From assembly GCA_017406955.1 (NCBI GenBank), contig JAFQXM010000009.1, positions 1 to 48,009 on the forward strand: DNA of 48,009 bases, written 5' to 3'. The first letter of the stretch is position 1. Every line of letters begins with the position of its first letter. Positions 1 to 48,009 of the stretch are shown piece after piece. Both the position numbers and the translations under genes were made by a program. This stretch comes from Bacilli bacterium. Its GTDB lineage: Bacteria > Bacillota_I > Bacilli_A > RF39 > UBA660. The notes under the pieces were generated by a model. That model saw only the letters and a list, made by a program, of their open reading frames with translations. It had not been told where the DNA came from and ran no database searches.

Positions 1-2235
1 ACAATAATGGGAATATTAATAGGATTAGCTGCACCAGCAGTAGATAATTTAATGGCAAGGAATAAAACAAGGAAATATAATGCATATGCAAGATCAATGG
101 AAAGAGCGGCAAAATTATATATGGATTCATATGGAGAGAATGTAATGTCTTCTAATGAAAATTATTTTTGTATAAAACTAACATATCAAACATTAAAAAA
201 TAGGAAACTACTAAAGGATTATCAAGGAGAAGAAACATGTGAAGATGATGATACATATGTATATGTAAAAAAGAATACAAAGATGGAAAATGATAAAGGA
301 TATGACTATGATGTAAGTATAAGATGTAAGAAGAATGGAAATGAAGTATATAGAGAAGAAGCAACAGCACCCGATACAAAGTGTTATAATAATATAGATA
401 GAATAGGTGGAATAACAGTAAGTTTAGATCCAGACCATTTTGGATGGACACGAACAGTTAATGCCAGAGATATAACAATAACAGTAAAAGATACAAATGA
501 AGAAAATGGAGTAGGATTTGCGCCAAATACAGCGATAAAATATCAATGGGTAAAAGATGGAGGAACACCAAGTAGTACAGGATGGAAAACACTAGAAATG
601 GGTAATTCAGAACAAACATCAGTACTAACAAAGACAATGAATAATAGTTTATATCCAACAGAAACAGGGGAATATAGATTATGGATATTTGGAATATGTG
701 ATACAGTAGGACACTGTTCAATGAAACAATCATTTGGATTATATAAATTTGATAATACAGCACCTACATGTAGTGTTTATGCAAAAACAAAAGATACTAC
801 TAGTTATGATAATATTGATTCAAAGCATAGTTGGGCAAATAATGTTGATTACTTTAAAAATAATAAATATTCTAGGAGTGCACAAGAATGGACATATAGA
901 AATGTAAAGGCTAGTATATTTGATAGAGATGATAAACATAGTGGGCCATCTACTAATACTACTAATGAAGTATCTATAAATGATGGATACGCCACAAGAG
1001 CAAGTAATACAACAATAAGTAGGAATGGAGTTACAAAAGTTACATATTATTTATATGATAAAGTAGGAAATAGAGGTAGTTGTAGTGCAAATATTAAAAT
1101 AGATAAAGAAAGACCTACTGCTCCTTCAATTATAATGTATAAAAAAGGCGAACAGGATATAAAAAAACCTGATCAAGACCCAGGAAAAGGATCATATACA
1201 GGAGGATGGTATAAAGGATGGGTATATACAACAGGAACTGCAACTACTAGTGCACATAATTATTCAGGAACAAGATATTATACAGACGGTACAGGTGAAA
1301 CAGATTCTGAACAAAAAGAACAACGATTTAGAAATGTTGATGCTGAAGGAATTTCAACAGTAAAATATAAAGCGTGTACAAAAGCAGGATTATGTTCTGA
1401 TTGGAGAGAAAGTACTGATATTAAACTAGATAGATCTGCACCAACAGGAATGCAATTAAAAAAGAAAATAAGGACTAATTGTTCAAATAATTGGGAAGGT
1501 GGAGATCATGATGATGCAACTAATTATACTTCTGGTAGCTGGACAAGATACTGTACTTATTCTAAAGCACATGATGCAAAAGATAAATGGGGTAATGGTA
1601 CAGTATACTCTTCTTATGCAACTGGTAAAACAGATCATAGTACACGAGACAATCAATCTTGGAGAAATGTAAATGCAGAAGGAACTTCAACTGTATATCA
1701 TAGAGTATGTGATAATTTAGGTAATTGTTCTGCATATACATCATATATTGCAAAACTTGATCATTCTGCTCCAACATGTAAGACTACAAAATCGAATCAA
1801 AATACAGCATCAGGTGTGACCGCAACATTTAGCTGTAGTGATGGTGGACTTAGTGGTGTTAAAAAGTGTACTTCTCAAAAATCAGGTTTAAAAACTGGCA
1901 CGCATAGTTATTCAATTGAAGATAATGTAGGAAATAGTGGAACATGTAGTACGACTGTTTATAGAGAACAGAAACAAGGTAGTTGTAAGACTTATAATAC
2001 ATGTAAGAATAAGCAATGTTGCGGAACAAAAATAACAACTTATCTTCTTAATACTGGGTGTAGCGGAAGAGGAGAAAGTGGTGACCCAGAATGTGATCCA
2101 GGATATGAAAAGAAAAATTGTAGGCAAGTTGGTGCCGGTGCCTGCGGGTGTGATTGTGTTAAAACTGAAGCAAAAACATGTACTAAATCATGCTGTGGAT
2201 GCCAAGAATATAATTATTATTATGTTTATTATTAG
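1..2235 (+). CDS. Pilin-like N-terminus, Ig-like repeat, cysteine-rich surface protein (5' partial)
   Basis: The reading frame is open from base 1 (Thr-Ile-Met-Gly...), so the first ATG at 7 is probably internal. The residues TIMGILIGLAAPAV followed by a basic, tyrosine-rich helix look like the end of a type IV prepilin hydrophobic segment; the cleavage motif would lie upstream of the window. The rest (about 740 residues) holds at least four Ig-like modules. Each ends in a pattern like V-x-Y-x-x-C-D-x-x-G-N-C-S and is followed by a D-x-x-A/R-P-T linker (near residues 247, 365, 475 and 583). The last 90 residues are very rich in cysteine, including CC pairs. It is probably a secreted or pilus-tip adhesin-like protein. 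No pilus machinery is visible here. The fold call is by pattern only; the exact family is unknown. Confidence 0.7.
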   Translation, partial: TIMGILIGLAAPAVDNLMARNKTRKYNAYARSMERAAKLYMDSYGENVMSSNENYFCIKLTYQTLKNRKLLKDYQGEETCEDDDTYVYVKKNTKMENDKGYDYDVSIRCKKNGNEVYREEATAPDTKCYNNIDRIGGITVSLDPDHFGWTRTVNARDITITVKDTNEENGVGFAPNTAIKYQWVKDGGTPSSTGWKTLEMGNSEQTSVLTKTMNNSLYPTETGEYRLWIFGICDTVGHCSMKQSFGLYKFDNTAPTCSVYAKTKDTTSYDNIDSKHSWANNVDYFKNNKYSRSAQEWTYRNVKASIFDRDDKHSGPSTNTTNEVSINDGYATRASNTTISRNGVTKVTYYLYDKVGNRGSCSANIKIDKERPTAPSIIMYKKGEQDIKKPDQDPGKGSYTGGWYKGWVYTTGTATTSAHNYSGTRYYTDGTGETDSEQKEQRFRNVDAEGISTVKYKACTKAGLCSDWRESTDIKLDRSAPTGMQLKKKIRTNCSNNWEGGDHDDATNYTSGSWTRYCTYSKAHDAKDKWGNGTVYSSYATGKTDHSTRDNQSWRNVNAEGTSTVYHRVCDNLGNCSAYTSYIAKLDHSAPTCKTTKSNQNTASGVTATFSCSDGGLSGVKKCTSQKSGLKTGTHSYSIEDNVGNSGTCSTTVYREQKQGSCKTYNTCKNKQCCGTKITTYLLNTGCSGRGESGDPECDPGYEKKNCRQVGAGACGCDCVKTEAKTCTKSCCGCQEYNYYYVYY

Positions 2236-2264
2236 AAAAGAAACATATTTAATGTTTCTTTTTG
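2236..2264. terminator. Bidirectional intrinsic terminator between the pilin-like gene and clpP
   Basis: The arms AAAAGAAACAT and ATGTTTCTTTT flank a five-base loop, with a T-run on the plus side and an A-run on the minus side. It can end both convergent genes. The clpP stop codon lies in the loop and right arm. Confidence 0.8.
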
Positions 2265-2836
2265 TTTGTTATTATTTTATCTATTAATCTATATTCTAAT
2301 GCTTCTTTAGAAGTCATATAATTATCTATCTTTGTATCTTTTTCTATTTTTCTTAGTGTTTGATTAGTATTTTTTGATAGTATTTTGTTTATTCTTTTCT
2401 TTAGTTTAATTATTCTATCAGTTACTATTTTTATATCTGTAGCTTTACCTTCTACTCCTCCTAGTGGTTCATGTATCATAATATCAGAGTTAGGTAATGC
2501 ATATCTTTTTCCTTTGGTACCACTAGACAATAGGAATGCCCCCATACTAGCAGCTATTCCTACACATATTGTAGATACATCACTATCAATAAAGTTCATA
2601 GTATCATATATGGCCAACCCAGCTGTTATAGATCCTCCAGGTGAGTTTATATATATTGAAATATCATTATTATTTAGAGAATCTAGATATAATAATTGTG
2701 CTATTACGCTATTAGCTAAAGTATCATTTATCTCACCGTTTATAAATATAATTCTGTCTTTTAATAATCTAGAAAATATATCATAACTTCTTTCTGTTTC
2801 TAAATCTTTATCTATAACTATAGGAATTAAACTCAT
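2249..2836 (-). CDS. clpP: ATP-dependent Clp protease proteolytic subunit
   Basis: ClpP is the serine peptidase chamber that degrades proteins unfolded by ClpX or ClpC in the cytoplasm. The nucleophile motif [11 protein letters not shown], the histidine motif IMIHEPLGG and the aspartate region [14 protein letters not shown] are all present, and the length of 195 residues is normal. The ATG at 2836 is chosen: a GTG three codons upstream (2845) is part of the Shine-Dalgarno sequence AGGTGATAAATATG and so is unlikely to be the start. It is transcribed divergently from the downstream kinase gene and alone on its strand. The C-terminus ends in basic residues (KKKH). Confidence 0.95.
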
Positions 2837-2902
2837 ATTTATCACCTATAATTAGTATAATTTAAAGAAATAAAATTATTCATATAATAAACCGACAAAG
2901 TA

Positions 2903-2911
2903 TGTTATAAT
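2903..2911 (+). promoter_or_regulatory. Extended -10 promoter for the TGS-uridine kinase gene
   Basis: TGtTATAAT lies about 30 bases upstream of the ATG. No good -35 is visible, which fits an extended -10 promoter. Confidence 0.5.
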
Positions 2912-2939
2912 TAAATTAGAATATAAGAGGGTGTATATT

Positions 2940-4595
2940 ATGATAGATAGTATTAATATTACTGTTAATAATAAAAATTATAAAATAAGTAAAGGTATGA
3001 CTTTAGAAGAAATATCTAAGGATTTTCAAAAAGATTTTAGATACCCTATTTTACTTGCAAAAGTAAATAATCAAATGAAAGAATTAAATGAAGTTGTTAA
3101 TGAAGATTCAACTATAGAGTTTTTTGATTTAACTGTTAAACAAGGAAATAGGGCTCATATTGGATGTTTAACGTATATACTTTTATATGCTATAAAGAAG
3201 TTGTTTGGAGAAAATTCAAATATAGTAGTTCAACATTCTTTAGATAAAGGGATCTATATTAAAACTAGTTTTAGATTAACAGAAGCTAGATTAGATAAAA
3301 TTAAAGATACAATGAATAGTATAATAGCTGCTGATATGCCAATTACTAATGTAACTGTAGATAGAATGGAAGCTATTAAATATTTTGAAAGTGTTAATGA
3401 TTCTGCTAAGGTTGGTATTATGAATTATAGTACTAATAAGTATGTTAATTTATATAGATTAGGTAATTATTATAATTATTTTTATACATTAATGCCTACT
3501 TCTACTAAAAAAGCTAAAGATTTTGATTTAACGTATATAGGAACTGAAGGATTTGTATTAAGATTTCCTACTATTTATATAAATGATAGAATCAAAGAAT
3601 ATACACATCATCCTAATATGTTTGAAGTGTTTCAAGAATGTAGAGATTGGGCGGAAATAATAAAGGTTGGTAATTCTGTTGAATTAAATAACGTTGTAGC
3701 TCAAGGGAAAATAAATGATTTAATTAGAATAGATGAAACATTACAAAGTAATAGATTATTAGAGTTGGCAAAAACCATTAATAGTAAAAAAGATAAAGTT
3801 AAAATAGTTTTAATAGCTGGACCATCATCTTCTGGTAAAACGACAACTTCTAGAAAACTATGTATGTATTTACACAGTTTTGGTATTAATCCAAAAGTAA
3901 TTTCTATGGATGATTATTTTAAAGAAAGAACGGAGACTCCAAAGGATGAAAATGGTAATCATGATTATGAATGTTTAGAAGCTATGGATATGAAATTATT
4001 TGATAAACAAATAGAAGAAATATTAAGTGGAAAAGAAGTGACTATACCTACATTTAATTTTAGTTTAGGTAAAAAAGAATATAAAAACAAATTAAAACTT
4101 GGAGAGAAAGAATTAGTTTTAATAGAAGGAATACATGCTTTGGATGATAAAGTTTTAACAAATATACCAAGGAGTAAGAAATTTAAGATATATATTTCTG
4201 CTTTAACTGAATTAAATATGGATGATCATAATAGGGTTTCTACTACTGATAATAGACTATTAAGAAGGATTATAAGAGATAATAGAACTAGAAATTATTC
4301 GGTAGAGCAAACTTTAAAATCTTGGAGTAATGTAAGAGCTGGAGAAGAAAAATATATATTCCCTTTCCAGGATGAAGCAGATTTTACATTTAATACAGCT
4401 TTAATTTATGAAATAGGGGTGCTAAAAACATACGTTGAACCATTGCTTTATTCAGTATCCAGAGATTCAGAATTTTATGAAGATGCTCAAAGATTAAGTA
4501 ATTTCTTAAAATTATTCTTACCAATACCAGCAGATTCTATGCCACAAGATTCTATATTAAGGGAATTTATTGGCGGAAGTTGTTTCCACGAATAA
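2940..4595 (+). CDS. Nucleoside (uridine) kinase with N-terminal TGS and tRNA-synthetase-like domains
   Basis: The first 65 residues look like a TGS domain. The region to about residue 220 resembles the second additional domain of threonyl-tRNA synthetase. The C-terminal half is a phosphoribulokinase/uridine kinase fold with Walker A GPSSSGKT at residues 294-301 and the downstream SMDDYF motif. This fusion is a known Bacillota family annotated as nucleoside kinase; phosphorylation of uridine or cytidine in pyrimidine salvage is the likely activity but is inferred. The ATG at 2940 is preceded by AGAGGGTG; the GTG at 2931 lies within that site and was rejected. 551 residues is the usual length for the fusion. 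Confidence 0.85.
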   Translation: MIDSINITVNNKNYKISKGMTLEEISKDFQKDFRYPILLAKVNNQMKELNEVVNEDSTIEFFDLTVKQGNRAHIGCLTYILLYAIKKLFGENSNIVVQHSLDKGIYIKTSFRLTEARLDKIKDTMNSIIAADMPITNVTVDRMEAIKYFESVNDSAKVGIMNYSTNKYVNLYRLGNYYNYFYTLMPTSTKKAKDFDLTYIGTEGFVLRFPTIYINDRIKEYTHHPNMFEVFQECRDWAEIIKVGNSVELNNVVAQGKINDLIRIDETLQSNRLLELAKTINSKKDKVKIVLIAGPSSSGKTTTSRKLCMYLHSFGINPKVISMDDYFKERTETPKDENGNHDYECLEAMDMKLFDKQIEEILSGKEVTIPTFNFSLGKKEYKNKLKLGEKELVLIEGIHALDDKVLTNIPRSKKFKIYISALTELNMDDHNRVSTTDNRLLRRIIRDNRTRNYSVEQTLKSWSNVRAGEEKYIFPFQDEADFTFNTALIYEIGVLKTYVEPLLYSVSRDSEFYEDAQRLSNFLKLFLPIPADSMPQDSILREFIGGSCFHE

Positions 4596-4604
4596 AAAAT
4601 AATA

Positions 4605-5660
<1,056 letters not shown>

Positions 5661-5683
5661 CAATTTAGAAAGGAGAGATTTTT

Positions 5684-6238
5684 ATGGGTATTGGAATAAT
5701 TATTGTAATAGTAGTAGTTGTACTTTTACTATTATTTGTAGTTGGAAACTACAACAAATTAGTTAATTCTAGAAATAAGGTTGAAAATCAATTTAGCCAA
5801 ATTGATATTCAATTAAAGAGGAGAGCTGATTTAATTCCTAATTTAGTAGAAACTGTAAAAGGTTATGCTAAACATGAGGAAGAAACTTTAAAAGGAGTAA
5901 TTGAAGCTAGAAATAAAGCAGTAAGTGCTGGTAGTGTTAATGAAAAAATTGAAGCTAATAATGAGTTAACAGGAGCTTTAAATAAATTACTTGCTGTAGC
6001 TGAAGCTTATCCAGATTTAAAAGCTAATGAAAACTTTAAAGATTTACAAAATAACTTAAAAGAAACTGAAGATAAGATTACTTATGCTAGACAATTTTAT
6101 AATGATTCAGCTATGAACTTCAATAATATAGTTCAAATGTTTCCATCTAATATAATTGCTGGTATGTTTGGATTTAAGAAATTTGATTATTTCAAAATTG
6201 ATGAAAAAGATAAAGAAACACCAAAAGTGGAATTTTAG
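5684..6238 (+). CDS. lemA: LemA family membrane-anchored protein
   Basis: An N-terminal membrane helix (about residues 3-21, mostly Ile and Val) is followed by the helical LemA domain, with the family motifs VENQFSQIDIQLKRRADLIPNL and the Y-A-x-F/Y-N-D-x-x-x-x-x-N region near the C-terminus. LemA proteins have no established enzyme function and are often encoded beside DUF2207 proteins, as here, which suggests a shared membrane complex (inference). The Shine-Dalgarno AGAAAGGAGAG precedes the ATG. A weak hairpin with a T-run follows the stop codon. Confidence 0.92.
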   Translation: MGIGIIIVIVVVVLLLLFVVGNYNKLVNSRNKVENQFSQIDIQLKRRADLIPNLVETVKGYAKHEEETLKGVIEARNKAVSAGSVNEKIEANNELTGALNKLLAVAEAYPDLKANENFKDLQNNLKETEDKITYARQFYNDSAMNFNNIVQMFPSNIIAGMFGFKKFDYFKIDEKDKETPKVEF

Positions 6239-6257
6239 ACTTTATAAGTCTTTTTTC
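6237..6257 (+). terminator. Weak terminator or attenuator between lemA and the DUF2207 gene
   Basis: The six-base arms AGACTT and AAGTCT with a three-base loop are followed by TTTTT. The stem is short, so partial read-through into the next gene is likely. Confidence 0.45.
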
Positions 6258-6281
6258 TTTAAAACAGAAAGGAAACTTAGT

Positions 6282-7967
6282 ATGAAGAAAAAATTATTAA
6301 TAGTTTTGTTTTTTATATTTGTATTTAGTCCATTTAATGTATTTGCATCAAATAAAATATATAATATGGATATAGATATAAAAATAGATAAAGAAGCAAA
6401 TGCCAAGATAACTGAAGTATGGAAAGTAAAAGGTGAAGATGGTACTGAGTGGTATAAAGTAATGAATGGCCTAGGTAATTCAAAACTATCTAATTTCCAA
6501 GTATCAATGGATGGAAAAATGTTAAACAAGAAAGACTGGGATGTAGATGAAAGTCTGGAAGAAAAACGTGGATACTATGGAATAAATGAAACAGAAAATG
6601 GTTTAGAATTATGTTTTGGTAAATATGACTATAGTTATCATACATTTAGACTAGAATATGAATTATCTAATTATATATTCAATACAGAAGATTCACAAGT
6701 ACTATATTGGAATTTAGTGGATAAATTAAGTAATGTGGATTTTGAAAATTTTCATGTCACAGTTACAAGTTACTATGAATTTCCTGATAATTTAGATGTA
6801 TGGGGATATGGATATAAAGGATATGCCTATGTTAAGGATGGAAAGATAGAAATGAGTAACGAGGAAAATACTTATATGGATGGTAAGTATGGAGTGTTGC
6901 TTGTTAAATTTCCAAAAGATACGTTTGAAACAACTAATTCATATAGTCAGTATAAAAAATTTAATGATGTATTAAAAGCAGCTAAGAAAGGCTCTTATAA
7001 ATACGATTATAATGAAGATAAGACTTCTATATGGGATATATTCTCTTATATTTTTGTACTTGCAATGTTTGGTTTTGGTGGATTTGCATCATATAATACC
7101 ATAAAAAATAGTGGTTATGGCTATAAAGATAATAAGAAAATTAATCATAAAGATGTCCCTATGTTTAGAGATATACCATGTAACAAAGATATTTATTATG
7201 CTAATACACTAATGAATATAAATAACTTTAATGGGTATAAGGAAACTAATATTTTTGGAGCTATTTTATTAAAATGGATTAGAACAGGTAAAGTTTTAAT
7301 TAAAAATGAAACTAAAGGAATTTTTAACAAAGAAACTAGTGTTATTGATTTAACATTAAATCCAACATTTGATAATAATACAGAAACAAAAATATTTAAT
7401 ATGTTACATGAAGCTAGTAAAGATGGAATATTAGAACCTAAAGAATTAGAAAGATGGTGTAGAAGTAATTATACTGAATTTTTAAATATATTTAAAAAGA
7501 TTAATACTGATAAAATAAGTGAACTAGAGTCACAAAATCATATATATAGAAGAACGTCTAAAGAAGAGTGTAAAAAGAAAAATGTAATGGATGACGTTAT
7601 ATATAATGATTCAGTACAGTTATATGGATTAAAGAAATATTTACAAGAGTTTTCTAACATGAAGGATAAAGAAGCCATAGAAGTTCAGTTGTGGGATGAA
7701 TACTTGATGTTTGCATATTTATTTGGTATGGCAGATAAAGTTGCTAAACAGTTTAAAAATTTATATCCAGAAGTTGTTGAACAAATGGATAGTTGTAATT
7801 TAGACTATAATACATTTATATTTATTAATATGATTTCTACAAGTGGTGTATCTGCTGCATCTGCCGCAAGAAGTGCTGCTGAGTCTTATTCTGCTGGAGG
7901 AGGCGGATTCTCATCTGGCGGAGGAGGCTTTGGTTCCTTCGGAGGTGGAGGAGGCGGAAGCCGCTAA
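6282..7967 (+). CDS. DUF2207 family membrane protein with glycine-rich C-terminus
   Basis: The order is a signal peptide (about residues 1-23, ending before SNK), an extracytoplasmic DUF2207 domain of beta character, one or two membrane helices near residues 250-275, a cytoplasmic C-terminal domain, and a low-complexity tail of Gly, Ser and Phe ending in GGGGSR. This architecture is typical of DUF2207 proteins, whose role is unknown. The ATG at 6282 was chosen because AAAGGAAA lies just upstream and a signal peptide begins there; the frame is open further upstream only because it overlaps lemA. The cytoplasmic half is closely similar to the next gene. Confidence 0.88.
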   Translation: MKKKLLIVLFFIFVFSPFNVFASNKIYNMDIDIKIDKEANAKITEVWKVKGEDGTEWYKVMNGLGNSKLSNFQVSMDGKMLNKKDWDVDESLEEKRGYYGINETENGLELCFGKYDYSYHTFRLEYELSNYIFNTEDSQVLYWNLVDKLSNVDFENFHVTVTSYYEFPDNLDVWGYGYKGYAYVKDGKIEMSNEENTYMDGKYGVLLVKFPKDTFETTNSYSQYKKFNDVLKAAKKGSYKYDYNEDKTSIWDIFSYIFVLAMFGFGGFASYNTIKNSGYGYKDNKKINHKDVPMFRDIPCNKDIYYANTLMNINNFNGYKETNIFGAILLKWIRTGKVLIKNETKGIFNKETSVIDLTLNPTFDNNTETKIFNMLHEASKDGILEPKELERWCRSNYTEFLNIFKKINTDKISELESQNHIYRRTSKEECKKKNVMDDVIYNDSVQLYGLKKYLQEFSNMKDKEAIEVQLWDEYLMFAYLFGMADKVAKQFKNLYPEVVEQMDSCNLDYNTFIFINMISTSGVSAASAARSAAESYSAGGGGFSSGGGGFGSFGGGGGGSR

Positions 7968-7989
7968 AAAAGGACTTAGTCCTTTTTTT
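7966..7989 (+). terminator. Intrinsic terminator after the DUF2207 gene
   Basis: AAAAAAGGACTTAGTCCTTTTTTT forms a stem with a very small loop, followed by T residues. Confidence 0.85.
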
Positions 7990-8002
7990 CTTGTGTAAAA
8001 AC

Positions 8003-8011
8003 TGTTATAAT
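8003..8011 (+). promoter_or_regulatory. Extended -10 promoter of the second DUF2207-like gene
   Basis: TGtTATAAT lies just downstream of the preceding terminator, 60 bases before the start codon. Confidence 0.5.
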
Positions 8012-8070
8012 TTTATCGTAAGATAGTAGTTTATACAAAAGCGATAATATAAATAATTAGGAGGTATATT

Positions 8071-8937
8071 ATGGTAATAATTGTTTTTCTATTTACTTTA
8101 TTCATGATGTTAATAAATGTATTGCCTTTGATTCTTATAGCGTGGTTTATAGGAAGTAGTAATTTGTTTGGATCAAAAAATAAGTATGGGTATATTAACA
8201 ACAAGAAAATATTGTATGAAAAAGTACCAATATATACAGAAATACCATGTAATAAAGATATATATTATGCTAATGTATTATTAAAACTTAATAATTTTCC
8301 TAACTATAAAGAAACCAATATATTTGGAGCTATAATTTTGAAATGGTTAAAAGAAGAGAAGATAGTTATTAACAACGAAAGTAAAAGCGGTTTTAATATA
8401 GAGACTAGTATAATAGATTTAACTAAGAATCCTGAGTTTGATAGTACTCTGGAAGGCAATTTGTTTAATTTGTTATATGAGGTAAGTAATGATGGTCTTT
8501 TGGAACCCATTGAATTAGAAAATATATGTAAGTATAACTATGAGCGCTTTTTGCAAATATTTAAAGATATGAATTTTGAAAAAATTAGTGAACTAAAAAT
8601 GAATAATAATATACATGATAAGACGCCTGAAGATCATTGTAGAATGGGGAATGTAATGGATGATATTATATATAAAGATTCTATAGAATTATATGGATTA
8701 AAAAAATATTTAACAAATTTTACTGATATGGCTAATAAAGAAGTAAAAGATGTTCAATTATGGGATGAGTATTTAATGTTTGCTTATTTGTTTGGTATTG
8801 CAGATAAAGTTTCTAGCCAGTTCAAATTAGTAGATCCAGAGATAAAAGAAACAACTGAATATTATGATTTAGATACTAGTTTTTTGAGTTTTATTGATAA
8901 GTTAACTAATTATATTTTAACTAATATATTTAAGTGA
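8071..8937 (+). CDS. DUF2207 C-terminal domain-like membrane protein (truncated paralogue)
   Basis: This 288-residue protein matches the cytoplasmic half of the preceding DUF2207 protein along its length, sharing blocks such as IPCNKDIYYAN, YKETNIFGAI, GLKKYL and VQLWDEYLMFAYLFG. It lacks the signal peptide and outer domain and has only an N-terminal hydrophobic helix (about residues 1-30). The glycine-rich tail is also missing. It has its own promoter, a good Shine-Dalgarno (AGGAGGT) and a terminator, so it looks like a maintained gene and not debris. It most likely arose by tandem duplication and loss of the outer domain. Function unknown. Confidence 0.85.
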   Translation: MVIIVFLFTLFMMLINVLPLILIAWFIGSSNLFGSKNKYGYINNKKILYEKVPIYTEIPCNKDIYYANVLLKLNNFPNYKETNIFGAIILKWLKEEKIVINNESKSGFNIETSIIDLTKNPEFDSTLEGNLFNLLYEVSNDGLLEPIELENICKYNYERFLQIFKDMNFEKISELKMNNNIHDKTPEDHCRMGNVMDDIIYKDSIELYGLKKYLTNFTDMANKEVKDVQLWDEYLMFAYLFGIADKVSSQFKLVDPEIKETTEYYDLDTSFLSFIDKLTNYILTNIFK

Positions 8938-8941
8938 CATT

Positions 8942-8966
8942 AAAAAGGACTTAGTTCTTTTTTTTT
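8942..8966 (+). terminator. Intrinsic terminator after the second DUF2207-like gene
   Basis: The AAAAAGGAC and GTTCTTTTT arms (one G-T pair) are followed by a T-run. It is nearly a copy of the terminator at 7966-7989, so it probably came with the duplication. Confidence 0.75.
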
Positions 8967-8977
8967 AATATAAAAAA

Positions 8978-8986
8978 TGGTATAAT
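8978..8986 (+). promoter_or_regulatory. Extended -10 promoter of the pgk operon
   Basis: TGgTATAAT directly follows the preceding terminator. The transcript would start near 8993. Confidence 0.55.
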
Positions 8987-9013
8987 TTTAATATGATTGG
9001 AGGAGTTTCGTCT

Positions 9014-10186
9014 ATGAAATCTATTGAAAGTATGAATATAAAAAATAAGAAAGTAATAATTAGATGTGATTTAAATGTACCTATTATTGATGGTAAAATT
9101 TTAGATAACAATAGAATAAAAGAAAGTTTACAAACTATCAATTACTGTATAGATAATAACTGTAAGATAATAATACTAGCTCATTTAGGTAGAATTAAAG
9201 AAGAGAAAGATTTAAAAAAGAACACTTTAAAACCAGTAAGTATTGAATTATCTAAATTATTAGATAAAGAAGTAACTTTTATAGATAAAACTCGTGGAAA
9301 AAAGTTAGAAACCGCAGTTTCTAATATGAAATCTAAAGATATTATCTTAGTAGAAAATACTAGATATGAGGATTTAGATGGCAAAAAAGAAAGTAATAAT
9401 GATAAAGAATTAGGTAAGTATTGGGCATCTTTAGGAGAAGTATTTATTAATGATGCTTTTGGTACTTTACATAGAGCTCATGCTTCTAATGTAGGAATAG
9501 CATCTAACCTTCCCTCTTGTGTTGGATTTTTAATAGAAAAGGAATTAAAAGTATTAAAAGAATTAGATAAACCTGAAAAACCATTTGTAGTTATGTTGGG
9601 TGGAGCTAAAGTTAAAGATAAAATAGGTGTAATTAAGAAATTAGTTACTAAAGCAGATTATATATTAATTGGGGGAGGTATGTCATATACTTTCTTAAAA
9701 GCAGAAGGTTATGAGATTGGCACATCTCTACTTGATAAAGATAGTATAGATTTTTGTACAGAAGTATTAAAAAAGTATGAAGATAAAATAGTATTACCGG
9801 TAGATATTGCAGTAACTAATGAATTTAGTAATGATGAAGAGTATAGAACAGTTGATATTACTGATATAAAAGATAATGAAATGGGTATGGATTTAGGTCC
9901 TAAATCAAGGAAATTATTTAAGAGTTACTTATCTAAAGCTAAAACAGTTATATGGAATGGTCCGGTAGGAGTGTATGAATTCTCTAAATATAAAAAGAGC
10001 ACGGATAGTTTATTAAAATATTTAACAGATAATAATATAAGAACAATACTTGGTGGAGGAGATATAGTTGCAGCTTATAATAATGCTAAATTAAAAAACA
10101 AAGTATATCATGCTTCAACAGGTGGAGGTGCAACACTAGAATATTTAGAGGGAAAGAAATTACCAGGATTAGAAGCTATAAAGTAG
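9014..10186 (+). CDS. pgk: Phosphoglycerate kinase
   Basis: The enzyme transfers phosphate from 1,3-bisphosphoglycerate to ADP in glycolysis. The substrate motif RCDLNVP, the HLGR motif, the hinge region and the nucleotide-binding GGGDIVAA are all present in 390 residues. The ATG at 9014 follows GGAGGAG by eight bases. An upstream in-frame ATG at 8993 lies before that Shine-Dalgarno and would start at the predicted transcript start, so it was rejected. The gene leads an operon with tight spacing: the stop overlaps the Shine-Dalgarno of the next gene. Confidence 0.97.
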   Translation: MKSIESMNIKNKKVIIRCDLNVPIIDGKILDNNRIKESLQTINYCIDNNCKIIILAHLGRIKEEKDLKKNTLKPVSIELSKLLDKEVTFIDKTRGKKLETAVSNMKSKDIILVENTRYEDLDGKKESNNDKELGKYWASLGEVFINDAFGTLHRAHASNVGIASNLPSCVGFLIEKELKVLKELDKPEKPFVVMLGGAKVKDKIGVIKKLVTKADYILIGGGMSYTFLKAEGYEIGTSLLDKDSIDFCTEVLKKYEDKIVLPVDIAVTNEFSNDEEYRTVDITDIKDNEMGMDLGPKSRKLFKSYLSKAKTVIWNGPVGVYEFSKYKKSTDSLLKYLTDNNIRTILGGGDIVAAYNNAKLKNKVYHASTGGGATLEYLEGKKLPGLEAIK

Positions 10187-10195
10187 GTGGAAGTA

Positions 10196-10666
10196 ATGAG
10201 TGATAGAACAATTTTTATCGCAGATTTAAATAATAAAGAGCATTTAGAGTTATTTGAAGATTATGAACGCAAAAACAATTTACATAATATACTAGATTAT
10301 ATAAGAGAAAATGACTTAAATAGTGTAATATTAAAACAAATACTATTTTTAAAAGATAAAGAAGGTATTAAAGATAGTTGTTTTATTAGTGCTGAAAAAG
10401 ATAAAAAGACATGTTTTATAGATTTTCCAAATACTGATCAAGTGTTTAGAAATAGAACGCTTATTACTTATGCAGAAAACTATTCTTTTAATACTTTGGG
10501 TATGGAAGAAATATTTATTCAAACTAAAATTGATAATAAAAATTTAATTAATAATTTGGAATCAAAAGAATATGAGAATTTGGGAGATACTAACGGATTA
10601 ATAACTTTTATGAAGGAAAAAGAGAAAGATTTAGAACAAGGAAGGATAATGAATGGAACTCGTTAA
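10196..10666 (+). CDS. Hypothetical protein in the pgk operon
   Basis: It encodes 156 residues, mostly mixed alpha/beta, with no signal peptide or membrane helix and no motif recognised with certainty. The central part (a strand, then ITYAENYSFNTLGMEEIFIQ) has the feel of a degenerate GNAT acetyltransferase fold, but the acetyl-CoA loop is not visible, so this is only a guess. The ATG at 10196 follows AGGTGG; the GTG at 10187 is inside that site. Its 3' end overlaps the next gene by 14 bases, so translation of the two is probably coupled. Confidence 0.7.
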   Translation: MSDRTIFIADLNNKEHLELFEDYERKNNLHNILDYIRENDLNSVILKQILFLKDKEGIKDSCFISAEKDKKTCFIDFPNTDQVFRNRTLITYAENYSFNTLGMEEIFIQTKIDNKNLINNLESKEYENLGDTNGLITFMKEKEKDLEQGRIMNGTR

Positions 10667-11663
10667 AAATATAAAGAAAAATACAATTATATTATTAATA
10701 CTTACTACTATAATTTTATTTTTAATATTAAAAGATGATTTTGATTTAATAGTTAAAACATTATCATCTATGAATGTTTGGTTTATATTACTAGCAATAA
10801 TTTTCTTTTTAATATATATAGTACTAAGAGGTTATGTTAATTATAAGATAGTAAATAATCCTAGAAAGATATCTTTAAAAGAAGCTATTAAACATAATGT
10901 TATAGTACAATTTTTTAATGGTATAACACCTTTTTCTACAGGTGGACAGCCTATGGAAATATATATGTTAACAGAACATGATATAAAAACTAGCGAAGCT
11001 GCAACATATACTATTCAAAGTTTTATATTTTATCAAGTAGCTTTAGTTATATGTGGAGCTTTAGCTGTTGGTTATAATGCTATATTCCATATATTTCCAA
11101 AATCAGTATTCTTAAGAGAATTGACACTATTAGGATTCTTAATCAATACATTAGTTGCAGTAGGATTATTTATAGTAATGTTCTCAGATAAACTTACTAA
11201 AAAGCTAACTAAGTTATTTATAAGAATATTACATAAAATAAGAATAATTAAAGAAAAAGAAAAAACTATAGAGAAATGGCATTCTAAATTAGATGATTTT
11301 CATGCTAGTGCTAAAAGTTTAAGAAAAAGAAAAAAATTATTTGTATATGGGGTAATAATAAATATAATTAGTTTAGTTTGTTTATATATAATCCCATTAT
11401 TTATAGTATTTAGTTTAAATGATTTTACATCTATGAATGTTGCGGATACTTTAGTATCTTCTGCTTATGTATTATTAATTGGATCTTTTGTACCAATACC
11501 AGGAGCTAGTGGAGGAATAGAATTTGGATTCTTAAACTTCTTTAATAATTTCTTAAAAAGAGGAGCTTTAACTGCGGTTTTGATAGTATGGAGATTTATA
11601 ACATACTATCTAGCAATGATTTTAGGAGCATTATCATTCAGTTTAGAAAAGAAAGGTGATTAG
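10653..11663 (+). CDS. Lysylphosphatidylglycerol synthase transmembrane-region family protein
   Basis: This 336-residue integral membrane protein has about eight hydrophobic helices and the family signature FNGITPFSTGGQPMEIYML, plus a late PIPGASGGIEFGF segment. It corresponds to the membrane (flippase) half of MprF or to YbhN-like proteins; the aminoacyl-transferase domain is absent. The adjacent glycolipid glycosyltransferase suggests it moves or supports a glycolipid or lipid intermediate across the membrane (inference). It overlaps the gene upstream and ends one base before the next start codon. Confidence 0.88.
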   Translation: MELVKNIKKNTIILLILTTIILFLILKDDFDLIVKTLSSMNVWFILLAIIFFLIYIVLRGYVNYKIVNNPRKISLKEAIKHNVIVQFFNGITPFSTGGQPMEIYMLTEHDIKTSEAATYTIQSFIFYQVALVICGALAVGYNAIFHIFPKSVFLRELTLLGFLINTLVAVGLFIVMFSDKLTKKLTKLFIRILHKIRIIKEKEKTIEKWHSKLDDFHASAKSLRKRKKLFVYGVIINIISLVCLYIIPLFIVFSLNDFTSMNVADTLVSSAYVLLIGSFVPIPGASGGIEFGFLNFFNNFLKRGALTAVLIVWRFITYYLAMILGALSFSLEKKGD

Positions 11664-11664
11664 T

Positions 11665-12894
11665 ATGAGAATAGGATTATTTACAGATACATATCCACCA
11701 TTTATTAACGGAGTATCTACTAGTGTTTCAATGTTAAAAGATGCCTTAGAGAAAAAAGGACATACAGTATATGTAATAACAGTAAGTAAAAATCTTTTAA
11801 AATATGAAATAGATAAAGAAAATAGAATAATAAAAGTCCCAGGAATACCAGTAGGTATATATGATTATAGATTAAGTAGGATATATCCAATAAGTATGAT
11901 CAATACTATGAGAAGTTGGAAGTTAGATGTTGTACATTCTCATACAGAGTTTGGTATAGGAATATTCGCAAGATTATTCGCAAAACAATTTAATATACCA
12001 CTAATACATACATATCATACTTTATATGAAGATTATACTCATTATTTAACTAAAGGATATTTTGATAAATCTAGTAAAAAAATAGTAGAATACTTAACTA
12101 AATTTTATTGTGATAAAACAGCTACTGAGTTAATTGTTCCAACTAATAAAATATATAAATTATTCAAAGAAAAATATGAATTTGAAAAAAATATTCATAT
12201 TATACCTACAGGTATAGAAATAGATAGATTCTTTACTGAAAATGTAGATGAAGATGAAGTTAAATTATTAAAAGAAAAATTAAACATATCTAAAAAAGAT
12301 TTTGTGGTTTTATTTGTAGGAAGAATAGCTTCAGAGAAAAATATCACGTTCTTACTTGAAAGTAGTAAAGAACTAAAGAAAAAAATTCCTAATTATAAAT
12401 TAATGATAGTAGGAGATGGACCAGATAAAGAAGAATATGAAAAATATGTAAAAGACAATAGTATTGATGATCATATAATCTTTACCGGGAAAGCTGCTTG
12501 GGAAGAAATACCACTTTACTATCATTGTGCTAATCTTTTCGCAACTGCTTCTACTACAGAAACGCAAGGTTTAACAGTAATAGAAGCAATGGCATCATCT
12601 GTTCCACCATTATGTATAGATGATGAATCATTCACAACTACAGTAACAGATGATTTAAGTGGAAAGATATTTACAAACAATAAAGAATATGAAGATGCAG
12701 TGATAGAACTACATAAAGATAAGAAAAAATATAAATATATAAGTGAACAAGCACGAATAAACTCAGAACACTTAAGTTCTTCAAGTTATGCAGAAAGAGT
12801 TCTGGAAGTATATGAAAGAGCTATAAAAACAAAAAAAGAACAAAGAGATAGAAATATTATAAATAGAGTAATAGATAAAATAAAAGGAGAATAA
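11665..12894 (+). CDS. Family 4 glycosyltransferase, diacylglycerol glucosyltransferase-like
   Basis: The N-terminus TDTYPPFINGVSTSV is typical of GT4 enzymes that glucosylate 1,2-diacylglycerol at the cytoplasmic membrane face, and the donor-binding E-x7-E motif appears as ETQGLTVIE. The C-terminal nucleotide-sugar domain begins near residue 210 (FVVLFVGRIASEKN). The lysine- and arginine-rich C-terminal helix could bind acidic lipids. The length of 409 residues fits monoglucosyldiacylglycerol synthases. The ATG at 11665 follows GAAAGGTG; the GTG at 11656 is in that site. It sits directly after the flippase-like gene. The exact sugar and acceptor cannot be read from sequence. Confidence 0.85.
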   Translation: MRIGLFTDTYPPFINGVSTSVSMLKDALEKKGHTVYVITVSKNLLKYEIDKENRIIKVPGIPVGIYDYRLSRIYPISMINTMRSWKLDVVHSHTEFGIGIFARLFAKQFNIPLIHTYHTLYEDYTHYLTKGYFDKSSKKIVEYLTKFYCDKTATELIVPTNKIYKLFKEKYEFEKNIHIIPTGIEIDRFFTENVDEDEVKLLKEKLNISKKDFVVLFVGRIASEKNITFLLESSKELKKKIPNYKLMIVGDGPDKEEYEKYVKDNSIDDHIIFTGKAAWEEIPLYYHCANLFATASTTETQGLTVIEAMASSVPPLCIDDESFTTTVTDDLSGKIFTNNKEYEDAVIELHKDKKKYKYISEQARINSEHLSSSSYAERVLEVYERAIKTKKEQRDRNIINRVIDKIKGE

Positions 12895-12895
12895 T

Positions 12896-13597
12896 ATGTT
12901 AGTAGTTTTAAATAATAAGTGTAATCTAGATTATGAGGAGTTTATTAATTATAACCAAGAGTTGAATAGTATTAGTACTAATATCAAATTAGTATTATGT
13001 CCATCTATGTTATATGTATCTTTATTTAAATCAGATAAAATAATATTAGGCAGTCAAAAAGTAGATATTTTTGATATGGGAGCTTATACTGGATGTGTAA
13101 ATGCCAAACAACTAAAATCACTTGGTGTAAAATATTCATTAGTTGGTCATTCAGAAGTTAGAAAATATAAAAACATAACAAGAGATGAGATTAATAAAAA
13201 AATAAAAAAATTATTAGAGGAAGGTATTACGCCAATATATTGTATAGGTGAAACACAAGAAGAAAGAAATAACAATACGTATAAAGAACTATTAAAAGAA
13301 GACATATTAGAATCATTAAAAGATTTAACCAATGAAGAAAAGAAAAAAGTAATAGTAGCTTATGAACCAGTATGGTCTATAGGAACAGGTAATATTCCTA
13401 AATGCTATGAAATTAATGAAGTAGTAGGTATTATTAAAGAAGAACTACCTAATAATAGAATATTATATGGAGGTAGTGTTAATGAAGAAAATATCAACTT
13501 CTTTAATACTAATTGTAACTTAGATGGATATCTACTTGGAGGAGTAAGTTTAAAAATAAATAAACTACAAAAACTATTAAATATATTAGAAAAATGA
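12896..13597 (+). CDS. tpiA: Triosephosphate isomerase (divergent, short)
   Basis: It interconverts dihydroxyacetone phosphate and glyceraldehyde-3-phosphate. The N-terminal lysine (LNNKCN in place of NWKMN), the catalytic histidine in VGHSE, the catalytic glutamate and loop 6 in AYEPVWSIGTGN, and the phosphate loops GGSVN and GYLLGGVSL are all present. At 233 residues it is about 15-20 shorter than most family members, with a compressed region after the first strand, and the usual HSERR is HSEVR. The active site looks complete, so it is probably functional. It starts one base after the glycosyltransferase stop and ends the pgk operon. Confidence 0.93.
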   Translation: MLVVLNNKCNLDYEEFINYNQELNSISTNIKLVLCPSMLYVSLFKSDKIILGSQKVDIFDMGAYTGCVNAKQLKSLGVKYSLVGHSEVRKYKNITRDEINKKIKKLLEEGITPIYCIGETQEERNNNTYKELLKEDILESLKDLTNEEKKKVIVAYEPVWSIGTGNIPKCYEINEVVGIIKEELPNNRILYGGSVNEENINFFNTNCNLDGYLLGGVSLKINKLQKLLNILEK

Positions 13598-13635
13598 CAA
13601 GTTTTACACATTCGACAAAACTTGTCATTCTTTTC
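13593..13635 (+). terminator. Intrinsic terminator of the pgk-tpiA operon
   Basis: The perfect 13-base arms AATGACAAGTTTT and AAAACTTGTCATT enclose an 11-base loop and are followed by CTTTTCT. The loop and right arm also contain the candidate Spo0A box. Confidence 0.85.
13611..13620. promoter_or_regulatory. Candidate Spo0A-binding site (0A box) upstream of spo0A
   Basis: TTCGACAAAA is the reverse complement of TTTTGTCGAA, which matches the known 0A box core TTTGTCGAA. It lies about 45 bases upstream of the -10 element of spo0A, a place where an activator or autoregulator could act. It also lies in the loop and right arm of the upstream terminator, so the match could be coincidental. Confidence 0.5.
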
Positions 13636-13660
13636 TCTACCAATTTTGCGAGTTGTATTA

Positions 13661-13666
13661 TATAAT
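13661..13666 (+). promoter_or_regulatory. -10 element of the spo0A promoter
   Basis: TATAAT stands 32 bases before the TTG start codon. No convincing -35 is present at the right spacing, which would fit an activator-dependent promoter. Confidence 0.4.
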
Positions 13667-13698
13667 TGTAATGCAGCGTAGTACGAGAGGAGAGAAAA

Positions 13699-14472
13699 TT
13701 GAAAAAGATAAGAGTTTTAGCAGTAGATGACAACAAGAATTTAATAGGAATGATGAAAGAATACTTCAAAGATAATTCAGATATAGAAATTGTCCTAGAA
13801 GCACATGATGGTAGTGAAGGGTTAAGACTAATCGAAAGGAAACAAGATGAATATGACGTAGTACTATTGGATTTAATAATGCCTAATAAGGATGGAGTAA
13901 CTATACTAGAATATATGAAGAATAAAAATATAGATAAAAAAGTAATAGTTCTAACATCTTATAATACTCAAGATATGATTAGAAAAGTATCGGAGTTAGG
14001 TATAAGTTATTTTGTATTAAAACCTTTTGAGTTAGAAGATTTAGAAAAAAGAATACTAGAAGTATCAGAAGGAGTTAAATTTGGAGGTAAAGCTCTAGAT
14101 TTATATCATAATAACTTACAGATATCAGTAACAAAAATACTTCATGAATTAGGAGTACCATCTCATATAAAAGGATATCAATATATAAGAGAAGGAATAA
14201 TGCTCATTTATGATGATCCTGCTATGGTAGGAGGAATAACTAAAGAATTATATCCAGAAGTTGCGAAGAAATATGATACTACAGTATCACGAGTAGAAAG
14301 AGCGATAAGACACGCTATAGAAGTAAGTTGGAATAGAGGTAACTGGCAGTTAATGGAAGACATATTTGGACATAGTGTAGATATAGACAAGGCAAAACCA
14401 ACTAATTCAGAGTTTATTGTCACAGTCGCAGATAAACTAAGATTAGAGTTTACTAAGCCATTAACTAATTAA
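13699..14472 (+). CDS. spo0A: Sporulation transcription factor Spo0A
   Basis: A receiver domain (residues 1-120) has the acidic pocket D10-D11, phospho-acceptor D58 in LLDLIMP, T86 and K108 in VLKPF. It is followed by the specific Spo0A DNA-binding domain with [16 protein letters not shown] and the recognition helix [18 protein letters not shown]. All key residues are kept, so it should respond to phosphorylation. The start is TTG at 13699, supported by GAGAGGAGAG just upstream and by the position of the first strand; no ATG could serve. In Bacilli and Clostridia Spo0A is the master regulator of sporulation entry; in reduced lineages it may control other programmes. The phosphorelay is not in the window. 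Confidence 0.96.
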
Positions 14473-14512
14473 GCGGTAATGTCTTTTTTATTGTAAGAAC
14501 AGGAGGGAACAT

Positions 14513-14866
14513 ATGCATACAGAAGGATCTTTTGTAGGAAACATATTAGATAATGAAGATAATATCCATTTAGCTGGAACCATTCTAATAAAACTAGATG
14601 AAAATGAATACGTAAGATTAACAGATATAGAAGAATTAAAAGAATTAAGAAAATATCTAATGTTTTATAAATTTATAAAAACAGAATTAGTTCAAGAAAA
14701 AAAGGATAGATATAATGAGTTAATTCTAACTACAAATAAAGAGGATAATAATCTATATATAGAAGAGTCTTCATTAACAAAACATTTAGATAAAACTGCT
14801 GCTAAAAGATTAATAAAGAAAAATAAAGAAGCTATGGAATACTATAAGGTAAGTCATTATTTATAG
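14513..14866 (+). CDS. Hypothetical protein downstream of spo0A
   Basis: It encodes 117 residues, no membrane segment, and is highly charged. The N-terminal half looks like short strands (SFVGNILDNEDNIHLAGTILIKLDENEYVRL) and the C-terminal half is helical and lysine-rich. No family was recognised. A strong Shine-Dalgarno, CAGGAGGGA, precedes the ATG. It lies 40 bases after spo0A with no terminator between, so co-transcription is likely, and a terminator follows it. Confidence 0.75.
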   Translation: MHTEGSFVGNILDNEDNIHLAGTILIKLDENEYVRLTDIEELKELRKYLMFYKFIKTELVQEKKDRYNELILTTNKEDNNLYIEESSLTKHLDKTAAKRLIKKNKEAMEYYKVSHYL

Positions 14867-14897
14867 AAAAGAAGTATTAAGATAATACTTCTTTTTA
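14867..14897 (+). terminator. Intrinsic terminator of the spo0A unit
   Basis: GAAGTATTA and TAATACTTC with a three-base loop, flanked by AAAA and TTTTT. Confidence 0.85.
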
Positions 14898-14926
14898 TTG
14901 ACATTTATATAAATTAGATATATACT
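14898..14926 (+). promoter_or_regulatory. Promoter of the DUF4143 ATPase gene
   Basis: A consensus TTGACA, a 17-base spacer and TATACT lie about 35 bases before the ATG. The -35 directly abuts the preceding terminator. Confidence 0.75.
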
Positions 14927-14959
14927 TAATTTATAAAATATGTAAGGGGAATACAATTT

Positions 14960-16237
14960 ATGGAACGAAAGATAGAAACATTTCTTAAAAAATGGAAAAC
15001 AGATATCATAAGAAAACCATTAATATTATATGGACCAAAACAAGTAGGTAAAACATTTACAGTATTAAAATTTGGTAAAGAAGAATATAAGAATGTAGTA
15101 TATTTTAATACTATGAATAATAATGAAATAATAGAGTTATTCAGTAAAGAAAAATCAATTGATAAGATAATACAGAACTTATCTTTAATATCAGGAGAAA
15201 CTATATTAAAAGATGATACTTTAATAGTATTAGATAATATAGATGAATTTGAACTAGTAAAAGGAGTTAAACTATTTGGAAGTGATAGAAGTGATTACCA
15301 CATAATAGGTATTACTTCACGTAGAGAGAATCTAAAAGAATTTAAAGGTGAAGAATTACAGTTTAAAGGAATGAATGAATTAGATTTTGAAGAATATCTA
15401 TGGGTAAGGAAAGAGAAAGCTCTTGCAGAATTAATAAAAGAATCGTTTCATAAACATAAAACATGTCCATTTCATAAAGTAGCTTTAGAATTATTCCAAG
15501 ATTATTTAATGACTGGAGGGTTACCTGAAGTAATAAAAGCAGAAAAAGATGGTAAAGACACTTTTGAAATAGACGCTATTAAACAAAAAATACTAGATAC
15601 ATATAAAAAAGAAATATCTTTAAATAAGAATTTAATAGATATTTCAAGAGGAATAGAAGTAATAGATTCAATACCAGAACAATTAAAAAAAGATAATAAA
15701 AAGTTTCAATATGGTCTTATTGGTACAGGTAAAAGAGCTAAAGAATATGAAAAATCTATAAATTACTTAGTAGAAAACCAATTAGTATATAGAAGTTATA
15801 AAGTAAAAGAAGTTAAATCTCCACTAAGTAGTTATAGAGATAAAGATAGTTTTAAACTATATTTAACAGATGATGGAGTATTATTTTCGATGATGCATTT
15901 AAATAAAAAGAAAATGCTAAGTGACGAAGATACGAAAGAAACATTATATGAAAATCATATAGCTAAAACATTAGTAGAAGCAGGTTATTCATTGTATTAC
16001 TATCAATCAGAAGGAAAGGCAGAAGTAAACTTTGTTATACAGAATAGAATGGGGTTAATAATACCAATAGAAATAACAACTAAAACTAATTCTAAAGCTA
16101 AATCACTATCAGTATTTATGAAAAAATACACAGTACAACAAGCTTATAGAATAACAGAAAACAACTTTTCAACAAAAAAAGATGTTAGATATATACCAAT
16201 CTATTCAATATTTTGTTTAAATGATACTAAAATATAA
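14960..16237 (+). CDS. ATP-binding protein with AAA and DUF4143 domains
   Basis: Walker A GPKQVGKT (residues 25-32) and Walker B TLIVLDNIDE (about residue 90) form an N-terminal AAA-type ATPase. A middle winged-helix region (about residues 220-290) and a C-terminal DUF4143 domain follow, with a nuclease-like core: AEVNFVIQNRMGLIIPIEIT resembles the D/E-x-K restriction fold pattern. Such proteins are common in gut bacteria and archaea, often in many copies. Their function is unsettled; a link to mobile elements or defence is suspected. It is a single-gene unit with its own promoter and terminator. Confidence 0.85.
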   Translation: MERKIETFLKKWKTDIIRKPLILYGPKQVGKTFTVLKFGKEEYKNVVYFNTMNNNEIIELFSKEKSIDKIIQNLSLISGETILKDDTLIVLDNIDEFELVKGVKLFGSDRSDYHIIGITSRRENLKEFKGEELQFKGMNELDFEEYLWVRKEKALAELIKESFHKHKTCPFHKVALELFQDYLMTGGLPEVIKAEKDGKDTFEIDAIKQKILDTYKKEISLNKNLIDISRGIEVIDSIPEQLKKDNKKFQYGLIGTGKRAKEYEKSINYLVENQLVYRSYKVKEVKSPLSSYRDKDSFKLYLTDDGVLFSMMHLNKKKMLSDEDTKETLYENHIAKTLVEAGYSLYYYQSEGKAEVNFVIQNRMGLIIPIEITTKTNSKAKSLSVFMKKYTVQQAYRITENNFSTKKDVRYIPIYSIFCLNDTKI

Positions 16238-16265
16238 AAAACAACACTTAAAAGTGTTGTTTTTA
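16236..16265. terminator. Bidirectional terminator between the DUF4143 ATPase and HTH genes
   Basis: The ACAACACTT and AAGTGTTGT arms are flanked by an A-run and a T-run, so it can act for both convergent genes. Confidence 0.8.
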
Positions 16266-16514
16266 TTTGTTAATTAATTCATCCATATCTATATCAAATA
16301 GTTTACCAGGATTAATATTAACTGCTAATGAGATCTTCCAAATAGTATCTACGGAGAAAGTTTTCTTACCTTTTTTAGATTCTATTCTTCTAATAAATTC
16401 ATGGGAAACTCCAACACGTTCTGCTAGAACTGCTTGAGTAATACCTGCTTTCATTCTATATTTTTTAATGTTTCTGGCGATTTGTTCATAGATGTTTATT
16501 TCATATTTATTCAT
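16263..16514 (-). CDS. XRE-family helix-turn-helix regulator
   Basis: This 83-residue single-domain DNA-binding protein has the classic Cro/C1-type pattern: IARNIKKYRMKAGITQAVLA, then ERVGVSHEFIRRIESKK, then a third helix region SVDTIWKISLAVNINPGKLF. No effector domain is present. The Shine-Dalgarno AGGAAGTGA precedes the ATG. A palindrome just upstream (16529-16548) may be its own operator. It is divergent from dinB, which it might also influence, although the operator lies nearer its own start. Confidence 0.9.
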   Translation of the reverse strand: MNKYEINIYEQIARNIKKYRMKAGITQAVLAERVGVSHEFIRRIESKKGKKTFSVDTIWKISLAVNINPGKLFDIDMDELINK

Positions 16515-16528
16515 AATATCACTTCCTA

Positions 16529-16548
16529 AAACTAGTATGTACTAATTT
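16529..16548. promoter_or_regulatory. Palindromic operator candidate upstream of the HTH gene
   Basis: TAGTA-TG-TACTA is flanked by AAA-C on the left and A-TTT on the right, giving a 20-base near-perfect dyad in the leader or promoter of the HTH gene. Cro/C1-type dimers bind such dyads, so autoregulation is likely (inference). Confidence 0.45.
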
Positions 16549-16598
16549 TTAAAAATAATATGTAAACTATTAGATAACAGTTAATTTTATTTGTTCGA

Positions 16599-16627
16599 TT
16601 GTATCTATAGAAAAAATGTTCTATAAT
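16599..16627 (+). promoter_or_regulatory. Promoter of dinB
   Basis: TTGTAT, a 17-base spacer and TATAAT are placed 18 bases before the ATG at 16646. No SOS (LexA) box was seen around it. Confidence 0.6.
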
Positions 16628-16645
16628 AAATATGAGGGGATTATT

Positions 16646-17872
16646 ATGAAAGAAAGAATTATATTTCATATAGATGTTAATAATGCTTTTTTATCTTGGA
16701 GTGCTATTCTTTATTTAAAAGATGGTTATAAAAAAGATATAAGAGAAATACCTGCAGTAATAGGTGGATCTGAAAAATCTCGTCATGGTATAGTTTTGGC
16801 TAAATCTATACCTGCTAAGAAAAAAGGTGTAGTAACTGCAGAACCAATCTATCAAGCTAAAAAGAAATGTAAAACTCTCGAAGTATATCCACCAGATTAT
16901 AGATGGTATTATAAAAAGTCTTATGAACTAATGAATTATTTAAAACAGTATTCTCCTTTGATAGAACAATACTCAGTAGATGAATGTTTCTTGGATATGT
17001 CTGGTATGGATTATATTTATAAAGATTATATAAAACTAGCTCATGATATAAAAGATGAAATAAAAGAAAAATTTGGTTATACAGTAAATATAGGTATAGG
17101 TAATAATAAATTATGTGCTAAAATGGCATCTGATTTTGAAAAGCCTAATAAAGTACATACATTATTCAAAGATGAAATAGCTAAAAAAATGTGGCCACTA
17201 CCAGTAGGAGATCTATTTATGGTAGGAAAACAAAGTACTAAGTTATTAAATAGTATAGGTATTAAAACTATATATGATTTAGCAAAGTATGATGAAAAGA
17301 AATTGAAAAAACACTTTAAAAACCAAACAGAACACTTAAAAAACTCAGCTCTAGGAATAGATGAATCTAAAGTAACTCCTAGAAGTAATATAACTACTAG
17401 TATTAGTATAACTGAAACACTACCTTATGATATAGATGATCAAGATAAATTAAAAGAAATATTATTTAGACAAACAGAAGAAGTGACTAGACAATTAAGA
17501 GAACAAAAGCAATATACTAAAACAGTTGCAATCATATATAAAAATAGTAATTTTATTAACTATTCTGCGCAAGCAAAATTACCTAATCCTACAGATAATA
17601 CTAAAACGATATATAAAAAGGTTATAGATATATTTAATAAAAGCTATAAAGAAGATCCTATTAGATTAATAGGAGTAAGACTAGCAGAATTATCTAAAAC
17701 AAAGAAACAACAATTATCTTTATTTGAAGAAGATGAAGATATAAAAGATACAGAGATACAAAAAACAGTGGATAAAATAAATAAAAAGTTTGGAGCAGCA
17801 TCAGTAATGCCTGCATCCTTAAAAGTAATAGGAAGAAGTAGAAATAAGAAACAATTTAAAGATAGAAAATAA
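16646..17872 (+). CDS. dinB: Y-family DNA polymerase IV
   Basis: It performs error-prone translesion synthesis. The first metal-binding aspartate is in HIDVNNAFLSW. The catalytic pair Asp-Glu lies in SVDECFLDM (around residues 111-112), then come the thumb with helix-hairpin-helix (about residues 180-215) and the little-finger domain. A beta-clamp-binding-like motif, QQLSLFEE, appears near residue 355. The length of 408 residues is typical of the UmuC/DinB group in Bacillota. The ATG at 16646 follows GAGGGG; the in-frame ATG at 16616 overlaps the promoter and was rejected. Confidence 0.93.
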   Translation: MKERIIFHIDVNNAFLSWSAILYLKDGYKKDIREIPAVIGGSEKSRHGIVLAKSIPAKKKGVVTAEPIYQAKKKCKTLEVYPPDYRWYYKKSYELMNYLKQYSPLIEQYSVDECFLDMSGMDYIYKDYIKLAHDIKDEIKEKFGYTVNIGIGNNKLCAKMASDFEKPNKVHTLFKDEIAKKMWPLPVGDLFMVGKQSTKLLNSIGIKTIYDLAKYDEKKLKKHFKNQTEHLKNSALGIDESKVTPRSNITTSISITETLPYDIDDQDKLKEILFRQTEEVTRQLREQKQYTKTVAIIYKNSNFINYSAQAKLPNPTDNTKTIYKKVIDIFNKSYKEDPIRLIGVRLAELSKTKKQQLSLFEEDEDIKDTEIQKTVDKINKKFGAASVMPASLKVIGRSRNKKQFKDRK

Positions 17873-17902
17873 AGAAGTTAAGAAACAATTAACTTCTTTT
17901 TT
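17871..17902 (+). terminator. Intrinsic terminator of dinB
   Basis: AAAGAAGTTAA and TTAACTTCTTT arms around a seven-base loop, then TTT. Confidence 0.85.
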
Positions 17903-17944
17903 GCTACTTTACACATAAAATATTAAAAAAAGTCAAAAAAATGC

Positions 17945-17974
17945 TTGATTTTCAAAGAAATTTAGTGATATAAT
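17945..17974 (+). promoter_or_regulatory. Main promoter of the ribosomal protein operon
   Basis: TTGATT, an 18-base spacer and TATAAT with an extended TGa are consistent with strong expression. The transcript would start near 17981. Confidence 0.75.
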
Positions 17975-17980
17975 TGTCTA

Positions 17981-18097
17981 TGTGTGACTGCTTAGATGTG
18001 CGAGGTTGTCGATACACCAGGTTAAGTTGTTAACTAGTTATCGGGTTATTTGCACGGAGCAAGTCTATACTAGATATAGGCGAAGGGAGGATTTTAA
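17981..18097 (+). promoter_or_regulatory. Structured leader of rpsJ (candidate r-protein autoregulatory RNA)
   Basis: About 115 untranslated bases hold several helices. CGATA (18010-18014) pairs with TATCG (18039-18043), enclosing the GTTAA/TTAAC hairpin (18021-18034). TTGC/GCAA (18050-18062) and CTATA/TATAG (18065-18079) follow, then the Shine-Dalgarno GAAGGGAGG. Its GC content is well above the flanks. S10 operons are commonly regulated by a ribosomal protein through such leaders (L4 in E. coli), but the ligand here is not known. Confidence 0.55.
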
Positions 18098-18415
18098 ATG
18101 TCAACAGCAAAGAGTAAATTACGTATCAAATTAAAATCATATGATCACAGAGTATTAGATAGTGCAGTGACAAAGATTGTTGAAACTATCAAAAGATCAG
18201 GAGGAGAGTTTTCTGGACCAGTTCCACTACCTACTGAGATTGAGAAGTTCACAATATTAAGAGCTGTACACAAATACAAAGATTCACGTGAGCAATTTGA
18301 AATGCGTACTCACAAAAGATTAATTGATATCAAGAATCCAAGTAAGGAAATCGTAGATGCATTATCTCATCTAGATTTACCTAGTGGTGTAGATATCGAA
18401 ATTAAAACAAAATAA
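18098..18415 (+). CDS. rpsJ: 30S ribosomal protein S10
   Basis: Small-subunit head protein, also able to act in antitermination with NusB. 105 residues with the conserved [21 protein letters not shown], the SGPVPLPTE loop and [11 protein letters not shown]. It is the first gene of the long ribosomal operon and follows the structured leader. ATG 18098 lies seven bases after a GGGAGG site. Confidence 0.98.
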
Positions 18416-18432
18416 TTTAGGAGGAAAAAAAT

Positions 18433-19242
18433 ATGAAAGGAATCTTAGGTAAAAAAGTTGGGATGACTCAAGTATTTACTAAGAATGGTAAATTAATTCC
18501 TGTAACTGTTATTGAAGTAGAACCAAATGTTGTTACTCAAATAAAAACAGTAGAAAAAGATGGATACGATGCTATTCAACTAGCTACTGATACAGTTAGA
18601 GAAAAAGTTAGTAATAAACCAAAGATGGGTCATACCAAAAAAGCAAACACAACACCTAAGCGCTTCTTAAGAGAAATAAGAGGAGTAAACGTTAATGACT
18701 ATACTTTAGGTCAAACTGTAGGTGTAGACATTTTCGAAGAAGGTGAAATAGTTGACGTTACTGGAACTTCTAAAGGTAAAGGGTTCCAAGGTGTTATTAA
18801 ACGTCATAACCAATCTACTGGTCCTATGGGACATGGTTCACAATACCATAGAGGAGTAGGATCATTAGGAACAATGTTACCAATGCACGTATTAAAAGGT
18901 AAGAAAATGCCTGGGCAAATGGGTAATGTTAAAAGAACTGTTCAAAATTTAGAAATAATTTCAGTAGATACTGAAAATAGTGTGATCTTAGTTAAAGGAA
19001 ATGTTCCTGGACCAAAGAAATCATTTGTTATGATTCGTACTGCAGTTAAAAGACCAGATGAAAAGAACACTTCTGAAGAATTAATTACTTATACTACTGA
19101 AGAAGAAAAAGTTGAAGCACCTGTAGAAGAAACACCAGTTGAAGAAACTAAAGAAGAAGTAGTAGAAGAAGAAAAAGTTGAGAAGAAAGAAGAAACTGCA
19201 GAAGAAAAAGAAGAAACACCTACTGAAGAAAAATCAGCTTAG
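18433..19242 (+). CDS. rplC: 50S ribosomal protein L3 with acidic C-terminal extension
   Basis: Residues 1-208 are a normal L3: start [15 protein letters not shown], the central loop with [17 protein letters not shown], and the end [16 protein letters not shown]3 binds 23S rRNA near the peptidyl transferase centre and the factor-binding region. The last 60 residues are an added low-complexity tail made of Glu, Lys, Val, Thr and Pro, predicted to be disordered and strongly acidic, which is unusual for an rRNA-binding protein. The reading frame is clean, so this is not a sequencing artefact that is visible here. Confidence 0.97.
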
Positions 19243-19248
19243 TAAAAT

Positions 19249-19292
19249 CATCACAGTAAAGTAATTTTTTAAATAAATGTGATGAAAGGAGG
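19249..19292 (+). promoter_or_regulatory. Hairpin sequestering the upstream region of rplD
   Basis: CATCACA (19249-19255) and TGTGATG (19278-19284) can pair around a 22-base AT-rich loop, with the rplD Shine-Dalgarno AAAGGAGG immediately after. This is the longest spacer in the early operon (58 bases). It could tune L4 translation or be an mRNA stabiliser; function unproven. Confidence 0.35.
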
Positions 19293-19300
19293 AATCGTAG

Positions 19301-19927
19301 ATGAAAAAAGTAAATCTTTTAAATCTTAAAGGTGAAAAAGTTAAGGATATTAACTTAAATGATAAAGTATTTGGAATTAAACCTAATAAAAATGTATTAT
19401 ATGATGCAATTATCTTAGCAAGAGCATCATTAAGACAAGGAACACACAAAACTAAGAACAGATCTGAAGTTAGAGGTGGCGGAAGAAAGCCATGGAGACA
19501 AAAAGGAACAGGACGCGCTCGTCAAGGTTCAATTAGAGCAGTTCAATGGGTAGGTGGAGGAAGATATGGAACTCCAGTACCTAGAGACTATAGTAAAAAA
19601 CAAAATAGAAAAGAAAGAATTATCGCTATAAAATCAGCTTTAGCTGAAAAAGTTAATGAAAAATACGTTATAGCACTAGATAAATTAGTTTTAAAAACAC
19701 CTAAAACTAAAGAAATGAAAGAAATTCTTAAAAACTTAAAAGTTGATGATAAGAAAGTACTATTAATAGTTAAAGATTTTGATGAAAATGTTATTTTAGC
19801 ATCAAGAAACTTACAAAATATAGTATTAATCTCAGCTGATGAAGTAAATGTATTAGATTTAGTTAGTACAGATTATGTAGTAGCTACAGAAGATGCATTA
19901 AAACAAATAGAGGAGGTGCTTAAATAA
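19301..19927 (+). CDS. rplD: 50S ribosomal protein L4
   Basis: 208 residues. The long internal loop that reaches the exit tunnel is seen as [23 protein letters not shown]4 binds 23S rRNA early in assembly and in some bacteria represses its own operon. The stop overlaps the rplW start (TAATG), which suggests coupled translation. Confidence 0.98.
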
Positions 19928-20211
19928 TGAAAGACACTAAGTATTTAGAAATAATAAAAGCACCAGTAATTACTGAAAAATCAGAAGCAGAAAGAGCTAA
20001 TGGAAAATATACTTTTAAGGTAGATCCAAAAGCTAATAAAATTGAAATTAAACAAGCAATAGAAAAATTATTTAATGTTAAAGTTAAAACAATTAGAACA
20101 TTAAATGTTAAACCTAAAAAGAGAAGAGTTGGTCGTTATACAGGATTAACTAATCGCTCTAAGAAAGCGATTGTTACTCTTGATGAAGGTCAAACAATTG
20201 ATCTTGGTTAG
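19927..20211 (+). CDS. rplW: 50S ribosomal protein L23
   Basis: 94 residues with the conserved APVITEKS motif near the N-terminus and [18 protein letters not shown] in the middle. L23 sits at the tunnel exit and docks trigger factor and SRP. It is translationally coupled to rplD. Confidence 0.98.
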
Positions 20212-20228
20212 AAGGAGGAAAATAGATT

Positions 20229-21059
20229 ATGGCAATTAGAGTATATAAACCTACTACACCAGGACGTAGAAAGATGAGTACATTAGTTAATGAAGAAATA
20301 ACAAAGAGTACTCCAGAAAAATCTCTTACAGTCACTATTAAGAAAAATGGTGGTCGTAATAATCAAGGTAAGATAACTGTTCGTCATCAAGGTGGCGGAG
20401 CTAAAAGAAAATATCGTATCATTGATTTCAAAAGAAACAAATTAAACGTACCTGGAACAGTAGCAAGTATTGAATACGATCCAAATAGAACTGCTAATAT
20501 AGCACTAATCAACTATGCTGATGGAGAAAAAAGATATATTCTTGCTCCAAAAGATTTAAAAGTTGGAAATGTTATTGAAGCAGGAGAAAAAGCGGATATA
20601 AAAGTTGGTAATGCATTACCACTAATGAATATACCAGTTGGTACTATGGTTCATAATATTGAACTTCGTCCTGGTAAAGGTGGAGAACTTGCTCGTTCAG
20701 CAGGAAGTTCTGCTCAAATACTTGGTCGTGAAGATAAATATGTAATGATCAGATTATCAAGTGGAGAACAAAGAAAAGTTTTAGGAACTTGTATGGCAAC
20801 TGTTGGTGAAGTTGGAAATGAAGATTCATCATTAGTTAGAGTTGGAAAAGCAGGAAGAAGTCGTCATAAAGGTATCAGACCTACAGTTCGTGGTTCAGTT
20901 ATGAACCCTAATGACCATCCACATGGTGGTGGTGAAGGACGTGCTCCAGTAGGACGTAAATCACCAATGACACCTTGGGGTAAACCTGCACTAGGATTAA
21001 AGACACGTAAGAAAAAACAATCTGATAAATTCATCGTACGTCGTCGTAGTAGTAAATAG
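20229..21059 (+). CDS. rplB: 50S ribosomal protein L2
   Basis: 276 residues, one of the most conserved proteins of the large subunit, required for subunit association and peptidyl transfer. The histidine-bearing motif [19 protein letters not shown] is intact, as is the N-terminal [12 protein letters not shown]. Confidence 0.99.
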
Positions 21060-21075
21060 GAAAGGATGATAAATA

Positions 21076-21342
21076 ATGGCAAGAAGTTTAAAAAAGGGAC
21101 CTTATGTATTTGATAGATTATTAAAAAAGGTTCAAGAAATGAATAAATCTGGTAAAAAAGAAGTTATTAAAACTTGGTCACGCCGTTCCACTATCTTTCC
21201 TGATTTTATAGGACACACATTTGCAGTTCACAATGGTAAAGAATTTATACCAGTATATGTTACTGAAGATATGGTTGGTCATAAATTAGGTGAATTTGCA
21301 TTAACACGTAAATTTGGTGGACATGGTTCAGATAAAAAATAA
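21076..21342 (+). CDS. rpsS: 30S ribosomal protein S19
   Basis: 88 residues beginning [11 protein letters not shown], with [22 protein letters not shown] in the middle. It forms a complex with S13 in the head of the 30S subunit. AAAGGATG precedes the start. Confidence 0.98.
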
Positions 21343-21367
21343 TTAAAAATGACTAGGAGGAAAACAA

Positions 21368-21703
21368 ATGGAAGCAAAAGCAATAGCTAGAAAACTTAGA
21401 GTATCACCTATCAGAGCTCGTTTAGTAGCAGACATGATTCGTGGTAAAAGTACAAGTGAAGCTTTAAATATATTAGCTAATCTTAATAATAAGTCAGCTA
21501 GGCTTACCGAAAAGGTATTAAAATCAGCAATCGCTAATGCAGTACATAATGAAAATGCTGATGAAAATACACTTTATGTAAAAGAAGCAAGAGTTGATGC
21601 TGGTTCAGTTATGAAACGTCATTTCTTTGATTCACGTTCTCATATCGGACACAGAGATCATAGAACTAGTCACATTATTATAGTAGTGGCTACAAAAAAC
21701 TAA
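21368..21703 (+). CDS. rplV: 50S ribosomal protein L22
   Basis: 111 residues: RKLRVSPIRARLVADMIRGK at the N-terminus and the tunnel-lining beta hairpin (VKEARVDAGSVMKRHFFDSR) near the end. This loop is where macrolide-resistance changes occur in other species. Confidence 0.98.
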   Translation: MEAKAIARKLRVSPIRARLVADMIRGKSTSEALNILANLNNKSARLTEKVLKSAIANAVHNENADENTLYVKEARVDAGSVMKRHFFDSRSHIGHRDHRTSHIIIVVATKN

Positions 21704-21718
21704 TAAGGAGGTTACAAA

Positions 21719-22369
21719 ATGGGACAAAAGGTAAATCCTAATGGACTAAGACTTGGTATCAATAAAGACTGGGAAGCAAAATGGTATGCAAATAATACAA
21801 ATTTCTCTAAAGTATTAGAAAAAGATATTAAAATTCGTAAATATTTAGAAGAAAACTTAAAAAATGCAGGAATTGCTAAAGTTGAAATTGAAAGAAGTGC
21901 CAAGAGATGTGAAGTTGTTATTCATACTTCTAAACCTGGTGTAATGATTGGCCGTGGTGGAGAAGAAATAGAAAAATTAAAGAAACAACTATCTAAAGTT
22001 GCAGATGAAAAAATACAAATATCAATTGTTGATATTAAAAAAGCAGATATTAATGCTCAATTAGTAGCTAATTCAATTGCGCAACAAATAACTAATAGAG
22101 CATCATTCCGTATGGCTCAAAAACGTGCTATTAGAAATGCAATGAGAGCAGGAGCTAAAGGAATTAAAACTAGTGTATCTGGACGTCTAGGTGGAGCAGA
22201 TATGGCTCGTAGTGAAGGTTACACTGAAGGAACTATTCCTCTACACACATTAAGAGCAGATGTTGATTATGCAACAGCAGAAGCTGATACAACATTTGGA
22301 AAAATTGGTGTAAAGGTTTGGATCTATAAAGGAGAAATCCTAAACAAGAAATCTAAGGGAGGTAATTAA
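21719..22369 (+). CDS. rpsC: 30S ribosomal protein S3
   Basis: 216 residues. The KH domain is marked by [18 protein letters not shown], and the C-terminal domain has [13 protein letters not shown] and [15 protein letters not shown]3 lines the mRNA entry tunnel and contributes helicase activity. It is followed closely by rplP. Confidence 0.98.
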
Positions 22370-22370
22370 T

Positions 22371-22802
22371 ATGTTAATACCGTCAAGAACAAAACATCGT
22401 CGTGTTCATAGATTATCTTATGAAGGAAAATCTCGTGGAAATAGAAAATTAAGTTTCGGTGATTATGGACTTCAAGCTAAAAAAGGAGCTTGGATTACAG
22501 CTAATCAAATAGAAGCAGCTCGTGTCGCTATGACTCGTTATATGAAACGTGGTGGTAAAGTTTGGATCAATATATTCCCACACATGCCACTAACTAAAAA
22601 ACCAATCGGTACAAGACAAGGTAAAGGTAAAGGTAATGTTGAAGGATGGGTTGCAGTAGTTAAAGAAGGAAAAATCATGTTTGAAATTTCTGGAGTAGAT
22701 GAAGAAGTAGCTCGTGAAGCATTGCGTTTAGCATCACATAAACTACCAGTACCAACAAAATTTGTAATGAAAGAAAATGGTGGTGACAAAAATGAAGGTT
22801 AA
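22371..22802 (+). CDS. rplP: 50S ribosomal protein L16
   Basis: 143 residues starting [14 protein letters not shown], with [15 protein letters not shown] in the centre. It organises the A-site region of the large subunit. The 3' end overlaps the next gene by 11 bases. Confidence 0.98.
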
Positions 22803-22986
22803 AGAAATCAGAGAATTATCAACAGAAGAAATAAATAACAAGTTATTTGAAGCTAAAGAAGAACTATTTAACTTACGTTTCCAACAAGCTACAGGAAACT
22901 TAGAAAAACCTTCTAGAATTAGAGATTTAAGACACACCGTTGCAAGAATGAAAACAGTTCTAAAAGAACGCGAGAGTAACGAATAG
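22792..22986 (+). CDS. rpmC: 50S ribosomal protein L29
   Basis: 64 residues: MKVKEIREL at the start, [20 protein letters not shown] in the middle. The ATG at 22792 follows GGTGGTG inside rplP. Upstream in-frame ATG at 22777 would add five residues not typical of L29, so it was rejected. It sits at the tunnel exit beside L23. Confidence 0.96.
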
Positions 22987-22996
22987 GAGGTATATA

Positions 22997-23257
22997 ATGG
23001 AAAAGAAATTAAATAAAGAACTAGTTGGAAAAGTTGTTAGTTCTACTAATGATAAGACAATTACTGTATTAGTTGAAACTTATAAAAAACATCCGTTATA
23101 TCACAAGAGAGTTAAAAACTCTAAGAAATATTGTGTACATGATGAAAAAAATATTGCAAAAGTTGGAGACACTGTTCGTATAGCAGAAACTAGACCAATG
23201 TCTAAAACTAAACATTTCTATTTAAAAGAAATAGTAAAAGAAGCAGTTATTATTTAA
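22997..23257 (+). CDS. rpsQ: 30S ribosomal protein S17
   Basis: 86 residues with an OB fold: [17 protein letters not shown] and the loop KYCVHDEKN, then [16 protein letters not shown]. It is a primary binder of 16S rRNA. Confidence 0.97.
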
Positions 23258-23284
23258 CGCTAAGATGAAGAAGGAGGAATAATT

Positions 23285-23653
23285 ATGTTACAACAAGAAA
23301 GTCGTATGAAAGTTGCTGACAATTCTGGTGCACGTGAACTATTAGTTATTCGTGTATTAGGTGGAAGTAAAGTAAAGACAGGAAATATTGGTGATGTAGT
23401 AGTTGGAACTGTTAAAAACGCTATTCCAAATTCACCATTACCAAAAGGTAAAGTTGTAAGAGCAGTTATCGTCAGAACTCGTCAAGGCGTTCGTCGTGAA
23501 GATGGAAGTTATATTAAGTTTGATGATAATGCTTGTGTTATCATTCGTGATGACAAGAGTCCAGTAGGAACTCGTATTTTTGGACCAGTAGCCAGAGAAC
23601 TTCGTGATAAGAATTACATGAAGATAGTATCTTTAGCGAAAGAAGTACTATAA
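23285..23653 (+). CDS. rplN: 50S ribosomal protein L14
   Basis: 122 residues, normal length: [20 protein letters not shown] at the start and the highly conserved [20 protein letters not shown]. It forms an intersubunit bridge and binds the ribosome silencing factor RsfS in other bacteria. Confidence 0.98.
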
Positions 23654-23666
23654 GAGGAGGAAAATT

Positions 23667-23975
23667 ATGAACTTTAAAGTAGGAGATAAAGTTGTAGTTA
23701 TTGCTGGTTCTGATAAAGGTAAAGAAGGAAAAATTATTAAAACATTAAAAAATGATAATAGAGTTGTAGTTGAAGGTGTACATATGGTTAAGAAACATCA
23801 AAAACCTAACGGACAAGAATCTGGAGGAATTGTAGAAGTAGAAGCACCTATTCATGCATCAAATGTTATGATAGTTGATCCAAAAACTAAAAAAGGAACT
23901 AGAATAGGACATACAACAGATAAAAACGGAAAGAAAATAAGAATAACAAAAAAATCAGATAGTAAACTTGATTAA
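23667..23975 (+). CDS. rplX: 50S ribosomal protein L24
   Basis: 102 residues. The KOW motif appears as [20 protein letters not shown]; then [13 protein letters not shown] and [15 protein letters not shown]24 starts assembly of the large subunit. Confidence 0.98.
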
Positions 23976-23992
23976 TTGAAAGGAGGGTAACT

Positions 23993-24535
23993 ATGAACCG
24001 CCTAAAAGAAAAATATTTAAAAGAAGTTGTTCCAAGTTTAAAAGAAAAATATAGTTATAAAACAGTTATGCAAGTACCAAAATTAGAAAAGATAGTTATT
24101 AATATTGGTGCAGGAGATGCTGCAGGTAATTCTAAACTATTAGATGCAGCAGTTGCAGACTTAACTAAGATATCAGGACAAAAACCAGTTATCACAAGAG
24201 CTAGAAAATCTATTGCAGGATTTAAATTAAGAGAAGGACAAGCTATTGGATGTAAAGTTACACTAAGAGGAGAAAATATGTATAACTTTATGGACAAATT
24301 AATCTCAATTGCACTACCTCGTGTTAGAGATTTTAGAGGAGTTAGTCCAAAAGCTTTTGATGGTAGAGGAAATTATACTATGGGAATTAAAGAACAATTA
24401 ATTTTTTCAGATATTGATTATGATGATGTTGTAAAAGTACGTGGTATGGATATCGTATTTGTAACAACAGCAAAATCTAATGAAGAATCATTTGATCTAT
24501 TAAATGGACTTGGAATTCCTTTTAGACAAAGGTAG
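23993..24535 (+). CDS. rplE: 50S ribosomal protein L5
   Basis: 180 residues with [33 protein letters not shown] and [20 protein letters not shown]. It contacts 5S rRNA and the P-site tRNA. AAAGGAGGG precedes the ATG. Confidence 0.98.
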
Positions 24536-24545
24536 GAGGAAAATT

Positions 24546-24731
24546 ATGGCAAAGAAAAGTATGATAGTAAAAGCTAATAAGCCACAAAAATTTAAAGTAC
24601 GTGAATATACTAGATGTTCTCGTTGTGGTCGTCCACACGCAGTTATGAGTAAATTCGGAATATGCCGTATTTGCTTCCGTGAATTAGCTTACAAAGGACA
24701 AATACCAGGTGTTAAAAAATCAAGCTGGTAA
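24546..24731 (+). CDS. rpsN: 30S ribosomal protein S14, zinc-binding type
   Basis: 61 residues with two Cys-x-x-Cys pairs (CSRCGRPH and CRICF), marking the short zinc-containing form (type Z). The start was set at 24546, after GTAGGAGGAAAATT; the frame is open further upstream only within rplE. A zinc-free paralogue, if any, is not in this window. Confidence 0.97.
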
Positions 24732-24750
24732 TTGGAAAGGAGGAATATAA

Positions 24751-25152
24751 ATGGCAGTAGTAACAGATACAATTGCAGATATGTTAACTCGTATTCGTAA
24801 TGCTAACCAAATGCGTTATGAAGAAGTTAGTGTTCCAGCATCTAAAATCAAAGAATCAATTGCTAAGATTTTAAAAGATGAAGGATTTATAAAGAATTAC
24901 AAAGTAGTTAAAGAAGGAGCTCAAGGAACTATTCTTTTAACATTAAAATATACAGATAAGAAAGAAAGAGTAATTACAGGGCTAAAGAGAATTTCCAAAC
25001 CAGGACTTCGTGTTTATGCTAAAAATGATGAAATTCCTAAAGTATTAAATGGATTAGGAATTGCTATTATATCAACTTCAAAGGGGATTATGACAGATAA
25101 ACAAGCACGTAAAGAAAACGTAGGTGGAGAAGTTCTAGCTTATATATGGTAA
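24751..25152 (+). CDS. rpsH: 30S ribosomal protein S8
   Basis: 133 residues: [14 protein letters not shown] near the start and the C-terminal rRNA-binding [21 protein letters not shown]8 binds 16S rRNA and is the repressor of the spc operon in E. coli. Confidence 0.98.
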
Positions 25153-25219
25153 TAAGGACAGATATTTGAAACCCATAATAATATGGTTAATTTAAAATTT
25201 ATATATAGGAGGTGTCATT

Positions 25220-25750
25220 ATGAGCCGTATTGGACAAAGAGTACTTACTATTCCAGAAGGTGTTACAGTTAAAGAAGAAAATAATGTAGTAACAGTAACA
25301 GGACCTAAAGGAAGTTTAGAACAAGTAATGCTTAAAGGTATATCTATGAAAATAGATGGTGCCAACCTTACATTAGAACGTGAAAACGATAATGCAAAAG
25401 CAATGCATGGTACTATGAACTCTTTAATAAGTAATATGATTATCGGTGTAACTAAAGGTTATGAAAAAGGTTTAGAAATCATTGGTGTTGGATATCGTTT
25501 CAATGTTCAAGGTAAAAAATTAGTAATTAATGCAGGATATTCTCATCCAGTAGAAATGCAAGTACCAGAAGGTTTAACAGTTAAAGCTAATGGTAATACA
25601 GAAATTACTGTAGAAGGAATTGACAAAGTTAAAGTTGGAGAATTTGCTGCAAACATAAGAAAAGTTAGAAAGCCTGAACCTTATAAAGGAAAAGGTATTC
25701 GTTACAAAGGTGAACATGTTCGCCGTAAAGAAGGAAAGAAAGCTGCTTAA
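25220..25750 (+). CDS. rplF: 50S ribosomal protein L6
   Basis: 176 residues made of two related domains, with the signature PEPYKGKGIRYKGEHVRRKEGKKA at the C-terminus (positions 151-175). It lies at the base of the L7/L12 stalk. A 67-base AT-rich spacer precedes it, with a small AACC/GGTT-type hairpin (about 25171-25189) of unknown use, and a strong AGGAGGTG site. Confidence 0.98.
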   Translation: MSRIGQRVLTIPEGVTVKEENNVVTVTGPKGSLEQVMLKGISMKIDGANLTLERENDNAKAMHGTMNSLISNMIIGVTKGYEKGLEIIGVGYRFNVQGKKLVINAGYSHPVEMQVPEGLTVKANGNTEITVEGIDKVKVGEFAANIRKVRKPEPYKGKGIRYKGEHVRRKEGKKAA

Positions 25751-25774
25751 TAAGTAGGAAAGGAGAAACAAGTT

Positions 25775-26137
25775 ATGATAAGAAAAGAATCTCGTAATAG
25801 TATGCGTAAGTCTCGTCATGAAAGAATTAGAAAAACTATGGTGGGAACAAGCGCAGTACCTAGATTATGTGTATTCCGTTCAAACAAGGAAATATATGCA
25901 CAAATCATTGATGATGAAAGTAAAACTACTCTTGTATCTGCTTCCTCATTAGACAAAAGTTTAAAAATTAAAAACGGAAGTAATGTAGAAGCAGCTAAAG
26001 TTGTTGGTGCTGATATAGCAAAGAAAGCAACAAAAGCAAAAATTACAAAAGTGGTATTTGATAGAGGTGGATACCTTTATCACGGACGTGTTAAAGCTTT
26101 AGCAGAAGCAGCACGTGAAAATGGATTAGAATTCTAA
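25775..26137 (+). CDS. rplR: 50S ribosomal protein L18
   Basis: 120 residues, 5S rRNA binder. Seen in [20 protein letters not shown] and [23 protein letters not shown] at the C-terminus, both highly conserved in the family. Confidence 0.98.
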
Positions 26138-26149
26138 TAGGAGGGTATT

Positions 26150-26659
26150 ATGCAAAGAAAAAGTCGTAGACCTAGAGAAAAACAATATGAAGAATTAGTA
26201 ATAGACGTTAAAAGCGTTGTTAAAGTTACTAAGGGTGGACGTCGTAGAAGATATTCTGCCACTGTTGTTGTAGGTGACCGTAAAGGTAAAGTTGGATTAG
26301 GACTTGGTAAAGCTAACGAAGTACCTGATGCAATCAAAAAAGCAATTCAAGATGCTAATAAGAAAATGATCACAATACCTCTAATTGATGGAAGAACAGT
26401 TGCTCATGAAGCAATCGGAGAATCAGGAGCTGCAAGAGTTATTATTAAACCTGCACCTGCTGGTACTGGAGTTATTGCTGGTGGATCTGTTCGTGCTATC
26501 TTAGAATTAGCAGGATTTCGTGATATTGTCTCTAAATCACTAGGAGCAAGAACAAAAATTAATACAGCGACTGCTGCACTTAACGCACTTAAGTCAATTA
26601 AGACACCAGAACAAGTAGCAGCACTTCGTGGTAAAAAAGTAGAGGAGATATTAGGATAA
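26150..26659 (+). CDS. rpsE: 30S ribosomal protein S5
   Basis: 169 residues: double-stranded RNA-binding-like N-terminal domain with [18 protein letters not shown], then [23 protein letters not shown]5 helps maintain decoding accuracy. Its stop codon overlaps the rplO start by one base (TAATG); the gene for L30, normally between them, is absent. Confidence 0.98.
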
Positions 26660-27105
26660 TGAAATTACATGAATTAGAAAAAAATATCGGAGCTACAAAA
26701 GCAAAAAAACGTGTAGGACGTGGTCCAGGTAGTGGTCTTGGTAAAACAAGTGGACGCGGACAAAAAGGACAAAAAGCGCGTAGTGGTGGTAGTATAAATC
26801 CAGTATTTGAAGGAGGACAATTACCATTATATAAGAGACTTCCAAAAAGAGGTTTCTCAAATAAAAGATTTAAAAAGGAATATGCTATTGTTAATATCGA
26901 ATCTTTAAATGTATTTGATGATAAAACAGTAGTAACACCTGCTCTATTAAAAGAGAAGGGATTAATAACTAAAGAATATAATAGTGGAGTTAAAGTACTA
27001 GGTGATGGAGAGTTAAAGAAAAAATTAACTATTCAAGCTAATAAATTTACTAAGAGTGCTTTAGCTAAGATCGAAGAATCAGGAAGTAAAGCTGAGGTGA
27101 TCTAA
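26659..27105 (+). CDS. rplO: 50S ribosomal protein L15
   Basis: 148 residues with the glycine-rich N-terminus [20 protein letters not shown] and [17 protein letters not shown]. It follows rpsE directly, with translational coupling, and precedes secY by one base. Confidence 0.98.
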
Positions 27106-27106
27106 T

Positions 27107-28381
27107 ATGTTTACAGCTATGAAGCAATTATTTACCTCAACAAATAAAGACTTAAGACATAGGATTTATTTTACACTTGGGGGATTAATGATCTTCATAT
27201 TAGGTATTTCAATCAGAGTTCCAGGAACTAATAATCTTAATAGTAATTTAGATTTCTTAGGATTATTAAATACCTTAGGTGGAGGAGCTATTAGAAACTT
27301 CTCAATATTTGCATTAGGGGTTATGCCATACATCACAGCATCAATCATCATGCAATTATTACAAATGGATATAATTCCATACTTAACAGAACTTAGTAAG
27401 CAAGGAGCTACAGGTAGACAAAAGATTAATCAAATAACTAGATATATGGGTATTATATTTGCTTTTATTGAAGGTTATGCATTAGCTTTTGCATTTATTG
27501 GTAAAACAGGAGATGTTTTCCAATATATGTATATAGCAACAGTTCTAACTGCAGGTACAGCATTCTTACTATGGTTAGGTGATCAAATAACACAAAAAGG
27601 TATTGGTAATGGTGTCAGTCTAATAATCATGGCTGGTATTATCGCAACACTTCCACAAATGTTTATAGATGCATTTGGAGGATTAGTTGTATTAGAAGGA
27701 ACAACTCAAGTTATTACTTTAGGTATAGTAAAATTCTTACTATTTGTAATTATTTACTTTGCAGTAGTAATAGGAGTTATATTTGTTCAAGAATCTGAGC
27801 GAAGAATACCAATTCAATATGCAAATAAATCAACAAGTGCATATGGAGGAAAAGCTCAAAGTTTTATGCCAATCAAAATTAATTCAGCAGGAGTTATACC
27901 AGTAATATTCGCATCAAGTTTAATGACAATTCCAGGTATACTTGCGCAAGTAATTAAAAAGGATGGATTTACTTTGATGGTACAAAAGTATTTTACATAT
28001 ACAACTCCAGTTGGTTTCTGTATATATGTTATATTAATTTTCTTCTTTGCATACTTTTATACATTCATTCAATTAAAACCAGAAGAATTTGCAAAGAATT
28101 TACAGGAAAATGGTGGATATATACCAGGAATCAGACCAGGAGAAGAAACAAAACAACATATAAACAAAGTCCTATCAAGATTAACAATACTAGGATCAGT
28201 ATTCTTAGTAATAATTGCAGGGTTACCAATTATATTATCTAAATTAACAAGCCTACCAACAAGTGTATCAATTGGTGGTACTGGATTATTAATCGTAGTA
28301 GGAGTAGCATTAGAGACATACAAACAGTTAGAAGGAAGCATTCTAACAAGAAATTATAAAAAGGGATATAGTAGAAGGTAG
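27107..28381 (+). CDS. secY: Protein translocase subunit SecY
   Basis: Channel subunit of the Sec translocon in the cytoplasmic membrane. 424 residues with ten predicted membrane helices. Family landmarks are GVMPYITASIIMQLL (second helix), the plug region near LNSNLDFLGLLNTLGGG, and the ribosome- and SecA-contacting loop around ERRIPIQYANKS. It is encoded, as usual, between L15 and adenylate kinase. Confidence 0.98.
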   Translation: MFTAMKQLFTSTNKDLRHRIYFTLGGLMIFILGISIRVPGTNNLNSNLDFLGLLNTLGGGAIRNFSIFALGVMPYITASIIMQLLQMDIIPYLTELSKQGATGRQKINQITRYMGIIFAFIEGYALAFAFIGKTGDVFQYMYIATVLTAGTAFLLWLGDQITQKGIGNGVSLIIMAGIIATLPQMFIDAFGGLVVLEGTTQVITLGIVKFLLFVIIYFAVVIGVIFVQESERRIPIQYANKSTSAYGGKAQSFMPIKINSAGVIPVIFASSLMTIPGILAQVIKKDGFTLMVQKYFTYTTPVGFCIYVILIFFFAYFYTFIQLKPEEFAKNLQENGGYIPGIRPGEETKQHINKVLSRLTILGSVFLVIIAGLPIILSKLTSLPTSVSIGGTGLLIVVGVALETYKQLEGSILTRNYKKGYSRR

Positions 28382-28384
28382 TTT

Positions 28385-29044
28385 ATGAAGAATATTATGT
28401 TTATAGCCCCACCTGCTGCAGGTAAGGGAACTCAATCAAGATTAGTTAGTGAAAAATATCATATACCTCATATATCTATGGGAGATATTTTAAGAGATTT
28501 AGCTAAAGAAGATACTGAGTTAGGACATTATATTGCAGAAGTATTATCAACAGGTGGATTAGTAAAAGACGAAATAACTTACCAAGCTATAGAACAAAGA
28601 TTACAAAAAGAAGATTGTAAAAATGGTTATATCATGGATGGATTTCCAAGAAGGTTAGAACAAGCGCAAGAATATGACAAAATTCTTGAGAGATTAGGAT
28701 ATGATATTGGTAATGTTATTTTAATAAATGTCGATGAAGACAGATTAGAAAAAAGAGTAACAGGGAGAAGAGTTTGTGAAAATTGTGATGCAATCTATAA
28801 TATAAATGATCCAAAAAATTCTCCACAAGTTGAATCAGTATGTGATAATTGTGGTGGTAATTTGTATCAAAGAACAGATGATAATTTGGAAGCTTTTCAA
28901 AATAGACATAAAGTTTATATTGAACAAACTGAACCAATTATAGATTATTATAGAAAAAAAGGTGTATTACATGAAGTATCAGGTAATGATACTAGAGAAA
29001 ATATATTTAAACAAATCGATGAAATTATCAGTGAGGATAAATAA
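28385..29044 (+). CDS. adk: Adenylate kinase, long zinc-binding form
   Basis: It balances ATP, ADP and AMP. The 219 residues include the AMP motif GFPRRLEQA and a LID domain with two Cys-x2-Cys pairs (CENC and CDNC), a zinc site typical of Gram-positives. The P-loop reads APPAAGKGTQ and not the usual GPPGAGKGTQ, so the first glycine is alanine and the fourth residue also differs; the lysine and threonine that bind phosphate are kept. It overlaps map at the stop codon. Confidence 0.96.
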   Translation: MKNIMFIAPPAAGKGTQSRLVSEKYHIPHISMGDILRDLAKEDTELGHYIAEVLSTGGLVKDEITYQAIEQRLQKEDCKNGYIMDGFPRRLEQAQEYDKILERLGYDIGNVILINVDEDRLEKRVTGRRVCENCDAIYNINDPKNSPQVESVCDNCGGNLYQRTDDNLEAFQNRHKVYIEQTEPIIDYYRKKGVLHEVSGNDTRENIFKQIDEIISEDK

Positions 29045-29790
29045 TGATAACTATTAAAAGTAAAAGAGAGATTGAACTTTTAAGGGTAGCTGGTAATATT
29101 GTATATAAGACCCATCAATATTTAAAACCATATCTAAAGCCAGGTATTACTACCCAAGAAATAGATGATTTAGCTGATAAGTACATAAGAAGTCAAGGGG
29201 CTATACCATCTTGTAAAGGATATAATGGTTTTCCTGCTGCAATTTGTATTTCAGTAAATGAAGAAGTTGTTCATGGAATAGCAGGTCCTAAAAAATTACA
29301 AGATGGAGATATAGTAACTTTAGATATATGTGCTTGTTATAAAGGTTATCATGGGGATTCTGCTTGGTCTTACAAAATAGGTAAAGTAGACGAAGAAAAA
29401 GAACATCTAATGAAACATACTGAAAAAGCTTTATTTGTAGGACTAAAGGAAGTAAAACCAGGTAATAGAATTGGTGATATAGGTTCGGCTGTTTATGACT
29501 ATGCTACATCTAAAGGTTTAGGAGTAGTTAGGGAATTATGTGGTCATGGTGTAGGAAGTAACTTACATGAAGATCCAGAAATACCAAACTATGGAACACC
29601 TAATACTGGACCTAGAATAAAAGAAGGCATGGTATTTGCAGTAGAACCAATGTTAACTGCTAAAAGTCCAAATATAGAAATTTTAGATGATGACTGGACG
29701 GTAGTAACAGAAGATCATCATCCAGCCGCACACTTTGAACATACAGTTGTGGTAACAAAGGATGGTTATGAAATCTTAACAGGAGAGTGA
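29044..29790 (+). CDS. map: Methionine aminopeptidase, type I
   Basis: It removes the initiator methionine. The five metal ligands can be placed: two Asp in [16 protein letters not shown], His in [13 protein letters not shown], Glu in FAVEPML, Glu in HFEHTVVVT, and the substrate His in VVHGI. 248 residues, no SH3 or zinc N-terminal extension. It is translationally coupled with adk. Confidence 0.97.
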
Positions 29791-29794
29791 AAAG

Positions 29795-30010
29795 ATGGCA
29801 AAGGAAGATACAATCGAAACTGAAGGTAAAGTTCTTGAAATTTTACCAGGAGGCAAATATAAAGTCGAACTGGAAAATGGACACATTGTGGAAGCTCACG
29901 TTTCTGGTAAAATTCGAATGCATTATATTCGCATCTTAGCAGGAGATACCGTAATGATAGAACTATCGCCTTATGACTTAACACGTGGGCGTATTACCTA
30001 TCGTAAATAA
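29795..30010 (+). CDS. infA: Translation initiation factor IF-1
   Basis: 71 residues forming a single OB fold, with [20 protein letters not shown] and the conserved [15 protein letters not shown]. It blocks the A site during initiation. It begins four bases after map. Confidence 0.97.
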
Positions 30011-30023
30011 TAGGAGGGATAAT

Positions 30024-30137
30024 ATGAAAGTAAAAGCATCAGTAAAACCAATTTGTGAAAAATGCAAAATAGTAAAACGCAAAGGTAAAGTAAGAGTAAT
30101 TTGTGAAAATCCAAAACACAAACAAAGACAAGGATAA
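30024..30137 (+). CDS. rpmJ: 50S ribosomal protein L36, zinc form
   Basis: Only 37 residues ([15 protein letters not shown] at the start, HKQRQG at the end). Cys11, Cys14, Cys27 and His32 are the zinc ligands of the C+ form. GGAGGG precedes the ATG by six bases. It sits at its standard place between infA and rpsM. Confidence 0.96.
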
Positions 30138-30158
30138 TTAATTTAGGAGGTGTAATTA

Positions 30159-30527
30159 ATGGCACGTATTAAAGGTGTAGATATTCCAGATAACAAACAC
30201 ATTTGTATATCATTAACATATATTTATGGAATAGGACAAAGTTTAGCTAGACAAATTTTAGAAACAGTTAAAATTGATCCAGCTACTAAGACTAGAGATT
30301 TAAAGCAAGAAGATTTAGTTAAAATCAGAGATGAAATTAACAAACATTTAACTGAAGGTGACTTACGTCGTGATACAAATATGAATATCAAGACAAAGAT
30401 GGAAATTAATTCTTATCAAGGAAGTCGTCATAAAAAAGGATTACCTGTAAGAGGGCAAAGAACTAATAGAAATGCTCGTACACGTAAAGGAAAAGGTAAG
30501 ACAGTAGCAAATAAGAAAAAAGTTTAA
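30159..30527 (+). CDS. rpsM: 30S ribosomal protein S13
   Basis: 122 residues: MARIKGVDIPDNKHICISLT, then a helix-two-turn-helix region, and the basic tail with GSRHKKGLPVRGQRTNRNAR. It contacts P-site tRNA and helix 38 of 23S rRNA. Confidence 0.98.
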   Translation: MARIKGVDIPDNKHICISLTYIYGIGQSLARQILETVKIDPATKTRDLKQEDLVKIRDEINKHLTEGDLRRDTNMNIKTKMEINSYQGSRHKKGLPVRGQRTNRNARTRKGKGKTVANKKKV

Positions 30528-30554
30528 TTTAAAATAATAAAGGAGGTAAACTAG

Positions 30555-30938
30555 ATGGCTTACAAAACAAGAAAAAGAAAAGTTAAAAAGAATGTACCTG
30601 AAGGTATGGCACACATACATTCAACATTCAATAATACAATTACTACATTAACTGATAAAGATGGAAACGTTGTTAGTTGGGCATCATCTGGAGCTATTGG
30701 ATATAAAGGTAGTAAAAAATCAACTCCATTCGCTGCAGGACAAGCTGCAGAAGCTGCTGGTAAAGCTGCTTACGATATGGGAATGCGTAAAGTAGAAGTT
30801 CGTGTTAAAGGTTTAGGACCAGGTAGAGAAACAGCAATACGTTCTTTACAAACTGCAGGTTTAGAAGTAACATCAATCGTAGATGTTACACCAATACCAC
30901 ACAATGGATGTCGTCCACCAAAACGTCCACGTGTATAA
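30555..30938 (+). CDS. rpsK: 30S ribosomal protein S11
   Basis: 127 residues with [18 protein letters not shown] and the terminal [12 protein letters not shown]. It lies on the platform of the small subunit. The Shine-Dalgarno is AAAGGAGG. Confidence 0.98.
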
Positions 30939-30962
30939 TAAAAATTGAGGGAGGTTAGTTTC

Positions 30963-31913
30963 ATGTTACAATTTGAAAAACCAATGTATAAAATAACAGA
31001 TTCTGTAGAAAGTAATTTTTATGGAAAATTTGAATTAGAACCATTAGAAAGAGGATTCGGTACTACTATAGGTAATGCTTTAAGAAGAGTAATGTTATCA
31101 TCACTTCCAGGTAGTGCAATTAGTAGTGTTAGAATTGACGGTGTACTTCATGAATTCCAAACTATTGAAGGAGTTTATGAAGATGTAACAACAATAATAT
31201 TAAATTTAAAAGGAGTAGTATTTAAGAATCATTCAAATGAAGAAAAAATAGTTCGCATTAATGCTACTAAAGAAGGAGAAGTAAAAGCTGGAGATATTGA
31301 ATGTGATGCAGATATAGAAGTTATTAATAAAGATAAAGTAATCTGTAATTTATCTAAAGGAGCTTCATTAAATATGGAAATGACTGTTACAAATGGTCGT
31401 GGATATGTTAGAAGTGAAGATAATAAAAAGATTCATGAAATCAAAAAAGCTGGAGAAATTGCGGTTGATTCTCTATATTCTCCTATTGAAAGAGTATCAT
31501 ATGAAGTTGGTAATGCTCGTGTAGGACAAGATGAAAGTTATGATAAATTAATTCTAAATGTATGGACAAATGGATCTATGAAGCCAGAAGAGGCTATAGC
31601 TTTAGCTTCAAGAATTTTAATAGAACATTTTGAAATTTTAACAGATTTATCAGCAATTGCTGATGTAACAGGTATGATGATAGAAAAAACTGAAGATCCA
31701 AAAGTTAAAGCTTTAGAAACTTCTATTGAAGACTTAGATTTTTCAGTAAGAGCTTATAACTGTTTAAAACGAGCAGGAATTCATACATTACAAGACCTTG
31801 TTAACAAGAGTGAATCAGATATGATGAAAATACGTAATTTAGGTAAAAAGTCTCTAAAAGAAGTATTAGATAAAATTAGAGAAATGGGCTTAGTATTACG
31901 TGATGAAGACTAA
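30963..31913 (+). CDS. rpoA: DNA-directed RNA polymerase subunit alpha
   Basis: 316 residues. The N-terminal dimerisation domain has ERGFGTTIGNALRRVMLSSLPG. The C-terminal domain (about residues 250-316) has the helix-hairpin-helix with LKRAGIHTLQDLV and MKIRNLGKKSLKEV, which contacts UP elements and activators. ATG 30963 follows GGGAGG; in-frame codons from 30945 precede that site and were rejected. rpsD (S4) is not between rpsK and rpoA, as in Bacillus. Confidence 0.98.
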   Translation: MLQFEKPMYKITDSVESNFYGKFELEPLERGFGTTIGNALRRVMLSSLPGSAISSVRIDGVLHEFQTIEGVYEDVTTIILNLKGVVFKNHSNEEKIVRINATKEGEVKAGDIECDADIEVINKDKVICNLSKGASLNMEMTVTNGRGYVRSEDNKKIHEIKKAGEIAVDSLYSPIERVSYEVGNARVGQDESYDKLILNVWTNGSMKPEEAIALASRILIEHFEILTDLSAIADVTGMMIEKTEDPKVKALETSIEDLDFSVRAYNCLKRAGIHTLQDLVNKSESDMMKIRNLGKKSLKEVLDKIREMGLVLRDED

Positions 31914-31932
31914 GATATAAGGAGGAATAACT

Positions 31933-32352
31933 ATGGCATATAGAAAATTAGGTGTAGATAACAAACATAGAAGAAGTATGTTAGCAACACTTACTAAAGA
32001 AGTTATTAACAATGAAAGTATTAAGACAACAGTAACTAGAGCTAAAGAAGCACGTAAGTTTGTTGAAAAAATGATTACTTATGGTAAAAAAGGTGATTTA
32101 GTTGCGCGTAGAAAAGCTTTAGCTTTCTTACATAATGATAAGAAAACTGTTGATAAAGTATTTAATGATTTAGCTAAACGTTATAAAAATCGTAAAGGCG
32201 GTTATACACAAATTTTAAAATTAACTGAACGTCGTGGTGATGATGCGTTAATGGTTGTTTTAAAATTAGTTGAAGAAGATAAAAAGGAAGAAAAGAAACC
32301 AGCAACTAAGAATAAAACTACTAAGAAAACAACTAAAAAAGAAGAAAAATAA
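31933..32352 (+). CDS. rplQ: 50S ribosomal protein L17 with lysine-rich tail
   Basis: Residues 1-115 are a normal L17 ([20 protein letters not shown], then [17 protein letters not shown]). The last 24 residues are an added Lys, Thr and Glu tail. It is the last gene of the ribosomal operon and is followed by a terminator that begins at the stop codon. Confidence 0.97.
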
Positions 32353-32372
32353 GACAGAAATGTCTTTTTTTT
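32351..32372 (+). terminator. Terminator of the ribosomal protein operon
   Basis: AAGACA and TGTCTT with a GAAA tetraloop, then TTTTTT. Confidence 0.85.
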
Positions 32373-32402
32373 GTCAATAAAAAGTTAATTTATCTTTATT
32401 TA

Positions 32403-32431
32403 TTGATAATTATAATCAATTATTATATAAT
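32403..32431 (+). promoter_or_regulatory. Promoter of the DUF1292 operon
   Basis: TTGATA, a 17-base spacer and TATAAT, 26 bases before the ATG. Confidence 0.7.
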
Positions 32432-32456
32432 TTATTTATAAAAAGGAGGTTTTATT

Positions 32457-32735
32457 ATGGATAACTTTATAGATATTACTACTGAAGATGGACAAAAATA
32501 TAAAGCAGAGGTTATAGATATTTTTAATGTAGATGAATATCCAGATAAAGATTACATAATGTATTCCTTCGGTGAAAATATAGGTGAAGATCAAGAACGA
32601 GTTTATGTATCAATTATAGAAGATAATGATGAAGAATGTAAGTTACAAGGAATTAGTGATCCTAGAGAATGGTCTATAGTTCAAGATGCAATAAAAAAAT
32701 CTTCAGTTGAAGATGAGGATGATGTAGATGGATGA
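32457..32735 (+). CDS. DUF1292 family protein
   Basis: 92 residues, acidic, with the DUF1292 pattern: an N-terminal strand pair (FIDITTEDGQKYKAEVIDIF), then YPDKDYIMYSFGE, then VYVSIIEDNDEECKLQGISD, and a helix beginning EWSIVQDAIK. The family is found throughout Bacillota, usually next to ruvX or mutS2, and has no known function. AAAGGAGG precedes the ATG. It overlaps the next gene by eight bases, so the two are coupled. Confidence 0.88.
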   Translation: MDNFIDITTEDGQKYKAEVIDIFNVDEYPDKDYIMYSFGENIGEDQERVYVSIIEDNDEECKLQGISDPREWSIVQDAIKKSSVEDEDDVDG

Positions 32736-33678
32736 TAATAAAAATATTGTAGAATCTAATCAAGAAGACTTTGATTTTGAGCTTGCTGATGAGACTTTAG
32801 ATTTTGATGAACAGGCTGAAGAAACCTTTGAAATAGATGAAAATGATGATATAAACATTAGATATACAGATAATTCAAGAATGGCTTATCGAGATGCCTT
32901 AAAAAAAAGGGAAATGGATTTAGAAAAGAAGATTGAAAAACTAGACAATAAAATAAAACAAGCAAAAATATTTACAAAGCACGCAGAAATTAAAAGATTA
33001 ACTTTAAAAAAAGAGTTAGAATCAATCATTAGAGAAAAGATTGAATATGCTAATAAGCATGAAAATAAGTATCGAGATAAAAAAATTATTCACGGTCTAG
33101 ATAAATTTCATGATCATCAATCCAGCAAAGAAAAAGAATTTGTTAAACAAATAAAACATTTAGAAAATATGAAAAAAAAATTAACTGAATCTGGGGAGAC
33201 TAAAAGGATAGATAAAAAAATAGAAAAAAAGCAAGAAAAACTTCAAAAATTAATAAATCGTGAGGTGCGAGTTACTAGAATGCAAAGATCTATTATAATG
33301 TCTAGACGTGCTTTGCAAAGAAGAAAACACAAACTTTTGAAACAAGCTGCAAAAGTTGATTATTATGAGAACAAAGAAAATTACATGAAAGACTTAAGGA
33401 ATAAACTAGACTATTCAGAAACTATTACTGGGAATATTAAGAATAGTATAGTAGGTAAAGTATATGAACATAAAGAGAATAGATATAGGAAAAAGAAAGA
33501 AAAGCGTGAGGCAGTTTTAAAAGAGATGAAAAACAAAAAAATCATTGGAATAGTTGGTGCTAATGTAATAGTAACAGCTAAAAGAATTGCTAAAAAGATT
33601 AGTGGTGAAAGTGAATTGGATGCTATGTTTAATAGTGAAAATTTAGATAATAATCAAAGTATTAATCGCAGTAAATAA
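32728..33678 (+). CDS. Hypothetical coiled-coil protein
   Basis: 316 residues with no family recognised. Residues 1-50 are acidic and probably disordered (many Asp and Glu). From about residue 60 to 260 the sequence is almost entirely Lys/Glu/Arg/Ile helices with heptad-like spacing, so a long coiled coil is likely. A short hydrophobic patch (IIGIVGANVIVTAK) lies near residue 272-285 and might touch the membrane. It is coupled to the DUF1292 gene. A structural or scaffold role is conceivable but not shown. Confidence 0.75.
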   Translation: MDDNKNIVESNQEDFDFELADETLDFDEQAEETFEIDENDDINIRYTDNSRMAYRDALKKREMDLEKKIEKLDNKIKQAKIFTKHAEIKRLTLKKELESIIREKIEYANKHENKYRDKKIIHGLDKFHDHQSSKEKEFVKQIKHLENMKKKLTESGETKRIDKKIEKKQEKLQKLINREVRVTRMQRSIIMSRRALQRRKHKLLKQAAKVDYYENKENYMKDLRNKLDYSETITGNIKNSIVGKVYEHKENRYRKKKEKREAVLKEMKNKKIIGIVGANVIVTAKRIAKKISGESELDAMFNSENLDNNQSINRSK

Positions 33679-33690
33679 TGTATATACAGG

Positions 33691-34455
33691 GTGGTGATAT
33701 ATATTAAAGCTTTAATTACAGGAGCATCTTCAGGTATTGGACTTGATATTGCCAAATATCTAGCTAGTAAAAAGTATGAACTTATTTTAGTTGCTAGAAA
33801 CAAAGAAAAGTTAGAAAAAATTCAAGAGTCTTTACCAACTAAAGTAACTATAATAGTTGCTGATTTATCTATTGAACAGAAAGTAAAAGAATTGTACGTT
33901 TTGACAAAGAAAGAAAACATAGATATATTGGTAAATAATGCTGGGTATGGTGATTTTGGTTACTTTACTGATACTGATTTAAACAAAGAAATTAATATGA
34001 TCAATACTAATATAAAAGCTGTTCATATTTTAACAAAGGCATTCTTAAAGGATATGGAAGCTAAAAATTTTGGTTATATTTTAAATGTAGCTTCATCTGC
34101 AGCTTTTCAACCAGGTCCTTTGATGAGTACATATTATGCAACTAAGTCATATGTATATCAGTTATCAGAAGCACTTTATTATGAAGAAAAGAAGAAAAAG
34201 AAAAACGTTCAAGTTTCTGTTTTATGCCCAGGACCAGTTGATACAAACTTTAATAATGTTGCGGGCGTTAAGTTTGGAGTTAAACCATTAAAGAGTAGTT
34301 ATGTAGCCAAATATGCTATTGATAAAATGTTTAAGAAAAAAATGTTAATTATACCAGGATTTGGTATGAGAATGTCTAAGTTTTTCTCAAGATTTGTATC
34401 AGATAAATTTATGCTTAGATTAGTTCACAAGATACAAAAAAAGAAAGTTAAGTAA
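33691..34455 (+). CDS. Short-chain dehydrogenase/reductase (SDR family)
   Basis: A Rossmann-fold oxidoreductase using NAD(P). The cofactor loop GASSGIGLDIA, the NNAG motif (VNNAGYGDFG), the catalytic Ser (VASSAAF), and Tyr-x-x-x-Lys (YYATKS) are all present. The start is uncertain. Coordinates use GTG 33691, but AGGGTGG at 33688-33694 looks like the Shine-Dalgarno, and the family start (M)KALITGASSGIG would place initiation at ATT 33703. The substrate is unknown; the sequence is most like the DltE/YqjQ type of general reductase (inference). Confidence 0.88.
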   Translation: MVIYIKALITGASSGIGLDIAKYLASKKYELILVARNKEKLEKIQESLPTKVTIIVADLSIEQKVKELYVLTKKENIDILVNNAGYGDFGYFTDTDLNKEINMINTNIKAVHILTKAFLKDMEAKNFGYILNVASSAAFQPGPLMSTYYATKSYVYQLSEALYYEEKKKKKNVQVSVLCPGPVDTNFNNVAGVKFGVKPLKSSYVAKYAIDKMFKKKMLIIPGFGMRMSKFFSRFVSDKFMLRLVHKIQKKKVK

Positions 34456-34469
34456 TATTAACTTTTTTA
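34444..34469 (+). terminator. Terminator of the SDR gene
   Basis: AAAGTTAA and TTAACTTT arms with a six-base loop overlap the end of the gene and are followed by T residues. Confidence 0.7.
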
Positions 34470-34470
34470 T

Positions 34471-34499
34471 TTGGCAATTTATATAAATTATTATATAAT
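34471..34499 (+). promoter_or_regulatory. Promoter of the ECF-like ATPase genes
   Basis: TTGGCA, a 17-base spacer and TATAAT, directly after the SDR terminator. Confidence 0.7.
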
Positions 34500-34522
34500 A
34501 TAAAGCATTAAGGAGGTATATT

Positions 34523-35296
34523 ATGAAGTCTTTTATAAGAATTAAAAATTTAAAATATAAAGATATAATTAATAATCTAAGTTTATCTATAAAGAAAAAT
34601 GACTTTATAACTATCTCTGGTTCAAATAAATGTGGTAAAACAACATTAATTAAGATATTAAGTAGGGTTATAAAGACTAATAATAGAGTAATTATTAATG
34701 ATAAGCCTATAGAAGAATATGATATAGATAAATATAGTAGTATAGTAAGTAGAGTTATATTTGATGAAGATAATAAGTACTTATTTGACACTATAGAATC
34801 TGAATTAAAGTATGATTTGGATGATGAAGAAAGATATAAAAAGATTATTAAGTTATTTAAATTATCTAAATATCAAAAGAATAATCCTAATAATTTAGAT
34901 ATAAACATTAAAATGAAATTTCTTTTAGCTAAAGCAATAATATTAAAACCAAAAATATTGTTATTGGATGATGTATGTTTATATATGAATAATAATGAAA
35001 CAAAAGAATTTATGAAAATATTAAAGCATCTTCAAAAGAATGAAAATATGACTATTATTATGGCTACTGATAAATTAGAAGAGACAATATATAGTGATTA
35101 TTTATATATATTATCAGAAGGCAAAATAGTATTAAAAGGAAACCCTTTAGAAGTATTAAAAAATGATAATACTTTAAATAAATTGGGATTAGAACTTCCA
35201 TTTATGGTTGATTTATCTATGAAATTAAAAGATTATGAGTTAGTTAATAATATAGAATTAGATATAGATAGGATGGTGAACATCCTATGGAAGTAG
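34523..35296 (+). CDS. Degenerate energy-coupling factor ATPase (EcfA1-like)
   Basis: An ABC ATPase with intact Walker A (GSNKCGKT, residues 33-40), but the LSGGQ signature is replaced by LDINIKMKF. The Walker B end is LLLDDV (D149-D150, so the catalytic Glu is Asp), the Q-loop Gln is missing, and the switch His region reads ATDKLEE. The C-terminal stretch LGLELPFMVDLSMKLK is characteristic of EcfA, and the position before truA is the standard ecfA1-ecfA2-ecfT-truA order. In ECF transporters EcfA1 and EcfA2 power uptake of vitamins and metals. It starts with an AAGGAGGT site and overlaps the next gene by ten bases. Confidence 0.8.
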   Translation: MKSFIRIKNLKYKDIINNLSLSIKKNDFITISGSNKCGKTTLIKILSRVIKTNNRVIINDKPIEEYDIDKYSSIVSRVIFDEDNKYLFDTIESELKYDLDDEERYKKIIKLFKLSKYQKNNPNNLDINIKMKFLLAKAIILKPKILLLDDVCLYMNNNETKEFMKILKHLQKNENMTIIMATDKLEETIYSDYLYILSEGKIVLKGNPLEVLKNDNTLNKLGLELPFMVDLSMKLKDYELVNNIELDIDRMVNILWK

Positions 35297-36075
35297 TATT
35301 AAAAGATGTAAGTTATAATAGATGTTATTTTAATGCTAGTATAAATAGTAATGAAATAACTGGTATAACGGGTGTTAACAAAGAATCTCTATTAGAAACA
35401 ATATCATTAACTAAATCTATAAAGGGTAATATATCTATAGATGGTGAACAGATAACTAACAAAAATATCAATAAATATAGTAAAAAAATTAGTGTTGTGA
35501 AAAAAAACTTAAAAGAAAAATTATTTTTGGATACCATAGAAGAAAATATGTTATATGAAATAAAACTTCGTAGATTAAAACTAAAAGATTATAATAAGAA
35601 AATGCAAGATTCTTTAAGAATAGTAGGATTAAATAAAAGTTATTTATCTAGAGAAATAAAAACTTTATCAAAATCAGAAATGATATTAATAAATATTTCG
35701 ATAAGCCTACTTTCTAATCCAGACATTATACTTTTAGATGATCCTTTTGTGTATTTAGATAAGAAAAATGATAAAAAGTTATATAGAATACTTGTAAGAT
35801 TAAAGGATCAATTTAATAAATTAATAGTTATTTCTAGTAATAATAGTAATATTTTATATAAATATACTGATAAAATTATACTTCTAAAAGACAATGAAGT
35901 TCTTATAGAGGGAAATACTAGTAGTATATATACTGATGTTAAATATTTAGAAGAAAATAAGTTTGAAATACCAGATATAGTATTATTTGCTTATAAAGCT
36001 AAGAAAAAAGGTGTTAAATTAAATTATCATAAAGATATAAGAGATATAATAAAAGATATATATAAACATGTATAG
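35287..36075 (+). CDS. Degenerate energy-coupling factor ATPase (EcfA2-like), Walker A lost
   Basis: 262 residues aligned to EcfA2 throughout, but the P-loop is GITGVNKESLL (residues 26-36): the second glycine is Asn and the Ser/Thr is Glu, so ATP binding by this loop is doubtful. The signature is LSKSEM in place of LSGGQ, Walker B is IILLDDPF (Glu to Asp), and the H-loop His is replaced (ISSNNSN). The EcfA2-type C-terminus IPDIVLFAYKAKKKG is retained. The reading frame is intact and coupled both upstream and to truA, so it is kept under some selection. ecfT is missing here. Confidence 0.78.
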   Translation: MEVVLKDVSYNRCYFNASINSNEITGITGVNKESLLETISLTKSIKGNISIDGEQITNKNINKYSKKISVVKKNLKEKLFLDTIEENMLYEIKLRRLKLKDYNKKMQDSLRIVGLNKSYLSREIKTLSKSEMILINISISLLSNPDIILLDDPFVYLDKKNDKKLYRILVRLKDQFNKLIVISSNNSNILYKYTDKIILLKDNEVLIEGNTSSIYTDVKYLEENKFEIPDIVLFAYKAKKKGVKLNYHKDIRDIIKDIYKHV

Positions 36076-36085
36076 GGGTGAGAAT

Positions 36086-36820
36086 ATGAGATTTTTAATA
36101 AAATTTTCTTATGATGGATCAAATTATAATGGTTTTCAAAGGCAACCTAATAAAAGAACTATTCAAAAGGAATTAGAAGATGTATTGAAGAAGATAAATA
36201 ATAATAAAAAAACTGATATAGTCTGTACAGGTAGAACTGATAAAGGGGTACATGCAAAATGCCAATATGGACATGTTGATATAGATGTAGATATAAATGA
36301 ATATAAACTAAAACGAGCTATGAATAGTTATTTGCCAGATGATATTCATGTAATAAGTACAAAAATAGTAAAAGATGATTTTCATGCTAGATATAATGTT
36401 AAATCTAAAGAATATAAGTATTATATTAATATAGGAGAATATAATCCAATAGAAAGAAATTATATATTTCAATACAACTATAAACTAAATATAGATAAGA
36501 TGAAACAAGGTTTAAAACACTTAATAGGTAAACATGATTTTAGATCATTTGTTACTGAAAACAAAGTAAAAGAAAACTGTATAAGAACTATAGAAAAAGC
36601 TTATATTACAAGGAAAAACAATATAATATGTATTACATTTAAAGGAGATGGATTCTTAAGATATCAAGTAAGAAATATGGTAGGTAGTCTAATCCAAGTA
36701 GGAGAAGAAAAGAAAGATCCTAAACATATAAAGGACCTACTAGATAGAAAAGATAGAAGTAAAGATGGTAAAACTGCTCCTGCAGTAGGTTTATATCTAA
36801 CAAAAGTGTCTTATAAGTAA
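36086..36820 (+). CDS. truA: tRNA pseudouridine(38-40) synthase
   Basis: It isomerises uridines in the anticodon stem of tRNA. The catalytic aspartate is in CTGRTDKGVHA; other motifs are YDGSNYNGFQRQPN at the N-terminus and GDGFLRYQVRNMVG later. 244 residues is typical. The ATG at 36086 follows AGGGGTGAG; the ATG at 36068 lies before it and was rejected. It follows the EcfA-like genes as in other Bacillota. Confidence 0.96.
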   Translation: MRFLIKFSYDGSNYNGFQRQPNKRTIQKELEDVLKKINNNKKTDIVCTGRTDKGVHAKCQYGHVDIDVDINEYKLKRAMNSYLPDDIHVISTKIVKDDFHARYNVKSKEYKYYINIGEYNPIERNYIFQYNYKLNIDKMKQGLKHLIGKHDFRSFVTENKVKENCIRTIEKAYITRKNNIICITFKGDGFLRYQVRNMVGSLIQVGEEKKDPKHIKDLLDRKDRSKDGKTAPAVGLYLTKVSYK

Positions 36821-36859
36821 TAAATATGTAAAAAACAACATATATTATGATAATTAAGC

Positions 36860-36898
36860 AAAAAACTAATAAAAGTATTGATTTTTATTAGTTTTTTT
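36860..36898 (+). terminator. Terminator of the EcfA-truA unit
   Basis: AAAAAACTAATAAAA pairs with TTTTATTAGTTTTTTT around a short loop (36875-36882). The -35 of the rplM promoter lies within the loop and right arm. Confidence 0.75.
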
Positions 36899-36906
36899 AG
36901 TATAAT
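36878..36906 (+). promoter_or_regulatory. Promoter of rplM-rpsI
   Basis: TTGATT, a 17-base spacer and TATAAT; the transcript would begin near 36913. Confidence 0.7.
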
Positions 36907-36909
36907 CAT

Positions 36910-36982
36910 AATCGGTACATTCGAAATATCCCCACGTAAATTAGGTCCTGGGAAAACCTAATTTAAGTAAAGGAGAAAAATT
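36910..36982 (+). promoter_or_regulatory. L13-type ribosomal leader upstream of rplM
   Basis: The 5' untranslated region has GC-richer sequence (CCCCACG) and a perfect nine-base stem, AAATTAGGT with ACCTAATTT (36938-36964), capped by CCTGGGAAA. Its place and form fit the known Bacillota L13 leader, through which L13 is thought to control its own operon. It could not be compared with a covariance model here. Confidence 0.6.
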
Positions 36983-37414
36983 ATGAAAAGTTACATGCAA
37001 AAAAAAGAAACAGTTGAACGTAAGTGGTATGTGATTGATGCTGAAGGTAAAACATTAGGTAGAGTTGCTACTCTAGCTGCAACTTATCTTCGTGGTAAAC
37101 ATAAACCAACTTATACACCACATGTAGATTGTGGAGATTATATAATCATTATCAATGCAGAAAAAGTTAATTTAACAGGAAATAAATTAGATAAGAAGAT
37201 TTATTATAATCACTCAATGTATCAAGGTGGATTAAGAGAAAGAACTGCTAGAGTAATGAAAGAAAGATATCCAGAAGAAATGATGGAAAGAGCTGTTAAA
37301 GGAATGCTTCCTCATAATAGATTAGGAAGACAAATGTATAAGAAACTATTTGTTTATGCAGGATGTGAACATAAACAAGAAGCACAAAAACCAGAAGTGC
37401 TTGAGGTTAAATAG
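36983..37414 (+). CDS. rplM: 50S ribosomal protein L13
   Basis: 143 residues: [19 protein letters not shown], then [20 protein letters not shown], and the later [20 protein letters not shown]13 is an early large-subunit assembly protein. It forms a two-gene unit with rpsI. Confidence 0.98.
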
Positions 37415-37423
37415 GAGGTTCGT

Positions 37424-37849
37424 ATGGCTAAGAAAAATACAAACACATATTGTGGAACTGGACATAGAAAGACTAGTGTAGCTAGAGTTACATTAACTCC
37501 AGGAAAAGGTAAGATAACAGTTAATGGACAAGATGTTAAAGATTATCTACCATTTGAAGTACTAGTTATGGATTTATGCCAACCACTAGATTTAACAAAT
37601 ACAAAAGATATGTTTGATGTAGATGCTAAAGTAAAAGGTGGAGGATTCTCAGGACAAACAGGAGCTATCCGTCATGCAATTACAAAAGCACTATTAGAAT
37701 ATGATAGTACTACACCAGCAGACTCTGAAAATAGTTTTAGAAAAACTTTAAAAGCAGCTGGATTCATTACAAGAGACCCACGTAAGAAAGAACGTAAAAA
37801 ACCAGGTCTTAAGAAAGCTCGTAGAGCACCACAGTTCTCAAAACGTTAA
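37424..37849 (+). CDS. rpsI: 30S ribosomal protein S9
   Basis: 141 residues with [39 protein letters not shown] and the C-terminal tail RRAPQFSKR, whose last Arg reaches the P-site tRNA. It is about ten residues longer than usual at the N-terminus. AGGAGGT precedes the ATG. Confidence 0.98.
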
Positions 37850-37858
37850 TTATGTTTC

Positions 37859-37883
37859 AAAAGCACATATATGTGCTTTTTTT
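37859..37883 (+). terminator. Terminator of rplM-rpsI
   Basis: AAAAGCACAT and ATGTGCTTTT with an AT loop, then TTT. Confidence 0.85.
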
Positions 37884-37884
37884 G

Positions 37885-37893
37885 TGTTATAAT
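37885..37893 (+). promoter_or_regulatory. Extended -10 promoter of the P-loop gene
   Basis: TGtTATAAT follows the terminator immediately and lies 20 bases before the ATG at 37913. Confidence 0.5.
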
Positions 37894-37912
37894 CTACCTA
37901 GGAAGTGATTAT

Positions 37913-38452
37913 ATGAAGAATATTTTTATTGGAGGAGTTGCTAAGAGTGGAAAATCTAGATTAGCAACATTATTATGTAATAAAAATAAATATAATCATA
38001 TACCAGTTGATTATTTTGCTTCCAGCTTTAAACATAATTTTAAAGATGTTGGTATAACAAGTGATGTAGAGATAAATAAAAAATCAAGCGAATTATTAGC
38101 CTTATTTTTATCTAGATTTATTGAAATAGCTGAATCAAGTGATGAATTGTTTATTTTGGATTCTGCACATATATTACCTGAAGATATTATTGGTTATTTA
38201 GATCCTAACAAGTGGGATATTTATTATTTGGGATATCCCAATATAATTGCTAAGGAGAAATTAGAAGAAGTAAGAAAATATGCTAATGAAGGATGGATAA
38301 AAAATAAAAGTGATGAGGAATTGTTAGATATATTTACTCAGTTAATTAGTATTAGTAAATCTATTAGGAAAGATTGTCATAAAAATAATATCAAATTTAT
38401 AGATACTTCACGAGAAGATATCTGCTCTATAATTAGTATAGAAAGTAACTAA
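37913..38452 (+). CDS. P-loop nucleotide-binding protein of unknown function
   Basis: 179 residues. The N-terminus MKNIFIGGVAKSGKSRLA holds a Walker A (GVAKSGKS), and the fold looks like a small kinase, with a later strand ELFILDSAHILPEDI that could be a Walker B and base-binding region. It resembles nucleoside or shikimate kinase-like P-loop proteins, but no substrate motif was recognised. The ATG at 37913 follows AGGAAGTGA; open frame upstream to 37871 overlaps the rpsI terminator and was rejected. Confidence 0.8.
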   Translation: MKNIFIGGVAKSGKSRLATLLCNKNKYNHIPVDYFASSFKHNFKDVGITSDVEINKKSSELLALFLSRFIEIAESSDELFILDSAHILPEDIIGYLDPNKWDIYYLGYPNIIAKEKLEEVRKYANEGWIKNKSDEELLDIFTQLISISKSIRKDCHKNNIKFIDTSREDICSIISIESN

Positions 38453-38489
38453 ATATTAATATATACATATAATATTAAGAGATGATTAT

Positions 38490-38786
38490 ATGTTAAAAAT
38501 AGAATATCTACAAGAATTATTACTTGTATCTATAATTTTAAGCACTATTAGTTGTACTTTTGTACAAAAGACTAAAATACTATTTAAAAATAGTAAATAT
38601 TTAAATTTATATAGTTTTATAATTAATATATTATTAAGTATATTATTTTGTTATAATTTTACTAGTATTGGTTTAATATCCAGTATATGGGTTGGTTTAT
38701 TTTCTTATTTAGGGGCTGATTCTATATATAAAACTTTAGAAGGAAAGATACCATCTCATAATGATTTAGTAATAAATAGAAAATGA
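38490..38786 (+). CDS. Small membrane protein of unknown function
   Basis: 98 residues with three hydrophobic helices (about residues 8-25, 41-57 and 60-76) and a short polar C-terminus. No family recognised; the size and helices recall holin-like or small accessory membrane proteins, but nothing specific. AGAGATGA may be a weak Shine-Dalgarno. It is 32 bases before the CmpB-like gene. Confidence 0.6.
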   Translation: MLKIEYLQELLLVSIILSTISCTFVQKTKILFKNSKYLNLYSFIINILLSILFCYNFTSIGLISSIWVGLFSYLGADSIYKTLEGKIPSHNDLVINRK

Positions 38787-38817
38787 TTTAATATAATTAA
38801 TTAAAAGGAAGTAGTAT

Positions 38818-39483
38818 ATGAAAAAAGAAAGAATAATTAATTATTTATATAAAGTAGTAATGTTATTTATTATTGGTTGTTTTATAGGTTGTATATTTGA
38901 AACTATATTATGTTTTTTACAAAGAGGTCATTTTGAAAGTAGAAGAGGATTAATTTATGGACCTTTGAATCCTGTTTATGGAATAGGATTTCTATTTATA
39001 TGTTTATTATTAAAAAAAGAAAAAAGAAACTATATGATATTTTTAAAAGGTTTCTTTTATGGAGGAGTAATTGAATATTTATGTTCTTGGTTTCAAGAAA
39101 TGTTTTTTCATACTACATCATGGAATTATAATAAATATGCATTAAATTTTGATGGTAGAACTAGTATATATCATATGATTTGTTGGGGTATAGGCACATT
39201 TTTAATAATGGAATATTTATATCCTAATATAATCAAATTAATAGATAAAATAAAATTAAGATATAGATTGGTAATTACTATAGTAATTCTAATATTTTTG
39301 ATAGTTGATATAACTATATCTTCTTTAGCTTTCATTAGATATAAAGAACGATTAAATAAAATTCCTGCTCATAATAGTATGGATAGATTTATGGATGAAC
39401 ATTATCCTAATGAATATTTAGTTAAAATATATCCAAATATAAGAGATTCTAAAACAGGTGTTAAATTAAGTAAGATGAAATAA
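38818..39483 (+). CDS. Putative CmpB-type membrane protein (ABC transporter type IV family)
   Basis: 221 residues with at least four membrane helices. The family landmarks are ESRRGLIYGPLNPVYGIGFL, GGVIEYLCSWFQEMFF, and the W-N-Y-x-x-x-x-x-N-F-D-G-R-T pattern followed by MICWGIG. These proteins are annotated as putative ABC transporter permeases, but their role is not established. Its stop codon directly abuts that of the convergent ZIP gene, with no terminator between. Confidence 0.8.
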   Translation: MKKERIINYLYKVVMLFIIGCFIGCIFETILCFLQRGHFESRRGLIYGPLNPVYGIGFLFICLLLKKEKRNYMIFLKGFFYGGVIEYLCSWFQEMFFHTTSWNYNKYALNFDGRTSIYHMICWGIGTFLIMEYLYPNIIKLIDKIKLRYRLVITIVILIFLIVDITISSLAFIRYKERLNKIPAHNSMDRFMDEHYPNEYLVKIYPNIRDSKTGVKLSKMK

Positions 39484-40281
39484 TTATCCTAAAGATATAT
39501 CTAATATCATCATTACAGAAAATCCTATAAGAGTAAATAAGGCCATTAGGTCTTTTCTTTTGTTTGTTTGGCTTTCTGGTATTAATTCTTCTACTACTAC
39601 ATAGATCATTGCACCTGCGGCAAAAGATAATAAAAATGGTAAAATTGTTCTTATTTTTAACACTAATATTGCACCTAATACTGCAGATATTGGCTCTACA
39701 ATACCACTTAATTGTCCATAAAAGAATGATTTTTTTCTTGATATTCCTTCTCTGCGTAGTGGTAAGCTAATTGCACTACCTTCTGGAAAGTTTTGAAGAC
39801 CAATACCAATAGCTAAAGTGATAGCGGATGCTAAAGAAGATCCTGGAATATTATATACTAATGATCCAAAGGCAACGCCTACTACAAGGCCTTCTGGGAT
39901 ATTGTGTAATGTTATTGAAAATATGAGCATCGCACATCTTTTTATTTTATCATTGGAAATACTTTTTTTCTTAGAAAAATGGGTATATATTTTATCTCCT
40001 ATAAAAAGTAGTAATCCTCCACTAAAAAAACCTACAAAAGCTATAAAACAACTATTCATTTTCAAGGAATTAGCCATTTCTATAGCAGGATTTAAAAGTG
40101 ACCAAAATGAAGCTGCAATCATAACACCTGCAGAAAAACCTAGTAATGCATCCATTATCCCTTTTTTAACTTTTTTAAAGAAAAATACAATAGAAGCCCC
40201 TAATATAGTAACACTCCAGGTAAATAGAGCTGCTATTAAAGCTTGATATATAGGAGAAAGATTTGAAAAGAATTCTATCAT
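39484..40281 (-). CDS. ZIP family metal transporter
   Basis: 265 residues with about eight membrane helices. The metal-binding helices carry LHNIPEGLVVG and LQNFPEGSAIS, the pair of motifs that defines ZIP zinc (and iron or manganese) permeases of the ZupT/GufA group. Histidine in the first motif and Glu in both are kept. The ATG at 40281 follows ATGGTGAT; the GTG at 40296 lies in that site and was rejected. It transports divalent metal into the cytoplasm; zinc is likely but not proven. Confidence 0.92.
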   Translation of the reverse strand: MIEFFSNLSPIYQALIAALFTWSVTILGASIVFFFKKVKKGIMDALLGFSAGVMIAASFWSLLNPAIEMANSLKMNSCFIAFVGFFSGGLLLFIGDKIYTHFSKKKSISNDKIKRCAMLIFSITLHNIPEGLVVGVAFGSLVYNIPGSSLASAITLAIGIGLQNFPEGSAISLPLRREGISRKKSFFYGQLSGIVEPISAVLGAILVLKIRTILPFLLSFAAGAMIYVVVEELIPESQTNKRKDLMALFTLIGFSVMMILDISLG

Positions 40282-40340
40282 AATAAATATCACCATTATA
40301 TGATATGTTTATATTAAAAAAAAGTATAGGCATAAAACTA

Positions 40341-40369
40341 TTGTAAAAAAAGAAAAAAAAAGATATAAT
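40341..40369 (+). promoter_or_regulatory. Promoter of the type VII secretion operon
   Basis: TTGTAA, a 17-base spacer and TATAAT, about 40 bases before the essC start. Confidence 0.65.
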
Positions 40370-40407
40370 ATAATTAGGGTAAAAGATACTAAAAAGGGTT
40401 GGTGATA

Positions 40408-43400
40408 TGTTTGATAGTTAGACTTATTAAAAAAACACAAATATATAATTTTAATCTGCCAACTGAAGTATCAGGTAATTATTGGATTACTGATAATGAT
40501 TATTTAGGTAATGTACGAAATTTAATAAATATTGAAGAAAGTAATGGAAGATGGAAGATTAAAAGTAACTTTGAAACTAAGATTCTTTCTGGAGATAGAG
40601 AAGTTGAATCTGCTTATTTAAAAGATTATAGTTTATTTTTCTTAAAAATCAATACTGATAATGAGTATGTTATTTTATATTGTTCACCACTTTCTGATCA
40701 GAAAATCAATAGATTAAAAGTTAATGGTAATAAAGAATTAATTATAGGTAATGATTCAAAAGCTCATATAAGTTATAGTTATCCACTAGTTTCTAAACAA
40801 CATGCTAGATTAGTATATAATAATGGTAAATGGACTATTCAAGATTTAAATAGTAAATATGGTACATATGTTAATAATATTGCTGTTACTACTAAATCTT
40901 TGGAATATGGGGATATAATATTTATTATTGGTTTGAAAATTATAGTAATGGAAGATTATATAATAGTAAATAATATTGGTGAATTTACTAAATTTGATAA
41001 TAATACTTTTGAACTAATATCTTCAACTGTACAAAATCAAACAGAAGTAGATAATCCAGATGAAGAAGGAATGGAGTTTTATAAAGAAGAAGATTATTTC
41101 TATAGAGCACCAAGATTTAAAACAATGATAGAGGATGTTAATATTGTTATTGATCCACCACCTACAAAACAGCAAGGGGATAAAATGCCAGCTATATATA
41201 CTATTGGACCAATGATGACTATGGCTATGATGTCAGTCGCAATGGGATATTCTTCTTTGATGGGTGTTATAGACGGGACTAGAGATTTAAATGAAGCAAT
41301 GCCTACTTTGGTTATGTCTTTTGCTATGCTTGCTACAATGCTTTTATGGCCTATATTGTCTGATAAATATCAGAAAAAAATGGAGAAAAGAAAAGAGCAA
41401 TTAAGGCAAAATAAATATACAGAATATATCAACAAAACTAGAGAAAAAATTGCATCAGAGATGAAAATACAAAGACAAATTTTAATAGATAATTATTTAC
41501 CACTAGATGTTACTAAGAACATTATTTTTGCGAAAAAGAGAAATCTTTGGGAAAGAGAAATTGATCAAGAGGATTTCTTAGATTTACGTTTGGGTATTGG
41601 TTCTACTGAATTACAGGGTATAGTATCTTTTCCAGAAGAACATTTTGCTTTAGAAGATGATAATCTATTACAAGAAGTTTATAAATTAGGAGCAGAATCT
41701 AGACTGTTAGAAAATGTACCTATTTCTACATCTTTTGTTAAAAGAAATATTTCTGCCATAATAGGAACTGGTAGTAATAAGCAAAAGTTTATCGAAGGAT
41801 TAATACTTCAAATGATTGCGTATCATAGTTATGAAGACTTGAAAATAATTATGTTAACTAATGAGAAAAACGAATCTAAATGGGATTATTTGAAGGTTTT
41901 ACCTCATTGTTGGAGTAATGATAAAAGCACTAGATATTTTGCATCAACTATTGATGAGGCAAAGGAAATATCTTTAAATTTAGCTCAAGAAGTACAAAGA
42001 CGTAGATTTAAAGATAATAATGGTACTATGGAAGCTAATACAGAAGATTATCACAAATATAAACCTTATTATGTAATAATAACTGATGATTATAAGTCTT
42101 TAAGAGATGTTGAATTAGTTAAAGATGTTGCGGAAATGGATGTTAATGTAGGGTTTAGTTTAATAGTAATTAGTCCTAGACTTATAAATGTTCCTAATGA
42201 ATGTAATACTTTTATCAGTATTGGAGATAAAAAATCAGGTATATTTGAAAATGAGTTAGTTTCTAATAAGCAAAAAGAATTTATTGCTGATTATGATGAT
42301 TCATTGAATATGTATGAAGCTTGTAAAATGCTTGCTAATATTCCTATTGATATAGCTAAGGCTTCAAGAAATTTACCTAATGGACTTAGTTTTTTGGAAA
42401 TGTATAATGTTGGAATGATAGAACAATTAAATATTCAAAATAGATGGAAATCTAATGATCCAACCAAATCATTGCAAGCTCCAGTGGGTATAGATAAAGC
42501 TCACGAATTATTTAAACTTGATTTACATGAAAAATTCTATGGACCACATGGTTTGATTGCAGGTATGACTGGATCTGGTAAATCTGAATTTATTATTAGT
42601 TATGTTTTATCTATGGCACTGAATTATCATCCATATGAAGTATCTTTTGTACTTATTGATTATAAAGGTGGGGGACTTGCTGGTGTATTCCAAAACAAAG
42701 AAACAGGTATTAAATTACCACATCTAGCTGGTACTATCACTAATCTAGATACAGTTGAGATGAATAGAGCCTTAGCATCTATTGAGAGTGAACTTAGAAG
42801 ACGTCAAAGGAAATTTAATGAAGCTAGAGACAAATTGAATGAAAGTACTATTGATATTTATAAGTATCAATCTCTTTATAGGAAAGGATTAGTTAAAGAA
42901 CCTATTTCACATTTATTTATTATAAGTGATGAGTTTGCAGAACTTAAAGATCAACAGCCAGATTTTATGGATCAATTAATTTCTACTGCTCGTATTGGAC
43001 GTAGTTTAGGAGTTCATTTGATACTTGCGACACAAAAACCTGCTGGTGTAGTTAATGATCAAATTTGGTCAAACTCAAAATTTAGAGTATGTTTAAAAGT
43101 TCAAGATAAAGCAGATAGTATGGATATGATTAAATGTCCGGATGCTGCAGCTTTAAAAAATCCAGGAAGGTTTTATTTACAAGTTGGATATAATGAATTG
43201 TTTGCTTTAGGACAAGCTGCTTGGGCAGGGGCACAATATTATCCAACAGAAAAAAGGAAGAAAAAATTAGATCAAGCAATTGACTTCTTAGATAATGTCG
43301 GTAATCGTATTAAATCATTAGAAATAGAAAACAATAGTGTATCTGAAGAACAATCTAAAGGTGAAGAAGTCACAAATATTGTTAAATATATAGTTGATGA

Positions 43401-45015
43401 GGCAAATAAAGAATCAATTACAATACCTCAATTATGGTTAGATAGAATACCTAATGTGATATATATCAAAGATTTAAAAGAAAAATATAATCATATAGAG
43501 GAAAGAAATAATATTAATCCTATCATTGGTGAATATGATGATCCTTCAAATCAGCAACAAGGAGCATTAACTTTACCAATATCACAAGGTGGTAATACTA
43601 TAATATATGGTTCTACTGGTAGTGGAAAAGAATTAATGCTTTCTAGTATTATATATTCTACTATTATTAACCATTTAGCTGATGAAATTAATTTCTATCT
43701 TTTAGATTTTGGTGCGGAGACTCTTAATATGTTTAAGGAAGCACCACAAGTTGGAGAAGTGTTATTATCTGATGATGATGAAAAGATTACTAACTTATTT
43801 AAATTTTTGGATAGAACTATCGAAGAAAGAAAAAAATTATTTGTAGAGTATAATGGTTCATATGATTTTTATATAAATCATGGTGGTATTCAAATACCTA
43901 TGATTGCGGTAGTTATAAATAATTATGAAGGATTTGCTGATACTTATCCTGATTATGAAGATTTAATTAGTCAACTTACTAGGGATTGTTTAAAATATGG
44001 AATTGTCTTTATTTTAACTACTAGTGGTCCTAATAATATAAGATATAGATTACAACAAAACTTTGGACAAAGTTTAGTATTACAATTTAATGATCCTTCA
44101 GATTATGCATCTGTTTTAAATGGAGTTAGGAAGAAAGAACCATCTAAGGTATTTGGTCGTGGTCTAGTAGATTTAGATGATGTATTTGAATTTCAAACAG
44201 CTTATCCATATAGAGAAGAACAAATGACTGAATATATTAGAATAGTATGTAATAAATTAAATGCTATTTGTAGTACTAAGGCTACTAGAATTCCAGTTTT
44301 ACCTCCAGCTGTGACATTTGATACGGTGACAGATTATATAGGTAAACTTAATACTATACCTATTGGTATAGAAAAAGAATCTTTATTAACATCTACTATA
44401 AACTTAGATAGAAGTAGTGGATATACTATAACTGGTGATGATATAGATGGTAATCCAGTATTCATTCAGGGATTAGCAAAAGTTATTAAGAAGATTAATA
44501 ATACTAATGTAATTATTATGGATGTTATGTCTAGTTTAAATAAGGAATCTTTAAAGGAAATAGTTTATGAGGAGGATAGTTGTTCTAGAACAATTAAAGC
44601 TATTAAAGATTTATATAATAAAGAGAAAGTTAGTAGTAAAGTAGATCCAACTAAACTTAGTTCTATGCCTAAAACTATTTGTATTATAAATGGATTAACA
44701 TCTTTACTAGAAAAACTTGATATAGAGGAAAAAACAACATTTACTAATATAATTAAAGATTCTAAGAATTTAGGAACATTTAAGTTTATAATTATTGATA
44801 ATATTGACAATATAAAATCTTTAACATATGAAGATTGGTATAAAACAACTTTTGATTTAAGTGAAGGAATATGGATAGGTAACGGTATATCTAATCAGTT
44901 TACTTTACGAGTTACTACTAATTCTAGAGAATTACGTGAAGAAATAGAAGCTCCATTTGGGTATGTTATCGAAAAGGGTAAAGCTGTTCAAGTTAAATTG
45001 ATAGTGGATGAATAG
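40408..45015 (+). CDS. essC: Type VII secretion system ATPase EssC
   Basis: 1535 residues in the order: N-terminal FHA-like region (1-90), a second clear FHA domain (about 95-165, with SKQHARLVY and LNSKYGTYVNN), two membrane helices (about 262-285 and 297-318), then FtsK/SpoIIIE-type ATPase domains. Domain 1 has intact Walker A GMTGSGKS (from residue 719) and Walker B LFIISDEFAEL. Domain 2 has GSTGSGKE (from residue 1068), where Glu replaces Ser/Thr. Domain 3 has no P-loop. In T7SSb systems EssC drives export of WXG100 and LXG proteins. The start is TTG 40408 behind GGTTGGTG; GTG 40399 lies inside the site. Confidence 0.93.
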   Translation, partial: CLIVRLIKKTQIYNFNLPTEVSGNYWITDNDYLGNVRNLINIEESNGRWKIKSNFETKILSGDREVESAYLKDYSLFFLKINTDNEYVILYCSPLSDQKINRLKVNGNKELIIGNDSKAHISYSYPLVSKQHARLVYNNGKWTIQDLNSKYGTYVNNIAVTTKSLEYGDIIFIIGLKIIVMEDYIIVNNIGEFTKFDNNTFELISSTVQNQTEVDNPDEEGMEFYKEEDYFYRAPRFKTMIEDVNIVIDPPPTKQQGDKMPAIYTIGPMMTMAMMSVAMGYSSLMGVIDGTRDLNEAMPTLVMSFAMLATMLLWPILSDKYQKKMEKRKEQLRQNKYTEYINKTREKIASEMKIQRQILIDNYLPLDVTKNIIFAKKRNLWEREIDQEDFLDLRLGIGSTELQGIVSFPEEHFALEDDNLLQEVYKLGAESRLLENVPISTSFVKRNISAIIGTGSNKQKFIEGLILQMIAYHSYEDLKIIMLTNEKNESKWDYLKVLPHCWSNDKSTRYFASTIDEAKEISLNLAQEVQRRRFKDNNGTMEANTEDYHKYKPYYVIITDDYKSLRDVELVKDVAEMDVNVGFSLIVISPRLINVPNECNTFISIGDKKSGIFENELVSNKQKEFIADYDDSLNMYEACKMLANIPIDIAKASRNLPNGLSFLEMYNVGMIEQLNIQNRWKSNDPTKSLQAPVGIDKAHELFKLDLHEKFYGPHGLIAGMTGSGKSEFIISYVLSMALNYHPYEVSFVLIDYKGGGLAGVFQNKETGIKLPHLAGTITNLDTVEMNRALASIESELRRRQRKFNEARDKLNESTIDIYKYQSLYRKGLVKEPISHLFIISDEFAELKDQQPDFMDQLISTARIGRSLGVHLILATQKPAGVVNDQIWSNSKFRVCLKVQDKADSMDMIKCPDAAALKNPGRFYLQVGYNELFALGQAAWAGAQYYPTEKRKKKLDQAIDFLDNVGNRIKSLEIENNSVSEEQSKGEEVTNIVKYIVDEANKESITIPQLWLDRIPNVIYIKDLKEKYNHIEERNNINPIIGEYDDPSNQQQGALTLPISQGGNTIIYGSTGSGKELMLSSIIYSTIINHLADEINFYLLDFGAETLNMFKEAPQVGEVLLSDDDEKITNLFKFLDRTIEERKKLFVEYNGSYDFYINHGGIQIPMIAVVINNYEGFADTYPDYEDLISQLTRDCLKYGIVFILTTSGPNNIRYRLQQNFGQSLVLQFNDPSDYASVLNGVRKKEPSKVFGRGLVDLDDVFEFQTAYPYREEQMTEYIRIVCNKLNAICSTKATRIPVLPPAVTFDTVTDYIGKLNTIPIGIEKESLLTSTINLDRSSGYTITGDDIDGNPVFIQGLAKVIKKINNTNVIIMDVMSSLNKESLKEIVYEEDSCSRTIKAIKDLYNKEKVSSKVDPTKLSSMPKTICIINGLTSLLEKLDIEEKTTFTNIIKDSKNLGTFKFIIIDNIDNIKSLTYEDWYKTTFDLSEGIWIGNGISNQFTLRVTTNSRELREEIEAPFGYVIEKGKAVQVKLIVDE

Positions 45016-45024
45016 GAGGTATTT

Positions 45025-45279
45025 ATGAATAATAAAATATTAATTGAGTTATATATTCCTCTTATAGAGAGAAACTATGATTTATATATTCCTATTAATA
45101 AAAAAGTAGGAACTATAAAGAAATTAATAGAACGCGGATTAGTAGAGTTAACAGATAAAGCATATGTAGTAAAAGAAGATGCTAATTTTTATAGTAAAGA
45201 AACAGGAAAAATATATGACGTTAATGAAACAGTAAGAGATACAGACTTAAAAAATGGATCTAAAATAGTTTTAATATAA
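45025..45279 (+). CDS. esaB: YukD/EsaB ubiquitin-like type VII secretion protein
   Basis: 84 residues with a beta-grasp (ubiquitin-like) pattern: two opening strands (KILIELYIPLIERNYDLYIP), a helix (TIKKLIERGLVEL), and the closing L-K-N-G-S-K-I-V-L-I. This is the YukD/EsaB family, a core cytoplasmic partner of T7SSb in Bacillota. It starts nine bases after essC with AGGAGGT, so it is co-translated with the ATPase. Confidence 0.85.
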   Translation: MNNKILIELYIPLIERNYDLYIPINKKVGTIKKLIERGLVELTDKAYVVKEDANFYSKETGKIYDVNETVRDTDLKNGSKIVLI

Positions 45280-45290
45280 GGTGGGATTAT

Positions 45291-45497
45291 ATGTCAGATT
45301 ATAAAGATTATGTTAATTCAGTAAACAAAATATTTGATTGTGTTAAAATTATGAAATCTAAATGGGATAATCCTGATAATTTAAATTATTTAGGGAAAAT
45401 AGAAGATTATAAGAGTGTTGTTATAGAAATATCTAGAAAACTAAAACAAGAGTCTAAATCTTCTAATAATTTGGAGGCTTTAGATAATGATAGATAA
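45291..45497 (+). CDS. Small helical protein in the type VII operon (WXG100-like?)
   Basis: 68 residues, nearly all helix. It carries the hairpin-like stretch KSKWDNPDNLNYL, where W-D-N stands about where the W-x-G turn of WXG100 substrates would be, between two helices. It is shorter than the usual 95-100 residues. The position directly after esaB suggests a substrate or accessory subunit, but no family was recognised with certainty. The start follows AGGTGG and its end overlaps the next gene. Confidence 0.65.
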   Translation: MSDYKDYVNSVNKIFDCVKIMKSKWDNPDNLNYLGKIEDYKSVVIEISRKLKQESKSSNNLEALDNDR

Positions 45498-45705
45498 GAA
45501 AGATTATAATGATATTTTAAAAGTATCTAAAGAAATTGAAGAAGCTGCTAACACAATTAACAAAATTGCTAAACAAAATAATATAGAAGATTTAGGTGAT
45601 TTTATTTCTACTGTTTTAGGTTATTCAAAGTATTTAAATACAACTGTAGAATTATATAAAGACGCAGATTTTGCTTTAAGTACTTTAGAAAATAATAAAA
45701 AATAG
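45487..45705 (+). CDS. Second small helical protein in the type VII operon
   Basis: 72 residues, two predicted helices (about residues 5-30 and 34-68) joined by a short turn at NNIEDLGD, with no W-x-G. No family recognised. It overlaps the preceding gene by 11 bases and has GGAGG upstream, so translation is coupled. The pair of small helical proteins is reminiscent of heterodimeric Esx partners (inference). A terminator follows. Confidence 0.65.
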   Translation: MIDKKDYNDILKVSKEIEEAANTINKIAKQNNIEDLGDFISTVLGYSKYLNTTVELYKDADFALSTLENNKK

Positions 45706-45729
45706 AACTTCCATTAAGGAAGTTCTTTT
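45705..45729. terminator. Bidirectional terminator between the type VII operon and the SpoIID-like gene
   Basis: GAACTTCC and GGAAGTTC with a five-base loop, followed by TTTT on the plus strand and preceded by AT-rich sequence. Confidence 0.8.
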
Positions 45730-46781
45730 ATATATTTTTTGAATTTAACTTTAGGAAAGTAGTAATGTATTATATTACTATAATCACAACCATTAATAGC
45801 TAATTCATTAGAACCAAATATACTTAATCCTAAGAAATCTCCCCAACCCCTACTTATAAAGCATATATTATCTTTATTGATTATAATATTAATGTATAGT
45901 GATTTTAGATTTAGTTTATCTTTAAAGGTTTTACCATCTATAATGGATTTACCTATTTGAATTTTTAAAATTTTACCATATGGAGAAGTTTCTAATATTT
46001 TAATTTTAGTATCTTTATCAATCTTTATCTTAAATATATCACTTAAAACAGAATATTTAATTTTTTTAGTTTCCAAGTAATAGGGTGAAGAGAAATCCCA
46101 AAGACTATATACTCCAGATAAATATGGATATCTACTATCTTTTAAAGTTAATCCATTATTAGTCATATGAATAAATGGTAAAATATAATAATTGTTATAA
46201 GTTACAAAAATACAATTAGTTTCATCAATAGCTTTTTCGTACAATTTGATCATATCATTATAATTAGGAGTTAAAGATAATTTATAATAAGAAATAGGTT
46301 TATATAAACTAAAGCTATCAATAGCTTCTATTATTTTATCTTCATGCATCTTTTTAAAAGCATAAGTTCTATAAAGAACAGCTAAAGCTTTCAATACTTC
46401 AATATTTAAATCAGGGATAGAGTTAGTCGCAAGTACTCCTAATAAATAATCTTTTAAACTAATTTCTACAATGGCGTTACTTTCTAATTTTAGTGTTACT
46501 AAATAATGTTCATTTGAATAATATAAGTCATCTTTTAATAACTCTATATCTTCAGTAGTATTAATCTCAAAACTTTTAACCATAACGCCATCTACTATTA
46601 AATAAACTTTACCACTATTAAAATTAATATTGTTGTTCTTAATAAAATTTTTAGTTCTTCTTTTAATTTCAGTATCATTAGATTTTAATCCCAATTCACG
46701 AGAAAATTCATAATTCATAGTTAAGTATAAGTATAGAATGTTTTCATTTCTATCTTTTTTTATTTCATATTTATAAAACAT
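45714..46781 (-). CDS. SpoIID/LytB-like protein lacking the catalytic glutamate
   Basis: 355 residues. The SpoIID core is visible: ISLKDYLLGVLATN, then EVLKALAVLYRTYAF, then IHMTNNGLTLKDS with YPYLSGVYSLWDFSSP, and a terminal GWGDFLGLSIFGSNELAINGC. SpoIID is a lytic transglycosylase that trims peptidoglycan in engulfment. Here the residue aligned with the catalytic Glu (A-x-E-M-P) is Asn120, and the GWGHG histidine is Asp315. No signal peptide or membrane helix is seen at the N-terminus. It is likely a non-enzymatic or changed derivative. The start ATG follows TAGGTGATACT. Confidence 0.75.
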   Translation of the reverse strand: MFYKYEIKKDRNENILYLYLTMNYEFSRELGLKSNDTEIKRRTKNFIKNNNINFNSGKVYLIVDGVMVKSFEINTTEDIELLKDDLYYSNEHYLVTLKLESNAIVEISLKDYLLGVLATNSIPDLNIEVLKALAVLYRTYAFKKMHEDKIIEAIDSFSLYKPISYYKLSLTPNYNDMIKLYEKAIDETNCIFVTYNNYYILPFIHMTNNGLTLKDSRYPYLSGVYSLWDFSSPYYLETKKIKYSVLSDIFKIKIDKDTKIKILETSPYGKILKIQIGKSIIDGKTFKDKLNLKSLYINIIINKDNICFISRGWGDFLGLSIFGSNELAINGCDYSNIIHYYFPKVKFKKYIKELP

Positions 46782-46825
46782 AGTATCACCTAAAATTAGT
46801 ATGATATAAATATTTATAAATATAC

Positions 46826-46866
46826 AAAAAAAGAATTAAAATTCAAAATACTTTAATTCTTTTTTA
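46826..46866 (-). terminator. Terminator of the phospholipase-like gene
   Basis: AAAAAAGAATTAAA and TTTAATTCTTTTTT form a perfect 14-base stem around an 11-base loop, overlapping the 3' end of the gene. On the minus strand it ends in a T-run. Confidence 0.75.
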
Positions 46867-47807
46867 ATATTACAATCTAATCCAGTAACATAACTTTTAT
46901 TAGTAAATATTTTATTTAAGTTAACATCTTTATTATCAAAAAATTTAAAAGTATCTATAATTATATTATTTGCTTCTTTTAAAGCTTTTAAATATAATTC
47001 TATAAAAGATTCATTACTAGTTAGATTATATTCTATAGGATTTCTCCATAATTCATGCTTAGTATTTAAAAAATCACGTTTATCTTTTAAAGGATAATGA
47101 TAGCTTATAGCTTCAAATCTAAAGATATATCTTGGTGTAAAAGTATCTATTATTTTATAAAAGAATTTCTTTATACCATATTTATCCCTTCTAAACAGAT
47201 TTAAACATAATTTCATAGATTTTATTGATTTGTAGTATATATTGCTCATATTTTTAATATGATATGTTTTATAAAAACTATAATCAATACATTTATTTAG
47301 ATTATTAGAGAATGGTTTAGTATCAAAACAATATTTACTAATATTGAAATGGTAAGGATTGATTTTTTCTCTATTTAGAATCATGTAATTATCTATATAT
47401 GCTTCCATAAAAGCATGTCTATTATTATATTTATATGTAGTAGGTTTTTTCTTGTTGAAATTTCCTGTTTTATAAAATATATAGGGATGAGTAGTAGAAT
47501 CTAGACAGTAGTGACATATTAAACCTATTAGATAAGAGCATACATCTTTATCATTATATAATTTATTCTCTTTAATATATTCTATTAAATTGATAAAAAA
47601 ATCTCTTGTTTTAGTAGTGTGAAATTTTTTTTGAAGATTTCTTATTTTTTTACTATGTTTAATATTTATATTATAGTAAAACATTACAGGATCGCTACTT
47701 TGAGAAAACATCTTAATTCTGTCTAAATCAACCTTATTTTTAATGTTAGTTGGTAGATTATTATATATATCATAGCCAAAGTAAGCATGAGTAATAGTTG
47801 CGGGCAT
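46836..47807 (-). CDS. Zinc-dependent phospholipase C-like protein
   Basis: 323 residues, no signal peptide. The N-terminus MPATITHAYFGYDIYN, the SDPVMFY segment, a His in KKFHTTKTRDFF and LIGLICHYCLDSTTHPY give the spaced His and Asp ligands of the zinc-dependent phospholipase C (PF00882-like) family. Many such proteins in gut Bacillota lack a leader, as here, and their substrates are unknown. A strong AAGGAGGT site precedes the ATG. The gene faces the Abi-like gene across 98 bases. Confidence 0.85.
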   Translation of the reverse strand: MPATITHAYFGYDIYNNLPTNIKNKVDLDRIKMFSQSSDPVMFYYNINIKHSKKIRNLQKKFHTTKTRDFFINLIEYIKENKLYNDKDVCSYLIGLICHYCLDSTTHPYIFYKTGNFNKKKPTTYKYNNRHAFMEAYIDNYMILNREKINPYHFNISKYCFDTKPFSNNLNKCIDYSFYKTYHIKNMSNIYYKSIKSMKLCLNLFRRDKYGIKKFFYKIIDTFTPRYIFRFEAISYHYPLKDKRDFLNTKHELWRNPIEYNLTSNESFIELYLKALKEANNIIIDTFKFFDNKDVNLNKIFTNKSYVTGLDCNIKKELKYFEF

Positions 47808-47831
47808 ATTATACCTCCTTAAGTTATAAAA

Positions 47832-47843
47832 TAAATTATATCA
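47832..47843 (-). promoter_or_regulatory. Extended -10 promoter of the phospholipase-like gene
   Basis: On the minus strand TGaTATAAT lies about 30 bases before the start codon. Confidence 0.45.
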
Positions 47844-47879
47844 CAGATATAAAAAAATGATACTTTTATTTTAATATTA

Positions 47880-47888
47880 TGATATAAT
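47880..47888 (+). promoter_or_regulatory. Extended -10 promoter of the Abi-like gene
   Basis: TGaTATAAT lies 17 bases before the ATG. The weak spacing to a -35 is compensated by the extended motif. Confidence 0.45.
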
Positions 47889-47905
47889 CTATAATAGGTG
47901 ATACT

Positions 47906-48009
47906 ATGATAGAAAAGCAGTTTAAGAATTTAGATGAACAATTACAAATATTTAAGAATAAGGGATTGGTTGTAGAAGATGAAAGATATGCTAAAGGGGT
48001 ATTATTAAG
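47906..48009 (+). CDS. Abi-like (AbiD/AbiF family) protein, 3' partial
   Basis: Only the first 34 residues lie in the window, beginning MIEKQFKNLDEQLQIFKNKG. They match the start of Abi_2 (AbiD/AbiF-like) proteins: a helix with x-x-Q-x-x-x-L-K-x-x-G-L, then V-x-D-E-x-x-A-x-x-x-L. Some members abort phage infection, possibly as RNA-binding or HEPN-type ribonucleases; others have unknown roles. The Shine-Dalgarno is TAGGTGATACT. The call rests on a short segment. Confidence 0.55.
   Translation, partial: MIEKQFKNLDEQLQIFKNKGLVVEDERYAKGVLL

What the first reader, a model, noticed from the sequence alone, without database searches (positions are those of the whole stretch)
40408..45705. Stripped-down type VII secretion operon with two undescribed small proteins
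Canonical T7SSb loci have esxA, esaA, essA, esaB, essB and essC. This operon has only essC, esaB and two small helical proteins (68 and 72 residues) followed by a terminator, and begins with its own promoter. EssB, EssA and EsaA are not encoded here. Domain 2 of EssC has a non-canonical P-loop and domain 3 has none. The small proteins could be reduced Esx partners or new subunits, so this may be a minimal or divergent secretion system.
Basis: partly seen in the sequence, partly recalled or inferred. Interest (0 to 1): 0.68.

Follow-up and report, generated by a model that had tools for sequence, protein, structure and literature searches.

The report
Pared-down secretion operon with shrunken pair
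A gut bacterium related to Bacillus carries a very simple version of a known protein-export machine, and the two unnamed small proteins beside it are shrunken relatives of the usual pair of small carrier proteins, apparently keeping only the end that carries the export signal.

Summary
The four-gene operon is real: EssC (TTG start at 40411), EsaB, and 68- and 72-residue proteins (s68, s72), then a terminator. EsaB is confirmed by predicted ubiquitin-like fold (YukD, EccD). The genome has one full-length EssC and no EssB, EssA or EsaA over cut-off. This absence marks the whole order (EssB 0/146 genomes, 67 of them with EssC); outside the order, all five EssC genomes in a class sample have EssB beside EssC. 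s68 and s72 occur in 58 EssC loci, under purifying selection, forming one EssC clade. Profiles built only from the short forms find full-length WXG100-type proteins: s68 the first, s72 the second of the pair that follows EsaB in relatives. s68 lost about 16 N-terminal and 22-38 C-terminal residues; s72 lost about 25-28 at the hairpin turn. In an antiparallel Esx dimer these cuts shorten the same end of the bundle and leave one composite export signal (s68 Trp, s72 Asp61). Full-size Esx genes sit in a separate cluster with DUF4176. Best reading: a new EssB-free T7SS variant whose core Esx pair was trimmed at one end. No function was tested.

The parts
40341..40369 (+). promoter-like TTGTAA-17-TATAAT upstream of essC
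   Evidence: consensus match only, number of such sites in the region equals chance
40411..45015 (+). essC (T7SS ATPase; TTG start at 40411, ORF open from 40399)
   Evidence: TIGR03928 1030 bits; matches YukB 9qks E 3e-115; start set by relatives beginning MIVRLIKK
40741..40920 (+). FHA domain of EssC; two expected phosphothreonine-binding residues replaced (IGR to IGN, NGT to YGT)
   Evidence: Pfam FHA 54 bits; column counts
41194..41358 (+). two predicted transmembrane helices of EssC
   Evidence: hydropathy
42562..42591 (+). D1 Walker A GMTGSGKSEF; GSGKSE at 100% in each column over 135 EssC (sequences were selected by that motif)
43606..43641 (+). D2 Walker A-like GSTGSGKE; Lys+1 is Glu in 52/52 short-pair and 65/83 other EssC
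45025..45279 (+). esaB (84 aa, ubiquitin-like, EsaB/YukD)
   Evidence: predicted fold pLDDT 93, Z 11.0 to YukD 2bps and Z 12.0 to EccD5; beside essC in most relatives
45291..45497 (+). s68: shortened first Esx protein (68 aa)
   Evidence: clean profile finds full-length Esx down to E 9e-8; dN/dS 0.06-0.46
45363..45365 (+). Trp25 of s68, equivalent to the W of WxG (W in 40 of 53; the Gly position is Asn, Ser or Asp in 50 of 53)
45487..45705 (+). s72: shortened second Esx protein (72 aa), overlaps s68 by 11 bases
   Evidence: clean profile finds full-length second Esx down to E 8e-7; dN/dS 0.07-0.51
45667..45669 (+). Asp61 of s72, equivalent to the acidic residue of the C-terminal export motif, 53 of 53
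45704..45726 (.). bidirectional intrinsic terminator shared with the converging SpoIID-like gene

Best explanation
The operon encodes the core of a type VII secretion variant lacking EssB, EssA and EsaA: EssC is the membrane ATPase and channel, EsaB its ubiquitin-like partner, and s68-s72 the core Esx pair. SHOWN: gene content, conservation, absence of the three membrane proteins over the order, homology of s68 and s72 to the first and second full-length Esx proteins, and the pattern of shortening. INFERRED: s68 and s72 form an antiparallel heterodimer. In such a dimer the turn of one hairpin lies at the end where the termini of the other lie, so loss of s68's termini and of s72's turn shortens one and the same end of the four-helix bundle. 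[quoted passage not shown] The pair would dock on EssC by this end, switch it on, and be exported or act as a switch, while full-size Esx pairs encoded elsewhere, with a DUF4176 chaperone, accompany the actual cargo.
For: EssB, EssA and EsaA: 0 of 146 genomes over cut-off each. Control: 5 of 5 EssC genomes of a class sample outside the order have EssB on the same contig, within about 3 kb of EssC; 0 of 16 in the order-side part of that sample. Short pair in 58 loci, 53 distinct, ATGA-type 4-base overlap of s68 and s72 in 30 of 53. Profiles of the short forms alone hit full-length WXG100-type proteins down to E 9e-8 (s68) and 8e-7 (s72); profile-profile E 1.7e-5 (s68 to first Esx) and 7e-8 (s72 to second Esx), with most control families far weaker. 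Alignments: s68 no inner gap, N-terminal loss 15-17 in most, C-terminal loss 22-38; s72 loses 25-28 residues inside with the ends kept. EssC of short-pair loci is one clade (one change, support 100) next to lineages with full-size pairs. Fused s68-s72 model: pLDDT 81, pTM 0.55, four helices, Z about 11 to ferritin-type bundles made of two antiparallel hairpins. dN/dS below 0.52 for s68 and s72. Export-signal framework: PMC13355648.
Against: No secretion was tested. The WxG glycine is almost never kept and the residue four before Asp61 is Asn in 35 of 53. The dimer was modelled as a fused chain; helical bundles give high Z to many unrelated folds. Some full-length second Esx (L059, L060, L064) need only 14 extra residues in the alignment. 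An EssB replacement unrecognisable by sequence could exist elsewhere in the genome: EssC keeps an FHA domain, whose known partner is EssB.
Confidence: 0.72

Rival explanations
1. s68 and s72 are descended from an Esx pair but are no longer exported: they are a permanent cytosolic adaptor or gate subunit of EssC, and all secretion is done through the full-size Esx pairs encoded elsewhere.
For: Every short-pair genome checked has a DUF4176 cluster elsewhere, in most of those read with full-size Esx genes; the glycine of WxG is lost; the pair always sits in the core operon.
Against: Trp and the acidic residue of the export signal are the parts that were kept; in other lineages of the order the pair at this place is full-size and WXG100-like.
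Confidence: 0.25
2. The machine is not EssB-free: an unrelated or extremely diverged membrane protein encoded elsewhere does the work of EssB, so the operon only looks minimal.
For: EssC keeps its FHA domain, with phosphothreonine-binding residues changed; in T7SSc-j other membrane proteins stand in for EssB (PMC11217815).
Against: No conserved membrane gene recurs beside EssC over the neighbourhoods read, apart from EsaB and Esx genes.
Confidence: 0.4
3. The operon is a decaying remnant.
For: Small genome; loss of three canonical components; short Esx genes.
Against: Intact EssC frame and D1 Walker motifs, dN/dS 0.02-0.5 for EsaB, s68 and s72, same order in 58 loci.
Confidence: 0.03

Closest known systems
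T7SSb (Ess/Yuk system of S. aureus, B. subtilis, S. intermedius)
   Same: EssC with FHA, two transmembrane helices and ATPase domains, D1 the only canonical Walker A; EsaB; Esx proteins; DUF4176 (Ltc chaperone) associated with substrates
   Different: No EssB, EssA or EsaA; core Esx is a pair rather than one homodimeric EsxA, and here only 68 and 72 residues
T7SSg and the other T7SSc-T7SSj subtypes (Garrett, Higginson, Palmer 2024, PMC11217815)
   Same: ATPase plus ubiquitin-like protein plus WXG100 proteins without EssB; T7SSg also has a WXG100 pair and few components
   Different: T7SSg ATPase lacks FHA and has TsgL and Tad genes beside it; none seen here. That survey used RefSeq and its text does not mention Tenericutes, Mollicutes, Erysipelotrichia or metagenomes
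EsxA-EsxB heterodimer of T7SSa and EsxA homodimer of T7SSb
   Same: helical hairpins, W at the turn and acidic residue near the partner's C-terminus
   Different: about 100 residues each with a longer bundle; the homodimer has two export signals, here one at most

Membership tests
T7SSb | EssC/FtsK-type ATPase with FHA and transmembrane helices | tested here: met
   TIGR03928 1030 bits, FHA 54 bits, YukB match
T7SSb | EsaB/YukD ubiquitin-like protein | tested here: met
   predicted fold, Z 11.0 to 2bps; Pfam YukD only weakly, 4 of 16 relatives, best E 0.009
T7SSb | EssB/YukC | tested here: not met
   0 of 146 over cut-off in the order; adjacent in 5 of 5 EssC genomes outside it
T7SSb | EssA | tested here: not met
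   TIGR03927 0 of 146 over cut-off
T7SSb | EsaA | tested here: not met
   TIGR03929 0 of 146 over cut-off, no match at all in the own genome
T7SSb | LXG effectors | tested here: inconclusive
   PF04740 absent from the own genome; a DUF4176-linked 418-aa protein could be a diverged substrate
WXG100 (EsxA) family | about 100 residues and match to PF06013 | tested here: not met
   median length 68 and 72; no Pfam WXG100 match
WXG100 (EsxA) family | descent from full-length Esx proteins | tested here: met
WXG100 (EsxA) family | W-x-G at the turn | tested here: not met
   W in 40 of 53 s68, Gly in 1 of 53; s72 lacks the turn
WXG100 (EsxA) family | acidic residue of the C-terminal export motif | tested here: met
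   Asp61 of s72 in 53 of 53; the residue four before it is not hydrophobic in most
WXG100 (EsxA) family | four-helix antiparallel dimer | tested here: inconclusive
   fused-chain model only
WXG100 (EsxA) family | secreted by the T7SS | not testable with these tools
   needs an experiment
T7SSg | ATPase without FHA, with WXG100 pair, TsgB and TsgL | tested here: not met
   FHA present; neighbours are ribosomal genes, ZIP, SpoIID-like and phospholipase-like genes

The most novel reading that the evidence does not exclude
Probability: 0.5. Interest if true: 0.75.

Novelty: new variant of a known kind. Interest (0 to 1): 0.62.

Why it matters
EssB, EssA and EsaA are treated as core membrane components of T7SSb. 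A whole order that keeps EssC, EsaB and Esx proteins but none of the three asks what the membrane part of the channel minimally needs. The one-ended shortening of the Esx pair is a natural deletion experiment: it keeps what crystallography and mutation in S. intermedius identify as the export signal and drops the rest, making 'which end of the Esx dimer matters' directly testable with two small soluble proteins.

Tried and rejected
Pfam and NCBIfam on s68 and s72: only chance matches. First fused alignment (A1) misplaced s68 rows over s72 and was dropped for A3. EsaB profile against PDB sequences: nothing, solved by fold. Weak EssB hits (6 genomes, 41-100 model positions, four with stops inside) and EssA hits (37 genomes, mostly the C-terminal part, none over cut-off) taken as chance. 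EsaA-like hits in 10 genomes, up to 74 bits against a cut-off of 122, do not follow EssC and look like YhgE/Pip-type proteins (inference). Foldseek on the fused model found no significant match and no Esx chain among the rows shown; the list is all ferritin-type bundles, which neither supports nor excludes Esx. A decaying locus was rejected on selection and conservation. Paper searches for T7SS in RF39/Tenericutes or for shortened WXG100 proteins found nothing relevant.

Full report
What is there. The window holds essC (likely TTG start 40411; ORF open from 40399), esaB 45025-45279, a 68-aa gene 45291-45497 (s68), a 72-aa gene 45487-45705 (s72), and a bidirectional terminator 45704-45726 shared with a converging SpoIID-like gene. 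EssC scores 1030 bits with TIGR03928 and aligns with B. subtilis YukB in the recent structure 9qks (E 3e-115). The 84-aa protein has no Pfam match of its own, but its model (pLDDT 93) has the ubiquitin-like fold of YukD (Z 11.0) and of the EccD5 domain (Z 12.0). In this order GKE is the rule in D2 (52 of 52 short-pair EssC, 65 of 83 others).

Missing parts. No EssB, EssA or EsaA is found over cut-off in the genome (1.14 Mb, about 94% complete). This is not a loss in this genome: over 146 genomes and 76 genera of the order, EssB, EssA and EsaA are over cut-off in none, while 67 have full EssC. The search itself works: in a class-wide sample all five EssC genomes outside the order have EssB on the same contig beside EssC, and none of the 16 inside do. 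The neighbourhoods of the EssC loci share EssC, EsaB and, variably, WXG100-type proteins and DUF4176, with no recurrent membrane gene. Named relatives are uncultured Bacilli, Tenericutes or 'Erysipelotrichaceae' metagenome genomes, many from ruminant and rabbit gut; by size and source I take the order to be RF39 (inference, not shown by a tool).

What the small proteins are. s68 and s72 follow EsaB in 58 EssC loci (53 distinct pairs), usually with a 4-base overlap between them (30 of 53). In the genomes with longer context they lie in a conserved neighbourhood (rplM-rpsI ... ZIP-EssC-EsaB-s68-s72-SpoIID-like). Both are under purifying selection (dN/dS 0.06-0.46 and 0.07-0.51). Neither is recognised by Pfam. 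In other lineages of the order the same place after EsaB holds a pair of full-size WXG100-type proteins. Profiles made only from the short forms, searched against all open frames of the loci, find beyond themselves full-length WXG100-type proteins: s68 finds first-position Esx down to E 9e-8, s72 second-position Esx down to E 8e-7. Profile-profile comparison gives the same pairing (s68 with first Esx E 1.7e-5; s72 with second Esx E 7e-8); of about 40 other families nearly all give E above 0.01, and the exceptions (c31, c49) are small helical families that lie next to Esx genes. On an EssC tree of 135 sequences the short-pair loci are one clade (one change, support 100), inside a group of 82 whose other members include full-size pairs. 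So the pair most likely shrank once.

How it shrank. In the alignments s68 has no inner gap against full-length Esx but starts about 16 residues late and ends 22-38 residues early; s72 keeps both ends and lacks 25-28 residues at the hairpin turn in the best matches (14 in the L059/L060 type). In known Esx dimers the hairpins are antiparallel, head to tail, so the turn of one lies at the termini of the other. The two kinds of loss therefore remove the same end of the bundle. [quoted passage not shown] The end kept here carries s68 Trp25 (Trp in 40 of 53) and s72 Asp61 (53 of 53); the end lost carried the other signal. The glycine of WxG is gone (Asn, Ser or Asp in 50 of 53) and the position four before Asp61 is mostly Asn, so the signal is altered. 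An AlphaFold2 model of the two proteins read as one chain (a single AGAT word read as Arg joins the frames; 34-row alignment) has four helices, pLDDT 81, pTM 0.55, and aligns over its whole length with ferritin-type bundles, which consist of two antiparallel hairpins (Z 11). This agrees with an Esx-like dimer but helical bundles match widely, so it is weak evidence.

The rest of the system. The own genome has one WXG100 match outside the window, on contig 11: genes for Esx proteins of 107 and 94 aa, then 157 aa, a 418-aa Ser/Asp/Glu-rich protein with a glycine-zipper-like hydrophobic stretch, and DUF4176 (95 bits). DUF4176 proteins are Ltc chaperones of LXG toxins that bind a disordered region (PMC13355648). 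All nine short-pair genomes searched have DUF4176 genes outside the essC operon, and most of those read have full-size Esx genes beside them. No LXG domain is found in the own genome. I infer that these clusters encode the cargo and its targeting partners, and that the operon in the window encodes the machine with its core Esx pair.

Mechanism and doubt. Most likely EssC, helped by EsaB, is switched on by the s68-s72 dimer and exports cargo brought by the full-size Esx pairs. Whether s68-s72 is itself exported is open. Whether the machine truly works without an EssB-like protein is also open: EssC keeps its FHA domain, whose partner in T7SSb is EssB, with two phosphothreonine-binding residues replaced, so an unrecognised partner may exist.

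Known or new. The closest described systems are T7SSb and the subtypes T7SSc-T7SSj (PMC11217815), a RefSeq survey whose text does not mention these bacteria. The defining T7SSb parts EssB, EssA and EsaA were tested and not met; T7SSg was not met because of FHA. I therefore file it as a new variant of type VII secretion, with a core Esx pair shortened from one end as the new element.

Noticed in passing
L077:7415-10226 (own genome, contig 11, 87414-90225, minus strand): Remote Esx cluster: Esx 107 aa, Esx 94 aa, 157 aa, 418 aa (Ser/Asp/Glu-rich with hydrophobic AILGVGAAGAAGFAGVRY), DUF4176; candidate substrate cluster of this secretion system.
   Followed up: partly
L105:5939-6340, L151:13387-13779, L158:5587-5985, L159:13448-14008, L177:13308-13853: In one subclade the s68 protein carries a long proline- or glutamate-rich C-terminal extension (130-186 aa in all), although the Esx core stays short.
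   Followed up: no
L063, L068, L074, L084, L109, L112, L115 near EssC: A family of about 580-710 aa with a P-loop, looking like a HerA/DUF87-type ATPase, recurs near EssC in seven loci of the order (family f15).
   Followed up: no
L124 (G055 contig 10): Two further EssC copies in tandem in a genome that also has the short-pair EssC; one is split by an in-frame TAA.
   Followed up: no
window 40741-40920: EssC FHA domain kept although its T7SSb partner EssB is absent; Arg of IGR and Asn of NGT are replaced (Asn and Tyr) in the short-pair clade.
   Followed up: partly
window 38490-38786 and 45714-46781: A small membrane protein weakly like phage holin Hol118 and a SpoIID/LytB-like gene are syntenic with this operon in many relatives.
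   Followed up: no
G130:C1:197567, G054:C39:707 and eight more genomes of the order: Proteins of 590-690 aa with 42-74 bits to the EsaA N-terminal model, below cut-off and not tied to EssC presence; perhaps YhgE/Pip-like.
   Followed up: no
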